DNA of 64,000 nt from Candidatus Saccharibacteria bacterium RIFCSPHIGHO2_12_FULL_44_22. Its GTDB lineage: Bacteria; Patescibacteriota; Saccharimonadia; Saccharimonadales; Saccharimonadaceae. Shown piece after piece: positions 1 through 64,000 of the stretch. The notes under the pieces are model-generated. The model was given only the letters and a program-made list of their open reading frames with translations. It did no database searches and was not told the DNA's origin. Each line of letters begins with the position of its first letter. Position 1 is the first letter of the stretch. The position numbers and the translations under genes were made by a program. The stretch spans positions 1 to 64,000 of the forward strand of contig MGCS01000013.1 in assembly GCA_001790515.1 (NCBI GenBank), given 5' to 3'.

Positions 1-1718
1 TATTTGAATAAAGTCTCAAGACCCATAGATTGGTCGGCCAGGTGCGAGCGAGATTTTCGTAGATAATAGCGAACCATTCGGGCTTGGACGGGCGATGTTT
101 TGAGAAAGATTTTATCTCGTTTGCGGTATGACGAAGATTCGCGCATAAATGGACTGAGCAGTGACCTGGGAATTCGTTTTTTCTGAATGGTATGTAGTTT
201 AGGGATGGAATAGTGTTGCGGGTAATTGTTTTGGTAGTCTGTGATCTGTTGGTTGAGTGTATCTAGTTGCTGAGCATTGAGGGGCTGTATGATGTAGCGC
301 CGCAACTCCGCCAATATAGCCATGGTTGCTTGTTCAAAGTCGAGTGAATCGATAACCGTTTTTGGCAGATGGAGATCATGCGCGATTGAAATCATTTTTT
401 CGACTGCCTGTGTGGCCTCGTCTCCGTCTGCGACGAATCGTTCTGGACGAGAGATGAGTATGCGGTGCAAGTGCACAACGGCCGCGGGTAGATGAACTCT
501 ATCCCACGTCATCCACATGAGCGGCGGAATACGAGTGCGCCTAAAGTAAAATTCTTTTTGTGCTAGTTCATGTACATATAGTCCTTTTTTGATTGCATGG
601 TCTGACTGGCGCAGTAGTTCGATAAACGCTGCCGTGTCTGTAATGGAACGCTGCTGGCAAAATGCAACAACCGCGTCCTCTGGCGACATGCCGTGCGCTA
701 TGTGAATCGTCACTTCTGTGTTTAATTCATTCCAGAACGAACTGGTAGGCAAAAAGGTGAGGTTTGTCCACGCTTTTTTTGCCCAGCCACCAGTTTGGCA
801 CCAAGTGTGAATACCAATGACAGACGGATTGTCGGAAAGTTCTTGCAGGTATTTGGCATAGTCCCAGCCAACGAACGAGGGAAACGTTCCCATTCCTTCC
901 CACTCGCGCCGTGTTTGGAGTTCGACAATCTTTTTATGGGGACTATTCATAAACAGTGGATTTAGTTTTAGGTGGCGCATAAAATCTGTGTCGCCGTATT
1001 TCATACTGATAATCAATGCGTCGCTTGTGATCGACGAAAAGACTGTGTCGTATGTTTTTTCGTTCCACAGCAAATCACCGATCTTGTAGGCACCGACCGT
1101 CCATGTGCGAAATATGAGTTTTTTGCCGGTGTGTTCAAATAGAGGCAAGATTTTTCGGATCAATCGATGTGCTTGTTGCGGTGTATGGAGTAGTAGCTGA
1201 CTCAAGAAATGGCCCGATACATCGGTGCCGTCTGTTTCTCCAACGCGCAATATAACGCCGTCGATTTCGGGAAAGTCACGAAGTGCTGTGGTGAGCACAG
1301 TGGTATAAAAATCATCGGGCGATGTTGAGGTTTCTGCTAAATGATCACTGATCGACTGATTAAAAAACAGATAATCGGTATTGACGAAAATCTTCATGTT
1401 GTGACGTTTTGCTATGGCAAAAAGTTTTTTGTACAGACCGTGGTAGTCACGAAGTAGTACCTGCAGATTCTGATCGTAAAACGTAAAACTGACTAAATGG
1501 GCGAGGTCATCGACACTGACACTGTTATAACCAAGTTGTGCCACTCGCTGCACATAGATATCGAAGTTTTCGATAATTTTACGTCGCGTCGCCATATCTA
1601 GCCGATCGCCATTTTCTAGGTCGGCAAAGATAACTTTTGACCAATTGATATCGCGGCGATCGGGATTTTCGACAAAAAATGGTCCGAGTGTGTCGATAAT
1701 AGATAGTGCTGGCGTCAT
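1..1718 (-). CDS. Large protein of unknown function, truncated by window edge (possible TIM-barrel glycoside-hydrolase-like)
   Basis: An uninterrupted frame runs from ATG at 1718 to the left edge of the window, giving at least 572 residues with the C-terminus missing. A TATACT box lies at 1742-1747 on the minus strand, about 23 nt before the ATG. No signal peptide or membrane segment is visible. The middle holds alternating hydrophobic strands and polar turns typical of a (beta/alpha)8 barrel, for example GVILRVGETDGTDVSGHF, IFRTWTVGAYKIGDLLW and SVIGIHTWCQTGGW. The conserved acidic, Arg and Trp residues at strand ends recall carbohydrate-active barrels such as alpha-glucuronidase-type enzymes. 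That assignment is only an inference from texture; no family was firmly recognised. The C-terminal part looks helical and basic. Confidence 0.8.
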   Translation of the reverse strand, partial: MTPALSIIDTLGPFFVENPDRRDINWSKVIFADLENGDRLDMATRRKIIENFDIYVQRVAQLGYNSVSVDDLAHLVSFTFYDQNLQVLLRDYHGLYKKLFAIAKRHNMKIFVNTDYLFFNQSISDHLAETSTSPDDFYTTVLTTALRDFPEIDGVILRVGETDGTDVSGHFLSQLLLHTPQQAHRLIRKILPLFEHTGKKLIFRTWTVGAYKIGDLLWNEKTYDTVFSSITSDALIISMKYGDTDFMRHLKLNPLFMNSPHKKIVELQTRREWEGMGTFPSFVGWDYAKYLQELSDNPSVIGIHTWCQTGGWAKKAWTNLTFLPTSSFWNELNTEVTIHIAHGMSPEDAVVAFCQQRSITDTAAFIELLRQSDHAIKKGLYVHELAQKEFYFRRTRIPPLMWMTWDRVHLPAAVVHLHRILISRPERFVADGDEATQAVEKMISIAHDLHLPKTVIDSLDFEQATMAILAELRRYIIQPLNAQQLDTLNQQITDYQNNYPQHYSIPKLHTIQKKRIPRSLLSPFMRESSSYRKRDKIFLKTSPVQARMVRYYLRKSRSHLADQSMGLETLFK

Positions 1719-1741
1719 TATCGGGCGGCTTTCATCTTGTC

Positions 1742-1747
1742 AGTATA
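1742..1747 (-). promoter_or_regulatory. -10 box upstream of the truncated large gene
   Basis: TATACT on the minus strand, preceded by TTTTGC. It is the only good -10 element between the start at 1718 and the terminator at 1807-1835. No convincing -35 box was seen. Confidence 0.45.
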
Positions 1748-1806
1748 GCAAAATTGAGCACTAGGGTAAAAACCCTGCATCGCTACCTGGGGATATTTGG
1801 AATATC

Positions 1807-1835
1807 AAAAGAAGCCCTGAGATAGAGCTTCTTTT
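1807..1835 (-). terminator. Rho-independent terminator after the YggT-like gene
   Basis: AAAAGAAGC and GCTTCTTTT form a 9-bp stem with an 11-nt loop; the minus-strand copy ends in a U run. It lies about 25 nt beyond the stop of the YggT-like gene. Confidence 0.7.
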
Positions 1836-1859
1836 GAGGTGTGCTACCGGTGGTTTGCT

Positions 1860-2258
1860 CTACACTTCGCGGCTACGTGAACTAATAGTAAGGAGTTTCA
1901 CAAGCCCCCATCCGACAAGCGCATAGATGAGAATTGCGACAATGGAGCTGAGTTCTAGTACTGATGATCCATAGGCTGGCGTATAGTTAAATATTCCATA
2001 AAATGGCATCGCAAACAGGCCGCTAACTGTATATATGAAATCAACAAACCCATTACCTTGGTTTGCTGCAAGTAGCAACAGTACTATTCTGAGTAAAAGT
2101 AGGACAGTTATAAAGCCTACAATGTAATAAATGATGCGTCCCGCAATTACTTGTCCTGGCACGGAACTTGCCGATGCAACTGTTTGTCGTTCGACGGCAG
2201 TATTGCCATCCTGAAGCTGTGTTGTTCTTTTTTCTGTCGTTTGTCGATCTTCGTCCAT
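1860..2258 (-). CDS. YggT family membrane protein
   Basis: 132 residues. A polar N-terminal tail of about 35 residues is followed by hydrophobic segments at roughly 38-63 and 104-125, with a re-entrant hydrophobic stretch near 75-90. The segment DFIYTVSGLFAMPFYGIF resembles the conserved YggT core, in which two helices frame a Pro-rich turn. YggT proteins are small integral membrane proteins linked to envelope or division functions, without a defined biochemical role. The start at 2258 is supported by an AAAGG ribosome-binding sequence about 8 nt upstream. It appears monocistronic with its own terminator. Confidence 0.7.
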   Translation of the reverse strand: MDEDRQTTEKRTTQLQDGNTAVERQTVASASSVPGQVIAGRIIYYIVGFITVLLLLRIVLLLLAANQGNGFVDFIYTVSGLFAMPFYGIFNYTPAYGSSVLELSSIVAILIYALVGWGLVKLLTISSRSREV

Positions 2259-2384
2259 TTCAACCTTTCTGTTAGTGGTGAATGAATAGTAGCACTAGAA
2301 TAAATTTAAACGTGTAAATAATATTACAAAAACCGATTTTGTGAAGAAACGAATTGAAGGGCAGGAGTATCGATCCTCGATCGA

Positions 2385-3305
2385 CTATTTTAATTCGTTT
2401 TCGGGAGTTTCGATCTCGACTTGGATATGTTGTACTTCGGTGATGTTTTGCCGAATAATTGATTTGATGTCGTCAGTGATTCGTTCAATTTCGTCTGTTT
2501 CTAATTTGTCACGCAAATGAACTTCGAGTATCACCAAAATTCGCGCAGATCCGATATACATCGTTTTTAGGTCGAGCACCGACAGTACTCCGGGCACTGA
2601 TTCTGCTGTATTGATAATTTTCCTGGCGACGTCTGGTTCGACCGCTTTGCCAATAATCAAATCGCGGACATCACGGATGAGCAATACTGACACTGCCATC
2701 ATACTCAGCCCGACCGCCATCGCACCTAGCCCGTCAAATGCTGGATTGTCGGTTAGTACAAATACAGCCAACGCGATAAACCCAATGATAGCCGACGACG
2801 TCCCTAGAAAATCAATTAGAAATGTGGCTTTGGTTTCTGCGACACTCGAACGAATCAATTGATGCCACCAGCTCAATCCATGATGAAGTTTGCGGAGGCG
2901 AATAACGCTCAGGCTGAATGCGTAGCCGTTTGTCGCCATACCAAATGCTAATACAAAGAGTGCAACCCAGGCGTTCGACACTGGTTGTGGATCGCTAAAT
3001 TGTTGATAGCCAAAGTACACTGATGCGCCACCCGTTCCAAGGAACATAAAAATCCCTGCCATCAACACCCAAAAAAATATCTCGCGGCCGTAACCAAACT
3101 GATATTTTTTGTCGGCTTTGCGTTTTGATCGTTTGACGCCGATGTATAGAATGCCACTTGTTGTAAGGTCAGACAAACCCTGTAATCCTTGTGCCAGCAT
3201 AACGGTACTGCCAGTAAAAAACGCAATTGTGAAATTCAGGATAACGTCGGATACACTGACCAGAAAAGAAGTGGCGACGACGCGGACATCAGATATTTTC
3301 TTCAT
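2385..3305 (-). CDS. Cation diffusion facilitator (CDF) family transporter, divergent metal site
   Basis: 306 residues, the usual CDF length. About six hydrophobic helices cover residues 10-210, followed by a soluble C-terminal ferredoxin-like domain (about 215-300) with the pattern ARILVILEVHLRD expected of a CDF cytoplasmic domain. CDF proteins exchange divalent metals for protons across the inner membrane. By eye alignment to YiiP, the helix-2 ligand pair is Q-x3-D rather than D-x3-D (GLQGLSDL), the helix-5 H-x3-D is T-x3-D (TFLIDFLG), and the inter-helix FGHG is FGYG. Several canonical ligands are therefore replaced, so the substrate is uncertain. A TATACT box ends 8 nt before the ATG, so the mRNA may be leaderless. 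Confidence 0.8.
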   Translation of the reverse strand: MKKISDVRVVATSFLVSVSDVILNFTIAFFTGSTVMLAQGLQGLSDLTTSGILYIGVKRSKRKADKKYQFGYGREIFFWVLMAGIFMFLGTGGASVYFGYQQFSDPQPVSNAWVALFVLAFGMATNGYAFSLSVIRLRKLHHGLSWWHQLIRSSVAETKATFLIDFLGTSSAIIGFIALAVFVLTDNPAFDGLGAMAVGLSMMAVSVLLIRDVRDLIIGKAVEPDVARKIINTAESVPGVLSVLDLKTMYIGSARILVILEVHLRDKLETDEIERITDDIKSIIRQNITEVQHIQVEIETPENELK

Positions 3306-3349
3306 GTAGTGTCAGTATACAGATAAACTATATGAGATGGTAGGCGTAG

Positions 3350-3847
3350 TTAGGTGGTTTTGATGTCGTTTGCAATCATATTGTCTATTGCCGATTCGGA
3401 CATGGCGTCGGTGATCAATTGTTCGTTCGGGTAGCCAAGGTAATCTTTGTCGACCCACCAGCGGCGCATATCGTGTTCGTTAAATTCGTGTTTATTCGGT
3501 TTTTTATCGTGCCGCCGGAGCGTTTCTGCGAACGAAATATCGAAGTAGTATACATGAACACTTCCTGTGAATTCGGCAATCAGTTTGCGCAACATGTCAC
3601 CGTAGCGTTCTTCGGTCATAATACCCTCGATGATAATATCGTAGCCGATCTTGGTTCCGTAAGTTGCAAGATCATTGATCAGCTGTATGCTCGGATTGCC
3701 AGGAAGGTCTTTTGTTCCTAGCATGTCACGACGAACGACATCCTGCGGGATGAGCATTGTTGCATGTCCCAAATTTTTTTGCAGTCTTTTGGCGGCGGTC
3801 GATTTGCCACTCCCTGAATTGCCACGAAGGATAATGAGTCTTTGCAT
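3350..3847 (-). CDS. P-loop NTPase / zeta-toxin or nucleoside-kinase-like protein
   Basis: 165 residues from the ATG at 3847 (an in-frame ATG at 3874 would add nine residues that do not fit the fold). The protein starts directly with a Walker A segment, LIILRGNSGSGKST, followed by a Walker-B-like strand GYDIIIEGIM and a lid-like basic region near RRHDKKP. This matches small ATP-dependent kinases of the AAA_33/uridine-kinase-like group, which phosphorylate small molecules; the substrate cannot be read from sequence. It lies between the CDF gene and a divergent membrane-anchored protein. No antitoxin-like partner is adjacent, which argues against a zeta toxin module. Confidence 0.75.
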   Translation of the reverse strand: MQRLIILRGNSGSGKSTAAKRLQKNLGHATMLIPQDVVRRDMLGTKDLPGNPSIQLINDLATYGTKIGYDIIIEGIMTEERYGDMLRKLIAEFTGSVHVYYFDISFAETLRRHDKKPNKHEFNEHDMRRWWVDKDYLGYPNEQLITDAMSESAIDNMIANDIKTT

Positions 3848-3914
3848 ATACTCGTATCCTATCAAATTTTGCAACGCTAGGGATAGTGGGAATACTGTAT
3901 ACTATGAATAAATT

Positions 3915-4496
3915 ATGAATGAACATGTTGAAACAACAAAAGCATATATAAAAACTCATAAAACAGAACTCGCTATCGGCGTGTCTATCGTATTGGGCCT
4001 CATTGTCCTGTTGGCTGTGATCGGTATGGTTATTTATAATAGTACTCCCAAGGTTGTCTATCAGCCAGCAAAAGCTTGCGAATTATTGACCATGAACGAA
4101 GCAAAAGATTTGATGGGTGATACTACTCTAAATAGTAATTCTCGCGATCCAGTACAGAACGGCAATATCGCCACAAGTAACTGTGGGTATACAGACGGCA
4201 ACCCACAGACGGAAGACATGATTGTTGCAGCTATTATTGTTCGATCAGGAATTAATGATAAAGGCGTCGAACAGAACAAAACTGAATTTAGCGCAGGAAG
4301 GCCGACTGAAAACGTAGAGATAGTCAAAGATTTGGGTGATGATGCATACTTTAATGCCCGGAATGGTCAATTGAATGTGCGTGACGGTAAAAATTGGATA
4401 ATTTTGAGCTACGGACTAGGATCGGCATCGACGTCAAATACGGCCGAACAGACGATTGAACTAGCGCGTAAAGTCATACCGCAGAAAAGTGTCTAG
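3915..4496 (+). CDS. Membrane-anchored extracytoplasmic protein, DUF3558-like
   Basis: 193 residues. A short charged N-terminus is followed by one strong membrane helix at about 18-43, then an extracytoplasmic domain. The domain begins with ACELLTMNEAKDLMG and has a second Cys in SNCGYTD, so one disulphide is likely. The Cys-Glu-Leu-Leu opening and the later Cys-x-Tyr resemble DUF3558-type lipoproteins of actinobacteria, but here the anchor is a helix, not a lipobox. Function is unknown. A TATACT box at 3898-3903 lies 11 nt before the ATG. The next gene starts 5 nt after its stop, so the two are probably cotranscribed. Confidence 0.7.
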   Translation: MNEHVETTKAYIKTHKTELAIGVSIVLGLIVLLAVIGMVIYNSTPKVVYQPAKACELLTMNEAKDLMGDTTLNSNSRDPVQNGNIATSNCGYTDGNPQTEDMIVAAIIVRSGINDKGVEQNKTEFSAGRPTENVEIVKDLGDDAYFNARNGQLNVRDGKNWIILSYGLGSASTSNTAEQTIELARKVIPQKSV

Positions 4497-4501
4497 CTAT
4501 T

Positions 4502-4891
4502 ATGAACGAAGCTATTCGCGAGTATCATGATAAGCAAGCGGAAAGTGATACTGCTATTTGTGACGCGTTATATGACATCATTTCTCGAAATATGCCTGAT
4601 TCTGAAAGTAAGGTATGGCATGGTCATCCGGTGTGGTTTTTGGACGGAAATCCGATCGTTGGATACAGTAAACTAAAGGGAGATGTTCGATTGATGTTTT
4701 GGAGCGGACAGTCTTTTGACGAACCGACATTACTACCCGCGGGAACATTTAAAGCAGCGGAAATACGCTATACTGACGTTTCACAAATACATTCCGATGA
4801 TCTAGAACGTTACCTGAAAAAATCGATCACGGTTCAGTGGGACTACAAGAACATTGTGAAAAACCGCGGACGTCTTGATAGGTTGGTGTAG
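4502..4891 (+). CDS. DUF1801 / YdhG-like domain protein
   Basis: 129 residues, soluble, no signal peptide. It opens with a helical segment (YHDKQAESDTAICDALYDII) and continues with VWHGHPVWFLDGNPIVGY and KGDVRLMFWSG, the beta-rich core typical of the DUF1801/YdhG fold, related to iron-chaperone frataxin-like domains. The biochemical role of the family is not established. It follows the membrane-anchored gene by 5 nt, suggesting cotranscription. Confidence 0.7.
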   Translation: MNEAIREYHDKQAESDTAICDALYDIISRNMPDSESKVWHGHPVWFLDGNPIVGYSKLKGDVRLMFWSGQSFDEPTLLPAGTFKAAEIRYTDVSQIHSDDLERYLKKSITVQWDYKNIVKNRGRLDRLV

Positions 4892-5025
4892 TATCTCGCC
4901 AAGAAACCGCCGCGGAAGTAGAGGGTAATGTATTCGGCTTATTTACCGTTCAAAAAAGAGTACTCTTGTATTGACTGAAATTTGGTGGTTAAATGGCGAC
5001 ATCAACGTATTTGAAAGGGCATATC

Positions 5026-5673
5026 ATGGCAGCAAAGACGAACTCATCCGACTACCCAGTAAAGTTGGAAATCGACTATCCAAAGGAATTAAATAGGCTG
5101 ACGACATTCTTCCGTCTCTTTTGGGCAATCCCAGTATTAATTGTATTTTCACTTATCTCTGTAGCAGGCGGCGATGGATCTACAGACAAGGCAGGAAAGG
5201 AAATGATTGAAAGCAGTGGTGGAATAGCAGCTGGATTGTTTTTTGCAACGGTATTGTTGATTCTGTTTCGCCAGCGTTATCCTCGTTGGTGGTTTGACTT
5301 CGCGTTAGAATTGAACCGATTCTCAACCCGCGTGGGTGCCTATTTACTACTACTGACCGATTTGTATCCGTCTACTGTCGAAAAGCAATCCGTACAGCTT
5401 GATATTACCTACCCGGATGTAAAAAAGGATCTGAATCGATGGTTGCCGCTTGTGAAGTGGTTTCTTGCAATTCCGCACTACCTTGTCCTACTCGTTCTGC
5501 TGATTGCGGTTGTCGTCGTAACGATCATAGCTTGGTTTGCCATTTTGTTTACCGGCCGATATCCTCGAGAATTGTTCGATTTTGTTGTTGGGGTGAACAG
5601 ATGGAGTTTCCGCGTGAGTGCATATGCATTCCTTTTGGTGACAGACCAGTATCCTCCGTTCCGATTTAAGTAA
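5026..5673 (+). CDS. DUF4389 domain membrane protein
   Basis: 215 residues from ATG 5026, which has AAAGGG about 7 nt upstream; an in-frame ATG at 4993 has no such site. The protein carries a duplicated unit: DYPKELNRLTTFFRLFWAIP and later YPDVKKDLNRWLPLVKWFLAIP, each followed by a membrane segment and then RYPRWWFDFALELNRFS / RYPRELFDFVVGVNRWS. This repeat of about 100 residues is the DUF4389 signature. About four membrane helices are visible. Function unknown. Confidence 0.8.
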   Translation: MAAKTNSSDYPVKLEIDYPKELNRLTTFFRLFWAIPVLIVFSLISVAGGDGSTDKAGKEMIESSGGIAAGLFFATVLLILFRQRYPRWWFDFALELNRFSTRVGAYLLLLTDLYPSTVEKQSVQLDITYPDVKKDLNRWLPLVKWFLAIPHYLVLLVLLIAVVVVTIIAWFAILFTGRYPRELFDFVVGVNRWSFRVSAYAFLLVTDQYPPFRFK

Positions 5674-5703
5674 GGAGTAGTTCGATATCTTTTAATCGAT
5701 ATA

Positions 5704-6306
5704 CTACCTGTTCCAAGATGTTCCATAGAATATAAGAAGTTCTCGCTGGGTCTGCGAATGGACGATTCCGCTACTATGAGGTACTAATTGGTTTTTTGTG
5801 TACAGCGTCCAGGCCGATCCTTGATCTGCATTCATCGTTTCAAGTGGGACGGGGTCGGATTCATCGCCACGCAATGGTAAGGTGTCGTAATCAGGAAGCT
5901 GATGCTGCGAGTAGACGTTAAACGGCGCTTCGCCTTTCAGTGTAAGGCCGACTGCCCATGGACCAATCGACGGATCATTGCGATGGACCGTCGTGCCATG
6001 TTCACCGGGGGTAAAAACGCGAACACTAAAGCACGGGAGCGGATTTGCACTACTAGTATCTACTCGACAGACAAGACGACTTATTGTGCTATGAAGTAAC
6101 TGTGCAAAATGCATACCATTTGCTTCAAAAGCCGTTGTTGGCTTTAGCTCTGTATAGTCGACTAAATACCCTGCGTGTTCTAGCTCTGAAGATATCTGAT
6201 CGCCAATTGCCGGATCAAAGAACGACTCCTGCATACTAAACCCATTCGCCATTGCTTTTTGAAGAAATTGATTGGGGTTTGCGTCAGGTTGTATAATGTT
6301 TGACAT
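5704..6306 (-). CDS. Putative 2OG-Fe(II) dioxygenase-like protein
   Basis: 200 residues, soluble. The C-terminal half has TTVHRNDPSIGPWAVGLTL, a product-like beta strand PFNVYSQHQLP, and GSAWTLYTKNQLVPHSSG, ending in RELLIFYGTSW. The order of an early His/Asp and a late His in beta strands is compatible with a double-stranded beta-helix dioxygenase, but a clean HxD...H triad cannot be assigned, so the class is an inference. A TATAGT box 7 nt before the ATG suggests a leaderless mRNA. It is convergent with the DUF4389 gene. Confidence 0.45.
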   Translation of the reverse strand: MSNIIQPDANPNQFLQKAMANGFSMQESFFDPAIGDQISSELEHAGYLVDYTELKPTTAFEANGMHFAQLLHSTISRLVCRVDTSSANPLPCFSVRVFTPGEHGTTVHRNDPSIGPWAVGLTLKGEAPFNVYSQHQLPDYDTLPLRGDESDPVPLETMNADQGSAWTLYTKNQLVPHSSGIVHSQTQRELLIFYGTSWNR

Positions 6307-6427
6307 GAATCATACTATAACATATTTATTGCAGATTAATAAATTGAATGCCTGTCTACTCTGAGAATGCGGTCTACTGTTGCAAACGTTTTGAGGCTCC
6401 GCATTTTTTCTTTGATACAATAAGCTT

Positions 6428-7039
6428 ATGAATAAAAAAATGCTTCTCGGTCTCGCTCAATTTGTATTTGGTATTGTCCCGCTAGCTGCTATTGTGATTC
6501 AGCCCTCGATTCATGTTTCATCAGGCTACTCGATTATAAACTTTTTTAGCTACTTCACTAACTTGGCGAATATAATGTCAGCTGTAGTCATGCTAACTGG
6601 GTCGTATCTGACGCTGCGGGGCATGCAAAGCCAGGTGTTCGCTATTGTTCGTGGCGCGTCGGTCGTGTATATGGCAGTTGTGGGGGTTGTATTTGCGCTG
6701 TTGCTTCGCAATGAAGATTTAGGCGCACTTTTGCCATGGATCAATACCATTCTTCACTATGTTATGCCGATCGTGGCAGTGCTATTTTGGGCAGTATACC
6801 CTCCAGCAAGCAAAATAACGTCAAAAGCTATATTGCTATGGCTTGTGCCTCCGCTTGTTTATCTTGTCTATTCGCTCGCTCGAGGTCATTTCGTTGATTG
6901 GTACCCATATTTCTTTATCAATCCGTCACTGTCGGGTGGATATGGCGGTGTTGCATTATACTCAATTTTGGTACTGCTATTTTTTGGATTCTTTGGACTT
7001 TTTGTATGGAAAATTGCCGGCAGGAGAATGGCGCGGTAA
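6428..7039 (+). CDS. Pr6Pr family integral membrane protein
   Basis: 203 residues with six hydrophobic helices. Conserved Pr6Pr family elements are visible: FFSYFTNLANI near residue 40, PWINTILHYVMPIVAVLFW near 105, and a late W-Y-P-Y-F-F-x-N-P segment. The family is related to AIG1/FAR-17a-like six-helix proteins; bacterial members have no assigned role. A TACAAT box at 6416-6421 lies 6 nt before the ATG, so transcription is probably leaderless. Confidence 0.75.
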   Translation: MNKKMLLGLAQFVFGIVPLAAIVIQPSIHVSSGYSIINFFSYFTNLANIMSAVVMLTGSYLTLRGMQSQVFAIVRGASVVYMAVVGVVFALLLRNEDLGALLPWINTILHYVMPIVAVLFWAVYPPASKITSKAILLWLVPPLVYLVYSLARGHFVDWYPYFFINPSLSGGYGGVALYSILVLLFFGFFGLFVWKIAGRRMAR

Positions 7040-7087
7040 GAACCTCGTTTGTTAGCAGAAAACTATTTAAGGGTTATGAGTTTCTGC

Positions 7088-7093
7088 TATAAT
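7088..7093 (+). promoter_or_regulatory. -10 box of tRNA-Cys
   Basis: TATAAT on the plus strand, 10 nt before the first base of tRNA-Cys. Confidence 0.6.
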
Positions 7094-7103
7094 GATCCAA
7101 GAT

Positions 7104-7177
7104 GGCGCGTTGGCGGAGCAGTTACGCAGCGGTCTGCAAAACCGCGTAGACGGGTGCGACTCCCGTACGTGCCTCCA
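7104..7177 (+). tRNA. tRNA-Cys (GCA), CCA encoded
   Basis: A 74-nt cloverleaf: 7-bp acceptor stem GGCGCGT / ACGTGCC (one G-U), discriminator T, encoded CCA. The anticodon stem GCGGT / ACCGC encloses loop CTGCAAA, giving anticodon GCA. The T arm is ACGGG-TGCGACT-CCCGT; the loop carries TGCGA instead of the usual TTCGA. Confidence 0.95.
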
Positions 7178-7203
7178 AAAAATGGTCTTTGGATTCCCAG
7201 AGG

Positions 7204-7800
7204 CTATTTTTGTTTAAGAAGTGTAAGTAGTTCTGGAAATGTTGGCGTCACATCATAAAAATGTCCACGGTTATAGAATGTATGTGACGTGGCAGTAGGT
7301 ATATCCTGCTGAAATTTTGCAAGTTCAGAGTAGGACACTACTGGGTCGTCCACGCTGTGCAGCAAGTGGATATTTCGGGCGTTTCGTCGTACGTTAACTG
7401 CGGAATTTATCTTGAAGCTCCCCAATTCTTCGTTCGTTTCATCATCATATCCTGGCGCGATAAGAATAAGTTGATCGACAGGATTTTTAAGCGTAATTTC
7501 GTTAAGGTATTTTGCGAGGAACATTGCTCCGAGTGAGTGGCCTACAAGGTGGACATCATTCTTTAGGTGGGGTAAGAATTTCTCGAAGTATACACGCCAT
7601 TCGTCATACACCGCATTCTGTGGGTTGGGCATGGATGGTATCAGCACTTCATCCTCTGTTAACTGCTCGACGAGCCAGCGCTTCCAGCTCGTTCGACTCA
7701 GGAGTCTGTCGTAATTAATTTCCTTTGTATCGAGGTGGTTTCGATATGATTCATATGAATCGAAACTGTTTCCACCGTTAATGAGCAGGATTTGTTTCAT
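7204..7800 (-). CDS. RBBP9/YdeN-type alpha/beta serine hydrolase
   Basis: 198 residues from ATG 7800. The longer frame to 7863 adds a hydrophobic tail that runs into the tRNA-Leu promoter and is rejected; a TATACT box lies 7 nt before 7800. The protein starts with the first strand MKQILLINGGNSFDSYESY, has the nucleophile elbow VHLVGHSLGAMFLAKYL (GHSLG, Ser about 102), an acid in HLLHSVDDPVV and a terminal His in FYNRGHFYD. These are the catalytic triad of the RBBP9 (DUF1234/YdeN) family of small cytosolic hydrolases. The physiological substrate is unknown. Confidence 0.85.
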   Translation of the reverse strand: MKQILLINGGNSFDSYESYRNHLDTKEINYDRLLSRTSWKRWLVEQLTEDEVLIPSMPNPQNAVYDEWRVYFEKFLPHLKNDVHLVGHSLGAMFLAKYLNEITLKNPVDQLILIAPGYDDETNEELGSFKINSAVNVRRNARNIHLLHSVDDPVVSYSELAKFQQDIPTATSHTFYNRGHFYDVTPTFPELLTLLKQK

Positions 7801-7869
7801 ATCTTTCAGTATAACGATTATTATGTATAATAAATACCAATGCCTACTATTTATATTTGGCAAGATAAC

Positions 7870-7957
7870 GCGCGGATGGTGGAATTGGTAGACACGAGAG
7901 ACTTAAAATCTCTTGGCCATTACGGTCGTGCGGGTTCAAGTCCCGCTCTGCGCACCA
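7870..7957 (+). tRNA. tRNA-Leu (UAA), CCA encoded; integration target
   Basis: An 88-nt class II tRNA: acceptor GCGCGGA / TCTGCGC, discriminator A, CCA at 7955-7957. The anticodon stem AGAGA / TCTCT has loop CTTAAAA, anticodon TAA (UAA). A long variable arm TGGCCATTACGGTCG follows. The last five bases (CACCA, 7953-7957) are part of the 10-bp direct repeat CACCAGAATT found again at 11111-11120, marking the tRNA 3' end as the insertion site of the neighbouring element. Confidence 0.95.
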
Positions 7958-9509
7958 GAATTGGGATTTTTCCAGAAATGTCGCTCTCACGGGCGATTTT
8001 TTCTTTTGTATTTTGTAATTCCTGCCACAGGCAAAAACCACTTTCCGCCCCCTTTCGGAAAGTGGTTTTTGGGCTTTCGCCGTTTGGGTTTTGGGTGAGG
8101 GTTTTGTTTTCTAAAAACAGGTTCAATCCAAAGATTTCAGACAAAACGGCTTTTTGTCCGTCAAAGTCGTTGCTTTCTCGCAAATAACAGATAGACTTTG
8201 CGGTTTCTAGCCATTTTCGCATAGGTTCTAACCAGGCATTTTGGTTGGCTGTAAGATTCGCCAAACTTTCCTCTAAACTTTTCTTTTCGCTTAAAATCTC
8301 CGATTTTTTGGCGAGAAAAGTTTGACGGTCAATATCTTGGTCTAAATAACTATCCAACAAAATCTTTTGTTTCGCCGTTAAACGAGCGACTTGCGTTCGC
8401 AAATCGTCTAGTAAAGATAAACTGCTTGAACTTTCGGCTTGCTCGTCTTGGCTCATTTTGTCAGTCATAAAATCGTAGATTTCAGGCGACATTGCATATT
8501 CGCCTAAAAGCCCCGAGAGTTGTGGCAACAAATCCTTTTCTCTTACTGGCGGTTCTACGCATTTAACGGCTCGTTTCTTACGAGAACACCGATAGTAAGT
8601 CCAGCTATGGAAATTGCCGTTTTTCTGCGTTTTGGTTTTTGTTTCGCTGGTTATGCTCATACCACAGCCAGCACATCTCAAAAGCCCTAAAAATGGCGTT
8701 ATAGGCTTGGTTTGCTTTTGGGTGTGTCCACGCTTTTCAATAACGGCTTGGACTTTATCGTAAAGGTTTTTAGAGATTATTGGCTTGTGGCGACCTTCGT
8801 GCAGTTCGCCGCAATACAGAAAATGCCCGTAATAAAACGGATTTTGCAAAATAGATTTTACTTTGTCGTCCTTAAATGTTTTTCCACCCGATGTTATCGC
8901 CCCATTTTCTTGTAAGAAATAGGCGAGATTTTCCATTGTTTGATCGCCTTTGGCGTACTGCTCAAACAATTCTTGCACAAGCGGTGCATACCGCTTGTCT
9001 ACAATGATTGTTTTAGTTCTGGTGTCGTTCAAGTAGCCAAAAGGTGCTTGGCTTGGAAAATCGCCATTTCTTACTCTGGCTCGTAACCCACGCTTGGTAT
9101 TTTCAGACAAATTATCTACATAGTATTTACTCTGACCAAACATAATAGATAACATAAACTTGCCTTGCGATGTGTTCTCAAATTGAAATACTGGAAATCG
9201 CAAAAAGTTTAGCGATGTTTGGTCAAGTAAATAGATAATTTGTCCGCCGTCTATGCTGTTGCGAGCCAGCCTGTCGGGGTGCCACGCCAAAATACCATTG
9301 GCTTCGCCATTTTGTATGCGAGAAATCATAGTGTTGAAAATGGGTCGCCCTGGACTTTTGGCGGTGCGTTTTTCTATCAGTTCGTCAATAACAACAAGTT
9401 CGTTATCTCTGGCATACTTTCGGAGTTCCGCAAGTTGAGCGTCAATGCTCAAAACTTGTTTGTCCTCTGTGTCCGTAGATTTACGAGTATACAAGATGTA
9501 TTTTTCCAT
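7920..9509 (-). CDS. Large serine recombinase (resolvase-type integrase)
   Basis: 529 residues from ATG 9509, which has a GGGGG ribosome-binding stretch; an in-frame GTG at 9521 is less likely. Residues 1-150 are the resolvase catalytic domain: YILYTRKSTDTEDKQVLSID holds the Tyr-x-Arg-x-Ser active-site pattern, with GILAWHPDRLARN downstream. A Recombinase domain follows (about 160-260, NPFYYGHFLYCGE), then a zinc ribbon (LLRCAGCGMS ... YYRCSRKKRAVKC) and a coiled-coil segment near 355-430. This order is that of large serine integrases. The frame runs out of the element into the antisense of tRNA-Leu, so the last residues RRAGLEPARP come from the tRNA T arm. In an excised circle the C-terminus would differ. 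Confidence 0.92.
   Translation of the reverse strand: MEKYILYTRKSTDTEDKQVLSIDAQLAELRKYARDNELVVIDELIEKRTAKSPGRPIFNTMISRIQNGEANGILAWHPDRLARNSIDGGQIIYLLDQTSLNFLRFPVFQFENTSQGKFMLSIMFGQSKYYVDNLSENTKRGLRARVRNGDFPSQAPFGYLNDTRTKTIIVDKRYAPLVQELFEQYAKGDQTMENLAYFLQENGAITSGGKTFKDDKVKSILQNPFYYGHFLYCGELHEGRHKPIISKNLYDKVQAVIEKRGHTQKQTKPITPFLGLLRCAGCGMSITSETKTKTQKNGNFHSWTYYRCSRKKRAVKCVEPPVREKDLLPQLSGLLGEYAMSPEIYDFMTDKMSQDEQAESSSSLSLLDDLRTQVARLTAKQKILLDSYLDQDIDRQTFLAKKSEILSEKKSLEESLANLTANQNAWLEPMRKWLETAKSICYLRESNDFDGQKAVLSEIFGLNLFLENKTLTQNPNGESPKTTFRKGAESGFCLWQELQNTKEKIARESDISGKIPILVRRAGLEPARP
7953..7962 (+). other. attL-like core (CACCAGAATT)
   Basis: Ten-base core overlapping the encoded CACCA end of tRNA-Leu; repeated directly at 11111-11120 and inverted at 9786-9795. 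Confidence 0.75.
8033..8070. terminator. 15-bp perfect hairpin inside repeat A (left)
   Basis: Stem of 15 bp (8033-8047 / 8056-8070) starting with five A and ending with five T, loop CCCCCTTT. It has the form of a two-way terminator but lies inside the recombinase reading frame; an identical hairpin is at 9678-9715. Function inferred. Confidence 0.5.
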
Positions 9510-9528
9510 TTTTACCCCCACTTAACTC

Positions 9529-9626
9529 AAAAAGCCGTATTGGTGCAACACAACTTGGAGAAACCAAATTGTTCCAATACGGCCATTTGAGCCAATAAAA
9601 AACGGCTTCTCATTAAGTTGTGTTGC
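9529..9626 (-). promoter_or_regulatory. Attenuator-like leader of the recombinase gene
   Basis: Read on the minus strand the leader has four paired segments in order a-b-a'-b': a = GCAACACAACTT (9615-9626), b = GCCGTATTGG (9574-9583), a' = AAGTTGTGTTGC (9545-9556), b' = CCAATACGGC (9534-9543), then five U (9529-9533). The b/b' hairpin with its U run has the form of an intrinsic terminator 20 nt before the start codon. The a/a' pairing is interleaved with it, so the two are either alternative structures or a pseudoknot. The predicted transcription start, set by TATAAT at 9633-9638, falls at the first base of segment a. Confidence 0.6.
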
Positions 9627-9632
9627 TCTTTC

Positions 9633-9638
9633 ATTATA
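9633..9638 (-). promoter_or_regulatory. -10 box of the recombinase
   Basis: TATAAT on the minus strand, just inside the inner end of repeat A (right copy); a -35 element, if present, would lie inside the repeat. Confidence 0.55.
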
Positions 9639-9641
9639 CAG

Positions 9642-9795
9642 CAAAACCCTCACCCAAAACCCAAACGGCGAAAGCCCAAAAACCACTTTCCGAAAGGGGG
9701 CGGAAAGTGGTTTTTGCCTGTGGCAGGAATTACAAAATACAAAAGAAAAAATCGCCCGTGAGAGCGACATTTCTGGAAAAATCCCAATTCTGGTG
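9642..9795 (-). repeat. Inverted repeat A, right copy (154 bp)
   Basis: Perfect reverse complement of 7953-8106. It lies upstream of the recombinase; the recombinase -10 box (9633-9638) sits just inside its inner edge. The 15-bp stem is repeated here and could stop transcripts entering from cassette 2. Confidence 0.95.
9786..9795 (-). other. Internal inverted attP-like core (CACCAGAATT)
   Basis: On the minus strand this core is flanked by arm B on one side and arm A on the other. That is exactly the arrangement expected at the attachment site of the excised circle: 284 bp of identical context. Confidence 0.7.
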
Positions 9796-9850
9796 AGTTT
9801 TTACGCCCACGCTAGAACCCATTTTAGCACCCAGAGCGAGAAATGAGATT

Positions 9851-9883
9851 TTCGGCGGGTCGCCCCCGACCCGACCCGCCGAA
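9851..9883. terminator. GC-rich hairpin inside repeat B (left)
   Basis: 12-bp stem TTCGGCGGGTCG / CGACCCGCCGAA with a 9-nt loop. It lies downstream of the cargo gene (stop at 9942); an identical hairpin in the right copy is at 11023-11055. Could insulate the cassette; inferred. Confidence 0.4.
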
Positions 9884-9941
9884 CTGCTCCGCAGGGATTT
9901 TGGGAAAGGTATTTTTTGAGACGGTGCGACCAGTCAGTTTG

Positions 9942-10946
9942 CTATTCAGGACGAGGCAGAAAACCGTCAAGCACCGCTTTTTGGTCTTTTTCAGATAAGT
10001 CGCCTTGCTCTAGTAGTTCGCCAAGCGTAGTGCGTATTTTCTGTTCTTGCTCCTCAGCAAGCAACTGCGAGACTTGTCCATACTGGTCAATCGTCATACT
10101 TCTCGATACCGTATTGATACCAGGACTATGGTAAAACTCACCATGTGCGATATCTACTCTGAGGAAACGGTCATCGCCGTCTGGTATGTCGTAGGTAGTC
10201 AGAGAGTTTCCGTCTGCAAACTCTCTGGTAATACTTGAGAGTTCCGTAGGCATTGGCGACGGAGCAACCTCAACGGTCGCAATGGGTAAACCGTGCCGCT
10301 CAGCGACTTCCCGTAACTGAGCATTGCGAGCAGGGTCGCCAAGTTCCTTTCCTTCTGGAGTTACCTTAAGCATAACACCGACAACCTTTCCGCCATCAAA
10401 CTTCATATCTATCTGGTTGTATTCGGCGGTAGACGCTGACTCTTGCAATTCCTCAACGCTGTCCATGCGTCCGTCAGCTATTTCACCGCCACAGTCAACA
10501 CGCGACATACCTTTAATGGCTTCCGGTATCGGGGCTTCGAGTAGCAAACCGCCCTCGCCGCAGAATGTTCCTTGTCGCTCATTGTTGAGTAAAGTCGTCA
10601 TTAACACTCCGCCCCGCTCCGAACCAATCTCTCCAAGTCGTTTTTCAACATCGCCGAGCGGCACATGCACTAAAAACGAATATGCTTCGTCGGGCAAGTA
10701 GGTGCGAGTTTCTGGTTTGTCTACCTCAAAAGCACGAGTGTTCGTCTCACTTTCATGCTGGGATAAGCAGTTCTCGCAATACGCCCTAACGGCTTCGAGC
10801 GTCATTTCTCCGTCGCAATCGGGACAACGCTCGCCAAGTTCATCGACCAATTCAGCAATTTCTCCTTTAACGGCTTCACGCTCCGCAGACTTGTCCGCTT
10901 CGGGAGATTTAGGCTTTTCGTTATTGTTTAATTTTTCATCTATCAT
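9942..10946 (-). CDS. Unrecognised zinc-ribbon protein, cargo of the element
   Basis: 334 residues from ATG 10946; the frame extends to 11063 but that part is inside repeat B. A TATACT box ends 8 nt before 10946, matching the host's leaderless style. An acidic N-terminus of about 45 residues rich in Glu/Lys is followed by one zinc-ribbon-like motif ERCPDCDGEM ... RAYCENC (Cx2C-x15-Cx2C). The middle (about 80-250) and the C-terminus (EEQEQKIRTTLGELLEQG) look like a globular and a helical part. No signal peptide, membrane helix or known enzyme motif is visible. I do not recognise the family. The base composition is more GC-rich than the neighbouring recombinase. Possible roles are a regulator or replication/maintenance factor of the element; neither is shown. 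Confidence 0.7.
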   Translation of the reverse strand: MIDEKLNNNEKPKSPEADKSAEREAVKGEIAELVDELGERCPDCDGEMTLEAVRAYCENCLSQHESETNTRAFEVDKPETRTYLPDEAYSFLVHVPLGDVEKRLGEIGSERGGVLMTTLLNNERQGTFCGEGGLLLEAPIPEAIKGMSRVDCGGEIADGRMDSVEELQESASTAEYNQIDMKFDGGKVVGVMLKVTPEGKELGDPARNAQLREVAERHGLPIATVEVAPSPMPTELSSITREFADGNSLTTYDIPDGDDRFLRVDIAHGEFYHSPGINTVSRSMTIDQYGQVSQLLAEEQEQKIRTTLGELLEQGDLSEKDQKAVLDGFLPRPE

Positions 10947-10955
10947 CTGTTGTAA

Positions 10956-10982
10956 GTATACCACGCTAACTGCGTGGTATAC
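10956..10982. promoter_or_regulatory. Operator-like perfect palindrome over the cargo promoter
   Basis: GTATACCACGC - TAACT - GCGTGGTATAC: two perfect 11-bp arms with a 5-nt spacer. It overlaps the TATACT -10 box of the cargo gene, ten nt from its start codon. The position fits a repressor operator; a hairpin at the mRNA 5' end is the alternative. Confidence 0.55.
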
Positions 10983-11120
10983 CGTCTCAAAAAATACCTT
11001 TCCCAAAATCCCTGCGGAGCAGTTCGGCGGGTCGGGTCGGGGGCGACCCGCCGAAAATCTCATTTCTCGCTCTGGGTGCTAAAATGGGTTCTAGCGTGGG
11101 CGTAAAAACTCACCAGAATT
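10981..11120 (-). repeat. Inverted repeat B, right copy (140 bp)
   Basis: Perfect reverse complement of 9786-9925, ending in the core CACCAGAATT at the right boundary of the element. Its inner edge overlaps the last two bases of the palindrome at 10956-10982. Confidence 0.95.
11111..11120 (+). other. attR-like core (CACCAGAATT)
   Basis: Right boundary of the element; sequence beyond it (AATTAATCGG...) is chromosomal and fits directly after the tRNA-Leu 3' end. Confidence 0.75.
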
Positions 11121-11124
11121 AATT

Positions 11125-11151
11125 AATCGGCCTATAAACGGTCGATTTTTT
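11125..11151 (+). terminator. Rho-independent terminator, probably the displaced tRNA-Leu terminator
   Basis: AATCGGCC / GGTCGATT stem with a 7-nt loop, followed by a T run. It starts 5 nt beyond the right core. If the element were absent it would lie directly behind tRNA-Leu. Confidence 0.7.
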
Positions 11152-11164
11152 AGTAGTAAAATGC

Positions 11165-11170
11165 TATAAT
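11165..11170 (+). promoter_or_regulatory. -10 box of lemA-htpX
   Basis: TATAAT followed by a 41-nt leader with AAGGGG about 10 nt before the lemA ATG. Confidence 0.6.
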
Positions 11171-11211
11171 GAAGGTACACATTAATGAAATATATAAGGG
11201 GATTATAAGAA

Positions 11212-11775
11212 ATGATTGCATTGTGGATTGTTCTTGGAATTATTGCTGTTATAGCTATATTTCTATGGACCACCTATAACTCGCTCGTCACGCTAAAGTT
11301 ACGTGTGGATGAAGCATGGAGCGATATTACTGTTCAACTAAAACGACGTGCTGACTTGATTCCAAATCTCGTTAACACCGTCAAGGGCTATGCTGCACAC
11401 GAAAGTGGTGTATTTGAACGTGTTACCGAAGCTCGTTCTGCAATCCTTGGTGCTGATACGCCAAAGCAAGCTGCAAAAGCTGACAATATGATGGAAGAAG
11501 CTCTTAAGAGTATTTTTGCTGTTGCCGAAGCTTACCCAGACCTAAAAGCTAGTCAGAACTTTAGTGAACTACAGGCAGAGCTTGTTGACACAGAGGATAA
11601 GATTCAGGCATCACGCCGATTCTACAACGGTGGCGTACGCGACCTGAATACAAAGATTCAGCTTTTCCCCAACAATGTCTTTGCGGGCATGCTTGGATTT
11701 AAAGAACGCGAATTCTACGATGTCGACGAAGCTGAACGTGCAACTGTTGAAAAACCTGTTGACGTCAAATTCTAG
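11212..11775 (+). CDS. lemA: LemA family membrane-anchored protein
   Basis: 187 residues, the normal LemA length. One N-terminal membrane helix (about 2-20) is followed by the conserved helical body: YNSLVTLKLRVDEAWSDI, QLKRRADLIPNLVNTVKGYA, and the C-terminal FPNNVFAGMLGFKEREFY. LemA proteins form extracytoplasmic or cytoplasm-facing helical bundles of unknown biochemical role. The htpX gene follows after 60 nt, an arrangement common in this group, suggesting a shared role in membrane protein quality control. Confidence 0.92.
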   Translation: MIALWIVLGIIAVIAIFLWTTYNSLVTLKLRVDEAWSDITVQLKRRADLIPNLVNTVKGYAAHESGVFERVTEARSAILGADTPKQAAKADNMMEEALKSIFAVAEAYPDLKASQNFSELQAELVDTEDKIQASRRFYNGGVRDLNTKIQLFPNNVFAGMLGFKEREFYDVDEAERATVEKPVDVKF

Positions 11776-11835
11776 TTACTAATCATTCTTTCAAATACTG
11801 ATTTCAGATACCATTACGGATACTAAAGGAGACTC

Positions 11836-12711
11836 ATGTACGGAGCCATTGCTGCAAACAAACGAAATACACTACTGATTATGGCGGTGTTTATCGCGAT
11901 AATTGCAGCAATTGGCTACGTTGTGAGTCTCTATTTTGGCAATACGTCAATTTCACTCTATGTGATTGCTGGTGCTGCCGTTTACGCACTTATTCAATAT
12001 TATGCAGCAACGAAACTAGCGTTATCAATGACGGGTGCAAAAGAAATAGAAAAGCGCGATAACCCTCGCTTATACCGAATTGTCGAGAACTTATCAATAA
12101 CGATGGGTATGCCAATGCCAAAAGTCTACGTGATCGAAGACCAGGCTCCGAACGCATTTGCAACAGGCCGCGATCCAAAGCATGCTGTCGTTGCAGCAAC
12201 AACTGGCATTATGGAAATTATGAATGATACAGAACTCGAAGCAGTCATGGCGCACGAGATGGGGCATGTTCAGAACTATGATATTCGCGTCAGTATGATG
12301 GCTTTTGGGTTGGTGAGTGCAATTGGTGTTTTGTCCGACCTTGTCATGCACATGCTGTTCTTTGGTAATAACGATAACCGTAACATCCCACCGTACTTCT
12401 ACATTATTGCAATCGTTATGGTTATTTTGGCGCCAATCATGGCTGCGATTATTCAAACGGCGATTAGCCGCCAACGAGAATATTTAGCCGATGCAACAGG
12501 TGCTATGACAACACGTCATCCGGAGGGTCTGGCAAGCGCGCTCGAAAAACTGCAGCAATATGGTCGCCCAATGAAGAATCAAAGTACGTCAACTGCACAT
12601 TTATTTTTCTCTAATCCTCTCAAAAAGGGATTTCTAAGTGGATTATTTAGCACTCATCCACCACTAGAAGATCGTATTGCACGTCTTCGTAAAAATGCCG
12701 ATAAATTCTAG
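11836..12711 (+). CDS. htpX: HtpX family membrane zinc metalloprotease (M48)
   Basis: 291 residues. Two N-terminal membrane helices (about 12-34 and 38-60), then PNAFATGRDPKHAVVAAT, the zinc motif MAHEMGHVQNYD at about residue 140, a further pair of membrane helices, and the third-ligand region RQREYLADATGA. The C-terminus has THPPLEDRIARL, the typical HtpX ending. HtpX degrades misfolded membrane proteins at the inner membrane. A purine-rich AAAGGAG site lies about 6 nt before the ATG. Confidence 0.95.
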   Translation: MYGAIAANKRNTLLIMAVFIAIIAAIGYVVSLYFGNTSISLYVIAGAAVYALIQYYAATKLALSMTGAKEIEKRDNPRLYRIVENLSITMGMPMPKVYVIEDQAPNAFATGRDPKHAVVAATTGIMEIMNDTELEAVMAHEMGHVQNYDIRVSMMAFGLVSAIGVLSDLVMHMLFFGNNDNRNIPPYFYIIAIVMVILAPIMAAIIQTAISRQREYLADATGAMTTRHPEGLASALEKLQQYGRPMKNQSTSTAHLFFSNPLKKGFLSGLFSTHPPLEDRIARLRKNADKF

Positions 12712-12722
12712 AAAGAAACACT

Positions 12723-15933
<3,211 letters not shown>

Positions 15934-15961
15934 TTCTCCGTCGAGATGATACCATAATTAT

Positions 15962-16612
15962 ATGGCTATATTTCGCTTATCAAAACTTGTCCGAGATAAA
16001 ATTCCCCAGCTAATGAATCAGGGCAAGCAGGTTGCCACCGTCCATACGCTTCACGGTAAAGAACTTCAAAAGGCGCTTCTTTTGAAGTTAAAAGAAGAGG
16101 CTGACGAAGCACTTATCGCACTCGATAACGATGATGAGTTTATCGGTGAGATGGCGGACATCAAAGAAGTATTTGATAGTATTCTGGAAAAAAAGAATAT
16201 AGACAAGTCTGCGTTGATTGAAGCTCAAGGCAGGAAAAGTGAGGCTAAGGGCGGGTTCGTAGATGGCTTTTTTGTCGATACGATTACTACCGAAGAAGAT
16301 ACGTGGGTCAGCTATTACCGTAAACGACCACTTCAGTATCATGAACTATACACAGCAGATACTGATCCTGCACAACAATTTAGCGTACCGCAGTTACAAA
16401 CGGGACTGTATCGACATTATAAGGGCAACTACTACGAAGTGATTGGTGTCGGCTGTCATACTGAAACGCATGAGTATTTTGTTGTCTATCGTGCACTGTA
16501 TGAAAAAGAGATGAACCCACGCGTCTGGATACGTACGTACGCTATGTTTACCGAAACGGTCGAGATTAGTGGCAAAACAGTTCCACGATTTGAAAAGGTA
16601 GACAATGACTAA
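15962..16612 (+). CDS. MazG-like NTP pyrophosphohydrolase fused to DUF1653
   Basis: 216 residues. The N-terminal half (LVRDKIPQLMNQGKQ ... KLKEEADEALIA ... GEMADIKEVFDSIL) is an all-alpha NTP pyrophosphohydrolase of the PRA-PH/MazG type with the ExxE...ExxD-like metal site. The C-terminal part (about 140-212, GLYRHYKGNYYEVIGVG ... WIRTYAMFTETVE) is a DUF1653 beta domain. Such proteins remove aberrant nucleotides; DUF1653 has no established role. Its stop overlaps the next gene by 8 nt, and two HAM1-like genes follow, so it is the first of a nucleotide-sanitation operon. Confidence 0.85.
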   Translation: MAIFRLSKLVRDKIPQLMNQGKQVATVHTLHGKELQKALLLKLKEEADEALIALDNDDEFIGEMADIKEVFDSILEKKNIDKSALIEAQGRKSEAKGGFVDGFFVDTITTEEDTWVSYYRKRPLQYHELYTADTDPAQQFSVPQLQTGLYRHYKGNYYEVIGVGCHTETHEYFVVYRALYEKEMNPRVWIRTYAMFTETVEISGKTVPRFEKVDND

Positions 16613-17156
16613 ACATCCCGTATTTATCACTGGTAATCAACACAAGACTGACTACTTGACAAAAATACTTGGGATTACGCTCGATCATCAAAAACTCAAC
16701 CTAGAAGAAATACAATCAGTGCGTCTTGAGGAAATTGTCGAGCATAAAGTCAAACAAGCGTATCAAATGATAGGGCGCCCAGTGCTCGTCGAAGATGTCG
16801 GCCTGAGGTTTACGGCGCTCGGTGAATTACCTGGGCCATTTATAAAATTCTTTATCGAGTCGCCGGATGGACTAGAGAAATTGTGTCGGATGCTCGATAG
16901 TTTTGAGGATCGAACCGCACGCGCTGAATGTGTCTTTGGCTATTACGATGGTACGCATCTAGAGTTGATAAGAGGTGGTCTGGACGGATCAATCGCAGAA
17001 CATCCGCGTGGTGAAAATGGCTTCGGGTTTGATAAAATACTACAGCCAAATGGATATAACGGCAAAACACGCGCCGAGCTAAATCATGACGATGATATAA
17101 AGACATACGAAATAATTAAGCCATTTGCTGCGCTGAGAGACTATCTAAATTCATGA
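16605..17156 (+). CDS. HAM1/RdgB-like non-canonical purine NTP pyrophosphatase
   Basis: 183 residues. The start FITGNQHKTDYLTKIL is the HAM1 substrate loop (TGN-x-x-K), followed by LVEDVGLRF, the LPGPFIKFF segment and the late ENGFGFDKIL motif. HAM1 enzymes hydrolyse ITP/XTP to monophosphates and keep deaminated purines out of nucleic acids. It overlaps both neighbours by a few bases (start 8 nt inside the gene before, stop 4 nt inside the gene after). Confidence 0.85.
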   Translation: MTKHPVFITGNQHKTDYLTKILGITLDHQKLNLEEIQSVRLEEIVEHKVKQAYQMIGRPVLVEDVGLRFTALGELPGPFIKFFIESPDGLEKLCRMLDSFEDRTARAECVFGYYDGTHLELIRGGLDGSIAEHPRGENGFGFDKILQPNGYNGKTRAELNHDDDIKTYEIIKPFAALRDYLNS

Positions 17157-17713
17157 ATAAAACAATTCTGTTTGCAACTGGAAATGACCGGAAAGTACAA
17201 GAAGCAAGACAGACGTTCAATCCATATTCAATAGGAGTGACGGTCGTCGATATGGAAACCGATGAAATTCAACATCATGATCCAGCTACGATAACAAAAG
17301 CCAAGGCTATCGCTGCATATGAGGTAACGCATGAGCCAATCGTCGTGCAAGATACAAGTTGGCACATTCCAGCACTCGGTGGATTTCCAGGTGGCTATAT
17401 GAAAGACGTGGCAGCATGGTGGTCGGTTGATGACTGGATGCGGATCATGAACGGCCAAGACCGGACGATTTTATGTCTCGAACATGTTGCGTACTATGAT
17501 GGACGGCAAGTGCAGCACTTCGCCGCAGAATACGCTGGTATGTTTGTTGACGAGCCTCGTGGTAGCAGCAATGGTAACAATTCGATCGAACGGTGCGTTA
17601 GTTTGAACGGCAAAGAGACGTTCGCAGAAATGCACGATCGAGGTAATTTAGCCTCTGCTGCAGATACACATATGCACTGGAAACTGTTCGCAGAATGGTA
17701 TAGTAAAAAGTAG
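17153..17713 (+). CDS. Second HAM1-like NTP pyrophosphatase, divergent
   Basis: 186 residues. It has the HAM1 opening ILFATGNDRKVQEARQTF and IVVQDTSWHIPALGGFPGGYM, matching the Asp and the LPGPF-like turn, but the C-terminal GFGFD is replaced by SSNGNNSIER, so catalysis or specificity may differ. It overlaps the first HAM1 gene by 4 nt (ATGA type). Two HAM1 paralogues in tandem behind a MazG-like enzyme are uncommon. Confidence 0.75.
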   Translation: MNKTILFATGNDRKVQEARQTFNPYSIGVTVVDMETDEIQHHDPATITKAKAIAAYEVTHEPIVVQDTSWHIPALGGFPGGYMKDVAAWWSVDDWMRIMNGQDRTILCLEHVAYYDGRQVQHFAAEYAGMFVDEPRGSSNGNNSIERCVSLNGKETFAEMHDRGNLASAADTHMHWKLFAEWYSKK

Positions 17714-17715
17714 TG

Positions 17716-18075
17716 ATGATGAAAAAACGGGCGAAAAAAATTATAACCGGAATTGTTGGCGGACTTGTTCTTGTTGTTGGTATCATAGCAATTCCGTACC
17801 CAGGACCAGGTTGGCTGATTGTATTTACGGGACTTGCGATATTGTCGACAGAATTTGAATGGGCAGAACGCGTACTCAAATATGCACGAGGTAAATACGA
17901 TGCATGGCAGGATTGGCTTGCGCGTCAGTCGGCCGTAGTAAGGGCATTGTTCTGGATTGCAACGTGTGCCATTGTTATCGTTACGATATGGCTACTGAAC
18001 GGCTATGGCATTTTGAATCAACTGCTTGGACTTAACTGGGACTGGCTGCGCTCGCCATTACCTATTTTTCAATAA
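17716..18075 (+). CDS. PGPGW-motif small membrane protein
   Basis: 119 residues. A basic N-terminus, then a membrane hairpin around the signature IPYPGPGWLIVFTGLAIL (about 26-45), a helical stretch FEWAERVLKYARGKYDAW, and one more hydrophobic segment (about 74-95). The PGPGW motif defines a family of small transmembrane proteins of unknown function. It starts right at the stop of the HAM1 paralogue, so it is cotranscribed. Confidence 0.8.
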   Translation: MMKKRAKKIITGIVGGLVLVVGIIAIPYPGPGWLIVFTGLAILSTEFEWAERVLKYARGKYDAWQDWLARQSAVVRALFWIATCAIVIVTIWLLNGYGILNQLLGLNWDWLRSPLPIFQ

Positions 18076-18122
18076 TGTCGCATTGAATAGTTGGTAGCGA
18101 ATAATGGATAGATGATGAATAC

Positions 18123-18153
18123 AAAATACCCCCAGCGATGCTAGGGGTATTTT
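18123..18153. terminator. Bidirectional rho-independent terminator
   Basis: AAAATACCCC / GGGGTATTTT 10-bp stem with an 11-nt loop, serving both the convergent PGPGW operon and the RRM gene. Confidence 0.8.
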
Positions 18154-18168
18154 TGGTGTGGTAACTAA

Positions 18169-18510
18169 TTACCAGCTGCGCTGACGGAATGAACCGCCGT
18201 TGCCGCCACCATTGTTGTTGTCGCGACCGCCGCCGTTGAAATCACGCTTTGGGCGTTCTTCACGTGGACGTGCGAGGCTAACATTGATAGGACGACCATC
18301 TAGATCTTTTCCGTCTAGCTGATCGATCGCTTTTTGGTTGTCGTCATCGTTTTCGAATTCGACAAAGCCAAAGCCCTTGCTACGGCCGCTTTCGCGGTCA
18401 GTAACTACGCGCGCACTTTTGACAGGTCCAATAGTCGCAAAATGCGCTAGAAGAGTGTCATCGTTGGTTGCGTATGCAAGGCTACCGATGAATAGGTTGG
18501 TTTGTGCCAT
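18169..18510 (-). CDS. RRM-type glycine-rich RNA-binding protein
   Basis: 113 residues. One RRM domain (about 4-82): RNP2 is LFIGSL and RNP1 is KGFGFVEF, both with the aromatic residues needed for RNA stacking. A Gly/Asn/Arg-rich tail (about 92-113) follows. The layout is like cyanobacterial Rbp proteins and cold-inducible RRM proteins, suggesting an RNA chaperone role. AAGGAAAAG lies about 8 nt before the ATG. A 150-nt AT-rich leader lies upstream. Confidence 0.92.
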   Translation of the reverse strand: MAQTNLFIGSLAYATNDDTLLAHFATIGPVKSARVVTDRESGRSKGFGFVEFENDDDNQKAIDQLDGKDLDGRPINVSLARPREERPKRDFNGGGRDNNNGGGNGGSFRQRSW

Positions 18511-18690
18511 GGGTATAACTTTTCCTTGATTAACTGATTCGTCAGATCGACCACTACGAACATTTCAAGAAAGAGTTAGACCGTTATGGAAAACACTTGC
18601 TTTACATGCGTAAGCTTCTGAACACTGTTATTTAATCACATATCGCTTAAAAAGACTAATTTTTAAGAAATTAAACGGTATAATTGTAAA
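18511..18690. other. Intergenic stretch without a gene
   Basis: AT-rich region between the RRM gene and the ncRNA; presumably the RRM leader and promoter on the minus strand and, at 18679-18684, TATAAT for the ncRNA on the plus strand. No reading frame of substance. Confidence 0.5.
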
Positions 18691-18850
18691 AAGCTTGCGT
18701 TAATAGTAGTAAAAATGCATACTATTATTTAGAGCTGGTGCGCAATTGGGGTAACCATTTGCGCTTGAAAAAAACAAAAAACTCAAAAACAAACAGTGCC
18801 CCGGGTGGGCGCGCAACAGCTTAAAAACCTCACGCATTGCGTGAGGTTTT
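18691..18850 (+). ncRNA. Putative structured small RNA of about 160 nt
   Basis: A TATAAT box at 18679-18684 places the start at about 18691. The region folds into a closed junction: outer stem AAGCT-TGCG (18691-18699) with CGCA-AC-AGCTT (18812-18822). Inside are hairpin 1 TAATAGTA / TACTATTA (18701-18708 / 18720-18727), hairpin 2 GCGCAA / TTGCGC (18740-18745 / 18759-18764), an A-rich linker, and hairpin 3 GCCC / GGGC (18798-18801 / 18807-18810). A strong terminator, AAAACCTCACGC / GCGTGAGGTTTT (18824-18835 / 18839-18850), follows directly. No reading frame and no gene downstream on this strand. The class is not recognised; the -35 box is poor. Confidence 0.5.
18824..18850. terminator. Bidirectional terminator shared by the ncRNA and the small minus-strand gene
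   Basis: 12-bp perfect stem with a 3-nt loop, A run before and T run after, so usable from both strands. Confidence 0.75.
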
Positions 18851-18941
18851 GGTATATCTAAAGATGAGTATGACAAGCAGGCTAGTGGAAGAGTCAGTAC
18901 TGTGATTGGCGCGCTGCCTACCACACTCATCGGAACTGCCG

Positions 18942-19226
18942 TTACTGGGTGCGGAGCCTGCCGTAATGGCCGCGCATCGTTCTGCTACTGCTCGGTACTC
19001 CGTACGACATGAAGCCGTTTCGTGTGTCACCGTCGATGTTATCCAGCCCCTTGCGAACCTCGTGTCCCGATATCGACATCAAGGTTGTGTCGTTCGGTAG
19101 GCGGCTGAAGTGTCCGGGTCTGATCAGGTCGATCAAGCGCCCGTCGTCTGTTCGGTAGGGTGCATACATGTGTATGCCGCATACCGCGAGTAGTGCGTGG
19201 TATGTACGCGCAATCTTTTCTTTCAT
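18942..19226 (-). CDS. Small orphan protein
   Basis: 94 residues, basic, soluble. A start at 19226 follows TTGACT-like sequence at 19308-19313 (minus strand), and a terminator lies 90 nt beyond the stop, so an independent transcript is plausible. The segment RLIDLIRPGHFSRLP reads like folded protein. No family recognised. It is one of four small minus-strand genes in this window with private promoters and terminators. Confidence 0.5.
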   Translation of the reverse strand: MKEKIARTYHALLAVCGIHMYAPYRTDDGRLIDLIRPGHFSRLPNDTTLMSISGHEVRKGLDNIDGDTRNGFMSYGVPSSSRTMRGHYGRLRTQ

Positions 19227-19333
19227 GAATGATCAGCTCGTTTCCCTAGTCTGCTCGTCAATAATCCTCGGATGAGGATAATTAACATTAACATATTTAA
19301 TATATAAAGTCAATTAGCAGACGGTATTCAAAT

Positions 19334-19409
19334 TGGTGGAGCATACCGGATTCGAACCGGTCACCTCTTCGCTGCCAGCGAAGCGCTCTACCAAATGAGC
19401 TAATGCCCC
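19334..19409 (-). tRNA. tRNA-Ala (GGC), CCA encoded
   Basis: 76-nt cloverleaf on the minus strand: acceptor GGGGCAT / ATGCTCC, discriminator A, CCA encoded. The anticodon stem CTTCG / CGAAG has loop CTGGCAG, anticodon GGC. The T arm CCGGTTCGAATCCGG is canonical. A TATACT box lies at 19422-19427. Confidence 0.96.
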
Positions 19410-19421
19410 AGACTGGATAAT

Positions 19422-19427
19422 AGTATA
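19422..19427 (-). promoter_or_regulatory. -10 box of tRNA-Ala
   Basis: TATACT on the minus strand, 12 nt before the first tRNA base. Confidence 0.5.
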
Positions 19428-19446
19428 GCAAACAACTCATTCGCAG

Positions 19447-19649
19447 TCCTCCTGCGTAACAAGTAATCAACTACCTGTGACATCTGGACTGACCCGTGAA
19501 CCGCAGGAGGAAAAGGATGGAATAGTTTGCGAGGACGTGTTTTACATCAGTAGCTAAAAGACTATATGTAAAACTGCCCCAAAGGGGCATTCCACAGCAA
19601 CCATTCTTTAACCATTCTTTAACCATTCTTTTGCTTCTGCGGTTCACGG
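19447..19649. other. Non-coding region with competing inverted repeats
   Basis: Three stems are visible: TCCTCCTGCG (19447-19456) with CGCAGGAGGA (19502-19511); CCGTGAACCGCAG (19494-19506) with CTGCGGTTCACGG (19637-19649), 13 bp perfect; and GTTTTACAT / ATGTAAAAC (19539-19547 / 19566-19574), followed by GCCCC-AAAG-GGGC. The first two share CGCAG and exclude each other. The segment AGGAGG is a perfect Shine-Dalgarno sequence, which the first stem would hide. No reading frame of substance. Confidence 0.5.
19599..19632 (+). repeat. Three tandem copies of an 11-bp unit
   Basis: AACCATTCTTT repeated three times without spacer; lies inside the non-coding region before the Mur ligase. Confidence 0.9.
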
Positions 19650-19846
19650 TGGAAGGGAGCAGTCATAAATGATTTTGTTTCTTTTGTCGAACCAAAAGAA
19701 AGCCTTTTGGTTCTTTGGTAAAAAAGAACAACAAAGAGGAGTTGGTTAATGAAACAACGATCAGACCATGAATTGAATTCAGGATGACACGAGATGACAA
19801 AGAAGTATCCTTCTATTCTCAATCTGCTATACTATTAATCAAGTTT

Positions 19847-21154
19847 ATGTTTAGCAGCCTTCAAACCAAATTCAGAAATTACGTCCAAAAAAAGATGGAA
19901 GGCTACGTCGTCAGTTACTTCCGCGCACACCCAGAAGTGCGATTAGTCGTCGTGGCGGGTAGCGTCGGCAAAACCAGTACTAAAACCGCAATTGCCACGA
20001 TGCTGGGTCAGAAATACCGCGTACGCCTGCACGAAGGCAACCACAACACACACATGAGCGCACCACTCGCGATTCTAGGAATTCCGTATCCAGAGCATAT
20101 CAAAAGCTACAGCGAATGGCGCAAGGTGTTCAGCGCAGCAGAAGCGCGAATTTTGCAGCCGCCTGACGTCGATATCATTATTCAAGAAATAGGTGCTGAT
20201 CACCCGGGTGAAATCGCTCACTTTGGCACGTACCTTAACCCGGATATTGCCGTCATTACAGCCATCACTCCAGAACATATGGAATTTTTCCAGACGATGG
20301 AAAACGTCGCTCAGGAAGAACTAGCTGCGGCTAATTTCAGTAAACTAGCAATCATTAATCGTGACGATATCGACGGACAGTACGCATCGTACCTGACGAA
20401 CCAAAATGTTCACACATATGGCACTAGTGATACCGCAGAATATCACTTCGTCGAACAAAGCTTTACTGTACAGGACGGCCATACTGGGCAATTTGTCGCG
20501 CCCGAATATGCGAACGTACAGATCCCTGCAGTTGTAAAAGTGCTTGGTGAGCACAATATCCGCCCAGCAGTTGCCGCTGCTGCCGTTGCCGTAAAGGCAG
20601 GGTTGAACCCACAAGAAATCAGTGCTGGGTTTGATCAAATTCGTCCGATCCCTGGCCGGATGTGCCTATTAGAAGGTGTCCATGGCAGCATGATCATCGA
20701 TGATACGTACAATTCCAGTCCGGTTGCGGCACAATCTGCTGTACAAACCCTTCATTCGTTAGCGGCGCCACAAAAGATTGTCGTGCTGGGTACGATGAAC
20801 GAACTTGGCGAATCGTCCGCCGTGGAACATCAAAAAATTGGTCGTATGTTCCGACCAGACCTCGTTGATTGGGTGATTACTGTTGGTGACGAAGCCGAGA
20901 AATATCTTGCATCTGCGGCAAAAGCCCAAGGATGTCAGGTAAAAAGCTTTGCAAATTCTGTCCAGGCTGGCGGATTTGCGCATAGTGTTATTGGTCCTGG
21001 CGCAGTCATTTTGTTCAAAGGATCACAAGACAAAGGCTATCTAGAAGAGGCGGTCAAGATCGTTCTCAAGCACCCTGAACAAAGTAATATCTTGGTTCGT
21101 CAGTCACCCGCTTGGTTAGCGCACAAAGAGAATTATTTCGCGACGTTTTCGTAG
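19847..21154 (+). CDS. Mur ligase family protein, MurF-like
   Basis: 435 residues from ATG 19847; a TATACT box lies 13 nt upstream, inside the longer frame that begins at 19784, so the short form is preferred. ATP loop VVVAGSVGKTSTKTAIA, acidic EIGADHPGEI, central-domain TAITPEHMEFF, and the C-terminal PIPGRMCLLEG plus IIDDTYNSSP. The last motif (DDTYN) is typical of MurF, which adds D-Ala-D-Ala to UDP-MurNAc-tripeptide in the cytoplasm. Lack of the full N-terminal uridine-binding domain leaves open another Mur-ligase-like substrate. Confidence 0.85.
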   Translation: MFSSLQTKFRNYVQKKMEGYVVSYFRAHPEVRLVVVAGSVGKTSTKTAIATMLGQKYRVRLHEGNHNTHMSAPLAILGIPYPEHIKSYSEWRKVFSAAEARILQPPDVDIIIQEIGADHPGEIAHFGTYLNPDIAVITAITPEHMEFFQTMENVAQEELAAANFSKLAIINRDDIDGQYASYLTNQNVHTYGTSDTAEYHFVEQSFTVQDGHTGQFVAPEYANVQIPAVVKVLGEHNIRPAVAAAAVAVKAGLNPQEISAGFDQIRPIPGRMCLLEGVHGSMIIDDTYNSSPVAAQSAVQTLHSLAAPQKIVVLGTMNELGESSAVEHQKIGRMFRPDLVDWVITVGDEAEKYLASAAKAQGCQVKSFANSVQAGGFAHSVIGPGAVILFKGSQDKGYLEEAVKIVLKHPEQSNILVRQSPAWLAHKENYFATFS

Positions 21155-21160
21155 GTGGAT

Positions 21161-22141
21161 ATGGCGAAAGATATCATGATACGTATCCGTCGTTTGCCGA
21201 AACGGTATAGCATTACCTTTGTCGCCGGTACGCTCATTGTTGTCATTGGTGCCGCAATAGCAATGTATGTGTACTACCAAACGAGTCCACAGAAGATTGT
21301 GTATGATGCAGTGCAAAACGCGTTAACATCGTCGACTCTGATGTTTGAGGGTACTGTCATGAGGACTGCTAGCGACAATAGTGATGCAGTCGCAGCAGTA
21401 GACGGCCAGCTATCACAGACGAAAAGCCGACTTGCGATCGCTGGCACATCTACCGACCAACTAAAAGGTGAGATGATTACCGATCGTGACGACACATTCC
21501 TCAAAATCAATCGCGCCAGTGAACTGGTTGCTTCGGCCGTTCCGTCACATCAAACCGATCTTTACGCATCGATACTTCCGCAAATCAAACAAACGATTGA
21601 CGGCAAATGGATATGGATAGAACAGTCCGACGTAGCATTGGTTGGATCGATCGTAAAACTATCAGGCTGCTCAGTTGACATAGTGCAGTCGATAACCAAA
21701 AGTACCGCATCAAGAACGGCGCTGTTGAACGTGTACAAAAACCACCCGTTCTTTGTTGTTTCCGAAGATGGTGCGGGCACCGAACAGATTGGTAACTATA
21801 CATTAAAGATTAACAATGTAATATTTGACGAGTTTATGGCGTCATTTCCATCGTCATCACTTGCAACCAAGCTCAGCGGTTGTCAGTATCAGTCGCCCGC
21901 AATAACGAGCGAAACGTTGAGAGGATTCACGATCCATCTGACAATCGACAAGAAGAATCGGCAGATTGTCGAAGTAGACGCGCATACAGGACAAACATCG
22001 CAACTACGAGTATTTATCAAGCCAGATTTTTCGACATCATCTGTCATCAATAATCCCCAAGATATTACGCGTTTCAGTGACATCAAACAACAGGTATTCA
22101 AAGGATTTTTGTCGAACTCTTCTGGTGTCACCAACGACTAG
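21161..22141 (+). CDS. Membrane-anchored extracytoplasmic protein of unknown function
   Basis: 326 residues from ATG 21161 (AGG 5 nt upstream; GTG 21155 is an alternative). A basic N-terminus (RIRRLPKRY) and one membrane helix (about 20-40) precede a large extracytoplasmic domain with two Cys, in KLSGCSVD and KLSGCQYQ, probably a disulphide. The sequence has a repeated look (KLSGC twice). No known family. It follows the Mur ligase immediately, which hints at an envelope role. Confidence 0.7.
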   Translation: MAKDIMIRIRRLPKRYSITFVAGTLIVVIGAAIAMYVYYQTSPQKIVYDAVQNALTSSTLMFEGTVMRTASDNSDAVAAVDGQLSQTKSRLAIAGTSTDQLKGEMITDRDDTFLKINRASELVASAVPSHQTDLYASILPQIKQTIDGKWIWIEQSDVALVGSIVKLSGCSVDIVQSITKSTASRTALLNVYKNHPFFVVSEDGAGTEQIGNYTLKINNVIFDEFMASFPSSSLATKLSGCQYQSPAITSETLRGFTIHLTIDKKNRQIVEVDAHTGQTSQLRVFIKPDFSTSSVINNPQDITRFSDIKQQVFKGFLSNSSGVTND

Positions 22142-22168
22142 TCGCTCATCTGTTATAATCAATACAGT

Positions 22169-24670
22169 ATGAAGCGCTACAACCCTACCGAAATCGAAAA
22201 AAAATGGCAAGAAATTTGGGATCGAGACGGAACGTATGTCGTTGATCTGCATGATCATTCAAAACCAAAGTATCTAGGGTTTAGTATGCTACCTGGTATT
22301 ACGGGTGCCGGTATTCACATTGGACACGGCCGAACATTCCAATTTAGTGATATCAAAGTGCGGGCAAAACGACAGCAGGGCTACAACGCTTATCATCCAA
22401 TCGGATGGGATTCATTTGGGCTACCTGTCGAAAATTATGCCATCAAAATCGGTAAAAAACCTCGTGATGCACACGATGACGCCAAAGCAAATTTTATTCG
22501 TCAGCTAAAACGACTCGGGTATAGTTATGACTGGACAAAAGAGATCAGTACTGCCGATCCGCGGTATTACAAATGGACGCAGTGGGTGTTTACACAACTC
22601 TACAAAAACGACCTTGCCTATCAAAAACAAAGCCCGCAGTGGTGGTGCGAACATGACCAAACGGTGCTTGCGAACGAACAGGTAGAAGGTGGCAACTGTT
22701 GGCGCTGTGGTAACCCAGTCGTCAAAAAGAATCTAAAGCAATGGTTTTTCCGAATTACGGCCTACGCTGACGAAATGTTGGATGCAACTGACGATTTGAA
22801 CTGGACAGACATGGTCAAGACTATGCAGAAAAACTGGATTGGCAAATCGCAGGGTGCTGAAGTGACATTTGCTATTGATGGATCTGACCAGCAAATTACG
22901 GTCTTTACCACTCGACCAGACACATTGTTTGGTGCGACATTTTTGGTGTTAGCACCAGAACATGAATTAGCAAAGCAGCTAACGAACAACGACACGCGCG
23001 ACAAGGTCGTTGCGTATATTGACGAGGCGGCGCGTAAATCAGAGATTGAACGCATGAATGAATCACGTGATAAAACTGGTGTCTTTACAGGTTCGCACGC
23101 AACTAACCCTGTAACGGGTGAAAAGATTCCTATCTGGATTGCTGACTATGCGCTAGCTAGTTATGGTACTGGTGCATTGATGGCGGTACCGGCGCATGAC
23201 GAACGTGACTTTGCGTTTGCCGAAAAATTCAAGCTGCCAATCGTCAATGTGATCGAGCGACCAGAATCAGACAGCGGCACAGATATGTACCATGGCGAAG
23301 GTGTGCTGACGAATAGTGGTCACTTTGACGGCATGCGCAGTGAAGAAGCGCGCGAAGAAGTGGTCGCGTGGCTGGAGCAACTGCAGCTAGGGCGGAGTAA
23401 AATTACCTACAAAATGCGCGATTGGTTGATTAGTCGTCAACGATATTGGGGCGCGCCGATTCCTATTGTCCACGTGGATGGTCACGGTGCGATGGCGGTA
23501 GCTGACGATCAACTACCAGTCGTATTACCCGATGTGGATGACTACAAGCCAAAGGGTGGAGCGGTATCAGTGCTAGCCGGTGTCGAAGATTGGGTACACG
23601 TCTGGTTCAATATCGACACCACCGAAACTGTACCGTTTAATGCTGGCAAACCAGATGGCGACAACTGGTATGAAGGTCACCGCGAGACCGATACGATGGA
23701 TGGCTATGCGTGTAGTAGCTGGTATTTCCTTCGTTACATCGATCCGTTCAATGACACGCAGGCATGGGATCCAGAACTTGCCAAGCAGTGGCAGCCTGTC
23801 GATTTTTATAACGGCGGCGATCACGCGGTGGCACACTTGTTGTATTCACGATTTTGGATGCGGTTCTTTTATAAACAAGGTCTAGTGCCTGATCCAGAGC
23901 CATTCAAACGTATGATGTACAACGGCTTTATACTAGCGCCCGACGGCCAAAAGATGAGCAAGTCAAAAGGCAATGTCATTGATCCACTCGAAATCATGGA
24001 CAGCGGGTATGGTGCAGATAGTTTGCGCGTGTACGAAATGTTCATCGCGCCCTATGATTTAGATGCGCCATGGGATACGCGCGGGGTACCGGGTACCTAT
24101 CGATTCTTGAATCGCGCGTGGACACTTGTGCAGGAATATCTATCGGCTGATGCCATAGAGCTTTCTGATGATGCAGCGCGTCAAATCCTGACGGTTGCGC
24201 ACAAAACAACCAAAAAGGTGACTGAAGACATCGAAGACGATAAATTCAATACTGCCGTATCGGCGATGATGGAAGCGGTCAACAACTATTACAAATTGAA
24301 AGAATCGTTCGGTATTGGCAAATCTGACGCATGGCAAACAGCGCTAGAAGCGTTACTGCAAGTACTTGCTCCATTTGCGCCGCATATTACCGAAGAACTG
24401 TGGGCTGATCTTGGTCATGCCGACACTATCCACGTTGATCACTGGCCAACATGGGATGACAGTTATTTAGTTTCTGATGTCGCAACAATCATTGTGCAGG
24501 TAAATGGCAAGCTCCGTGCGAAATTGCAAGTAGCAAAAGATGCTACTGGGCAGGAAGTCGAGCAGTTAGCGCTGCACGAAGGCAATGTTTCAAAATTCAT
24601 CGGCGACAAAAAACCAGCCAAGATTATTTACGTTCCTGGCCGGCTGATCAATATTGTTGTAGCTGGATAG
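22169..24670 (+). CDS. leuS: Leucyl-tRNA synthetase
   Basis: 833 residues. Class I motifs: HIGH in GAGIHIGHGRTFQFSD and KMSKS in DGQKMSKSKGNVIDP. The CP1 editing domain shows the TTRPDTLFGATF threonine-rich loop and the universal Asp in MAVPAHDERDFAFAEKF. A Cx2C ribbon (GGNCWRCGNPV) is present in the zinc domain. The C-terminal tRNA-binding domain is complete. TATAAT lies 9 nt before the ATG. It charges tRNA-Leu, including the tRNA-Leu(UAA) gene of this window. Confidence 0.97.
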   Translation: MKRYNPTEIEKKWQEIWDRDGTYVVDLHDHSKPKYLGFSMLPGITGAGIHIGHGRTFQFSDIKVRAKRQQGYNAYHPIGWDSFGLPVENYAIKIGKKPRDAHDDAKANFIRQLKRLGYSYDWTKEISTADPRYYKWTQWVFTQLYKNDLAYQKQSPQWWCEHDQTVLANEQVEGGNCWRCGNPVVKKNLKQWFFRITAYADEMLDATDDLNWTDMVKTMQKNWIGKSQGAEVTFAIDGSDQQITVFTTRPDTLFGATFLVLAPEHELAKQLTNNDTRDKVVAYIDEAARKSEIERMNESRDKTGVFTGSHATNPVTGEKIPIWIADYALASYGTGALMAVPAHDERDFAFAEKFKLPIVNVIERPESDSGTDMYHGEGVLTNSGHFDGMRSEEAREEVVAWLEQLQLGRSKITYKMRDWLISRQRYWGAPIPIVHVDGHGAMAVADDQLPVVLPDVDDYKPKGGAVSVLAGVEDWVHVWFNIDTTETVPFNAGKPDGDNWYEGHRETDTMDGYACSSWYFLRYIDPFNDTQAWDPELAKQWQPVDFYNGGDHAVAHLLYSRFWMRFFYKQGLVPDPEPFKRMMYNGFILAPDGQKMSKSKGNVIDPLEIMDSGYGADSLRVYEMFIAPYDLDAPWDTRGVPGTYRFLNRAWTLVQEYLSADAIELSDDAARQILTVAHKTTKKVTEDIEDDKFNTAVSAMMEAVNNYYKLKESFGIGKSDAWQTALEALLQVLAPFAPHITEELWADLGHADTIHVDHWPTWDDSYLVSDVATIIVQVNGKLRAKLQVAKDATGQEVEQLALHEGNVSKFIGDKKPAKIIYVPGRLINIVVAG

Positions 24671-24687
24671 ATTTGGGCATGAGAGAG

Positions 24688-24729
24688 CCCCGCCGAAGCG
24701 GGGCAGTGAGTTCGCCCGAAGGTGAACTC
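24688..24729. terminator. Pair of hairpins between leuS and the small membrane gene
   Basis: CCCCGC-CGAA-GCGGGG (24688-24703) and GAGTTC / GAACTC (24708-24729), between two convergent genes. No classical T run, but the position suggests transcription termination for both. Confidence 0.55.
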
Positions 24730-24967
24730 AAAGTGTGTACTCTCGAAGGCTCTTCGGAGCCAAGATGATGATGTTGATCATCATCATGAAGCCTGTGAAG
24801 ATTGATACTGCCGGGTGCTGGGTAGGCATGCTGACGATCAGAGCTAGAAGCCAGATGATCATCATGGACGACATTGCAGTTGCGGACGTATCTTCGCTCC
24901 AGCGAGCACGCAACGTCAAGACGAGAACGTTTGAAACAAACAGTACGATCAAGACGAGCATGAACAT
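24728..24967 (-). CDS. Small hydrophobic membrane protein
   Basis: 79 residues from ATG 24967, which has AAAGG 6 nt upstream; the in-frame ATG at 25003 lacks one. Two or three membrane helices (about 3-20, 33-47, 53-68). A consensus promoter TTGACA-17-TATAAT lies at 25030-25058. No family recognised. It is convergent with leuS. Confidence 0.55.
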   Translation of the reverse strand: MFMLVLIVLFVSNVLVLTLRARWSEDTSATAMSSMMIIWLLALIVSMPTQHPAVSIFTGFMMMINIIILAPKSLREYTL

Positions 24968-25029
24968 GTGGAGCCTTTCTTCGAGAAGTAGGACAATCAG
25001 CATAACGGGATTGTTACACTGATTAATAC

Positions 25030-25058
25030 ATTATACTACTTATGCTACGAAATGTCAA
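25030..25058 (-). promoter_or_regulatory. Consensus sigma-70 promoter of the small membrane gene
   Basis: TTGACA (25053-25058) and TATAAT (25030-25035) with exactly 17 nt between them, on the minus strand. The best promoter match in the window. Confidence 0.85.
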
Positions 25059-25139
25059 TACCTACTTGAGAAAAGTGATTTAGACTGTTATAATAACTAG
25101 CAGTTTTATATAAACGCCTAGCAAAAGGAGAACTTTACC

Positions 25140-25361
25140 ATGGCAGAACCAAAGAAACAAAGTAGCCCCCGCAAAACCGGCACACGCCGTAGTCATTTGC
25201 TACTCAAATTAGCACGTCGTGTTAACGGCACATCACCTGTAAAAGTACGCACAACAAAGCGCGAAACTGGCAAAGCACTCGCTAAGTCAGTCAAAGTAAC
25301 TGCGTCACCAGCTGCAGCAGCGCCAAAAGCTGCAAAACCAGCAAAAAAACTCGCTAAATAA
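25140..25361 (+). CDS. rpmF: Ribosomal protein bL32, zinc-free form
   Basis: 73 residues. The N-terminus MAEPKKQSSPRKTGTRRSHL is bL32-like (usual form MAxPKxKxSKSRRdxRRsH). The usual four zinc-binding Cys are absent and the C-terminus is an Ala/Lys/Pro-rich tail. TATAAT at 25089-25094 and an AAAGGAG site 10 nt before the ATG. bL32 is part of the large ribosomal subunit near the peptidyl-transferase centre. Confidence 0.75.
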   Translation: MAEPKKQSSPRKTGTRRSHLLLKLARRVNGTSPVKVRTTKRETGKALAKSVKVTASPAAAAPKAAKPAKKLAK

Positions 25362-25422
25362 TACCATTAGCGTGTACACTTGTAACAATAACCAACATTG
25401 AATCAGAAAGAACCTTACGCAT

Positions 25423-25881
25423 ATGGCATCGAATCGTCACTTAGGCAGGATTGTCGCATTACAGAGTCTGTATGAATTTGAATTTCGTACGCAGTCTGAA
25501 GATACGACCGTTAACCTTGATGAGATTCTTGGTCGTAATCTGGAACGCTACAGCGAAGAAATTGATGATACGTCATTCGTCAAAGAATTAGCAATCGGCG
25601 TGATCGAGAACCAAGAGGCGCTCGATAATCACATTCGGCCACTAGCCCCAGAATGGCCAATCGAGCAGATTGCCCGTATTGATCGCAATATCTTGCGGCT
25701 TGGGCTGTACGAACTACTGTATCGTGCAGAGCAGGTACCACCAAAGGTAGCTATCAACGAAGCTGTAGAGTTAGCAAAGGCGTTTGGTTCTGACAATTCG
25801 AGCAAGTTCATAAACGGCGTACTAGGTACGGCGTATCGAACACTTGTGGAGGGGACGACAGATGCCCGCACCGAAGTTTAA
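25423..25881 (+). CDS. nusB: Transcription antitermination factor NusB
   Basis: 152 residues, all helical. NusB elements: [17 protein letters not shown] at the start and [24 protein letters not shown], then [24 protein letters not shown] at the end. NusB with S10 binds boxA in rRNA operons and prevents early termination. Its end overlaps the Nudix gene by 20 nt. Confidence 0.95.
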
Positions 25882-26356
25882 TAAATTCAAACAGTATTTC
25901 AACCGGCGCAAGCCATCTATCCAAGAAATTGTTCGTGAGCCAACTGCTGGCGGGGTTGTGTTTCGCCGTGACGAAGATGGCGGCGTAGAGATTTTATTGA
26001 TCCAAGACAGCAAAGATCGCTGGACGATTCCAAAAGGTCATATCGAAGAGGGTGAAACCGCGCAGCAAACTGCAAAGCGTGAAATTGGTGAAGAAGCTGG
26101 GCTGCATGAAACGGAAGTGCTTGGCTGGTTGGGCAAGATTCATTTCCGCTATCGACGCGTCGACAAACTGGTGTTGATGACGACGCAAATATACCTGGTG
26201 CGCGCGCTGGGCGACACAAACGATATCCAAAAAGAAGAGTGGATGAACGACATCAAATGGTTCAAATTCCACGACGCAATTGATGTGATCGAATATGAAG
26301 ATATCGGCAAACTAATGTTACTAGCAATGAAGAGGATTCGACAGGAAAAACTATAA
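25862..26356 (+). CDS. Nudix hydrolase, Ap4A-hydrolase-like
   Basis: 164 residues from ATG 25862, 20 nt inside nusB, preceded by GGAGGGG. A Nudix box is complete: [23 protein letters not shown] (Gx5Ex7REUxEExGU; residues about 60-82). The lead PTAGGVVFR and the WTIPKG turn fit enzymes acting on dinucleoside polyphosphates or oxidised nucleotides. Translationally coupled on both sides (its stop overlaps the rnc start as TAATG). Confidence 0.88.
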
Positions 26357-27072
26357 TGAGTGGTATGCAAATTGCACCGTATCAAGATTTTGCGTTAAAG
26401 CATCTTGGGTACGAGTTTAAAAACATCGACTTACTTATTACGGCGCTAACCCACCGTAGCTATGTTAACGAGCACAAAAAAAGTGTCAATGAACATAATG
26501 AGCGCCTTGAATTTTTAGGCGATGCAGTACTAGAGTTATCGGTCACTGACTATTTGTTCAATAACCATAGTGAACCAGAGGGTATTTTGACTAGCTGGCG
26601 ATCTTCGTTGGTGCGGACGGAAAGTATCGGTGAGGCTGGTGATAAGTTGGGGTATGAACCGCTCCTTCGCATGAGTCGCGGCGAAAAGAACGGAAGTACT
26701 CGTGCACGCCAGCAAATCTTGGCAAATGCATTCGAAGCAGTCATCGGTGCGATTTATCTAGAGCGTGGCTATGCCGATGCGGATGCGTTTATTCAAAAAC
26801 ACATTCTGACAAAACTCGATTCTATTTTAGAAAGCGGTAGCTGGCGTGATCCAAAATCTCATTTGCAGGAAGTGTCGCAGCGAATTGACAGCCATACCCC
26901 TGTCTATAAAGTACTCGAAGAAGTCGGACCTGACCACGATAAGGTATTTACCCTTGGCGTCTTTGTTGGCGACAAGATGATGGGTAAAGGCAGTGGCCCA
27001 AGCAAGCAATTTGCACAGCAAGAGGCTGCTAAAGCTGCACTCGACACATACGAAGCCGTGAAGAAGCCATAA
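26356..27072 (+). CDS. rnc: Ribonuclease III
   Basis: 238 residues. The catalytic signature NERLEFLGDAVLEL is at about 46-60, with the second acidic cluster in ANAFEAVIGAIYLERGY. The C-terminal dsRNA-binding domain (about 160-235) shows DPKSHLQEVSQ and GKGSGPSKQFAQQEAAKAAL. It cleaves double-stranded RNA in rRNA processing. Last gene of the nusB-nudix-rnc unit. Confidence 0.96.
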   Translation: MSGMQIAPYQDFALKHLGYEFKNIDLLITALTHRSYVNEHKKSVNEHNERLEFLGDAVLELSVTDYLFNNHSEPEGILTSWRSSLVRTESIGEAGDKLGYEPLLRMSRGEKNGSTRARQQILANAFEAVIGAIYLERGYADADAFIQKHILTKLDSILESGSWRDPKSHLQEVSQRIDSHTPVYKVLEEVGPDHDKVFTLGVFVGDKMMGKGSGPSKQFAQQEAAKAALDTYEAVKKP

Positions 27073-27196
27073 TAGCACTTCGTTACGACAGTCGATTTAT
27101 TTTACACACGCAACAGATTGACGTGATCTGTAAAACAGTGTATACTCAATCAAGAACTAATAGAAAACTTGAAGTTATAAAGGAAGTTTAATTTTT

Positions 27197-27544
27197 ATGC
27201 TCGCAATTCGTTTGCAACGTGTTGGCCGAAAAGGCTACCCAGTCTATCGCCTCGCCGTTCAGGAGTCTCAGCGTCACCCGTCTAGTGGTCGTGTTGTTGC
27301 TTATGTCGGTAGTTACAACCCTCATACCAAAGATGCAACTGTACAGGTTGAAACGGCTCAGAAATACTTGGACAATGGCGCACAGCCATCTCCACGTGTT
27401 GTGAAACTTCTGAAAGATGCTGGCGTCAAGCTACCTAGCTGGGTAAAAGATGCGTCAACGGACAAGCAAAAAGCAATTCGTAACGCCGAAAAACTACGCA
27501 AGAATCAGCCAAAAGAAGAAGTTGAAGCAACTCCTGCTGAATAA
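27197..27544 (+). CDS. rpsP: Ribosomal protein bS16
   Basis: 115 residues. MLAIRLQRVGRKGYPVYRLAV is the typical bS16 start, followed by YVGSYNPHTKD and YLDNGAQPSPRVVKLLKDAG. A charged C-terminal tail of about 30 residues is added. AAGGAAG lies about 10 nt before the ATG, and TATACT is visible at 27139-27144. Confidence 0.96.
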   Translation: MLAIRLQRVGRKGYPVYRLAVQESQRHPSSGRVVAYVGSYNPHTKDATVQVETAQKYLDNGAQPSPRVVKLLKDAGVKLPSWVKDASTDKQKAIRNAEKLRKNQPKEEVEATPAE

Positions 27545-27561
27545 AGATACACCTCTTTGCA

Positions 27562-27586
27562 AAACACCTCCACCTAGGAGGTGTTT
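27562..27586 (+). terminator. Rho-independent terminator after rpsP
   Basis: AAACACCTC / GAGGTGTTT stem followed by a T run. Confidence 0.85.
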
Positions 27587-27713
27587 TTTGTTTATGCTTA
27601 AATTCAGTATTTTGCTGTAAGAATTCCCACAGTGATTAGTCATTTGCTGCGTGCTATAATAATACATACGATATCAGTGAGTAGTGACCGCTAGCAGGCA
27701 ATGGAGGACGAGC

Positions 27714-28106
27714 ATGTCAACAATAGACCAGCAATTTGTAGAATATATCGTAAAGTCCCTGGTGGGGTACCCGGACGATGTAGTTGTCGAACGTATTATC
27801 GATGAAAAGGGTGTGTTACTGTCGCTGACAGTTAACCCCGAAGACCTTGGCCGTGTCATAGGCAAACGCGGGGTAACCGCACAGAGTTTACGGACACTAT
27901 TACGGGCGCTTGGCACCAAAAATGATGCTCGCTATAACCTGAAAATTGTCAACAATGACGACGACCGTGAAAACTATACTATCTCATCAGACGATAGGGG
28001 TGACGAGACTGTGAATAACTTATCAGATGAGCCTGTGGACAACGGATCAGACTATGCCAAAAACTCTCGAAAAGAGCTTGCGGAATTAGATGATCTTGAT
28101 ATATAA
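27714..28106 (+). CDS. khpA: KH-domain RNA-binding protein KhpA with acidic tail
   Basis: 130 residues from ATG 27714 (GAGGACG site upstream; ATG 27684 would add ten residues). The first 80 residues are a KH domain: VEYIVKSLVGYPDDVVVERI and the GxxG loop RVIGKRGVTAQSLRTLLRA. A tail of about 45 acidic residues (Asp/Asn/Ser rich) is unusual. KhpA binds RNA with KhpB and influences cell size and division in Gram-positive bacteria. The rpsP-khpA-trmD order is the common rpsP operon order. Confidence 0.9.
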   Translation: MSTIDQQFVEYIVKSLVGYPDDVVVERIIDEKGVLLSLTVNPEDLGRVIGKRGVTAQSLRTLLRALGTKNDARYNLKIVNNDDDRENYTISSDDRGDETVNNLSDEPVDNGSDYAKNSRKELAELDDLDI

Positions 28107-28202
28107 TCATAAACAGTTCAAAGCGAGAAAATCTTAGAACTGCGAGAACGAAAAAAGCTCATGCGAGCAACAATATATTGTTGAGAGCCTTATATGTCAG
28201 AG

Positions 28203-28228
28203 AAACCACCTTTAGGGGTGGTTTTTTT
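28203..28228 (+). terminator. Rho-independent terminator after khpA
   Basis: AAACCACC / GGTGGTTT stem, TTTAGG loop, followed by seven T. Confidence 0.85.
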
Positions 28229-28306
28229 GTGGCAAAAATAAATGTATACGAGTAGCTCGTCCGTCCCGATTAAAGAGGTATGTATACAGCACGCATGACT
28301 TATGAC

Positions 28307-28373
28307 AATGACTAAAACAATCATTATCGATCGCTTTAGTCATTGCTCGAGGTGATCCCTGCGAGCAATGACT
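28307..28373. other. Two mutually exclusive hairpins
   Basis: AATGACTAAA (28307-28316) pairs with TTTAGTCATT (28335-28344). AGTCATTGCTCG (28338-28349) pairs with CGAGCAATGACT (28362-28373), a 12-bp perfect stem. The segment AGTCATT is shared, so only one can form. It lies just beyond the stop of the small minus-strand gene and could be its termination region. Confidence 0.5.
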
Positions 28374-28394
28374 CTGGTGAATCATCGCTGCGAG

Positions 28395-28799
28395 CTAGAG
28401 GCTCGAGCGTCCGTCCGGGCTGTACTGCCTAGCGTATTCGTATCTCCATTTGTTCCTCCGTAGATATAGAACAGGAAGGCGATGAATCTGGAGTGAGAAG
28501 TTCGTCTGCAGCTGTCTATACACTATCCATTCGCACACAAGTAGTACGAATGTGGTCATGCACAGTGTGATGAATGTGGGTGCGTAGGCTTTGGACGCGT
28601 AGAGAAGGTACGTAATACATACGCCGGGCAAGATGGCCACGATAGGCGATATGCCAAGGCGCCATATGGAGCGTATTACCTTGGTGATCTCACCTTCTAC
28701 TCGCGTTATCTCCTGGATAAGCGCGACATGTGATGGGGCGGTTATGACCTCTTTCTTGTCGGCAGTAACAGTAATGCTAGCGATGTATTCTTCTGACAT
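28395..28799 (-). CDS. Small two-helix membrane protein, orphan
   Basis: 134 residues. A polar N-terminus of about 45 residues, two membrane helices (about 49-68 and 73-92), then a basic cytoplasmic tail. Start 28799 has GGAGG 4-5 nt upstream and a TTGACC-17-TTTAAT promoter. No family recognised. It stands between khpA and trmD, in antisense. Confidence 0.6.
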   Translation of the reverse strand: MSEEYIASITVTADKKEVITAPSHVALIQEITRVEGEITKVIRSIWRLGISPIVAILPGVCITYLLYASKAYAPTFITLCMTTFVLLVCEWIVYRQLQTNFSLQIHRLPVLYLRRNKWRYEYARQYSPDGRSSL

Positions 28800-28832
28800 G
28801 ATGCCTCCATTTTGTAGGAACGGACTATCAAT

Positions 28833-28861
28833 ATTAAAGCACTTATTAAAAACAAGGTCAA
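28833..28861 (-). promoter_or_regulatory. Promoter of the two-helix membrane protein
   Basis: TTGACC (28856-28861) and TTTAAT (28833-28838) with 17 nt spacing on the minus strand. Confidence 0.7.
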
Positions 28862-28876
28862 TTTAGTGCAAATAAA

Positions 28877-28950
28877 AAGGAAGCCCACCGAAGGAGCTCA
28901 AGCCGATGGAAGCGATTAAGCTTCTACGGCGAACTTCCTTTGGTGGACTG
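28877..28950 (-). terminator. Long stem terminator of the small orphan gene
   Basis: On the minus strand CCACCAAAGGA pairs with TCCTTCGGTGG (one mismatch), with an inner GAAGC-TTAATC-GCTTC hairpin; a CTTCCTTTTT tail follows. Confidence 0.6.
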
Positions 28951-28973
28951 TATACGGTTCTCCCACAGAAGTG

Positions 28974-29267
28974 TTACTTGCTGATTGGGGCGTCGAGATT
29001 GCCGTAGGTCTCGATGTACGACTCGATACTCATTTGTGTGCTTCTTACCGCGCACCAACCACCTATTGCGAAACGATTGTTGCTTGATCGTTCGAGGGCA
29101 CGTCTCATGTTCACAATGTCCTGGGTAATGTCGCAGTACTCGACGTACTCCTTGGCAATGAGTACACTCATCTCCCCGTTCTCACGTAGAGAGTTGTATT
29201 TGTTGTGAATTTCCTCTGCCGTTCGGAGCATCAGGATGACATTCCGCGCACGCTGGTTCGTATTCAT
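28974..29267 (-). CDS. Small soluble orphan protein
   Basis: 97 residues, mainly helical (RNVILMLRTAEEIHNKYNSL), no membrane segment. Start 29267 has GAAGGG about 6 nt upstream and a TTGACT-17-TATAAA promoter. A long-stem terminator follows the stop. No family recognised. Confidence 0.6.
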   Translation of the reverse strand: MNTNQRARNVILMLRTAEEIHNKYNSLRENGEMSVLIAKEYVEYCDITQDIVNMRRALERSSNNRFAIGGWCAVRSTQMSIESYIETYGNLDAPISK

Positions 29268-29305
29268 TGCAAGCCCTTCGTCGTGTTGTCAAGGAGGATG
29301 TTTAC

Positions 29306-29334
29306 TTTATACTATACATAGACAAGTAAGTCAA
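29306..29334 (-). promoter_or_regulatory. Promoter of the small soluble orphan gene
   Basis: TTGACT (29329-29334) and TATAAA (29306-29311) with 17 nt spacing, minus strand; divergent to trmD. Confidence 0.75.
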
Positions 29335-29354
29335 TATCAGCTAAACTTATATAA

Positions 29355-30008
29355 ATGAGAAAGTTCCAAGTTATCACCCTGTTTCCCGAGATGTTCACGG
29401 GTGTTTTTGAAAGCTCCATGATGTGGAAGGCGCAAAAAGATGAGATTGTGCAACTATCGACAATTGATTTGCGCGAATTCGGACTTGGTTCACGCCGGAC
29501 GGTTGACGATACTCCGTATGGTGGTGGCGATGGGATGCTGCTAAAGCCCGAACCTTTGTTTGCTGCCGTGGCGCGCGCCAAAGAAAACGACCCGACGGCA
29601 AAAGTTTTGCTGATGACGCCGCGTGGACAGCGCTGGAAGCAAGCCTTGGCACAGGAATGGTCTGATAGTGGGAATGGCTATATTTTTATTTGTGGGCGTT
29701 ACGAAGGTTACGACGAACGTATCGTTAGCTTGGTCGATGAACAGGTGAGCGTTGGTGATTATGTGCTGACGGGCGGTGAATTACCGGCCATGACGATTAT
29801 CGATAGCATTGTCCGTTTAATCCCTGGTGTATTAGGTGGCGAATCCAGTGCGGCGATTGAAAGCTTTAGCGATGGCGAGACATTAGAATTTCCGCAGTAT
29901 ACCAGGCCTGTTGAATATAACGGGATGAAAGTGCCAGATGTGCTACTGAGCGGTAATCATGCTTTAATTGCGAAGTGGCGAGCCGAGAATTCCTTTAAGG
30001 CATCATAG
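29355..30008 (+). CDS. trmD: tRNA (guanine37-N1)-methyltransferase TrmD
   Basis: 217 residues, slightly shorter than typical. MRKFQVITLFPEMF start, RRTVDDTPYGGGDGMLL, FICGRYEGYDERI, and the knot region SVGDYVLTGGELPAMTIIDS are all conserved SPOUT-class TrmD motifs. The usual C-terminal segment FPQYTRPVEYNGMKVPDVLLSG is present. It methylates G37 next to the anticodon and prevents frameshifting. rimM, which often precedes it, is absent here. Confidence 0.95.
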   Translation: MRKFQVITLFPEMFTGVFESSMMWKAQKDEIVQLSTIDLREFGLGSRRTVDDTPYGGGDGMLLKPEPLFAAVARAKENDPTAKVLLMTPRGQRWKQALAQEWSDSGNGYIFICGRYEGYDERIVSLVDEQVSVGDYVLTGGELPAMTIIDSIVRLIPGVLGGESSAAIESFSDGETLEFPQYTRPVEYNGMKVPDVLLSGNHALIAKWRAENSFKAS

Positions 30009-30013
30009 CTGTA

Positions 30014-30042
30014 AAAAATAGCCCGTAGATACGGGCTATTTT
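30014..30042. terminator. Bidirectional terminator trmD / protease
   Basis: AAAATAGCCCGT / ACGGGCTATTTT stem between two convergent genes. Confidence 0.85.
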
Positions 30043-30061
30043 AAGTGGAACGAAAAGCTAG

Positions 30062-31498
30062 TTAGCGTATGTTCAGTTTGTAACCTGGTAATTGTTTGAG
30101 TGCTGTCTCGATAGGATATGCTGCGCCACCTGTCTGAGAAGCATTTTTGTCACCACAGTTTCCGCGTACAGTCATGACGCGAGCACCGATTCCAACGGCC
30201 TTTGTACCAGTGACAAATGGTCCGCCGCTGTCACCAGGTCGGGCGCAGGTATCGATGCCAAAACCACTAATGCGAGGGTATGTTCCATTGGCGTAGGCGG
30301 CCGCACCGATAAACGTCGTGCTTGCAGAAGTGATTCGGCCACATGTCCATCCGCTCGTGCGTCCAGCTTTGCATGCAGGAGCTCCTTGTACCGGAGAAGT
30401 AGTACCTGTGATATAAAGTGGAGACTTTTTGGTGCGAATACCTGCGTCTTTGTAGAGTGCGGCGTATTTGCTATTGAGAGTGATCACCGCATAATCGTCT
30501 GGCGCGGTGTATTTCGATATGCCGAAATTGCCAATTTCTTCTGTTGGCTTGCTTTCGAGGAACAGTGCTCCGCCTTTGTATTTGTCTGATTCTTCTTTGC
30601 AGTGACCAGAAGTAAATGCAACGACTTGGCCATTTGGCCCGGTTGCGCTAAACCCAAGAGAACAGCCGAGCGTTGTCTTTTTGCCCTGATACGTAACGTT
30701 TGCGAAGTAGCCGTCTCCTGCTAGTACGCCACTATTGGCAGGATCAGACGCCGAGCCGGTACTTGGGTCTGCAGGGATTGCTTCTGGTGCTGGTGTTGTC
30801 GGTGATGGGTTGGTCGGAGAGGGTGTTGTCGTGCCAGTTGTTGGCCACCATTTGAATAGGTTGCTGGAAAGGTTTGCTGGCTTGGATATGCTTTTTCCTG
30901 CAGGCGTGTCAAGGATGTTTACTTGAATAGTATTATCTTTTGAGTTGACGTCAATGCTGGTTATCGCTGAACGTTGAGCTGCGGATAGACTATCTAGCCA
31001 TTTTTGAGTCAATGCATTATTTTCGGCTAGACGCTTTGAATTTAGCCCAACCTGCTTCTTTTCGATGGCGCTCGAATATTTCTTTGCCGCATCCATGTCT
31101 GTAAAATTCATGACAGATTTACCGTTTGAGTCGATGTATGCACCGCCAAATGTATCTGGTGCTTCAGATTCTGCCTTTTTAGCTTCGTTAGATAGTTCAT
31201 CGGCTACAATTGACTGTTTGAGGTATTCACGCGGTGTGATACCTAGGCCTTTTGTGATTGCAGCCTTTAGATCTTCTGGAAGTAAGTTTGCTTGTTGTGT
31301 TAGCGAGTCGACTTGCTGCTGAACGACGGGGTCTTTTTTGATAGCAGAGAGGTAATAAACGACTGCTGTACTAGCAATGATAAAAACAAAGATTGCTACG
31401 ATGACACTAATAAATATGGTACGTTTTTTGTGTGATTGCTTTTGTGGCGCAGTCGGTAGCGGCGGTGGAGTAAGAGGTGCCTGATAATTTGGATCCAT
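30062..31498 (-). CDS. Membrane-anchored chymotrypsin-like serine protease (S1)
   Basis: 478 residues. A Pro/Lys-rich N-terminal tail of about 27 residues, one membrane helix (about 28-50), a helical stalk region, a Pro/Thr/Ser-rich linker (about 215-250), and a C-terminal protease domain (about 258-478). Triad: His in AFTSGHC, Asp in DDYAVITL, Ser in ARPGDSGGPF, with paired Cys around them, like streptogrisin-type enzymes. The domain would act outside the cell. AAAGGAAT lies about 6 nt before the ATG. It is monocistronic between two terminators. Confidence 0.88.
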   Translation of the reverse strand: MDPNYQAPLTPPPLPTAPQKQSHKKRTIFISVIVAIFVFIIASTAVVYYLSAIKKDPVVQQQVDSLTQQANLLPEDLKAAITKGLGITPREYLKQSIVADELSNEAKKAESEAPDTFGGAYIDSNGKSVMNFTDMDAAKKYSSAIEKKQVGLNSKRLAENNALTQKWLDSLSAAQRSAITSIDVNSKDNTIQVNILDTPAGKSISKPANLSSNLFKWWPTTGTTTPSPTNPSPTTPAPEAIPADPSTGSASDPANSGVLAGDGYFANVTYQGKKTTLGCSLGFSATGPNGQVVAFTSGHCKEESDKYKGGALFLESKPTEEIGNFGISKYTAPDDYAVITLNSKYAALYKDAGIRTKKSPLYITGTTSPVQGAPACKAGRTSGWTCGRITSASTTFIGAAAYANGTYPRISGFGIDTCARPGDSGGPFVTGTKAVGIGARVMTVRGNCGDKNASQTGGAAYPIETALKQLPGYKLNIR

Positions 31499-31562
31499 TG
31501 AAATTCCTTTATTACATTACTTTACCTTCGATAATACCATAAGAATAATTTATTTCGTAAAC

Positions 31563-31589
31563 GAATACCCCGGAAAATCCGGGGTATTC
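31563..31589 (-). terminator. Hairpin upstream of the protease gene
   Basis: GAATACCCCGGA-AAA-TCCGGGGTATTC perfect 12-bp stem; lies between the protease and the next gene, with no T run of length. Could be the end of an unseen transcript or a boundary hairpin. Confidence 0.5.
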
Positions 31590-31773
31590 TGTTGTGGTGA
31601 ATTATCGTAGAGCGAACAGCCACACATATTTTGTTTTTTGGAGTTGTATGTTTGTTTTTGTAACCTTCGCTGTTCTTAACAATATAGCATGGCTATCCAA
31701 AGCGCAAGCGTAATGTCAAAAATAACAACATTTCGTCAGCGTAGCTATTCGCTGACTGACGTATACTAAGTAT

Positions 31774-32265
31774 ATGAGATTACTAAGGGCTGCAACTCGT
31801 CCGGCAAAAGCAGAATCAAATCGTGCTGTACAGGTGGCGTTATTGTTGGCAGTACTTCTAGTAATTATGTCAGTCGGCCAATTATATGAGTTCGAGAAGT
31901 TTATTCCGTTAATCGAAGGTTTCGGCGTTGTGGGTGGCCATAAGTCTGCAACGCTTATCGCTGGACTAATTGTCGTATCAGAAGTTCTGGCGTTGCCATT
32001 CCTGCTGCGAATGCAAGTGAGTCCACTGATGCGAGTGTTTAGCATGATACTTGGCTGGTTGGCTGTCGTGATATGGATTGTCATCACACTGTGGCTAGGT
32101 ACGACGATAAACACAGTAACAAATGTTGGACTATTCGGAACAAAGGTAGATATTCCTGCTGGATGGTGGGCAGCTTGCTATTCGGTGGCGCTGGGCATAG
32201 CGGCTATATGGGCTAGTTGGGGTATGTGGCCGCTCGCCAAGGCGAAACATCGATCTGGTAGGTAG
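31774..32265 (+). CDS. Four-helix membrane protein of unknown function
   Basis: 163 residues, four hydrophobic segments (about 20-38, 58-78, 86-107, 130-150). The arrangement resembles DoxX/MauE-type small membrane proteins, but no diagnostic residue was found. TATACT ends 6 nt before the ATG, so leaderless. Confidence 0.6.
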   Translation: MRLLRAATRPAKAESNRAVQVALLLAVLLVIMSVGQLYEFEKFIPLIEGFGVVGGHKSATLIAGLIVVSEVLALPFLLRMQVSPLMRVFSMILGWLAVVIWIVITLWLGTTINTVTNVGLFGTKVDIPAGWWAACYSVALGIAAIWASWGMWPLAKAKHRSGR

Positions 32266-32324
32266 TTGTTATTTACTCTGTTGCGGCGTAGAATGAAAAC
32301 AAACGTAGCTGCAAGGGGTGATCC

Positions 32325-32888
32325 ATGGAAACAGTAAATAAACTTGAAATAAAGGTTGCCGGCTGGTTTAAAGACCTTCCACATCTTCCTGTTGCATTTC
32401 GTAAATGGTTAGCGACGAATGTTTGGTGGATTGCGATTATTGGCGCAGTACTTAGTGCTGCAGCACTGCTATTTATTTTGTTCTTATTGGGACTGTTAAC
32501 GATCGGACTGTCGATTGGTGGGTCTGCATTTGCAGGCGCGCTGGGTGGTGTTGTCGGTGCGACCGTTGGTGGTATTATATCTATCGCAGTCATCGTGTCG
32601 GTAGCATTGCTTGTTGCCGAAACGGTACTACTGGGAATGTCTGCAAGCCCGCTAAAAGCAATGGCAAAGCGCGGCTGGAGCCTACTATTCGTTATATTGC
32701 TCCTTAATGTCTTGGCGAACGTCATTACAAATATATTAGGGTTTAACATTTTTGCATTAATCGTCGGACTGTTTTGGGCTGGAGTTGGTGGGTATCTTTT
32801 GTTTGAAATTCGTGAATACTTTGGCGTACATCACAAGGCAGACGCGAAACCGGCAGAGAAACCTACCGAAGCTGCATCAGACATTTAA
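32325..32888 (+). CDS. Membrane protein with Gly-rich helices
   Basis: 187 residues. Four membrane segments (about 35-60, 60-85, 88-110, 125-155) containing Gly-zipper-like stretches (GGSAFAGALGGVVGATVGG), ending in a polar Ala/Glu/Pro tail. Function unknown. AAGGGG lies about 8 nt before the ATG. Confidence 0.65.
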   Translation: METVNKLEIKVAGWFKDLPHLPVAFRKWLATNVWWIAIIGAVLSAAALLFILFLLGLLTIGLSIGGSAFAGALGGVVGATVGGIISIAVIVSVALLVAETVLLGMSASPLKAMAKRGWSLLFVILLLNVLANVITNILGFNIFALIVGLFWAGVGGYLLFEIREYFGVHHKADAKPAEKPTEAASDI

Positions 32889-33054
32889 TCCCTTGAGTTC
32901 CATCCCCGTCAATGGTACAATTTGTAGTGCTGATGGGGTGAGAGTCAAGTGGTATTGCACTGGCCGCTGCGCCCGATCGCAGCAAGAAAACAATCGGAAC
33001 CATACCAGAAATTCCGACGATTCATATTGATACAAATTCAGCACTGACACATAT

Positions 33055-33129
33055 TGGGGTGTCGCCAAGTGGTAAGGCACTGGTTTCTGGTACCAGCATT
33101 CGGGGGTTCGAATCCCTCCACCCCAGCCA
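33055..33129 (+). tRNA. tRNA-Gln (CUG), CCA encoded
   Basis: 75 nt: acceptor TGGGGTG / CACCCCA, discriminator G, CCA. The anticodon stem CTGGT / ACCAG has loop TTCTGGT, anticodon CTG. The T arm GGGGGTTCGAATCCCTC is regular. Confidence 0.95.
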
Positions 33130-33130
33130 T

Positions 33131-33164
33131 GAAAATCGACTCATCTTTTGATGGGTCGATTTTC
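33131..33164 (+). terminator. Terminator after tRNA-Gln
   Basis: GAAAATCGACTCATC / GATGGGTCGATTTTC with a TTTT loop (one G-T pair), ending in T-rich sequence. Confidence 0.8.
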
Positions 33165-33168
33165 TTTG

Positions 33169-33235
33169 CGCTAGGTTGCGGTTCGAACCCCCGAATACTT
33201 TTACAGGGTAAAAGTTCGGGTGGTTCGGTGTAGCG
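33169..33235. repeat. Long imperfect palindrome with an inverted copy of the tRNA T arm
   Basis: Outer CGCTA / TAGCG, then CGAACCCCCGAA (33184-33195) with TTCGGG-t-GGTTCG (33215-33227), then CTTTTAC-AGG-GTAAAAG (33198-33214). Bases 33182-33196 (TTCGAACCCCCGAAT) are the exact reverse complement of 33098-33112 in the tRNA-Gln T arm. Confidence 0.7.
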
Positions 33236-33452
33236 ATTGAAACAAAAGAAAAAACGGTAGTATTTTCTTTTGTGAATGAGCAAAAAAGGCTTTAGCCGCT
33301 ATACCTCCACCTATTACTACTAACGGGATATATTGTATGTGTAATTGATGTTCCGATAACGATTAATCGTTAATAGCGAACTCACGGGACGTGAACTTCA
33401 GCTGAGTTCATACTAGCTCGACCTGAATAAGTCTAAGATGTAAAATAATAAC
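33236..33452. other. Intergenic stretch without a gene
   Basis: Holds a 14-bp perfect palindrome AACGATTAATCGTT (33358-33371) and a GAACT / AGTTC hairpin near 33392-33408. No reading frame of substance; it separates the tRNA-Gln region from the accessory block. Confidence 0.5.
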
Positions 33453-34178
33453 ATGATATTTGATGTAATAGGCCTCCACTCAACAAATGCAATTAAGATT
33501 GCTCTGACACTTTTTGATAATAAGGTGACCACTGACTCAAAGGTAAAATTACTTCTCAATAATCGACCTATCAATAATCTAAATTCAGTGGATCTGCCAC
33601 AAAACTTTGCCAGCGGAAAAACAATAGACCTGAACACTGGTGAGTTGTTGGGCATTGGGTGCGTCGCAGCCTATTACAACTGGATGGCCGAAGAAGCCGG
33701 GACGGGCAACACATATCAGGCGGTGGTTGGAGTCGAAGACTCCAGTAAAAGAGATATTGAGAATCTACTTTCGGATGGAGCTATCTGGCATGATCAAGCA
33801 AAGGCCAAGATAATCGCGCAACAGGTTATGACACAGGGATATTATCCGGAAAAAGCAATTGATAATGTTGCTGTAATTGACGCGATCAAGATGAAAATGG
33901 CAAAGAGAAACAACTACCCTGAGAATTGCATTCTTGTCGTTAATGCCTATGCTGACAAGATTGCAATTGATCGAAAGACGATTAGTGATGAGATAAAAAA
34001 TCTTGCCGGTCCATTTACTGATGTTTACCTGATCATATACAATCTCCCCCTCCTGACAATGGCGAACGTAAGTTATATCAGCCAAATTGACACGCGGGGA
34101 CTTACTATAGAGCTTGAGAGACACGACTACGATGACGCATGGCAATTTAACTATGACGACAGGACTATAAAACGCTAG
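33453..34178 (+). CDS. Soluble protein of unknown function, accessory block
   Basis: 241 residues, no signal peptide or membrane helix. An alpha/beta texture with segments VVGVEDSSKRDIENLL and CILVVNAYADKIAIDR. No catalytic motif recognised. Base and codon use look more AT-rich than neighbouring core genes. It precedes a peptidase-like gene by 44 nt. Confidence 0.6.
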   Translation: MIFDVIGLHSTNAIKIALTLFDNKVTTDSKVKLLLNNRPINNLNSVDLPQNFASGKTIDLNTGELLGIGCVAAYYNWMAEEAGTGNTYQAVVGVEDSSKRDIENLLSDGAIWHDQAKAKIIAQQVMTQGYYPEKAIDNVAVIDAIKMKMAKRNNYPENCILVVNAYADKIAIDRKTISDEIKNLAGPFTDVYLIIYNLPLLTMANVSYISQIDTRGLTIELERHDYDDAWQFNYDDRTIKR

Positions 34179-34222
34179 ATCAAAATCGTTAACTATTTTG
34201 TCCGTGATATCATAATTAGACC

Positions 34223-34897
34223 ATGAAAAAAGAATATGAATTCGACAATTCTCAATCAATTAATGTTATTGAGTTTGAGAATAAGGCTGTTGATGTGCTT
34301 TTCGTTCCTGAGATTGGAAAATCCTACGACGATCTAAAGCTATTACTTCCCAATCTACCACATCGCATGAGTGTAGTCTTTGGTAGCAATTACGACTATG
34401 GCGAGGACGGAGTTACGGGGAGTGCGCTTTCGTCTGAATCTATGAAAATAGGCATAAGGGCGGATGTCGATGATCGATCGCGGCAATTTCAAAGTATACA
34501 ACCATTAATATTCCACGAGGGCTATCATATTGCTCAAGGATTTTATAATGAAAATCAATTTTCGGCGCTCGAATCTGCAGTCTATGAAGGATGTGCAACG
34601 GTTTTCGAAAGAGAGTATGCGGGTTCGACGCCAAAGTGGGGAGACTACTCGAAAGAGAGCGACACTACGCTACGTCGATGGCGAGATGAGATGAAAGATA
34701 TATCCGCAGAACAGTACTTTGAACCAAGCGGCGAGACTTGGAAAAAATGGGCTTTTTATGACGCTGAAACAGATGAGTCCTGGCGTATTTACAAAGTAGG
34801 CACATGGTTAGTGGACATGGCATTAGAACAAACCGATGCCAATATTGTTGAGTTTAATTCTAAAACAGCAGCTGACATACTAAGCTACCTGCCGTAA
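34223..34897 (+). CDS. Putative zinc metallopeptidase, DUF2268-like (HExxH)
   Basis: 224 residues. HEGYH in PLIFHEGYHIAQGF (about residue 94-98) is an HExxH zinc motif; about 20 residues on, ESAVYEGCATVFERE supplies a possible third ligand Glu. This order and spacing fit DUF2268-type predicted Zn proteases. No signal peptide, so probably cytoplasmic. The substrate is unknown. Confidence 0.65.
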   Translation: MKKEYEFDNSQSINVIEFENKAVDVLFVPEIGKSYDDLKLLLPNLPHRMSVVFGSNYDYGEDGVTGSALSSESMKIGIRADVDDRSRQFQSIQPLIFHEGYHIAQGFYNENQFSALESAVYEGCATVFEREYAGSTPKWGDYSKESDTTLRRWRDEMKDISAEQYFEPSGETWKKWAFYDAETDESWRIYKVGTWLVDMALEQTDANIVEFNSKTAADILSYLP

Positions 34898-34963
34898 CAT
34901 TTCCTTTGACATATACAAGGCGCCTGAATTAAAATCAGCAATTTTGTTTGGTACTATTAAAAC

Positions 34964-35476
34964 ATGGATACAATAATCACAATACTTGACCAGCATGAAA
35001 TGGATTCAACAGCAAATAGCAACGACAGAGATTCGTATCGTGTTCGTGTCGCGGTAAGAGCGGTGTTGACTGACGATACTAACCGAGTTGCATTAATGTA
35101 CGCAAGTCAGAGAGGGTATTATAAATTACCCGGCGGAGGCGTCGACGATGGCGAGGACTTGCAGACTGCATTAAACAGGGAATTAATGGAGGAAGTTGGG
35201 GCGACGGTGGCGATTAACGATGAACTGGGTCAAGTCATAGAGTGGCGTGATTACAAGAATTTTAAGCAGACATCATATGCATACACAGCTACTTTGGTTG
35301 GTGATTTAGTGGCGCCTGACCTCACTGAAAGTGAGATAGAAGAAGGGTTTGAAGTGAAGTGGGTGTCGAGTCTCGATGAAGCAATTAATCTAGTAGAGGC
35401 ACAATCAAATAGTGGTGAAATAGGTATCTCGTTCATGTGCAAACGGGATGCTGCAATCCTTCGGTCGGCTCAGTAG
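34964..35476 (+). CDS. Nudix hydrolase
   Basis: 170 residues. Nudix box at about 57-79: GGGVDDGEDLQTALNREL followed by MEEVGA. An N-terminal strand AVRAVLTDDTNRVALMY and the C-terminal GFEVKWVSSLDEAI are typical. Substrate not assignable; 8-oxo-dGTP or a nucleoside diphosphate derivative are the usual guesses. Third and last gene of the accessory block. Confidence 0.85.
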   Translation: MDTIITILDQHEMDSTANSNDRDSYRVRVAVRAVLTDDTNRVALMYASQRGYYKLPGGGVDDGEDLQTALNRELMEEVGATVAINDELGQVIEWRDYKNFKQTSYAYTATLVGDLVAPDLTESEIEEGFEVKWVSSLDEAINLVEAQSNSGEIGISFMCKRDAAILRSAQ

Positions 35477-35680
35477 GACTGTTTCTCTAACATCTGCGAG
35501 CAATATGACTCAATTGAGTATTTAGGTTGCTTGCTAAACCGATCGTTGCTTTCTAGAAACCGTACTTTTGTGACGACGGTAAGAGAGAAAAGACTCCCAC
35601 CTTTTACTTGTCTCTTGCTAACCATAACCCCAATACGCTACACTAATCCTATATCTATGCAACACGAGGGGAATAACGTA

Positions 35681-35746
35681 GTGCTAATCATGATGAAAAG
35701 GCGAGAGACTAATAAAAAATCTCCAGAATATGAGGTCATTCTCTAA
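35681..35746 (+). CDS. Short leader ORF before the first MARLP protein
   Basis: Up to 21 codons from GTG 35681 (or 18 from ATG 35690), basic then acidic, ending in TAATG so that its stop overlaps the start of the next gene. AGGGGAA lies 6 nt before the GTG, the same spacing seen before the second MARLP gene, where the GTG starts the large protein itself. It could couple translation; whether a peptide is made is unknown. Confidence 0.35.
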   Translation: MLIMMKRRETNKKSPEYEVIL

Positions 35747-37998
35747 TGGCCAGACTTCCGCAGCCAGGAGGAGATGCAGGGAATTGGGGCAATATTCTCA
35801 ATGACTATTTAAGTGCGTCGCACAATGCAGATGGAACTCTAAAAGACAACAGTATTAGCGAGGCGCTACTTGACTCGGCACTTCAAACCAAAGTAAATAC
35901 GAGCGTCGATGACGCTACTTTGTTGGTAGCCGGTAAGGTTCGCTTGGCAGGTGATCTGGCGGGTACCGCAACGAGCCCTACGGTTCCTGGCCTTGCGACC
36001 AAATTGGATGTTGCCGTCAAAGATCTTGACTCGGTAATTATCACTGCCGAACGATTTGCCGGAGTGGATCTTACGGGTGCGACAAATTCACGCACTGCCT
36101 TGCAGGCGCTCATCGACGCAAGTCCAGCTGGTACCACGCTGTTATTTCCGAGGGGTGCCCGTTTATTAGTGAGCGGTAGTTTGAATAATGGTGGAAAATC
36201 GTTATTCTTGGATCTCAATGGATCGACGATTATCAAAGGATCAAACAGTACACTCTTCAACTTTACGGGTACTTATGAAACTCCGATCAACGTCACAAGT
36301 CAGTCTGTAGGTGCTATCACCACCGACGAAGAAACCAAACAAGCGACCGTCCTCGTACTCGCTTCAGCTCCTGGCTGGAAGGCGGGGGAGGTTGTCAAAG
36401 TATTCTCGGACGACGTAATTCCAGGAGGTCGCGCTGGCAATGGCACGGACGAATCAAGGCTGGGCGAGTACATGATTGTTAGTACAGTCAATGGCGCGAC
36501 TGTGACGCTCAACGGGCTTATCCGTGATGCGATGACGACGAACGTACGTGCTGCAAAACTCAATAATATACCGGTTGGTATTTCTAATGGACACATTGAA
36601 GTACTTGATAGCGGGATTGCAGCAGGTTGGTCAACCGGCATATCGCGATTTGCGGCGCTCATCAATCCTATAGTTCGCAATGTTCATATTCTGGGGTCAT
36701 CGGCAACTTGCTGGAACTTTACGGGCTGTTACCAGTATCTTGTAGACGGATGTACGAATAATTTTGCTGTCGATAAGTCCGGTACAAATATCTACGGATA
36801 CGGTGTCGTCGACAATGCATGTATGTTTGGTAAGGTTATCGCTTACCATGCGCAGCACGTTCGTCATGCATTTACCGACGATACTCCGCGCATACCAATC
36901 GGGTCGGGTCCCACGTCGTATGGTCGAACATACGGCACAAAAATCATCGGATCGACTTGTCATGGTTCGACGAATACAGCGTGGTCGACACACTCGTGTT
37001 CTGAGGCGGTCGAATTTATCGATTGTACAGCGGTTGATTCGATGAACGGATACGGTCTTCGTGGTCGCAAGCATATCGTGCGCGGAGGAAAAACGAAGAA
37101 TACAAAAAACGTCATTAAAATCTTTGCCGAGAGCAGTAGCGATTCTGATTCTTGGGGACATCGTATTTATGACTTGACGTCGGAAGGGTCTGTTGATGTT
37201 GCAATTACGGTATCGCTCAACCCTACGAGTGGAGTGCGCGAAACGCGACCGAATTATTTCTCACGTATAAAGATACTCGACCACGCCGCAGGGCTCTTGG
37301 AATGCACCAACGCAACGGTTATTATGGATAATTGTGATTTCGAGATGGCACCTGTCGTTCCCGATAATACGCATACATTTACATTGACCGCCAGTGCTCT
37401 TGAGGCGTACAATTCGCGTCTGGACTACACAAAGAACACGACAGGCAATAACCAACGTATTTTTTATCAGGCAAGCACGAGTGGATCAAAGGCAACATTC
37501 AAAGACACTAACCATATTAATACCGCCGATCATGGATCGCGTTCAGTGTGGCTCTATTTGGCGCAGACGTCATCGACTGTCGATATTTCTGAACTGAATA
37601 TCGCATTTACAATGTCAGCACTCAATGCAACGGGCATGAGCTCGAGTTCTCGATTTGAATGGAAGGTTGCAAGTTCTGGCCTTCATTCTGAATGGGTATC
37701 GCTCAGTTCGGCATCGATTCCAAGTGCTGCGCAAGCTGTCCGAGTTACTCGTACAAGACAGCAGACTATCACATTTAGCTGTACTCCTACCTCTGCTGGA
37801 GCAGTACTGTTCAATTTACCTGTAGGCGCTGTCTTGGGTCAGCAAATTATGATAGTGAACTTCGGCACACAGTCATTTACCGTTGCAAATGGCGTGACAC
37901 CGAATACGTCTTTAAAGACGGGTGCAGATACAAGCATTCCAGTCGGTGGTTATATGAACTTGATCTGGAGCGGATCGATTTGGCGCGAAATAGGATAG
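35746..37998 (+). CDS. Surface/tail-spike-like beta-helix protein with MARLP module
   Basis: 750 residues. The N-terminal 36 residues (MARLPQPGGDAGNWG.ILNDYL..SHN.DGT) match the start of the protein at 39438. Then a short coiled or repeat segment, a pectate-lyase-3-like start (SRTALQALIDASPAGTTLLF), and a long right-handed beta-helix (about 110-600) rich in Asn/Gly/Thr turns. A C-terminal beta-domain (about 640-750) follows. No signal peptide or membrane helix is visible. Beta-helices of this kind are found in phage tail spikes and polysaccharide lyases and bind or cut sugars. Export route unknown. Confidence 0.8.
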   Translation: MARLPQPGGDAGNWGNILNDYLSASHNADGTLKDNSISEALLDSALQTKVNTSVDDATLLVAGKVRLAGDLAGTATSPTVPGLATKLDVAVKDLDSVIITAERFAGVDLTGATNSRTALQALIDASPAGTTLLFPRGARLLVSGSLNNGGKSLFLDLNGSTIIKGSNSTLFNFTGTYETPINVTSQSVGAITTDEETKQATVLVLASAPGWKAGEVVKVFSDDVIPGGRAGNGTDESRLGEYMIVSTVNGATVTLNGLIRDAMTTNVRAAKLNNIPVGISNGHIEVLDSGIAAGWSTGISRFAALINPIVRNVHILGSSATCWNFTGCYQYLVDGCTNNFAVDKSGTNIYGYGVVDNACMFGKVIAYHAQHVRHAFTDDTPRIPIGSGPTSYGRTYGTKIIGSTCHGSTNTAWSTHSCSEAVEFIDCTAVDSMNGYGLRGRKHIVRGGKTKNTKNVIKIFAESSSDSDSWGHRIYDLTSEGSVDVAITVSLNPTSGVRETRPNYFSRIKILDHAAGLLECTNATVIMDNCDFEMAPVVPDNTHTFTLTASALEAYNSRLDYTKNTTGNNQRIFYQASTSGSKATFKDTNHINTADHGSRSVWLYLAQTSSTVDISELNIAFTMSALNATGMSSSSRFEWKVASSGLHSEWVSLSSASIPSAAQAVRVTRTRQQTITFSCTPTSAGAVLFNLPVGAVLGQQIMIVNFGTQSFTVANGVTPNTSLKTGADTSIPVGGYMNLIWSGSIWREIG

Positions 37999-38027
37999 TC
38001 GAAGGGGATGCGAAACCTCTTTTAGTC

Positions 38028-38645
38028 TCATAGACTCAATTGCCGCTGCAAACGCTCGAATACAGCAGATAGACCAGCGAAGTACGCATCAATCGATGTA
38101 TCGTTAAAGTGACGGTCGTATGGAAGCAACGTGGCGCCGGCAGACCAAAAGCTATTCACGACAGTCTCTGCACTTACCTTTGCTGCGAAATCATCAATCT
38201 CGCAGTTCATATCCTGCGCAAATCCATACGAAAACGCGTCGATCAAGCGCTGCTTTATGGCGCCAGCGTATTCTTGTAGATCGGGTGAATGAAATATGAT
38301 CGCATAGACTTGGCTATCGGTGTTGCTGTAATATTCGGGCGGCGGAGTGACGGTGACCGAATACAGAAACGCGCGGAATACTTCTATTGTTGGTTGTTCT
38401 GCTGATTTTGTCGTCAGCTGCACAATCAACTGGTCGCAGTAATGTCGTGGCACTTCAAACAAAATGTCTTTTTTGCTGGCGTAATAGGTAAAGAATGTTC
38501 GGGGCGCAATGCGCGCACCACGTGCAATCGAGCTGACTGTTGTCCGGGAATACCCTCGCTCCGAAAAAAGCTTGATACCGGCGGTATAGATCATTTGTTT
38601 CGTTTCCGCTTTTTGCTGTTCGCGGTGAGTGGGTGTGTCGGCCAT
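38028..38645 (-). CDS. TetR/AcrR family transcriptional regulator
   Basis: 205 residues. The N-terminal HTH (about 15-60): MIYTAGIKLFSERGYSRTTVSSIARGA then RIAPRTFFTYYASKKDILFEV is the TetR signature. The C-terminal ligand domain is divergent. TATACT lies 13 nt before the ATG. A divergent Nudix gene starts 131 nt away and could be its target, though no operator palindrome was found. Confidence 0.9.
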   Translation of the reverse strand: MADTPTHREQQKAETKQMIYTAGIKLFSERGYSRTTVSSIARGARIAPRTFFTYYASKKDILFEVPRHYCDQLIVQLTTKSAEQPTIEVFRAFLYSVTVTPPPEYYSNTDSQVYAIIFHSPDLQEYAGAIKQRLIDAFSYGFAQDMNCEIDDFAAKVSAETVVNSFWSAGATLLPYDRHFNDTSIDAYFAGLSAVFERLQRQLSL

Positions 38646-38776
38646 AAATATACGTCTTAGTATAAAGTATCACGGATGCTATACAATCTTTCAAGGACTT
38701 TGCATAATACCTCGTTTTGTGCAATCATAACTGCAGCTATAGAAATATCTACCAACTTGGCTATGATTGAATAAGT

Positions 38777-39346
38777 ATGACAACATCTGACCTAATAGAA
38801 ATCACCGACGAGCACGGCCAGCCGACGGGCGAACGCATGACGCTCGACCAGGCAAATGACCAAGGCCGGTGGCATCATACGGCGCACATAGTGCTCTATA
38901 CCTCCGATGGGCAGATCTTGGTTCAAAAGCGTGCTTCGGGAATCGTCCGTTACCCTAGTCTCATCGATATTACCGTTGGTGGGGTAGTGTACGCCGAAGA
39001 GACGCCGGAGATGGCGATTGTTCGGCGTGTGAGTGAAGAATTGGGCGTGCAGATCGAGCCCGAAAATCTTCATAAACTTGGCACAACGAAGTATAATCAC
39101 CAGGTCAAACGTTACGACAAGCATGTGCGCGTTATTTTACATAACTACATTGCCGAACTGCCGGACGCAAACGTCAGCCTGAGGTATATGCAAAATGAAG
39201 TATCATGGGCGGGATTTATATCACTAAAACAGGCCGAGCAGTTTATCACAAATGGCAAGCTCGATCATATCGGCCGGCTGATCCCACGTCCGAAATATTA
39301 CAAATTGTTTCTTGATGCTATCACAAAAAAACTGCACGATTCATAG
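38777..39346 (+). CDS. Nudix hydrolase, isopentenyl-diphosphate-isomerase-like subgroup
   Basis: 189 residues. DEHGQPTGERMTLDQANDQG and WHHTAHIVLYTSDGQILVQKR match the Idi/YfcD-type start, and GGVVYAEETPEMAIVRRV then SEELGV is the Nudix box. Lacking the Cys and Glu pair typical of true Idi, it is more likely a YfcD-like Nudix. The start lies divergent from a TetR gene. Confidence 0.8.
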   Translation: MTTSDLIEITDEHGQPTGERMTLDQANDQGRWHHTAHIVLYTSDGQILVQKRASGIVRYPSLIDITVGGVVYAEETPEMAIVRRVSEELGVQIEPENLHKLGTTKYNHQVKRYDKHVRVILHNYIAELPDANVSLRYMQNEVSWAGFISLKQAEQFITNGKLDHIGRLIPRPKYYKLFLDAITKKLHDS

Positions 39347-39437
39347 TTTTCTGCATTATTCAACAATCCCCTCGCATCACTGAACGTCCTTATGCTATGC
39401 TAACTACAACACAAGTAGTTACTAGGGGAATCATATA

Positions 39438-41006
39438 GTGGCACGTTTACCACAACCAGGAGGAGACGCAGGGAATTGGGGAAGTATTCTCAATGATTAT
39501 CTTGCTCAGTCTCACAAATCCGATGGAACAATCAAGGATAATTCAATTGGTGCTGCGCAACTGCAAGATAATTCGGTCACTGCCTCGTCGCTCGCCCCAA
39601 GCAGCGTCACTAACGCCGCTATCGCCAACGATGCTGTCACGAAAACGCAGCTGGCACCGACACTTCGGACGGAACTAGACGCAAAGATAACAGATTCTGC
39701 CGCCAGCGCAACGTTTGCGCCAATAGCTGTGCAAACAGAAGTAGAGGGTCGTTTGAGCGAGGAAGAGCTTTTATCTCGTTTCGCGCCGCAATCTCTCGGT
39801 ATATCTCGAGCTGTACGGAGCGGACCTTTGACGGTATTCCTCGGCGATTCAATTTTTCAGAATTTGAATACCCTGACAAACCCCGCGCAGCCTCTGCTGG
39901 GTGAATCATTCGCTACTCTGGTTTCGTTGAGATCGAATCAACGAGTTTTGTATGGACGAAACGCGGGAGTGACGAACAATACCGTTCAGGATGCTGTCGC
40001 CCGGCTGCAAACGGACGTGATTGCGTACGCCCCCGATAAGTGCGTCATACTACTTGGCACTAACAATACTAACCAAGCGTCGCCTACAATGGCAGATACC
40101 ATGTTGGCGTACGAGAATGGCCTCATCCGTCCACTTCTCGAAGCAGGAATCGATCCAATTATCTGTACGATTCCTCCTCGTACTGGTATTCGCACATCTG
40201 AGCCAGCGACATACCGAAAACAGTCGACATGGAACGCGTTCCTCCATGGACTGGCGAATAAGTATCGATTGTTGCTGGTCGACACATACGCAGCGCTTGC
40301 TGACCCCGCAACGGGTGATTACAAGGCTGGATTTAGCGGTGATAATATCCACCCAACAAAAACTGGGTATTATGCTATGTCGAGTGCGTTTATAGCGGCA
40401 GTGTCGAGTCGCTACCCGGCCGACGGTGTGCAGCTAGAAAAGGATCGATATACGTCGATCAACCTTGCCGTCAACCCGCTGTTCCTCGAGGGAATGGGCG
40501 GTACTGGGAATCTGCTGCCGACGGGTTATCAGGGGTCTACAATGGGAGTGACTGTAACGGTCGAAGATCCGACTGTTGGTGATGGACTCGAAGCTGGGAG
40601 ATGGCTCAAGATTGTCAAAACGGATCCGGCGACACAAAAGACCGTCAGCTGGCTGCGCTCACTCGCAGCGCTTACGACAACCGGAAATCCATTTTCGGTA
40701 GGAGATCGTATTAGCTGGGGATTTCGATACAAACTGACCGCAGGAACAGACGCAACTACTTATGTCACCGTTGCTCTACGCTACACTGATTCGGGAGGCG
40801 CAAATGTCAAGATTATTACACCAGTCAATCAGTTTCAGTACGCGTCGGAAGGTGTTGTTTACTATGAATCCGTCATACCAGAAGGATGTGTAGGATTGCG
40901 CCTTGACCTATCGTTCGCGCCAGCATCTTTGCAAACTATCATGGTTGGTCAGATGACAGCTCGAAATCTGACAGGGCTTGGGCTGCCGGCACTTACCCGC
41001 CCGTAA
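39438..41006 (+). CDS. Surface/tail-spike-like SGNH hydrolase with MARLP module
   Basis: 522 residues from GTG 39438, with AGGGGAA 8 nt upstream. The same N-terminal module as 35746 (PQPGGDAGNWGSILNDYLA), a linker with repeated Ala/Ser-rich short units (NSVTASSLAPSSVTNAAIAN), then an SGNH/GDSL domain (about 125-335): block I FLGDSIFQN, block III LGTNN, block V DNIHPT with the His. A C-terminal beta-sandwich-like domain (345-522) may bind carbohydrate. No signal peptide. Esterases of this type often remove acetyl groups from polysaccharides. Confidence 0.82.
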   Translation: MARLPQPGGDAGNWGSILNDYLAQSHKSDGTIKDNSIGAAQLQDNSVTASSLAPSSVTNAAIANDAVTKTQLAPTLRTELDAKITDSAASATFAPIAVQTEVEGRLSEEELLSRFAPQSLGISRAVRSGPLTVFLGDSIFQNLNTLTNPAQPLLGESFATLVSLRSNQRVLYGRNAGVTNNTVQDAVARLQTDVIAYAPDKCVILLGTNNTNQASPTMADTMLAYENGLIRPLLEAGIDPIICTIPPRTGIRTSEPATYRKQSTWNAFLHGLANKYRLLLVDTYAALADPATGDYKAGFSGDNIHPTKTGYYAMSSAFIAAVSSRYPADGVQLEKDRYTSINLAVNPLFLEGMGGTGNLLPTGYQGSTMGVTVTVEDPTVGDGLEAGRWLKIVKTDPATQKTVSWLRSLAALTTTGNPFSVGDRISWGFRYKLTAGTDATTYVTVALRYTDSGGANVKIITPVNQFQYASEGVVYYESVIPEGCVGLRLDLSFAPASLQTIMVGQMTARNLTGLGLPALTRP

Positions 41007-41062
41007 AGTTAGAAACACTTCGTCACTATTTGACATTCTCTATTCTGCGCGCTAGCCTATGT

Positions 41063-41635
41063 ATGATGAGAAACGTAGTAAGGTATTTAAATAAACAGGG
41101 TGGAATTGCCGTGATTGCTACCGACACTGTGTATGGTGTTGTGGCTCGTGCGGCAGACCCATTAGCGGTAGCACGGCTCTATGATCTGAAACGCCGCGAA
41201 GGTAAGCCTGGCACGGTAATAGCGGCGAGCGTCGATCAACTGGTAGATATGGGCATTGATCGTCAGTATTTTACCGCAGTCGAGAATCTGTGGCCGGGTG
41301 CGGTGAGTGTTGTTATTGCATGTGACCAGACTCTTTCGTATATCCATCAGGGCACCGATAGTCTCGCAATCCGTATTCCTGATGATTCCGCACTATTAGA
41401 ATTGTTGCAACAAACAGGTCCATTGCTGACAAGTAGCGCAAACCAACCTGGACAGCCACCTGCAACGACTATCAGCGAAGCGAAAGCATATTTTGGCAGT
41501 CAAGTTGACTACTACGAGGACGCAGGGGCGGTAAACCGAGCTCCGTCAACTGTCGTTAAGGTTGAAAATGACGGTATTCATGTTTTGCGGCAGGGTGCAG
41601 TTGTTTTTGATGACAAAGGGAAGAAAATACGATAG
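41063..41635 (+). CDS. TsaC/Sua5/YrdC family protein
   Basis: 190 residues from ATG 41063 (41066 also possible; the frame upstream to 41030 is not conserved). GGIAVIATDTVYGVVARAAD, LKRREGKPGTVIAA, LWPGAVSVVI and TSSANQPGQPPATTI are YrdC-fold motifs. TsaC makes threonylcarbamoyl-AMP for t6A37 in tRNAs reading ANN codons. The length is that of the short TsaC form without the Sua5 extension. Confidence 0.9.
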   Translation: MMRNVVRYLNKQGGIAVIATDTVYGVVARAADPLAVARLYDLKRREGKPGTVIAASVDQLVDMGIDRQYFTAVENLWPGAVSVVIACDQTLSYIHQGTDSLAIRIPDDSALLELLQQTGPLLTSSANQPGQPPATTISEAKAYFGSQVDYYEDAGAVNRAPSTVVKVENDGIHVLRQGAVVFDDKGKKIR

Positions 41636-41746
41636 CTATTTGTATCAGCTGCACGGAATGCATACATGCATTCCGGATCTATGATAGCGTATTGATGTAG
41701 CCAGTTATCCTTATCTTTTTGAGCGGCCTGGCGTATACTAATGCTT

Positions 41747-42250
41747 ATGGCAAGCGAAACGATTATTAAGATTATGGCAGATGGGCTAGTGATTCCTATC
41801 GTCCTGATTGCTGCATATGCACTTTTGTTTAAACTAAAAGATAACAAGCGATACGAAGCGTATTGTCGAATTCTAATGGCTGGGTTGACGGCGTATCTAC
41901 TGGCAAAATTACTCGGAACGCTATATCAGCCGGCAGGTGAACGACCTTTTGAATTACTTGGTACTGAACCCGGTGCATCGTATTTGAACAATCCTGGATT
42001 TCCGTCTGATCATGCGCTATTCACTGCTGCAATAACATTTGCAGTATGGTTCGAAAGCCGATCTCGAAAGTTAGCGATAACTGTTGGTGTGTTGACGATT
42101 CTTGTTTCGGTTGGTCGTGTGTTGGCGCTTGTCCATACGCCGCTTGATGTGATTGGTGGGATTGTTGTTGCGGCGGTTGGCGCTGCGTGGTATCTGAATG
42201 TTCGTATGGTCGGTGTCAAAAAGCGACTCATCAGTAAACTTTCTTCTTAG
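41747..42250 (+). CDS. PAP2 superfamily membrane phosphatase
   Basis: 167 residues from ATG 41747; TATACT ends 7 nt before it, and an ATG at 41741 would begin before the predicted transcript. Five membrane helices. Acid phosphatase motifs: KLLGTLYQPAGERP (C1), FPSDHALFTA (C2), GRVLALVHTPLDV (C3, with His and Asp). PAP2 enzymes remove phosphate from lipids such as undecaprenyl diphosphate outside the membrane. Confidence 0.88.
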   Translation: MASETIIKIMADGLVIPIVLIAAYALLFKLKDNKRYEAYCRILMAGLTAYLLAKLLGTLYQPAGERPFELLGTEPGASYLNNPGFPSDHALFTAAITFAVWFESRSRKLAITVGVLTILVSVGRVLALVHTPLDVIGGIVVAAVGAAWYLNVRMVGVKKRLISKLSS

Positions 42251-42297
42251 GTTGTTGACATTGCATTATATGCAAATATAGTGTAAAATAAACAAAA

Positions 42298-42801
42298 ATG
42301 GAGAATTCGATGGAACCATCAGTACAACCAACGACCCAAGATCAGTTTATTGAAATGCGTTCAAACACGCTTATTCAAGTTATTTTACTGGGAATTATTC
42401 TGGGTGCTGTCAGCTGGCTACTGACGCTGCTATTGGATCGATTTGTTATTACTGCGCTATTTTGTAGTGGCGATGCAGCCTCTGCGCTATGTACTGGCTC
42501 TACCGGATTAGCTGGTAATATCGCACTTGTGTTTGCGTCTATCGGTGGATTACTTGGGCTTGTACGATTGGGAGTGTACCGTCCGCTACTAGTTGCTATC
42601 GCTGCAGCCATTTGTCTATGGGGACTAGCTGGCTGGGTAGATGGATTAATGTGGTATGAGGCATTAGCATGGACAGTAATTCTTTATTCTCTTATTTTTA
42701 CGGCGTTTTCATGGTTAGTTCGCCCACGAATGTTCTTGATTGCAATCATTCTTGTTATCGTCGTTGTCTTGCTGGCACGAATCCTTCCTGTATTACGCTA
42801 G
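42298..42801 (+). CDS. Four to five helix membrane protein of unknown function
   Basis: 167 residues. Membrane helices at about 24-44, 68-88, 95-115, 120-140 and 143-163, with two Cys in the first extracytoplasmic loop (LFCSGDAASALCTGS). No family recognised. Followed 16 nt later by rmuC. Confidence 0.65.
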   Translation: MENSMEPSVQPTTQDQFIEMRSNTLIQVILLGIILGAVSWLLTLLLDRFVITALFCSGDAASALCTGSTGLAGNIALVFASIGGLLGLVRLGVYRPLLVAIAAAICLWGLAGWVDGLMWYEALAWTVILYSLIFTAFSWLVRPRMFLIAIILVIVVVLLARILPVLR

Positions 42802-42817
42802 TGCTATACTAGTCAGT

Positions 42818-43891
42818 ATGGATCAATTTATTTTACTTGTTGTATTGGCCGTTGTTATTGTCGGTTTTGTCGTGGTTATTATCAGTATGAATCAGCGAAT
42901 GCGCGAATTAAAAAATAGTAGTGCTGTAGAGCTGATGAAAGCCGATGTAACGGAACTAACGCGTTCGATTGCGGCGCTGCAACAGAATGTCGGCGACAAA
43001 CTAGAGCGCAGCAATACGGCGATGCAGACATCTGTGCAACATCAACTAAGTCAGAGTTCGAAGTTGATCGGTGACGTGACCCAGCGACTAGCAAAATTAG
43101 ACGAAACGAACCGACGAGTCATTGACGTCGCGGATGACCTGAAGACACTTCAAAACGTATTACAAAACCCAAAGCAGCGCGGGGTATTTGGTGAATATTA
43201 CCTCGAATCAGTGCTGGATAATATCCTCCCTCCGGGTAATTACCAGATGCAGTATAAATTCAATGACGGCGAAATTGTGGATGCTGCTGTGTTTTTAGAA
43301 AACAAGCAGATCTTGCCGGTTGATAGCAAATTCAGTCTAGAAAACTACAATCGTATGGTTGCAGAAACATCAAAGCCAGAACGCGAGAAATGGTTAGCAA
43401 AAGTTCGCAATGACCTAAAGGGGCGGATAGATGAAACCAGTAAATATATTCGACCAGATGAAAATACGATGGACTTTGCGTTCATGTTTATTCCAAGTGA
43501 ATCGTTGTACTACGATTTGTTGATCGGCGAAGTTGGCACCGGCAGTAGTGCTCGCGATTTGATCGAATATGCATTTCGGGATAAGCGCGTGATAATCGTC
43601 AGTCCAACAAGTTTTATGGCCTATCTACAAACTGTGCTGCAAGGACTGCGAAGTTTACAAATCGAACATCAAGCCAAAGAAATACAGGTGCGAGTTGGAC
43701 AGCTAGGCCGACACTTGGCTGCATACGACGCCTTTATGCAAAAACTTGGTGGAAGTTTAGGGACGACGGTCAATCATTACAACGCTGCACATAAGGAACT
43801 GAAAAAGATCGATAAGGATGTCGTGAAGATTGCGAACACTGATCCTAGCATCGAACCGCTGCTGATTGATAAACCCCGGCAAGATGAGTAA
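42818..43891 (+). CDS. rmuC: DNA recombination protein RmuC
   Basis: 357 residues from ATG 42818; TATACT ends 7 nt before it. One N-terminal membrane helix (about 3-22), a coiled coil (about 25-110), then the RmuC nuclease-like domain with QRGVFGEYYLESVLDNILPP, ILPVDSKFSLENY and DFAFMFIPSESLYYD. RmuC limits inversions between short repeats; it is predicted to have a restriction-endonuclease-like fold. Confidence 0.92.
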   Translation: MDQFILLVVLAVVIVGFVVVIISMNQRMRELKNSSAVELMKADVTELTRSIAALQQNVGDKLERSNTAMQTSVQHQLSQSSKLIGDVTQRLAKLDETNRRVIDVADDLKTLQNVLQNPKQRGVFGEYYLESVLDNILPPGNYQMQYKFNDGEIVDAAVFLENKQILPVDSKFSLENYNRMVAETSKPEREKWLAKVRNDLKGRIDETSKYIRPDENTMDFAFMFIPSESLYYDLLIGEVGTGSSARDLIEYAFRDKRVIIVSPTSFMAYLQTVLQGLRSLQIEHQAKEIQVRVGQLGRHLAAYDAFMQKLGGSLGTTVNHYNAAHKELKKIDKDVVKIANTDPSIEPLLIDKPRQDE

Positions 43892-44027
43892 TGGAACGAT
43901 GATCATTGCATATTATTCATTTTAATGCTATAATATAATTATAGAGAATGTTAAAGATACTTGGCAGCGTCATGCATTTACACCAGCTATTCAACTAAAG
44001 CGTGGTGCTGTTGATGTCGGTGCTCCT

Positions 44028-44360
44028 ATGCAGAACGAAATTATACAAATAGGCGCATCTGGCGAAACACAGCCAACGCGGTTGATAGTCGCGAATGGGT
44101 TTCGAACAATAAGGATATTTCGACAAGATCAGCAGCCACTGCAAGTTGAAATGGATGCGGTTGATTCGGCTTATCAGGTTGAACGGATTCATGTTTTTAC
44201 TGAGCCTATTGATGAGGTGTTGATTCGACGAGAACTACTAAATTCTACATGGAATTTACTAAATGATCCTGGGTTAATTAGTCGACAAAAGTCGTTTTGG
44301 GATTTTGTCAGCTTTACGATTGGCAAAGCCGAGGAGAAACAGCTGAGATCTGAGTGGTAA
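44028..44360 (+). CDS. Small protein of unknown function, possibly with a non-standard or lost start
   Basis: 110 residues from ATG 44028. The frame stays open for about 32 codons upstream with protein-like sequence (KDTWQRHAFTPAIQLKRG) but has no ATG, GTG or TTG; a TATAAT box sits inside this stretch. Either the start is 44028, or the N-terminus uses a rare start codon or is frameshifted. Ends before a strong terminator. No family recognised. Confidence 0.5.
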   Translation: MQNEIIQIGASGETQPTRLIVANGFRTIRIFRQDQQPLQVEMDAVDSAYQVERIHVFTEPIDEVLIRRELLNSTWNLLNDPGLISRQKSFWDFVSFTIGKAEEKQLRSEW

Positions 44361-44368
44361 AATGTAAC

Positions 44369-44405
44369 AAATAAAATACGCCTCAATATGAGGCGTATTT
44401 TATTT
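44369..44405. terminator. Bidirectional terminator
   Basis: Perfect 17-bp stem AAATAAAATACGCCTCA / TGAGGCGTATTTTATTT with a 3-nt loop, between two convergent genes. Confidence 0.9.
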
Positions 44406-44417
44406 GCAAAAACGAAA

Positions 44418-45311
44418 CTATGCGTTCTTGTCTTCTGTTCCGCGAAGAACGTCACGAAGACCAAATCCGATAACACCACCAATAAGTGGGGCAACCAGGT
44501 AGGCTGCAAGTGTCACGATTTCAATCTTGCTCCAGTCGATAGCTTGTAGAGCTAGTGCTGTTGCGGGGTTAAAGATCGTTGTTGCATCAACGTAAGCGGT
44601 AGCGATATATCCAAACATCGCTGCGACAAGGAAACCAAGTCCAACAGTAAATGCTTTGGCAAGACGGTCTTTTTCAAGACGTGCGCCAGCAAACGCAAAT
44701 ACGAAGATTGCAGCTGCGATTAGCTCGGCGAAGAATACGTACCACTGATTGCTTTCAGTAAGAACCTTTGCTTTGTAGACTTCGGCTACTGTCTGACCTG
44801 TCATTGCTGCTTCTTGTGCATTTGGCTGAGCGACAGAGTTAAGGAACATATTGAGAGCAACGAATGCCAATGCCGCACCAAGAACTTGGGCAATGATATA
44901 GCCGAGTGCACGAAGTGTTGTCATTTTGCGTGTCACCCAAGCACCAACAGTAACGGCCGGGTTGATATGTGCGCCAGAAATTGTACCAACGATCAGTACG
45001 ATACCAGCGAGTGCAAGGCCGACGTAGAGTGGGTCGCCCTTGATTGCAAGAAACGCAACCGTAAACAAGAATGCACCGATAAACTCACCAATAAGCGCGC
45101 TAGCGATAAATGTCTTGTTTGTAAAACGAGCACCTTTCGCTGACGTTGGCTTTTCTGAGTCAACTGCTTTTACTGTGGTTACTTTTGCAGGAACATCTGC
45201 ATCGGTCTTTACTACTTTTGTTGATGGCTTTGCTGCAGTATCAGTCGACTTGATCCGCGTAACGGTCGTGGTCTTCTTCTTTGCGGTAGAACCGGCTTTT
45301 TTGGTAGCCAT
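44418..45311 (-). CDS. Aquaporin/MIP family channel with a Lys/Thr-rich N-terminal extension
   Basis: 297 residues. The first 60 residues are a Lys/Thr/Ala-rich tail of unusual length. Six membrane helices follow with two NPA boxes: SGAHINPAVTVGAW and TIFNPATALAL. MIP channels pass water or small neutral solutes such as glycerol. AGGAGGG is 7-8 nt before the ATG. Confidence 0.92.
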   Translation of the reverse strand: MATKKAGSTAKKKTTTVTRIKSTDTAAKPSTKVVKTDADVPAKVTTVKAVDSEKPTSAKGARFTNKTFIASALIGEFIGAFLFTVAFLAIKGDPLYVGLALAGIVLIVGTISGAHINPAVTVGAWVTRKMTTLRALGYIIAQVLGAALAFVALNMFLNSVAQPNAQEAAMTGQTVAEVYKAKVLTESNQWYVFFAELIAAAIFVFAFAGARLEKDRLAKAFTVGLGFLVAAMFGYIATAYVDATTIFNPATALALQAIDWSKIEIVTLAAYLVAPLIGGVIGFGLRDVLRGTEDKNA

Positions 45312-45408
45312 AATATAATTCCCTCCTTATGAGATTTATGAAGTTAGTATATCATAATCGATAATATGCAACCAAGTTATGCGACTGCGCGTGGTGTATA
45401 CTAAGTAC

Positions 45409-45651
45409 ATGGGATTATTTGTACAACAGAACGACACTCGAACGAAGTTGCAAGAACGTATTGCGGCCGAAATGAGCGATAAAGCTAAGAAAAAGGCCGA
45501 ACTTGAGGCACAAGGCCTACCTGATGGTGTGGATGATTCTCGCTATATCGAAAACACGAAAACGACAACTAGTTTAGCGTGGGTGTGGATTTTGATTGTT
45601 GTCGCAGTTGTTGGTGCGGCGATTTACTTTATGTTTGCAACCGAGGAGTAG
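45409..45651 (+). CDS. Small single-helix membrane protein
   Basis: 80 residues from ATG 45409; TATACT ends 6 nt before it. A charged helical N-terminal part (TKLQERIAAEMSDKAKKKAELE) and a C-terminal membrane helix (about 57-75). Function unknown. Confidence 0.65.
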   Translation: MGLFVQQNDTRTKLQERIAAEMSDKAKKKAELEAQGLPDGVDDSRYIENTKTTTSLAWVWILIVVAVVGAAIYFMFATEE

Positions 45652-45705
45652 GTACCGAAGCAGGGTCATGACAATAGCTCTCTGTTGACGTATACTGTGA
45701 TATAG

Positions 45706-46713
45706 ATGACAGATTTACATATACTGCGCGATACATTGGTTGACCGTGCTACAAAAAGTGATACACCTCGCGATGTGTTGAAAGCGCCGGAATTCAAGGC
45801 GTTGTATGCTGAAATACCAAAACTTGACCCTAAAGAGCGTGGTGTTTATGGCAAGCAAATAAATGAGCTAAAAATTGCGCTCGAACAGGCAATTGAGGCA
45901 AGAGAACATGAACTTGACGATGCGACAGTGATATCACTTGACGTGACTGCGCCATGGGATATTAACAGTAAGCCGCTGCAATTTCTGCCGACGGATCAGG
46001 GGAGTCTGCATCCGCTGACTCGCGAACTTGAGCGAGTGATTGATATATTTACGCGTATGGGATTTGATGCACACGAATCGCGTCAGATTGATAATGACTT
46101 GAATATGTTTGGCGCACTGAATTTTCCTGAAGGTCATCCAGCACGTGATGGCTACGATACATTCCGAACCGAAGAAGGATTTATTCCGCCAGCACATACC
46201 AGCACGATGCAAAATCGCGTCTTGCGGGCTGGCAAGGCAACGCTTGAAGCGGGTGGTCAGATTGCAAGTATTAGCTATGGTCGTGTATTTCGCAACGAAG
46301 ACGTTGACGCAACGCACGAGCATACGTTTTATCAATGCGAGGGTGTCTTTGTGAGTGATAGCGCAACGCTTGCGCAAATGATGGGGACGCTTCGGGCATT
46401 CTTTGAAGAATACTATGGCCAGAAATTAAAGATCAAAACCCAGCCAGGCTACTTTCCGTTTGTCGAACCAGGCCTCGAGTTTCAAATCGAAAAGCCAGCT
46501 GCACTTGGCGGCAAGCCTGGCGATTGGTTAGAGATGTTAGGTTGCGGCATGATCCACCCAAATGTTCTGTCGGCGGCTGATATCGATCCTACTGTCTATC
46601 GCGGATTTGCGTGGGGCGGTGGTATCGAACGACTCGTTATGTTGAAATACGGCATCGAAGATCTTCGTCATTTTGAAGCGGGCAAATTGGCATTTTTGAG
46701 AAAGTTTGCATGA
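45706..46713 (+). CDS. pheS: Phenylalanyl-tRNA synthetase alpha subunit
   Basis: 335 residues. Helical N-terminal arm (about 1-70), then the class II core: GSLHPLTRELERVIDIF, motif 2 FRNEDVDATHEHTFYQCEG and motif 3 FAWGGGIERLVMLKYG. The TPGYFPF-like segment KTQPGYFPFVEPGLEF is present. It pairs with PheT in an (alpha beta)2 enzyme. The stop overlaps the next gene by 4 nt. Confidence 0.97.
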   Translation: MTDLHILRDTLVDRATKSDTPRDVLKAPEFKALYAEIPKLDPKERGVYGKQINELKIALEQAIEAREHELDDATVISLDVTAPWDINSKPLQFLPTDQGSLHPLTRELERVIDIFTRMGFDAHESRQIDNDLNMFGALNFPEGHPARDGYDTFRTEEGFIPPAHTSTMQNRVLRAGKATLEAGGQIASISYGRVFRNEDVDATHEHTFYQCEGVFVSDSATLAQMMGTLRAFFEEYYGQKLKIKTQPGYFPFVEPGLEFQIEKPAALGGKPGDWLEMLGCGMIHPNVLSAADIDPTVYRGFAWGGGIERLVMLKYGIEDLRHFEAGKLAFLRKFA

Positions 46714-47141
46714 ATGATTCAATAGAAAAACTACTTGCTCGAACGAAATACATGACACTTGCAACGGTTAGTGCGGATAATAAGCCATGGGCAGTACCAA
46801 TAACATTCGTTCATGCGGACGGTCAGCTATATTGGCGATCGCGCATTGATACGGAACATAGTATCAATATTGAACGGCACAACTCTGTTTCTATCGTCAT
46901 CTTTGACGGCGACCGAATAGACGGCAATCAGGAACGTCAAGCACTGTATGTACAAACAACCGCGCTCAAAACGGCGCCTGACATTCAGGCCGAACTTCTT
47001 AAAAAATTTGACGGCGTGTTTAGTATAAAGGATACCGAAGCGCCACTGTATGTTGCGGCGATTGGGAATCTGGACGAAACTCGATCAACGGATAATAGGT
47101 TTTATATGACAGACACGCTAGTAGCGGGAGAGAAGCAATGA
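46710..47141 (+). CDS. Pyridoxamine 5'-phosphate oxidase-like (split-barrel flavin) protein
   Basis: 143 residues. YMTLATVSADNKPWAVPITFVH is the standard opening of the FMN-binding split barrel, followed by LYWRSRIDTEHSINIERHN. Such proteins bind FMN or F420 and reduce small molecules; the substrate is unknown. It is embedded between pheS and pheT with ATGA overlaps on both sides. Confidence 0.85.
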   Translation: MNDSIEKLLARTKYMTLATVSADNKPWAVPITFVHADGQLYWRSRIDTEHSINIERHNSVSIVIFDGDRIDGNQERQALYVQTTALKTAPDIQAELLKKFDGVFSIKDTEAPLYVAAIGNLDETRSTDNRFYMTDTLVAGEKQ

Positions 47142-49633
47142 TTATATCAGTAAACTGGCTAAAACAATTCACACCTATCGACACACCTATCGATGAACTG
47201 ACTGAACTTATTGGAGCGCGATTAGTTGAGATCGAAGACGTCACTGACCTATCTAAAAAATACAAAGGTGTTGTTGTCGCAAAGGTCATCGAATGTGAAG
47301 AATTAAAAGGCAGTGATCATTTGAACGTCACGAAGATTGATGATGGTGGCGTCGTAGAAGACGTTGAGCGTGATGAAAATGGTTTTGTGCAAGTAGTGTG
47401 TGGTGCGCCGAATGTTCGCGCAGGATTATCCGTCGCATGGCTGCCTCCGAAAAGCACTGTCCCAGAAAGCTTTGGCGATAAAGAACCATTTGTTTTAAGT
47501 GCGCGGAAACTTCGCGGTACAACGAGCAATGGTATGCTTGCAAGCGCCAAAGAATTAGATTTGTTCGAAGATCATACGGGTATTCTTGAGATTGACAAAG
47601 ATGCAAAGCCGGGTACGTCGTTTGCAGAGCTGTACGAACTCGACGACTACCTGATCGATATCGAAAACAAATCCTTAACACATCGTCCAGATGCATTTGG
47701 GATTATTGGGTTTGCTCGAGAAGTTGCAGCTATCCAGGGAAAACAGTTCACAACGCCAGCATGGTTGATGGACACAACGCCCACATTTATCGATAAGGTC
47801 GGCGATGTAGTAACGCCAGCTGTAACGATTGATACGCCAGAATTATCTGCTAAATATACTGCGATTGTTATGAGTGATGCAGACACAGGCGTGCAATCAC
47901 CATTAGACATCCAGACGTATCTGTCGCGTGTTGGCGTGCGACCGATTAATGCGATTGTCGACGTTACAAATTATTTGATGATGCTTACAGGTCAGCCGCT
48001 CCATGCATTTGATTATGATAAATTAATCGCATTGAACGAGGGCAAAGCGGATATTCATGTGCGATCAGGACGAACTGATGAAACATTAAAGTTACTTGAT
48101 GGTCGAACGATCGAACTGAGCGAAAACGATATCGTTATTGCAAATGGTGACGTACCTGTTGCGCTTGCTGGTGCTATGGGTGGTGCTGCTACGGAAATCG
48201 ATGAGACAACAAAGAACATTATTATCGAAAGTGCGACATTCAATTTGTACAATCTTCGTAACACGCAAATGCGTCACGGAATATTTAGCGAAGCGATCAC
48301 CAGGTTTACAAAAGGACAGCCAGCTGCACTGTGTGAAGCTGTTTTGGCGGCAGCAGTCCGACTGATTGCGGGTTCGACTGGCGCTGTACGATCAAGTGAT
48401 ATTGCCGCTGCCGTGTCTAATGTGCAATCAAACGATCCGATTACACTGACGGTCGAGCAACTTAATGAAACACTTGGAAGCAAATTTAGTACTGCGGATA
48501 TTGTCGATACACTCCAGAACGTTGAATTCATGATACCTGAAAGTGATGATGCGTCGTCGATAACTGCGGTTGCGCCTTTTTGGCGATCGGACATTCATAT
48601 CCCAGAAGATATTATCGAAGAAGTAGGGCGGCTGAATGGATTTGATACCATTGAGCCAACACTACCACTTCGTGACTTTACTGCCATTTCGCCCGATAGT
48701 TTTGACCAGATGCGTTCAACTATTCGGCATACGTTGGCGCGAGCTGGCGCAAATGAGGTACTGACCTATAGTTTCGTTCACGGCGACGTACTGACAAAGT
48801 CAGGTCTTTCTCCGGATAATTCGTATAAAATCACCAATAGTATTAGTCCTGATCTGCAATATTACCGTCAAAGTCTGACGCCGAGTTTGCTAGGGCTTGT
48901 TCATTCCAATATAAAAAGTGGATTTGATACTTTCGCGCTATTCGAACTGAACAAAGTGCATACTAAAACGGCCGAACTGACGTCTGATGGTGTGCCAGTA
49001 GAGCTTGATCGTGTTGGTCTGGTGGTGGCTGGCAAAAAAAGTAATGGTGCGACATACTATGAAGCGCGAAAAATATTGGATTATCTCGCGTCGTCGTTGG
49101 GGCTATCGCTCGAATACAAACCGTTTACCAAAGATGCTTCAATGGTACTTATGACACCATTTGAGTATCGCCGGAGTGCTCGTGTTATTGATGTAAAAAG
49201 TGGCATTGCACTAGGTGTGATAGGTGAGTATAAGAAATCAGTGGCTAAACACTTTAAACTGTCAGCGCGATCCGCTGGATTTGAACTTTTAGGTGAAGGC
49301 CTAGCGCTTGCCGTAAAGCAAGTGACGCCTGCGTATGTTCCAGCTACAAAGTATCCTTCCTCGGAGCGCGATGTATGTTACAAGGTAGCAACGTCAGTAA
49401 CCTACGCTGCCATCGTCACGGCGTTACATGAAGCAAAGCAAGCTCATGAAACAGTCGCTATTGATATTCAGCCAGTCGACATCTATCAAGCGCCAGACAC
49501 TGACACCAAGAACATTACGATTCGAATCGCAATTGCTCCAATGGACAAAACATTGACGAATGAAGAGGTGACGGCTATTGTTGATCGACTGTCGAAAGCG
49601 GTTGTCGCTGCAACGCAAGCGACAGTTATTTAG
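47138..49633 (+). CDS. pheT: Phenylalanyl-tRNA synthetase beta subunit
   Basis: 831 residues. Domains in order: B1 and EMAP/tRNA-binding domain (KVIECEELKGSDHLNVTKID, QVVCGAPNVR), B3/B4 editing domain (VGVRPINAIVDVTNYLMML), B5 domain, class-II-like domain and the C-terminal FDX anticodon-binding domain (PSSERDVCYKVATSVTYA). Editing and tRNA binding are expected. It starts on the stop of the flavin protein. Confidence 0.97.
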   Translation: MIISVNWLKQFTPIDTPIDELTELIGARLVEIEDVTDLSKKYKGVVVAKVIECEELKGSDHLNVTKIDDGGVVEDVERDENGFVQVVCGAPNVRAGLSVAWLPPKSTVPESFGDKEPFVLSARKLRGTTSNGMLASAKELDLFEDHTGILEIDKDAKPGTSFAELYELDDYLIDIENKSLTHRPDAFGIIGFAREVAAIQGKQFTTPAWLMDTTPTFIDKVGDVVTPAVTIDTPELSAKYTAIVMSDADTGVQSPLDIQTYLSRVGVRPINAIVDVTNYLMMLTGQPLHAFDYDKLIALNEGKADIHVRSGRTDETLKLLDGRTIELSENDIVIANGDVPVALAGAMGGAATEIDETTKNIIIESATFNLYNLRNTQMRHGIFSEAITRFTKGQPAALCEAVLAAAVRLIAGSTGAVRSSDIAAAVSNVQSNDPITLTVEQLNETLGSKFSTADIVDTLQNVEFMIPESDDASSITAVAPFWRSDIHIPEDIIEEVGRLNGFDTIEPTLPLRDFTAISPDSFDQMRSTIRHTLARAGANEVLTYSFVHGDVLTKSGLSPDNSYKITNSISPDLQYYRQSLTPSLLGLVHSNIKSGFDTFALFELNKVHTKTAELTSDGVPVELDRVGLVVAGKKSNGATYYEARKILDYLASSLGLSLEYKPFTKDASMVLMTPFEYRRSARVIDVKSGIALGVIGEYKKSVAKHFKLSARSAGFELLGEGLALAVKQVTPAYVPATKYPSSERDVCYKVATSVTYAAIVTALHEAKQAHETVAIDIQPVDIYQAPDTDTKNITIRIAIAPMDKTLTNEEVTAIVDRLSKAVVAATQATVI

Positions 49634-49684
49634 TGGTCAGCAGTCCATTTCGTATATGCTTAAAGTGGTGTATGATTGAGGGTA

Positions 49685-50602
49685 ATGCTTCACTCAAAAA
49701 AACGGTTCAGGCTACGCCGACGCTATAAAATACTAATTAGCCTGTTCGCTGGATGTGTAATTGTTTCAGTGATGGCTTTTGCGCTGCAGAACGCTCACTT
49801 TCCTGTATTTGATACAGCCGGTGAAGTAGCAAATAAACAACGTGACCTCATTATCTTTACGAGCATTCTTAGTCTTGTGATAATTGTGCCTGTGTTTGGA
49901 CTGTTGTTTGGGATTGCATGGCGATTCCGTGCAACAAATACAAAAGCCAAGTATCGTCCTAATTGGGATCATAGTCGTGTTGCCGAAACGATATGGTGGG
50001 GACTACCAGGATTGCTGATTGTGTTTTTGTCAGTGATTATATGGACGAGTAGCCATGAACTTGATCCATACAGACCACTGACAAATAATAAACCCGCAGT
50101 GACCGTTCAAGTCGTGTCTCTGCAATGGAAGTGGTTGTTCATTTACCCAGATCAAAAGATCGCGTCAGTAAATGTCGTTCAATTTCCCGAGGATACGCCA
50201 GTGAATTTTGTTATTACTGCCGATTCACCAATGAATTCATTTTGGATTCCGCAGCTAGGCGGGCAAGTGTACGCTATGAATGGTATGACGACGAAGCTAC
50301 ATCTCATCGCAGATCGTACGGGTAATTTTCGTGGATCGTCCGCAAATCTTAGCGGTGAAGGCTTCGCTGGCATGAAATTTACCGCTCGATCGACGTCAGA
50401 ACAAGACTTTGAAAATTGGGTGACAAAAAACCAAACAGCGCAAACACTTGACTGGGCAAAGTATGAAGAGTTGGCCAAGCCTTCAAAAGATCAACCAGAA
50501 TCTGTCTATGCACTCAATGATAGTGGACTCTATGATAAAGTAATAGAGAAATACATGTCCGAACATTCATCGACAAAAATGAAGAGCGGACATGCGAACT
50601 AA
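49685..50602 (+). CDS. cyoA: Cytochrome bo3 quinol oxidase subunit II
   Basis: 305 residues from ATG 49685 (TATGAT box 8 nt before; TTG 49676 is a poorer start). Two membrane helices (about 18-38, 62-85), then the cupredoxin domain: VTVQVVSLQWKWLFIYPDQ, DSPMNSFWIPQLGGQVYAM, FRGSSANLSGEGFAGM. The CuA Cys/His ligands are absent, as expected for a quinol rather than cytochrome c oxidase. Confidence 0.95.
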   Translation: MLHSKKRFRLRRRYKILISLFAGCVIVSVMAFALQNAHFPVFDTAGEVANKQRDLIIFTSILSLVIIVPVFGLLFGIAWRFRATNTKAKYRPNWDHSRVAETIWWGLPGLLIVFLSVIIWTSSHELDPYRPLTNNKPAVTVQVVSLQWKWLFIYPDQKIASVNVVQFPEDTPVNFVITADSPMNSFWIPQLGGQVYAMNGMTTKLHLIADRTGNFRGSSANLSGEGFAGMKFTARSTSEQDFENWVTKNQTAQTLDWAKYEELAKPSKDQPESVYALNDSGLYDKVIEKYMSEHSSTKMKSGHAN

Positions 50603-50631
50603 CATAATGAGTAGTATGGGGCAAAAGTAGA

Positions 50632-52614
50632 ATGCTAGGAAATCTTACGCTAGATGCACTTCCGCATGATCCGATCGCTGGCGGCGGCGCTGCTATGGTT
50701 GTTGGCGGCGGGTTGACGATTGTTATAGCGTTATTTGTGACAAAACGCTGGACATGGCTATGGAAAGAGTGGTTGACGTCACTTGATCCAAAACGAATAG
50801 GTATCATGTATCTCATTGTCGCTCTTGCTATGCTGCTTCGCGGATTTGCCGACGCCCTGATGATTCGCACCCAACAAGCACTGGCTAGTGGTGATGCGGC
50901 TGGTATCCTGACGTCTGACCATTTTCAACAGGTGTTTTCTGCCCATGGAACGATAATGATATTTTTTGTCGCGATGGGGCTGATATTCGGGATTATTAAC
51001 CTTATATTACCGCTTCAGCTAGGATCACGAGATGTTGCGTTTCCATTCCTCAACTCGGTTAGCTTTTGGCTGTTTATCGCTGGATTTATCTTGATCAACG
51101 CGTCGCTAGTAATCGGTGAGTTCTCGGCAGCGGGATGGCTAGCCTATCCGCCATTATCAGGAATAGAATATAGTCCAGGAGTAGGCGTCGACTACTGGAT
51201 ATGGGCGCTGCAGATATCGGGGATCGGCAGTTTATTGTCAGGAATTAACTTTATGGTGACAATATTTAAAATGCGCGCACCTGGCATGACACTTATGAAA
51301 ATGCCGATCTTTGCATGGTCGGTACTGTGTAGCATGTCGCTTGTTGCATTTGCTTTTCCTATCTTGACTGTAACGCTGACGCTTCTTTCGCTTGATCGAT
51401 TACTTGGCATGCACTTCTTTACATCTGATATGGGCGGAAATCCCATGATGTATATTAATCTTATCTGGGCGTGGGGACATCCCGAGGTGTATATCCTCGT
51501 ATTGCCTGCGTTTGGTATTTTCTCCGAAATCGTTGCAACGTTTTCGAGCAAACGATTATTCGGGTATGCATCAATGGTTTGGGCATTGGGCGCAATCACC
51601 GTATTGTCATTCATCGTATGGTTGCATCATTTCTTTACGATGGGTGCGGGTGCAAATGTGAATGCGTTCTTTGGTATTATGACGGCCGTTATTGCGATCC
51701 CGACGGGAGTGAAGATATTTAACTGGCTGTTTACGATGTACGGTGGGCGAATTCGTTTTACGACTCCGATGCTATGGTTTATGGGATTCGTTGTGACCTT
51801 TACGCTTGGCGGGGTTACCGGTGTGCTGATGTCGGTTCCGGCAATTGATTTTCAGGTTCACAATAGTTTGTTCCTTATCGCGCATTTTCATACGATGATC
51901 ATTGGTGGTGTTGTCTTTGGGTTCTTTGCTGGGTTCACCTACTGGTTTCCGAAGATCTTTGGATTCAAACTAAACGAGCGATTAGGCGTGTATGCGTTTT
52001 GGTTGTGGTTGATCGGATTTTTGATGGCTTTCGTTCCGCTCTATATATTGGGGCTCATGGGTGCGACGCGCCGACTTGATCACTATGATGCTTCGCTTGG
52101 GTGGCAGGGTCTGTTTGTTGTTGCTGGTATAGGTGTGCTTGTTCTTGGACTTGGCGTGCTCTGTCAGATTGCACAGCTAGTGGTCAGTATTCGCCAGCGT
52201 AATCAAAACCGTGACACAACGGGTGATCCATGGGGCGGTCGCACACTGGAGTGGGCAACACCGTCACCTGCGCCTATCTATAATTTTGCGCAGGTTCCCG
52301 AGGTGACGTCGCGTGACGCGTTTTGGATGATGAAAGAACGACAACGCGGCGCATCTGCGCCCCGGAAATCATTTAGCCCAATTACAATTCCAAACAACTC
52401 TAGTCTAGGTGTTGCGATTGGCATGCTGTCATTTTTGATTGGTTTTGGGTTAATTTGGCATATATTCTGGCTGGCTTGTGTCGGGATTGTCGGTATTATT
52501 ATTGTCATTTTGATACGTACGACTGGTGATGAAGACGAAACGGAGTTGAGTGCTGTTGAAGTTGAGCGAATTGACGCAGCTGCGAGGCATGAAACCAGAA
52601 AGAAGAGGGCGTAA
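50632..52614 (+). CDS. cyoB: Cytochrome bo3 quinol oxidase subunit I
   Basis: 660 residues, about 14-15 membrane helices. All expected metal ligands are present: low-spin haem His in [12 protein letters not shown], CuB His and the cross-linked Tyr in [12 protein letters not shown], the His pair in [12 protein letters not shown], and both haem His in [11 protein letters not shown]. This is the proton-pumping catalytic subunit that reduces O2 to water. Confidence 0.97.
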
Positions 52615-53204
52615 TGGTACTTTCACACGCGCGCGAACGAATTGAGTCGGATATAAAGGTGACGCTTGGTTTTTGGTTGTATCTGATGACTGATTGTATT
52701 TTATTTGCAACATTGTTTGCAGTGTATGTGGTTATGCAGCCAGCGACAGCAGGTGGACCAAGCGGTGCGGAATTGTTTGATCTTCCGTTTGTACTTGGTG
52801 AGACACTATTACTACTGTTCAGTAGTTTTACTTGTGGTCTAGCGCTTCTTGCTGCACGTGCTCGTTCAAAGAACCAGACGATTGCATGGCTACTGGTGAC
52901 CGTTGGGTTGGGTTGTGCATTTTTGTCGATGGAATTGTACGAATTTATACATTTAATAAACGAAGGCTTTGGGTGGCAGCGAAGCGGATTCTTGTCGGCA
53001 TTCTTCGTTCTTGTCGGGACGCATGGGCTGCATATTCTTGTCGGTATCTTGTGGGCAGTAACAATGATCGTTCGACTGTCGCGTGAAGGATTGACGCATT
53101 CAACAAATCGCAAGCTGACATTGTTTAGTATGTTCTGGCATTTTCTTGATGTTATTTGGATATTTATTTTCACGATCGTTTATATGATAGGAGCAATCTC
53201 ATGA
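52614..53204 (+). CDS. cyoC: Cytochrome bo3 quinol oxidase subunit III
   Basis: 196 residues, five membrane helices. LGFWLYLMTDCILFATLF and GTHGLHILVGILWAVTMIV are typical of subunit III. It begins on the cyoB stop and its own stop overlaps cyoD by 4 nt. Confidence 0.95.
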   Translation: MVLSHARERIESDIKVTLGFWLYLMTDCILFATLFAVYVVMQPATAGGPSGAELFDLPFVLGETLLLLFSSFTCGLALLAARARSKNQTIAWLLVTVGLGCAFLSMELYEFIHLINEGFGWQRSGFLSAFFVLVGTHGLHILVGILWAVTMIVRLSREGLTHSTNRKLTLFSMFWHFLDVIWIFIFTIVYMIGAIS

Positions 53205-53593
53205 CTTCTCAACCAAAGCCAACGCAATCAGCTGATCACGGTACGACACTTCGTAATTATACTATTGGTTTTGTCGCTTCGCTGGTTCTGACACTTCTCG
53301 CGTACTTGTTGGTCACTCAGTATCTATCGGCGGATACACCCCAGCTTTCGCGTAGTGTACTTGTCATTGCTCTGGCGGTGCTAGCAATGACGCAGTTCGT
53401 TGTGCAGCTAGTGCTATTTTTGCATCTCGGTACAGAAACACGACCGCGATGGCGACTCTTTGTTTTTTGGTTTATGATTTTTATCGTTCTTATTCTTGTG
53501 GTTGGGTCGTTATGGATCATGCAAAATCTCGATTACAACATGATGTCACCACAAGAAACCACAATTTACATGAAAAATCACCAAGGATTTTAA
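53201..53593 (+). CDS. cyoD: Cytochrome bo3 quinol oxidase subunit IV
   Basis: 130 residues from ATG 53201 (ATGA overlap with cyoC). Three membrane helices; the segment AMTQFVVQLVLFLHLG with the conserved His is the CyoD signature. Confidence 0.92.
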   Translation: MTSQPKPTQSADHGTTLRNYTIGFVASLVLTLLAYLLVTQYLSADTPQLSRSVLVIALAVLAMTQFVVQLVLFLHLGTETRPRWRLFVFWFMIFIVLILVVGSLWIMQNLDYNMMSPQETTIYMKNHQGF

Positions 53594-53595
53594 TA

Positions 53596-54450
53596 GTGAG
53601 TGTGGTGAGGGAATATTATCAGCTGATAAAGCCAGGAATAATGTACAGTAATGCGATTGCTGCGCTGGCTGGATTTTTATTAGCGTCGCAGTGGAATATT
53701 GATTGGTTACTGCTACTTGTAACGATTGCTGGTGTTATGTTTGTTATAGCATCGGCGTGCGTATGTAATAACTATATAGATCGAGGCATTGATGTCCGTA
53801 TGAAGCGTACAAAAAAGCGTGCGCTAGTGTCGGGGGTTATCAGCGGAACAAACGCGATTGTGTATTGTATTGTATTGGGCTTGATAGGCTTTCTGTTATT
53901 AAGTTTCACAAATGCACTAACATTCGGATTGGGTGTAACGGCATATATACTGTATGTTGTTGTCTACGGGTATTTCAAGCGTACGTCAGTGTACGGAACG
54001 CTTGTCGGTAGTGTATCGGGTGCACTCCCGCCTGTTGCTGGCTATACAGCCGTAACAGGTTCGATTGATCTTGCGGCGGTTGTACTATTTCTTATTTTAA
54101 CGGCATGGCAGATGCCGCACTTTTATGCAATTGCTATGTTTCGACGTGACGACTATGCGGCGGCAAAAATTCCTGTACTCCCTGTAGTCCGTGGTATGAA
54201 GGCGGCGAAACGCGAAATATTTGCCTATATTGTTTTACTCGCTGTCGTTGCACCACTTTTGACCGTGTTTGGATATGCTGGGATCGTCTATGCAATCATT
54301 GCCGTTACGGCTGCTGGTGGATGGGTAGTGCTGGCTATTCGAAACTATAGTATGGACGATGTCGCATGGGCACGAAAAATGTTCTTTTATTCGCTGGGGT
54401 GCTTACTCGTATTATGCTTTGCGGTTGCGACCGCGCCGGTGTTTGTCTAG
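53596..54450 (+). CDS. cyoE: Protoheme IX farnesyltransferase (haem O synthase)
   Basis: 284 residues from GTG 53596, 3 nt after cyoD (GTG 53605 is an alternative). UbiA-fold membrane protein: YYQLIKPGIMYSNAIAALAG, the prenyl-diphosphate/Mg2+ motif CVCNNYIDRGIDVRMKRTKK, and AWQMPHFYAIAMFRRDDY. It adds the farnesyl tail to haem B to make the haem O of the oxidase. Confidence 0.95.
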   Translation: MSVVREYYQLIKPGIMYSNAIAALAGFLLASQWNIDWLLLLVTIAGVMFVIASACVCNNYIDRGIDVRMKRTKKRALVSGVISGTNAIVYCIVLGLIGFLLLSFTNALTFGLGVTAYILYVVVYGYFKRTSVYGTLVGSVSGALPPVAGYTAVTGSIDLAAVVLFLILTAWQMPHFYAIAMFRRDDYAAAKIPVLPVVRGMKAAKREIFAYIVLLAVVAPLLTVFGYAGIVYAIIAVTAAGGWVVLAIRNYSMDDVAWARKMFFYSLGCLLVLCFAVATAPVFV

Positions 54451-54465
54451 TGCTATACTGAAACT

Positions 54466-54903
54466 ATGACGGGATTAAATCATGCGACGACAGGCATTGT
54501 TATCGCACTTGTTTTCAAGCGGCCAGAATTGGCGATTCCCTTGTCGCTGCTTTCACACTTTTTGCTAGACATGATCCCTCATTCATTTGTTCCTCTCAAA
54601 CGAAAAAAGCTGTTCACTAGCTATCTATTCATTGAAACAGTGTTAATGTTAACGATAACTGTTGTGTGTATGGTTGCATTCAATGACATGTGGTTGTTGA
54701 TTGGAACTTGCGCGGTTGTCGCATTTTTGCCTGATTTCTTTTGGCCATTCTATTACAACGAAAAATTGCGTCATGTTCCGGGATTTCGATCGTTCTACAT
54801 ATTCCATAAACGAATACAGTGGTCCGAGACATATCGCGGCTGGCTTGTTGAAGCGCTTTATTTTAGCGTACTTGTTATATTTCTCGCGACGCATTCAACA
54901 TAA
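54466..54903 (+). CDS. Small membrane protein, YdjM-like metal-dependent hydrolase fold
   Basis: 145 residues. The start LNHATTGIVIALVFKRPELAIPLSLLSHF keeps the two conserved His and LDMIPH follows, similar to the YdjM/DUF457 family. Three membrane segments. TATACT ends 6 nt before the ATG. Its activity is not established. Confidence 0.6.
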   Translation: MTGLNHATTGIVIALVFKRPELAIPLSLLSHFLLDMIPHSFVPLKRKKLFTSYLFIETVLMLTITVVCMVAFNDMWLLIGTCAVVAFLPDFFWPFYYNEKLRHVPGFRSFYIFHKRIQWSETYRGWLVEALYFSVLVIFLATHST

Positions 54904-54977
54904 TCTGCTATTGCTTAATCAGTGCGTTGCTATTATTATGTAGATAAATTGATGCAAATAAAGAGAAAAGAGACATA

Positions 54978-56180
54978 ATGAATATTACTATTGTTGGTGG
55001 TGGGTTTGGTGGCGTCAAAACAGCACTTGAACTTGCGAAAGAGCCCTATAATCACATTACGCTTATCAGTGACAAGCCTGATTTTCAGTATTACCCGGCG
55101 CTATACGGCACAGCAACTGGCCATAGTAAATTGCAGTCATGGGTGCCGTTAGGCGAAATATTTGCACAAAAAAACAATGTCGATGTACTAATTGATACAA
55201 TTACGACTATCGATCCAGATACAAAAACACTGACTGCAAAGTCGGGTCAGCGATATGGGTACGACACGTGTATTCTAGCGCTCGGCGCCGTTACGACATA
55301 CTTTGGTATCGAGGGTCTTGATACGTTTGCGTATGGTATAAAATCATCCGAAGAGATTACACGACTAAAGCATCACTTGTATGAAGAGATGGGTGAGCGT
55401 CACATGATTGATAAGCATTATGTCATTGTGGGCGGTGGTCCAACTGGCGTAGAGCTTGCATCGGCACTGGGTGCTTATCTCGAGCGACTTCGAATTCATT
55501 ATAAGTTGCCTCATCACAAAATTCGAATTAATTTAGTCGAAGCCTCACCACGACTATTGCCAAGAATGCACGAAAAAACGAGTGCGAAAGTAAAAAGGCG
55601 ATTAGAAAAACTAGGTGTCAATGTTGAAACAGGTAAAGTTGTTCAATCGGCGACGGCGGACACATTAATGGTCAGTGGTCGTCCAATCAAAAGTCACACG
55701 GTGATTTGGACATCGGGCGTCGCCAATAACCCATTCTATAAAGCGAATGAACATCATTTCGAATTCATTAAGAATGGTAAAGTCGTCGTCGACGAGCATC
55801 TAAAAGCCGGAAAAGATCTGTATATTATAGGTGATAACGCCGCTACTCCGTTTAGTGGTCTGGCGCAAACAGCGCTTCATGATGCATTGTTCCTTGCTGA
55901 TAACTTTAAACGCCATCATGATCGCCAGTCACTGAAAAAATATAAAGCAGTCATGCCACCGGTCGTTGTGCCTGTGGGCGAAAACTGGGCGGTATTCGAA
56001 TGGCGCAAGCTGCGACTGAGTGGTTGGGTCGCATCGATGATTCGTCGCGCAGCTGATGTAGTTGGATATTCAGATATTTTACCGTTTGGCTATGCATTTG
56101 ATGTCTGGCGTTCTCAGCGAATTCTTGAAGATGAATACTTTACTCCAACTGCGCCAGCAACACCGTCCGTCAAAAAATAA
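54978..56180 (+). CDS. Type II NADH:quinone oxidoreductase (NDH-2)
   Basis: 400 residues. FAD-binding start ITIVGGGFGGVKTALELAK, second Rossmann motif YVIVGGGPTGVELASALGAYL, and the FAD-site segment LYIIGDNAATPF. The C-terminal part (about 330-390) has basic amphipathic helices for membrane attachment (EWRKLRLSGWVASMI). It passes electrons from NADH to quinone without pumping. Next to cyoABCDE it would complete a short respiratory chain. Confidence 0.92.
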   Translation: MNITIVGGGFGGVKTALELAKEPYNHITLISDKPDFQYYPALYGTATGHSKLQSWVPLGEIFAQKNNVDVLIDTITTIDPDTKTLTAKSGQRYGYDTCILALGAVTTYFGIEGLDTFAYGIKSSEEITRLKHHLYEEMGERHMIDKHYVIVGGGPTGVELASALGAYLERLRIHYKLPHHKIRINLVEASPRLLPRMHEKTSAKVKRRLEKLGVNVETGKVVQSATADTLMVSGRPIKSHTVIWTSGVANNPFYKANEHHFEFIKNGKVVVDEHLKAGKDLYIIGDNAATPFSGLAQTALHDALFLADNFKRHHDRQSLKKYKAVMPPVVVPVGENWAVFEWRKLRLSGWVASMIRRAADVVGYSDILPFGYAFDVWRSQRILEDEYFTPTAPATPSVKK

Positions 56181-56206
56181 CTAACTCTCCTGTATAATCG
56201 ATATAC

Positions 56207-57988
56207 ATGAAACCATTGCTAACAGCGCTCAGCTACGCCAAGAATATCTGGCCGTATTATGTCGGTGTGACTGTTGCCTCTATACTGGTAGCGTTGACCG
56301 GTATCGCAATCCCCTTTGTTATTAGTCGTGCAACCGAGCTTATGGTGACTGTCGTTCAGGGAGGCGAAGCTGATGTAACAGGAGCATTGTGGCTTGCTGG
56401 CGCGCTATTTGGTTTTGATATCGCCAATACCTTGATCCGTAACTGGGGTGGGTATATTGGTGATGTCATGTCTGCAAAATTAAAGGCGCAACTATCAACA
56501 CGTTATTTTGAGCATCTGTTGGTTTTACCGCAAAGTTATTACGATAGCGAGTTGACGGGCACGATTATTAGCAGACTGAATCGCGCGATCAACGAAGTAA
56601 CGAACTTTTTGAATGTGTTTGCGAATAATTTTTTTCAAATGATTTTAACAACAATCATTACGATTGGGATTATAGTCGCCTACAGCTGGGAGCTCGCACT
56701 CCTCGTTGTTATTATTTATCCATTATTCTTGTGGCTGACGGCGATCACAAGTAAAAAGTGGCAAAAAATGCAAACGGCAAAGAACCTAGAAATAGATATT
56801 GCCAGCGGACGATTTGCCGAAGTGATTTCGCAAATGAAGATCGTCAAAAGCTACGTGCAAGAAAAACTAGAGCATCGTCATTTTCGCGTCAGATACCATA
56901 AAACGATTGCACTGACGCGCAAGCAATCAAAATATTGGCATGACATGGATATCATTCGTGGCGGTGTCTTGAGTATCGTTTTCTTTGCAATCTATGCATT
57001 TATTTTTGTCGAAACGGTCGAAACGCGGTTTACTATTCCTGATATGATTTTGCTAATCACACTTATAAACGCCCTGCGTACGCCGCTTTTTAGTATGAGT
57101 TTTATCGTTGATAATTTCCAGCGCGCAATTACGGGCAGTAAAGATTATGTTACGGCAATGGAGCTACAGCCGGATATCTACGATAGTCCAGGCGCAAAAG
57201 CGCTTGAGGTATCAAACGGCGTTGTATCGTTTAACGATGTGGGCTTTCGCTATAATGAAAAACAAGATGTTCTCAACGACATTACCTTTACTGCTGAATC
57301 AGGACAAAAGGTGGCGCTTGTTGGTGAGAGTGGTCAAGGTAAAAGCACACTATCTAATTTGTTGATGCGATTGTACGAGCCACAACAAGGTTCGATTATG
57401 ATTGACGGTCAGGACATTACCCGGGTGACGCAAAAAAGCCTGCGGCACAATATAGCGACGGTTTTTCAAGAACCGGCGTTGTTTAGCGGAACGATTCGTG
57501 AAAACATAGCATATGCGAAACCTCGAGCGTCGCATGAGGAAATAGAGCAGGCAGCCAAAGTTGCTAATGCGCACGATTTTATTAGTAAGTTAGAACATGG
57601 GTATGATACTGAGATTGGTGAACGTGGCATAAAGTTATCTGGCGGTCAGAAACAGCGGATTGCAATTGCCCGGGCAACGGTAAAGGATGCGCCGATTCTT
57701 GTGCTTGATGAAGCAACCAGTAGTCTCGATAGTCGGGCAGAGCATATGGTTCAGGAGGCGCTTGATCGTTTGATGCGAGGTCGAACAACAATCATCATTG
57801 CCCACCGTCTCAGTACGATCGCGCATGTCGACAAAATCGTAACTCTAAAAAACGGAACGGTCGACGAAATCGGTACACCAGCAGAGCTTGCGCAGACGGA
57901 CGGCATCTACGGACAATTGTTAGAATTGCAGCTTGGTACAACAGAAAAAGCCAAAAAGAAGCTACGGTCTTACGATATTACCGGCTAG
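56207..57988 (+). CDS. ABC transporter, fused permease and ATPase (exporter type)
   Basis: 593 residues. Six membrane helices (about 1-310), then the ATPase: Walker A VGESGQGKS, Q loop TVFQEPALFSG, signature IKLSGGQKQRIAIARA, Walker B ILVLDEATSSLDS, and the H loop IIIAHRLSTI. A half-transporter of the MsbA/MDR type that works as a dimer; the substrate cannot be told. TATAAT ends 8 nt before the ATG. Confidence 0.95.
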   Translation: MKPLLTALSYAKNIWPYYVGVTVASILVALTGIAIPFVISRATELMVTVVQGGEADVTGALWLAGALFGFDIANTLIRNWGGYIGDVMSAKLKAQLSTRYFEHLLVLPQSYYDSELTGTIISRLNRAINEVTNFLNVFANNFFQMILTTIITIGIIVAYSWELALLVVIIYPLFLWLTAITSKKWQKMQTAKNLEIDIASGRFAEVISQMKIVKSYVQEKLEHRHFRVRYHKTIALTRKQSKYWHDMDIIRGGVLSIVFFAIYAFIFVETVETRFTIPDMILLITLINALRTPLFSMSFIVDNFQRAITGSKDYVTAMELQPDIYDSPGAKALEVSNGVVSFNDVGFRYNEKQDVLNDITFTAESGQKVALVGESGQGKSTLSNLLMRLYEPQQGSIMIDGQDITRVTQKSLRHNIATVFQEPALFSGTIRENIAYAKPRASHEEIEQAAKVANAHDFISKLEHGYDTEIGERGIKLSGGQKQRIAIARATVKDAPILVLDEATSSLDSRAEHMVQEALDRLMRGRTTIIIAHRLSTIAHVDKIVTLKNGTVDEIGTPAELAQTDGIYGQLLELQLGTTEKAKKKLRSYDITG

Positions 57989-58040
57989 TTTGCTATACTA
58001 ATAGAAGTTATTTTATTACATACTGAATAGGGGAGAATAC

Positions 58041-58595
58041 ATGTCAACATCACGAAGTCAACGCATTGGAATATGGGTTATTGCTGTAGTTATGGTGGTT
58101 GGAACAATCGGATCATTTTTTGTTGTGGTTCTGCAAAACAAAAATAGCGAGATCGACCAAGCAAATCAGGACAAGGTACTTGCAGATTACAAAGAACAGC
58201 AAGCGGCCGAACAAGCAAAAAATCGTCCGTTAGATGGTTATGCGTCGGAGGTATTCGATCCTGCGACAGTGACAGAGCTACGGTCTGAGAACATTGTCGA
58301 AGGAACTGGCGCTGAGGCTGGATTAGAGTCGGGGCTTGTCCTTAATTACTTTGGTTGGACATCTGATGGAAAGATTTTCGATAGTACGAACAAGGAAGGT
58401 ACGACAACGCCAACTGACCAGCTAACGCTTGGTGGGGTTATTGACGGATGGAAGGAAGGCCTAGTTGGTAAAAAAGCCGGATCAGTTGTTAAGCTGACGA
58501 TCCCTGCCGATAGAGCTTACGGGAGTGTTGATACTGGTATGGGTTCTCCTGTCGGTCCACTTATGTTTATTGTTGAGATTAAAGAAGTTAAGTAG
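58041..58595 (+). CDS. FKBP-type peptidyl-prolyl isomerase, membrane-anchored
   Basis: 184 residues. A membrane helix (about 10-33), a charged linker, and an FKBP domain (about 80-184): LVLNYFGWTSDGKIFDSTN, GGVIDGWKEGLVGKKAGS, TIPADRAYGS. The catalytic domain would lie outside the membrane and assist folding of exported proteins. Confidence 0.92.
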   Translation: MSTSRSQRIGIWVIAVVMVVGTIGSFFVVVLQNKNSEIDQANQDKVLADYKEQQAAEQAKNRPLDGYASEVFDPATVTELRSENIVEGTGAEAGLESGLVLNYFGWTSDGKIFDSTNKEGTTTPTDQLTLGGVIDGWKEGLVGKKAGSVVKLTIPADRAYGSVDTGMGSPVGPLMFIVEIKEVK

Positions 58596-58632
58596 TATAC
58601 TATACTAAGTATAGTAAAGGATGTAGGACATA

Positions 58633-59604
58633 ATGAGTGAAACGATTCGCGATACGGTAATGGTAGGTGCTGGACCAAGTGCGCTTGCAGCGGCTGTGTA
58701 TACGACCAGAGAAGATATCGATACGGTATTGTATGAAAAAGGCGTTATAGGTGGGCTGGCAGCGATTACCGATATGGTTGATAACTACCCGGGTTTTCCT
58801 GATGGCATCGAGGGCTTAACATTGGCAGGGCATTTAGAAAAGCAGGCCGAAAGGTTTGGTGCGCAAATCGAATTTGGTCAGGTAGAGTCAATACGTATAG
58901 ATGAGAGCGGGATCAAAACCCTTGTTATCGACGGTCAGGACGTTTTTGCAAAGACGGTACTGATTGCGACAGGAAGCGATTACAATAAACTTGGTATTCC
59001 TGGTGAAAGTGAATATTATGGTCGGGGTGTTCACTACTGTGCAACATGCGACGGTGCTTTCTATCGGGAAAAACGACTTGTCGTTGTTGGCGGTGGTAAT
59101 TCTGCTGTCCAAGAGGCGCTGTTTTTGACTCGATTTACGACGCATATCGATCTGCTTGTCCGAAGTACAGTCAAAGCAAGCGACGTACTACAGCAGGAGT
59201 TACAGAAATTTGTTGATGCAGGAAAAATCACTGTTCATCTAGGAGTGACGCCAACTGAGATTGTGACGACTGACGGCAAAGTGACGAGCGTGTCTGCAGT
59301 GAAAGACGACAAGGAAATCTCATTTGAGACTGATGGCGCATTTATATTTGTCGGGCTTAAACCGAACACGGAGTTTCTGACTGGAACAACTATCGAACTT
59401 GACGAGCAGGGTCTTATTAAGACTGACAATCACCTCGAAACGTCTATGAAGGGTGTTTTTGCGAGTGGTGATGTACGCAGTGGTGCAACAATGCAAATTG
59501 CCAGTGCTGTCGGCGAAGGTGCGACTGCGGCCTTGTCGATTCGTGAATATTTGGATGGGCATGCAAAAACGGCAGCAGCTCCATCAGCCGAAGCGGTATT
59601 GTAG
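58633..59604 (+). CDS. trxB: Thioredoxin reductase
   Basis: 323 residues. FAD motif VMVGAGPSALAAAVYTTRE, redox pair in VHYCATCDGAFY (CxxC), NAD(P)H motif LVVVGGGNSAVQEAL, and GVFASGDVRSGATMQIASAV at the end. It reduces thioredoxin with NADPH. No thioredoxin gene is in the window. Confidence 0.95.
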   Translation: MSETIRDTVMVGAGPSALAAAVYTTREDIDTVLYEKGVIGGLAAITDMVDNYPGFPDGIEGLTLAGHLEKQAERFGAQIEFGQVESIRIDESGIKTLVIDGQDVFAKTVLIATGSDYNKLGIPGESEYYGRGVHYCATCDGAFYREKRLVVVGGGNSAVQEALFLTRFTTHIDLLVRSTVKASDVLQQELQKFVDAGKITVHLGVTPTEIVTTDGKVTSVSAVKDDKEISFETDGAFIFVGLKPNTEFLTGTTIELDEQGLIKTDNHLETSMKGVFASGDVRSGATMQIASAVGEGATAALSIREYLDGHAKTAAAPSAEAVL

Positions 59605-59624
59605 ATAAAAGTAATCTGGCACTC

Positions 59625-59653
59625 AATAACCACTCATTCGAGTGGTTATTTTT
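59625..59653. terminator. Bidirectional terminator trxB / GDPD
   Basis: AATAACCACTC-ATTC-GAGTGGTTATT with a T run; overlaps the last codons of the convergent GDPD gene. Confidence 0.85.
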
Positions 59654-60335
59654 GCAGTTTTTCCATGATAGAGTGAGGATAGTTGGTCACGATACCGTCG
59701 ATGCCGCGTTGTTCCATGAGGATGGCTGCATGAGGTCGATTAACGGTGTATACATAACAAAATAGTCCTGATTTTTTAGCGATTTGCAGTGCAAATTCGT
59801 TCAGATAGAGTCGATGAAAACCGACGGCGGTTAAATGGAGCTTACGTTGGTAGGCAATAAACATGAACGGATTTTGGTCATGGAGCAGTGCTAGATTGGC
59901 TGATGTTGAAATTTTGCGAATAGACCATAACTCACTTCCTTTAAATGAAGAGAATAAGACGTTATCCCAGTCACTACTGCGAAAAATGTATTTCTCTTGC
60001 AATAGCTCGACGGCAACTTTGCCACTGCCTCTGCTTTTTAGCTCAATATTCAAAAGAATTTTGCCATAAAATTCTTGTAGTACCTCGTCGAGTGTGACGA
60101 TGGGGTTTTCGGCAGTCTTTTGCTGGAGCTCTTTGAGTGTATGGCGACTAATGATAGTTGGTTTTTTGTGCGTTCTGGCCGTATGGAAGTCGTGGCTAAG
60201 TACGGGAATGCTGTCTTTTGTGAGACGAATGTCAAATTCGAGAATGTCGGCACCAGCTTCGACTCCTGCACGCAGTGCTTCTAAAGTGTTTTCAGGTGCA
60301 AGTCCCGCCGCGCCTCGATGACCGATAATTAACAT
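59646..60335 (-). CDS. Glycerophosphodiester phosphodiesterase
   Basis: 229 residues from ATG 60335; the longer frame to 60509 runs antisense into ppa and is rejected. IIGHRGAAGLAPENTLEA (catalytic His-Arg), LEFDIRLTKDSIPVLSHDF (metal Glu/Asp and second His) and LLNIELKSRGSG are the GDPD motifs. No signal peptide, so cytoplasmic. It releases glycerol 3-phosphate from lipid head groups. Confidence 0.92.
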   Translation of the reverse strand: MLIIGHRGAAGLAPENTLEALRAGVEAGADILEFDIRLTKDSIPVLSHDFHTARTHKKPTIISRHTLKELQQKTAENPIVTLDEVLQEFYGKILLNIELKSRGSGKVAVELLQEKYIFRSSDWDNVLFSSFKGSELWSIRKISTSANLALLHDQNPFMFIAYQRKLHLTAVGFHRLYLNEFALQIAKKSGLFCYVYTVNRPHAAILMEQRGIDGIVTNYPHSIMEKLQK

Positions 60336-60361
60336 AACTACCACCATCATAACAGATGACG

Positions 60362-60367
60362 TATAAT
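60362..60367 (+). promoter_or_regulatory. -10 box of ppa
   Basis: TATAAT, 32 nt before the ppa ATG, with AAAGGAGA as ribosome-binding site. Confidence 0.6.
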
Positions 60368-60399
60368 GGGGATAGATAACGAAAAGGAGAGACAAGACA

Positions 60400-60930
60400 A
60401 TGGCAGACTTTAACCAAATCCTGACACCTGGCGACGTCGATGGCGGCGTTGTTAACGTCGTCGTAGAGATACCGCAAGGCAGTTCGCATAAGATTGAATG
60501 GAATCGCAAAAAAGCTATTATGCAGCTTGATCGTGTTGATCCGGCGATTTTTGCAAAACCTACAAATTACGGCTTTATCCCGCAAACACTTGACGAAGAC
60601 GGTGACGAGCTCGATGCGCTTATCATTACAACAGAGCCACTGGCGACCGGAATTTTCTTGGAAGCAAGAATTATCGGTGTTTTGAAATTTGTCGACGACG
60701 ACGAAGTTGACGATAAAATTATTGTTGTTCCGGCGGATGATCGAAACAATGGCAACGCGATTAATAGTCTTGATGACCTTCCGAAGCAGATGCTAGATCA
60801 GATCAAGCATCACTTTACGCATTACAAAGACCTCAAAAAACCAGGTAGTACTGTTGTGAAGGGGTTTGGGGATGTCATGGAAGCGAAGACTATTATTCAC
60901 GAAGCTATCGAACGCTGGAATAATCAGTAG
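60400..60930 (+). CDS. ppa: Inorganic pyrophosphatase (family I)
   Basis: 176 residues. Family I motifs: VVEIPQGSSHKIEWN, YGFIPQTLDEDGDELDALI with the metal-binding Asp cluster, and a C-terminal HHFTHYKDLKKPGSTVV. It hydrolyses pyrophosphate and drives biosynthesis. Confidence 0.96.
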   Translation: MADFNQILTPGDVDGGVVNVVVEIPQGSSHKIEWNRKKAIMQLDRVDPAIFAKPTNYGFIPQTLDEDGDELDALIITTEPLATGIFLEARIIGVLKFVDDDEVDDKIIVVPADDRNNGNAINSLDDLPKQMLDQIKHHFTHYKDLKKPGSTVVKGFGDVMEAKTIIHEAIERWNNQ

Positions 60931-60943
60931 CGCGAATCTTGCT

Positions 60944-60977
60944 ATAAACTACCTCGCTAATCAGCGGGGTAGTTTAT
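60944..60977. terminator. Bidirectional terminator ppa / spoT
   Basis: ATAAACTACCTCGCT / AGCGGGGTAGTTTAT stem with an AATC loop (one T-G pair), between convergent genes; it overlaps the end of spoT. Confidence 0.85.
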
Positions 60978-62515
60978 TCTTTACGTGATTTTTTGACAGC
61001 CTTTTCTCTGATAATCGCTGCTGCGCCACTAATCGCACTGATGATTCCCATTTTGCGTAGTTGCATGCGAAGCTTGTCTCGTGCGTGCGCTGTCGTGACA
61101 AGGTCTTGCCATGCTTGCTTTGGAGACGAAGATTTTCGGGTGACGACTTCGACGACATCACCGTTATTGAGCGGTTTATCAAAGGCGTGAATGTTGCCGT
61201 TGACACGGAAACTATACGCGTGTTTGCCAATATCCGTATGGACGAGGTAGGCAAAATCAAGAGGAAGTGCTCCCTCTGGCAGGTTATAGATGTCACCATT
61301 TGGCGAGTACACGAATATACGATTACCAAACAGATCAACGTTGAGTTGCTCTTGGCTGATTTCTTCTCCCTCGCGCAATCTGGTCGCGATTTCTTGCATC
61401 TGTGTAATCCATTGCAGCTCTGCCGGTAAGGTAGCTGTATTCTTCGATTTAAAATAACTCTTACTTTTTTTCTGTTCGTGATAATGGAAACTGGCGGCAA
61501 GTCCACGCTCGGCGTAGTTGTGCATATCGTGAGTGCGAATCTGAAATTCTACGATTTGCTCGTTTGGGGTAATGACCGTCGTATGAAGGCTTTGGTATCC
61601 ATTTGGTTTTGGAATTGCAATGTAATCTTTGATACGTGCGATCATCGGCTGGTACATACCATGCAATATGCCGAGGACGCGGTAGCAATCTTCCTTTTTG
61701 TCGACGATAACTCGTAGCGCCATCAGATCGTAGATATCATCAAAGTTTCCATCGACCTTTTTTAGTTTGCGATGGAGGCTATAGATGCTTTTGACGCGAC
61801 CATTTACCTCAAATGCAATACCATGCTTTTTTAATTCCTTTTCAACTTCGCTGCGAACAACACCAAGTTTTCGAGTACTTTTTCCTAATCGTTTTTTCAT
61901 TGCTGACTGCAAATGCTTAAACTCTTTTGGATCAAGGTAGCTAAATGCCATCTCTTCAATTTCCATACGTACGCGACCCATCCCTAATCGATCGGCCATC
62001 GGCGCAAATACTTCAAGTGATTCGCGTGCAATTTTGGTTTGTTTTTCGGCTGGCATATGCTGCAAAGTCGATAGATTATGTAGTCGATCGGCGAGCTTGA
62101 TGATAATAACTCGGACGTCTTGACCAACGGCAATCAAAAGCTTTGAAAGATTATCTTTTGTTTGTGGCAGATAACTTGAAAGGTCGCGCATGCCGGCGCG
62201 TGCCTGCGACACCTTCGTCACACCGTCGACAAGAAACGCAACGTCGCGACCAAATAAATTCTCAATCTCGGACAGGGTTGCATCGGTATCTTCGACCGTG
62301 TCGTGCAGGATTCCAGCAAGGACGGTATCGATGTCCATACCCCATTCGATAAGTGTATATGTCACGTGGAGCGGGTGGATGATGTAGGGCTCGCCGCTCC
62401 TTCGTCTTTGTCCTTGGTGAGCTTTGCGTGCATATTCGATTGCATGGTCAAGTTCGAGAAGCTGGTCTTCATCGTAAAAGTGAGCCGCTAGTTCCATGAC
62501 ATCACGCTTTTTCAT
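60974..62515 (-). CDS. RelA/SpoT family (p)ppGpp synthetase/hydrolase without ACT domain
   Basis: 513 residues. HD hydrolase domain (about 25-180): RRSGEPYIIHPLHVTYTLIE, LAGILHDTVEDTDATL with the HD-x2-ED site. Synthetase domain (about 225-340): YDLMALRVIVDKKEDCYRVL, IPKPNGYQSLHTTVI, VEFQIRT. A TGS domain (about 395-455: RIFVYSPNGDIYNLPEGALP) ends the protein; the ACT/CC regulatory part of long Rel proteins is missing. Both active sites look intact. TATACT ends 8 nt before the ATG. It sets the stringent alarmone level. Confidence 0.94.
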   Translation of the reverse strand: MKKRDVMELAAHFYDEDQLLELDHAIEYARKAHQGQRRRSGEPYIIHPLHVTYTLIEWGMDIDTVLAGILHDTVEDTDATLSEIENLFGRDVAFLVDGVTKVSQARAGMRDLSSYLPQTKDNLSKLLIAVGQDVRVIIIKLADRLHNLSTLQHMPAEKQTKIARESLEVFAPMADRLGMGRVRMEIEEMAFSYLDPKEFKHLQSAMKKRLGKSTRKLGVVRSEVEKELKKHGIAFEVNGRVKSIYSLHRKLKKVDGNFDDIYDLMALRVIVDKKEDCYRVLGILHGMYQPMIARIKDYIAIPKPNGYQSLHTTVITPNEQIVEFQIRTHDMHNYAERGLAASFHYHEQKKSKSYFKSKNTATLPAELQWITQMQEIATRLREGEEISQEQLNVDLFGNRIFVYSPNGDIYNLPEGALPLDFAYLVHTDIGKHAYSFRVNGNIHAFDKPLNNGDVVEVVTRKSSSPKQAWQDLVTTAHARDKLRMQLRKMGIISAISGAAAIIREKAVKKSRKE

Positions 62516-62648
62516 GTACCACTAGTATAGCGGAGTGCATCTAAATTAAAAACAACGACTATCGAATATATTTGCACATCACGATGTGGCTGATATACAA
62601 TAGACAACGAAAGAACTAATGCTTATACAGAAGGGGCATTTACAGACT

Positions 62649-63662
62649 ATGAGCCAGACAACATTGGGTATAAACGGATTTGGACGAATCGGACGCAATG
62701 CGTTTAAAATTGCATTTGAGCGTGGTGATATTGAAATTGTCGCGATCAACGATTTGACAGACACGAAAACACTAGCGTATCTACTAAAAAACGATAGCAA
62801 CTATGGTACGTATCATCATACGGTGACATACGACGATACAAATATCATTGTTGACGGCAAGCCGATCAAGGTATTGGCTGAACGTGATCCTGCAGCATTG
62901 CCTTGGGGTGAGCTTGGTGTTGAATTGGTTATTGAATCGACGGGATTCTTTACTGCCAAAGAAGACGCCGAAAAGCATATCACTGCTGGTGCTAAGCGTG
63001 TTGTCATTAGTGGTCCGACAAAGAGCGAAGGCGTTGATACGATTGTATTGGGTGCAAACGAGGACAAGATCGAGAGCGCGAGTCATGTTGTCAGTAATGC
63101 CAGCTGTACGACAAATAGCTTGGGTGCGGTCATGGCAATCCTTGATGCAGAATTTGGCGTTGAAAAATCAATGTTGACGACGGTCCATAGCTACACTGCC
63201 AGCCAGGCAATCCAAGATGCGCCAAAGAAAGATCTTCGCGAAGGTCGCAATGGCGCTGAAAACATTGTCCCGACAACAACTGGCGCGGCAATAGCCGTCA
63301 CTAAAACATTGCCTCAGCTAGAAGGCAAATTTGACGGACTCTCTATCCGTGTCCCAACTCCAGTTGTGTCTATTAGTGATGTGACGGCACTGTTGTCACG
63401 CGATGTGACGGTCGAAGAGATCAACGATGTATTCAAAAAAGCAGCCAGCGAACCGTTCTATCAAGGAATTCTAGCCGTTAGTGAAGAGCCGCTCGTATCA
63501 CGTGATTATATTGGCAACAGCAATTCAGGAACGGTCGATCTGTTACTGACAAAGGTTGTTGGTGGAAACTTGATTAAAATTTGCGTATGGTACGACAACG
63601 AATGGGGGTATAGCAACCGACTTGTCGAACTTGTTGCCGACATTGGCAAGACACTTCGTTAA
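62649..63662 (+). CDS. gap: Glyceraldehyde-3-phosphate dehydrogenase
   Basis: 337 residues from ATG 62649 (the frame from 62619 adds ten residues not typical of the family). NAD-binding LGINGFGRIGRNAFKIA, active-site Cys in SNASCTTNSLGAVMA, and the C-terminal KICVWYDNEWGYSNRL. It oxidises glyceraldehyde 3-phosphate in glycolysis. Confidence 0.97.
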   Translation: MSQTTLGINGFGRIGRNAFKIAFERGDIEIVAINDLTDTKTLAYLLKNDSNYGTYHHTVTYDDTNIIVDGKPIKVLAERDPAALPWGELGVELVIESTGFFTAKEDAEKHITAGAKRVVISGPTKSEGVDTIVLGANEDKIESASHVVSNASCTTNSLGAVMAILDAEFGVEKSMLTTVHSYTASQAIQDAPKKDLREGRNGAENIVPTTTGAAIAVTKTLPQLEGKFDGLSIRVPTPVVSISDVTALLSRDVTVEEINDVFKKAASEPFYQGILAVSEEPLVSRDYIGNSNSGTVDLLLTKVVGGNLIKICVWYDNEWGYSNRLVELVADIGKTLR

Positions 63663-63665
63663 TTC

Positions 63666-63700
63666 AAAACAAAAGAGTCCGCGTAGGACTCTTTTGTTTT
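63666..63700 (+). terminator. Rho-independent terminator after gap
   Basis: AAAACAAAAGAGTCC / GGACTCTTTTGTTTT, 15-bp perfect stem, 5-nt loop. Confidence 0.9.
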
Positions 63701-63726
63701 ATGGATAAAACGCTTATACTAAAATC

Positions 63727-64000
63727 ATGAAGATTTATCTGGGCTCTGATCATAATGGCTTTCATTTGAAAGAAAAAGTCTTCGCCTACCTCGCGAAGCG
63801 CAAATACGACGTTGAAGATGTTGGTGGACATGAACTTGATCCAGATGACGATTTTCCTGAATTTGCCCAGGCGGCAGCAATTCAAATCATCGGTGACGAC
63901 AGCAAAGATCCTCGTGCTATTCTGATTTGCGGCGGTGGCCAAGGGATGGCGATGGCAGCTAATCGATTTCGAGGTATTCGTGCAAGTGTTATTTGGGATG
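63727..64000 (+). CDS. rpiB: Ribose-5-phosphate isomerase B, cut by window end
   Basis: The first 91 residues are seen. MKIYLGSDHNGFHLKEKV is the RpiB start, and ILICGGGQGMAMAANRFRGIRA is the catalytic region; the usual active-site Cys-Gly-x-Gly is present as CGGG. TATACT ends 6 nt before the ATG. It interconverts ribose 5-phosphate and ribulose 5-phosphate. Confidence 0.93.
   Translation, partial: MKIYLGSDHNGFHLKEKVFAYLAKRKYDVEDVGGHELDPDDDFPEFAQAAAIQIIGDDSKDPRAILICGGGQGMAMAANRFRGIRASVIWD

Follow-up and report, generated by a model that had tools for sequence, protein, structure and literature searches.

The 64,000-nucleotide stretch of a Candidatus Saccharibacteria genome analyzed here (the window) carries a mobile element of a genuine, apparently undescribed type, of which more than 100 examples occur phylum-wide in the Patescibacteria. 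The element is inserted where a tRNA gene, in this case tRNA-Leu(TAA), has its 3′ end. An extra, inverted attP divides it into two cassettes, each closed by its own mirror: one, A...A′, holds the recombinase and is constant, and the other, B...B′, holds the cargo and varies. The attP is internal to the recombinase gene; in the predicted circle the gene ends in a conserved tail encoded by arm B, LYxxARTYFxxx-stop, and in the chromosomal form codons read antisense through the tRNA gene take the place of this tail. We consider it probable that these are large serine recombinase (LSR) elements in which integration swaps the recombinase C-terminus, the T-loop is recognized, and the mirrored sites permit flipping and exchange of cassettes. 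The structure is secure; the switch is what we infer from the sequence.

Repeat analysis bore out the layout described in the initial annotation, two back-to-back mirrored cassettes with an inverted attP-like site between them. The outer copy of arm A (7953–8106, + strand) and its reverse complement A′ (9642–9795, −) form a 154-bp inverted repeat with 0 mismatches, and the inner copy of arm B (9786–9925, +) and outer copy B′ (10981–11120, −) form a 140-bp inverted repeat, likewise with 0 mismatches. Chance repeats are ruled out: within 4.1 kb the runner-up among inverted repeats spans just 23 bp at 83%, and arms this long and this perfect lie far outside chance expectation. The core CACCAGAATT occupies the three annotated placements: left, at attL (7953–7962, +); right, at attR (11111–11120, +); and central, where it is inverted (9786–9795, −). 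Joining the outer ends creates a B′-core-A junction that is, over exactly 284 bp, the reverse complement of the complete inverted attP-like site A′-core′-B (9642–9925, −), the predicted circle junction, and the one element combines attL and attR with an entire attP-like site in inverted orientation. The target, tRNA-Leu(TAA), was located by ARAGORN (7870–7957, +). It gains a new terminator from the outer copy of arm A, and its native terminator is displaced to 11127–11152 (+), the right flank of attB as judged by sequence and alignment to empty-site relatives. The empty tRNA-Leu site, which the annotation had proposed to look for, exists as tRNA-Leu-lemA in the relative L245 (LemA 94% identical), and the joined flanks of the window element match it. 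The integrated state is the sole state observed; the circle and the flipped states are predicted.

The recombinase gene (7920–9509, −) encodes 529 residues as integrated, with its last codons and stop inside the tRNA gene. The Pfam domains Resolvase (PF00239, 2.2e-21), Recombinase (PF07508, 1.1e-14) and Zn_ribbon_recom (PF13408, 1.6e-8), a match to the PHROG integrase (6.6e-82), and a predicted model of the relative L132b whose fold matches LSR-DNA structures place the protein in the LSR family; phiC31, Bxb1 and Listeria A118/LI share its domain order and fold. The minus strand of the outer arm A encodes the C-terminal linker; the arms do not reach the catalytic, zinc and coiled-coil parts, which integration leaves unchanged. 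The initial interpretation of the mirror plan is supported, but the position of attP within the recombinase gene, whereby integration alters the recombinase itself, had been missed.

An intact copy of the tail persists in the central inverted site as an orphan coding copy, SFYAHARTHFSTQSEK-stop (9796–9846, +), which would be joined to the gene only in the circle or once cassette 1 has inverted. In almost every readable element the tail continues the int reading frame (95 motif matches, 2 of them chance matches in the linker), and its stop falls within 17 codons in 70 of 76 elements, as against 24.6 in shuffles, with all three stop codons in use. Single-base differences after the motif are synonymous in 34% of cases in frame 0 versus 17% in the other frames; for the region before the motif, the codon test gave no frame-0 signal, and coding is not favored there. 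Because the tail motif overlaps a DNA motif, part of the tail conservation is at the DNA level. In the predicted structure of L132b the tail and linker are disordered. At the tandem locus L132, the second recombinase reads naturally into the B′ arm of the first element and is tail-on. The direction of the effect could also be the opposite of that proposed below, with tail loss activating rather than silencing the recombinase.

The DNA motif in question, GTTC(G/T)A in the arms, matches the universal tRNA T-loop with an offset of 4 bp, a second feature that the initial annotation had missed. Motif comparison placed a T-loop-like putative recombinase recognition motif, GGTTCTAGC, in the inner (9811–9819, −) and outer (11087–11095, +) copies, and the T-loop GGTTCAAG at 7933–7940 of tRNA-Leu is, by its position relative to the core, the putative attB motif. 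The start of GTTC precedes the core by 23 bp in attP and by 19 bp at the T-loop in attB, and this 4-bp shift is constant in nearly all elements. In LSRs, the distance from the zinc-ribbon motif to the crossover is ~5 bp shorter in attB than in attP (PMC3783163); the elements described here follow the same plan, with the motif moved toward the core in attB, and their shift of 4 bp is close to, but not, 5 bp. The spacing suggests that recognition relies on the universal T-loop through the zinc-ribbon motif, positioned 4 bp closer to the core in attB.

The recombinase mRNA leader forms a conserved pseudoknotted RNA (P1, P3, P2; 9515–9632, −), as indicated by covariation across 19 elements. It has no match in Rfam, which finds no RNA family besides tRNA. 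A probable recombinase −10 box, TATAAT, sits just inside the A′ arm (9633–9638, −), and a TATAAT-like box is conserved in relatives.

A survey of the Patescibacteria yielded 57 elements with both mirrors, among 149 non-redundant loci, and ~100 further elements with the recombinase mirror; the targets comprise 36 kinds of tRNA gene. The same plan recurs in dozens of other genomes, and relatives carry these mirrors rather than the simple unique ends that the initial annotation had named as evidence against the plan. At some A-mirror loci the B mirror is absent within several kb. Mirrors are free of mismatches in 32 cases for A and 41 for B, while the recombinases diverge to ~40% identity. A second, divergent copy of the plan resides at tRNA-Met in the same genome. 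Distant serine recombinases from this genome and from relatives (L082–L084) have no mirrors, and the plan is therefore clade-specific. Viral contigs contributed just two real relatives, neither informative, and a 3.7-kb contig (L196) considered as a closed circle begins with a tRNA fragment and is therefore integrated. Literature on the element and on the host group held no description of such an element, preprints and most subscription papers being outside this search.

The cargo ORF of the window element (9942–10946, −; 334 aa) has no match in Pfam, PHROGs or PADLOC, and its structure prediction is uninformative, a low-confidence fold with pLDDT 40. The protein contains CPDC and CENC pairs, but its earlier label as a zinc ribbon is only a guess. 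Cargo genes nearly all differ among elements, and those sampled include many restriction-modification and other defense genes, with others metabolic or surface genes. The cargo survey revealed no replication gene and no transfer genes common to the elements, nor any shared candidate for the RDF that LSRs need for excision after unidirectional attP × attB integration. Swapping of cassettes, as anticipated in the annotation, is supported by comparison of the window element, L046, L047 and L132, which share int (81–85% nucleotide identity) and B arms (94–95%) and carry unrelated cargo. The anticipated inversion is likewise supported by L075 and L134, where int is 88% identical, both elements sit at tRNA-Lys, and a homologous cargo gene is oppositely oriented.

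A further expectation, that integration by either attP would flip the direction of both genes, needs amending. Equal, neutral use of both attPs would let the recombinase point either way, but it is tRNA-facing in 159 of 162 elements (159:3), and cargo alone is common in both orientations (30:26). Set beside a Hin/Gin-type switch, whose segment between inverted sites occurs either way round, the family shows the two cargo orientations and the L075/L134 inversion on one side and the 159:3 ratio of int on the other. The flipped-looking loci L175, L275 and L314 may reflect assembly paths, since their contigs are broken at the other A arm, and three cases are too few to establish flipping.

The mechanism that we favor for these features runs as follows. 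The circle would yield a tail-on recombinase, which integrates. If the recombinase's own end were joined to the tRNA, the tail would be lost and the recombinase latched; if the other attP were used, or cassette 1 flipped, the gene would stay joined to the central intact tail and remain active, and this tail-on form would react again until latched. The mirror would then amount to a spare site plus tail, with inversion reviving a ‘suicidal’ integrase. The mirrored arms would also let cargo cassettes invert and be exchanged through recombination in the arms, and recombination between arms would maintain their identity. A bolder proposal, to which we give slightly less than even credence, is that these elements constitute a new class: a bacterial ‘suicidal’ serine integrase that escapes its own trap, in which the C-terminus swap latches the element, a cassette flip wakes it without a directionality factor, and cargo is exchanged or inverted independently.

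The yeast 2-micron circle has two unique arcs and two identical inverted repeats that contain the recombinase target, with the recombinase on one arc. The circle predicted here has exactly this layout, two arcs set apart by identical att repeats in inverted orientation, and could conceivably, though we think it unlikely, amplify through Flp-like recombinase inversion during replication, the tRNA-integrated form being at rest. The two orientations of cargo with respect to int, together with the L075/L134 inversion, would agree with such a role, and attP × attP recombination is possible for the serine integrases LI and A118 and for SCCmec Ccr (PMC3783163), but most serine integrases do not perform it. 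The ever-differing cargo arcs, moreover, hold no common replication or partition genes, and the circle, unlike that of yeast, is predicted rather than observed, integrates in tRNA genes and is served by a recombinase of the serine rather than the Flp-type tyrosine class. We regard it as similarly improbable that the mirrors are solely homologous-recombination handles for cargo swaps between co-resident elements, the C-terminal change being a tolerated side effect. Cargo replacement between frames with 94–95% identical B arms fits this proposal, as do catalytic, zinc and coiled-coil parts left intact upon integration, but it accounts neither for a conserved tail with its own stop nor for a mirrored, nearly always tRNA-facing recombinase cassette. 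More doubtful still is a single-strand route, in which a transformed strand folds into a double-stranded attP, its A and B arms stacking where they meet at the core, and self-primes its second strand. From the repeat structure, a single circle strand would pair with itself to give a dumbbell with a perfect double-stranded attP, the elements share no transfer genes, and Saccharibacteria show natural competence (PMC10633639); serine-recombinase double-strand exchange on such a dumbbell would, however, leave hairpin-ended chromosome arms, and there is no evidence of single-strand recombination in this recombinase class. Although many contigs break at the central junction, as repeats do (of the 65 A-only loci, 43 run out within 400 bp), we reject an assembly or amplification artifact as having next to no probability, given arms of up to 334 bp across many independent assemblies, including the single-contig genomes G015, G070, G128, G303, G330 and G360, the second element in the same genome, and the unique sequence and different tRNA found each time.

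The reading that we prefer, an LSR element whose integration exchanges the recombinase C-terminus, also sets the family apart from known systems. To our knowledge, known LSR elements have a single attP that does not overlap the integrase coding sequence; here attP lies within the gene and is present twice, inverted, and insertion is targeted to the T-loop/CCA end of almost any tRNA. SCC elements, which use CcrA/B or CcrC at rlmH and lack mirrored cassettes or an att within a gene, similarly pair a serine recombinase with exchangeable cargo, including defense genes, at a fixed chromosomal site; insertion in many kinds of tRNA gene, not rlmH, argues against this assignment. Integrons, with a tyrosine integrase, attC hairpins and stacked cassette arrays, resemble the family in having one constant recombinase unit and many different cargo cassettes, and were rejected on the serine recombinase, the single cargo unit and the finding of no attC array here. 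A transposon with terminal inverted repeats was rejected on the differing outer ends A and B, the direct outer cores and the tRNA 3′-end specificity. The suicidal integrases of SSV1, pTN3 and pT26-2 have att inside the integrase gene, which is altered on integration (PMC8371274). The review describing them raises the question of how such elements exit, and states that they occur in archaea only; they are tyrosine recombinases that integration divides into two inactive parts (PMC8371274). The window element likewise has att in the gene and a gene changed on integration (tail across attP, conserved stop). It departs from the SSV type in its bacterial serine recombinase, in the exchange of a C-terminal tail, which alone is lost, with no int(N)/int(C) split, and in the intact inverted spare of site and tail within the element.

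Short-read assemblies systematically break within these elements, which seemingly form a major family of gene-carrying elements across the Patescibacteria, whose gene exchange is poorly understood. Their compact recombinase combines multi-site tRNA targeting, a putative C-terminal switch and a structured mRNA leader, and this one enzyme type would be able to use nearly any tRNA gene through the universal T-loop. The mirrored plan is a candidate explanation of how an integrase can stay mobile although integration damages the very gene that encodes it.

The element at 7953–11120, at tRNA-Leu(TAA), conforms to the plan proposed in the initial annotation: arms A (154 bp), which surround the recombinase gene int, and arms B (140 bp), which surround the cargo, form abutting perfect mirrors with one inverted 10-bp core in common, and the cores at the outer ends lie in direct orientation. 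The middle 284 bp, claimed there to be an additional attP-like site, are the reverse complement of the junction predicted to arise upon circle formation. Joined at the core, the flanks align unbroken with the tRNA-Leu(TAA)–lemA spacer of relatives, and the element is thus an insertion whose empty site is known; in one relative, L245, whose LemA is 94% identical, this gap measures 99 bp. Arm A supplies the tRNA terminator, the native terminator being displaced to the right end.

The genome has another such element on a different contig, at tRNA-Met; its mirrors are perfect (139 bp and 171 bp), its recombinase is 53–55% identical, and its cargo is different. One of three large proteins of this genome that share the N-terminus MARLPQPGGDxGNWGxILNDYL (window 35746–37998 and 39438–41006; locus L013 5287–7593) lies right next to this second element; the three resemble a family of surface or tail-spike-like paralogues.

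Recombinase searches of 198 family, 380 phylum and 295 order genomes, together with GTDB, showed that the clade spans the phylum; almost every named record is a candidate-phyla-radiation MAG, among them Saccharibacteria, Nomura-, Moran-, Yanofsky-, Roizman-, Woese-, Peregrini-, Falkow- and other groups. A script that oriented each locus and then detected mirrors was applied to 149 non-redundant recombinase loci, of which 57 carried both mirrors, 65 the A mirror only and 27 none. In 43 of the 65 A-only loci the contig ends less than 400 bp from the central junction, a point at which a short-read assembler would stop, and the mirror-less loci are mostly partial genes or cut by a contig end. Two class-level searches added 48 loci, 37 with an A mirror despite short flanks, and several single-contig genomes contain the mirror structure. 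Median arm lengths are 135 bp (A) and 159 bp (B). Perfect mirrors (32 A, 41 B) accompany recombinases down to about 40% identity, indicating that recombination maintains the identity of the two copies or that they are remade. Mirrors were absent around more distant serine recombinases, including one in the genome of the window. Three elements (L165, L199, L225) come from MAGs assigned to Syntrophaceae, Verrucomicrobiota and Kiritimatiellia, which may reflect binning errors or genuine spread beyond Patescibacteria, and at six loci (L120, L123, L124, L126, L225, L235) the A mirror encloses added sequence or genes besides the recombinase.

The recombinase reading frame stays open, in a single fixed frame, across arm A and the core. 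On the chromosome it ends inside the tRNA with tRNA-specific terminal residues (RRAGLEPARP in the window); read in the circle form, it terminates within arm B, where a stop follows LYxxARTYFxxx(x), a motif that nearly all readable elements carry in frame. In 70 of 76 elements this tail stop comes no more than 17 codons after the start of the scanned interval, whereas shuffled sequences gave a mean of 24.6; 43 stops fall at the identical codon, and the usage is TGA 39, TAA 31 and TAG 6. The tail A/R/T codons coincide with a T-loop-like DNA motif, so tail conservation is partly at the DNA level. Downstream of this motif, 34% of single-base differences are synonymous in the tail frame vs 17% in the other two; the stretch before it showed no frame-0 excess of synonymous differences. 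Two mirror elements stand in tandem at one tRNA-Leu(CAG) in L132 (8025–15259, oriented with int on the minus strand). The reading frame of the second recombinase there continues into arm B′ of the first element, and this protein is naturally tail-on, that is, it carries the arm-B-coded C-terminus; its model has a large serine recombinase (LSR) fold ordered over residues 1–477 and a disordered arm-coded linker and tail (478–529). As modeled, integration would swap a regulatory-looking tail and leave the catalytic part intact.

The mRNA leader of the recombinase, lying between −10 box and start codon (window 9515–9632, minus strand), forms a conserved pseudoknot (P1, P3, P2; alignment A4). Across 19 elements, helix P2 has 97.5% paired cells and both-side changes in 10 of 17 pairs, and the overall covariation score is 0.364 vs 0.19 shuffled and at most 0.17 slid. 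No Rfam family matched this RNA, which probably controls recombinase synthesis or translation. The attP consensus is AAAATAGGTTCTAGC-N6-GTAAAA-N3-cCCA; its GTTC motif starts 23 bp before the core and the T-loop GTTCRA of target tRNAs at 19 bp, the offset being constant at 4 bp. As Rutherford and Van Duyne place the serine-integrase zinc-ribbon motif 5 bp nearer the center in attB (PMC3783163), position and sequence suggest that GTTC is probably the zinc-ribbon site; the universality of the T-loop would then account for the 36 tRNA kinds used as targets.

The recombinase arc is near-constant (about 1.4–1.7 kb, only int; a few are larger). The cargo arc spans 0.6 to 8.5 kb and differs almost always between elements; it includes type I and III restriction-modification, an OLD nuclease, a Z1/helicase protein, an AAA helicase-nuclease, an N6 methylase with AAA_13, alcohol dehydrogenase, HydF-like maturase, EamA transporter, CAAX protease and a sialidase-like surface protein. 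The four-gene cassette of L194, which includes a HydF-like maturation GTPase, is a metabolic load, not defense. Searches of Pfam, PHROG and PADLOC found no recognized relative of the window cargo protein. Beside the B arm, at one cargo-arc end, ten loci (L050, L052, L054, L059, L062, L063, L069, L070, L133, L134) share a conserved stretch of roughly 45–80 bp, inverted in L052, which may be a terminator or the remnant of an earlier arm.

The main cargo gene lies on the plus strand in 30 elements and on the minus strand in 26. L075 and L134 (int 88% identical) both occupy tRNA-Lys(TTT), and their homologous cargo genes (759 bp, 81%) point in opposite directions; among the window element and loci L046, L047 and L132, int is 81–85% and the B arms are 94–95% identical, and the cargo shows no similarity. 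Sequence comparison between relatives thus reveals that, within a constant frame, cargo is both inverted and replaced in nature. The recombinase faces the tRNA at 159 loci, and three look flipped (L175, L275, L314), their recombinase 5′ side adjoining the tRNA. These possibly represent a flipped, tail-on integrated state; because all three contigs break at the other A arm, they may instead be assembly paths through the A repeat.

The recombinase shares chemistry and fold with known large serine recombinases, while the family-level mirror plan appears to be undescribed: the literature searched on the element and host group yielded no description of mirrored double-attP elements. The 2-micron plasmid has the same two-arc plan with inverted targets, but its recombinase is of the tyrosine class and it replicates by its own means. 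Suicidal integrases are reported as archaea-only and of the tyrosine class, and their persistence has been termed a paradox (PMC8371274).

The insertion, the mirrors, the attP-spanning gene, and the cargo swap and inversion between relatives are shown by the sequences; the most likely mechanism, which is inferred, runs as follows. A tail-on enzyme made from the circle would integrate the element; integration via the attP at the end of its own gene would remove the tail and latch the element, with tRNA-antisense residues in place of the tail. Were the other attP used, or a later flip to occur, the gene would stay connected to the undamaged tail at the central site, and the active enzyme would react again. 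A latch by tail removal would yield the strong recombinase bias although the attP copies are identical. Coiled-coil changes are known to loosen directionality (PMC3783163). The sign may be opposite, tail loss activating the recombinase. A tail-on enzyme limited to integration, incapable of excision or inversion, would predict stable, common flipped elements, which are not common. Under the latch by tail removal, the mirror would be a device for waking a self-disabling integrase.
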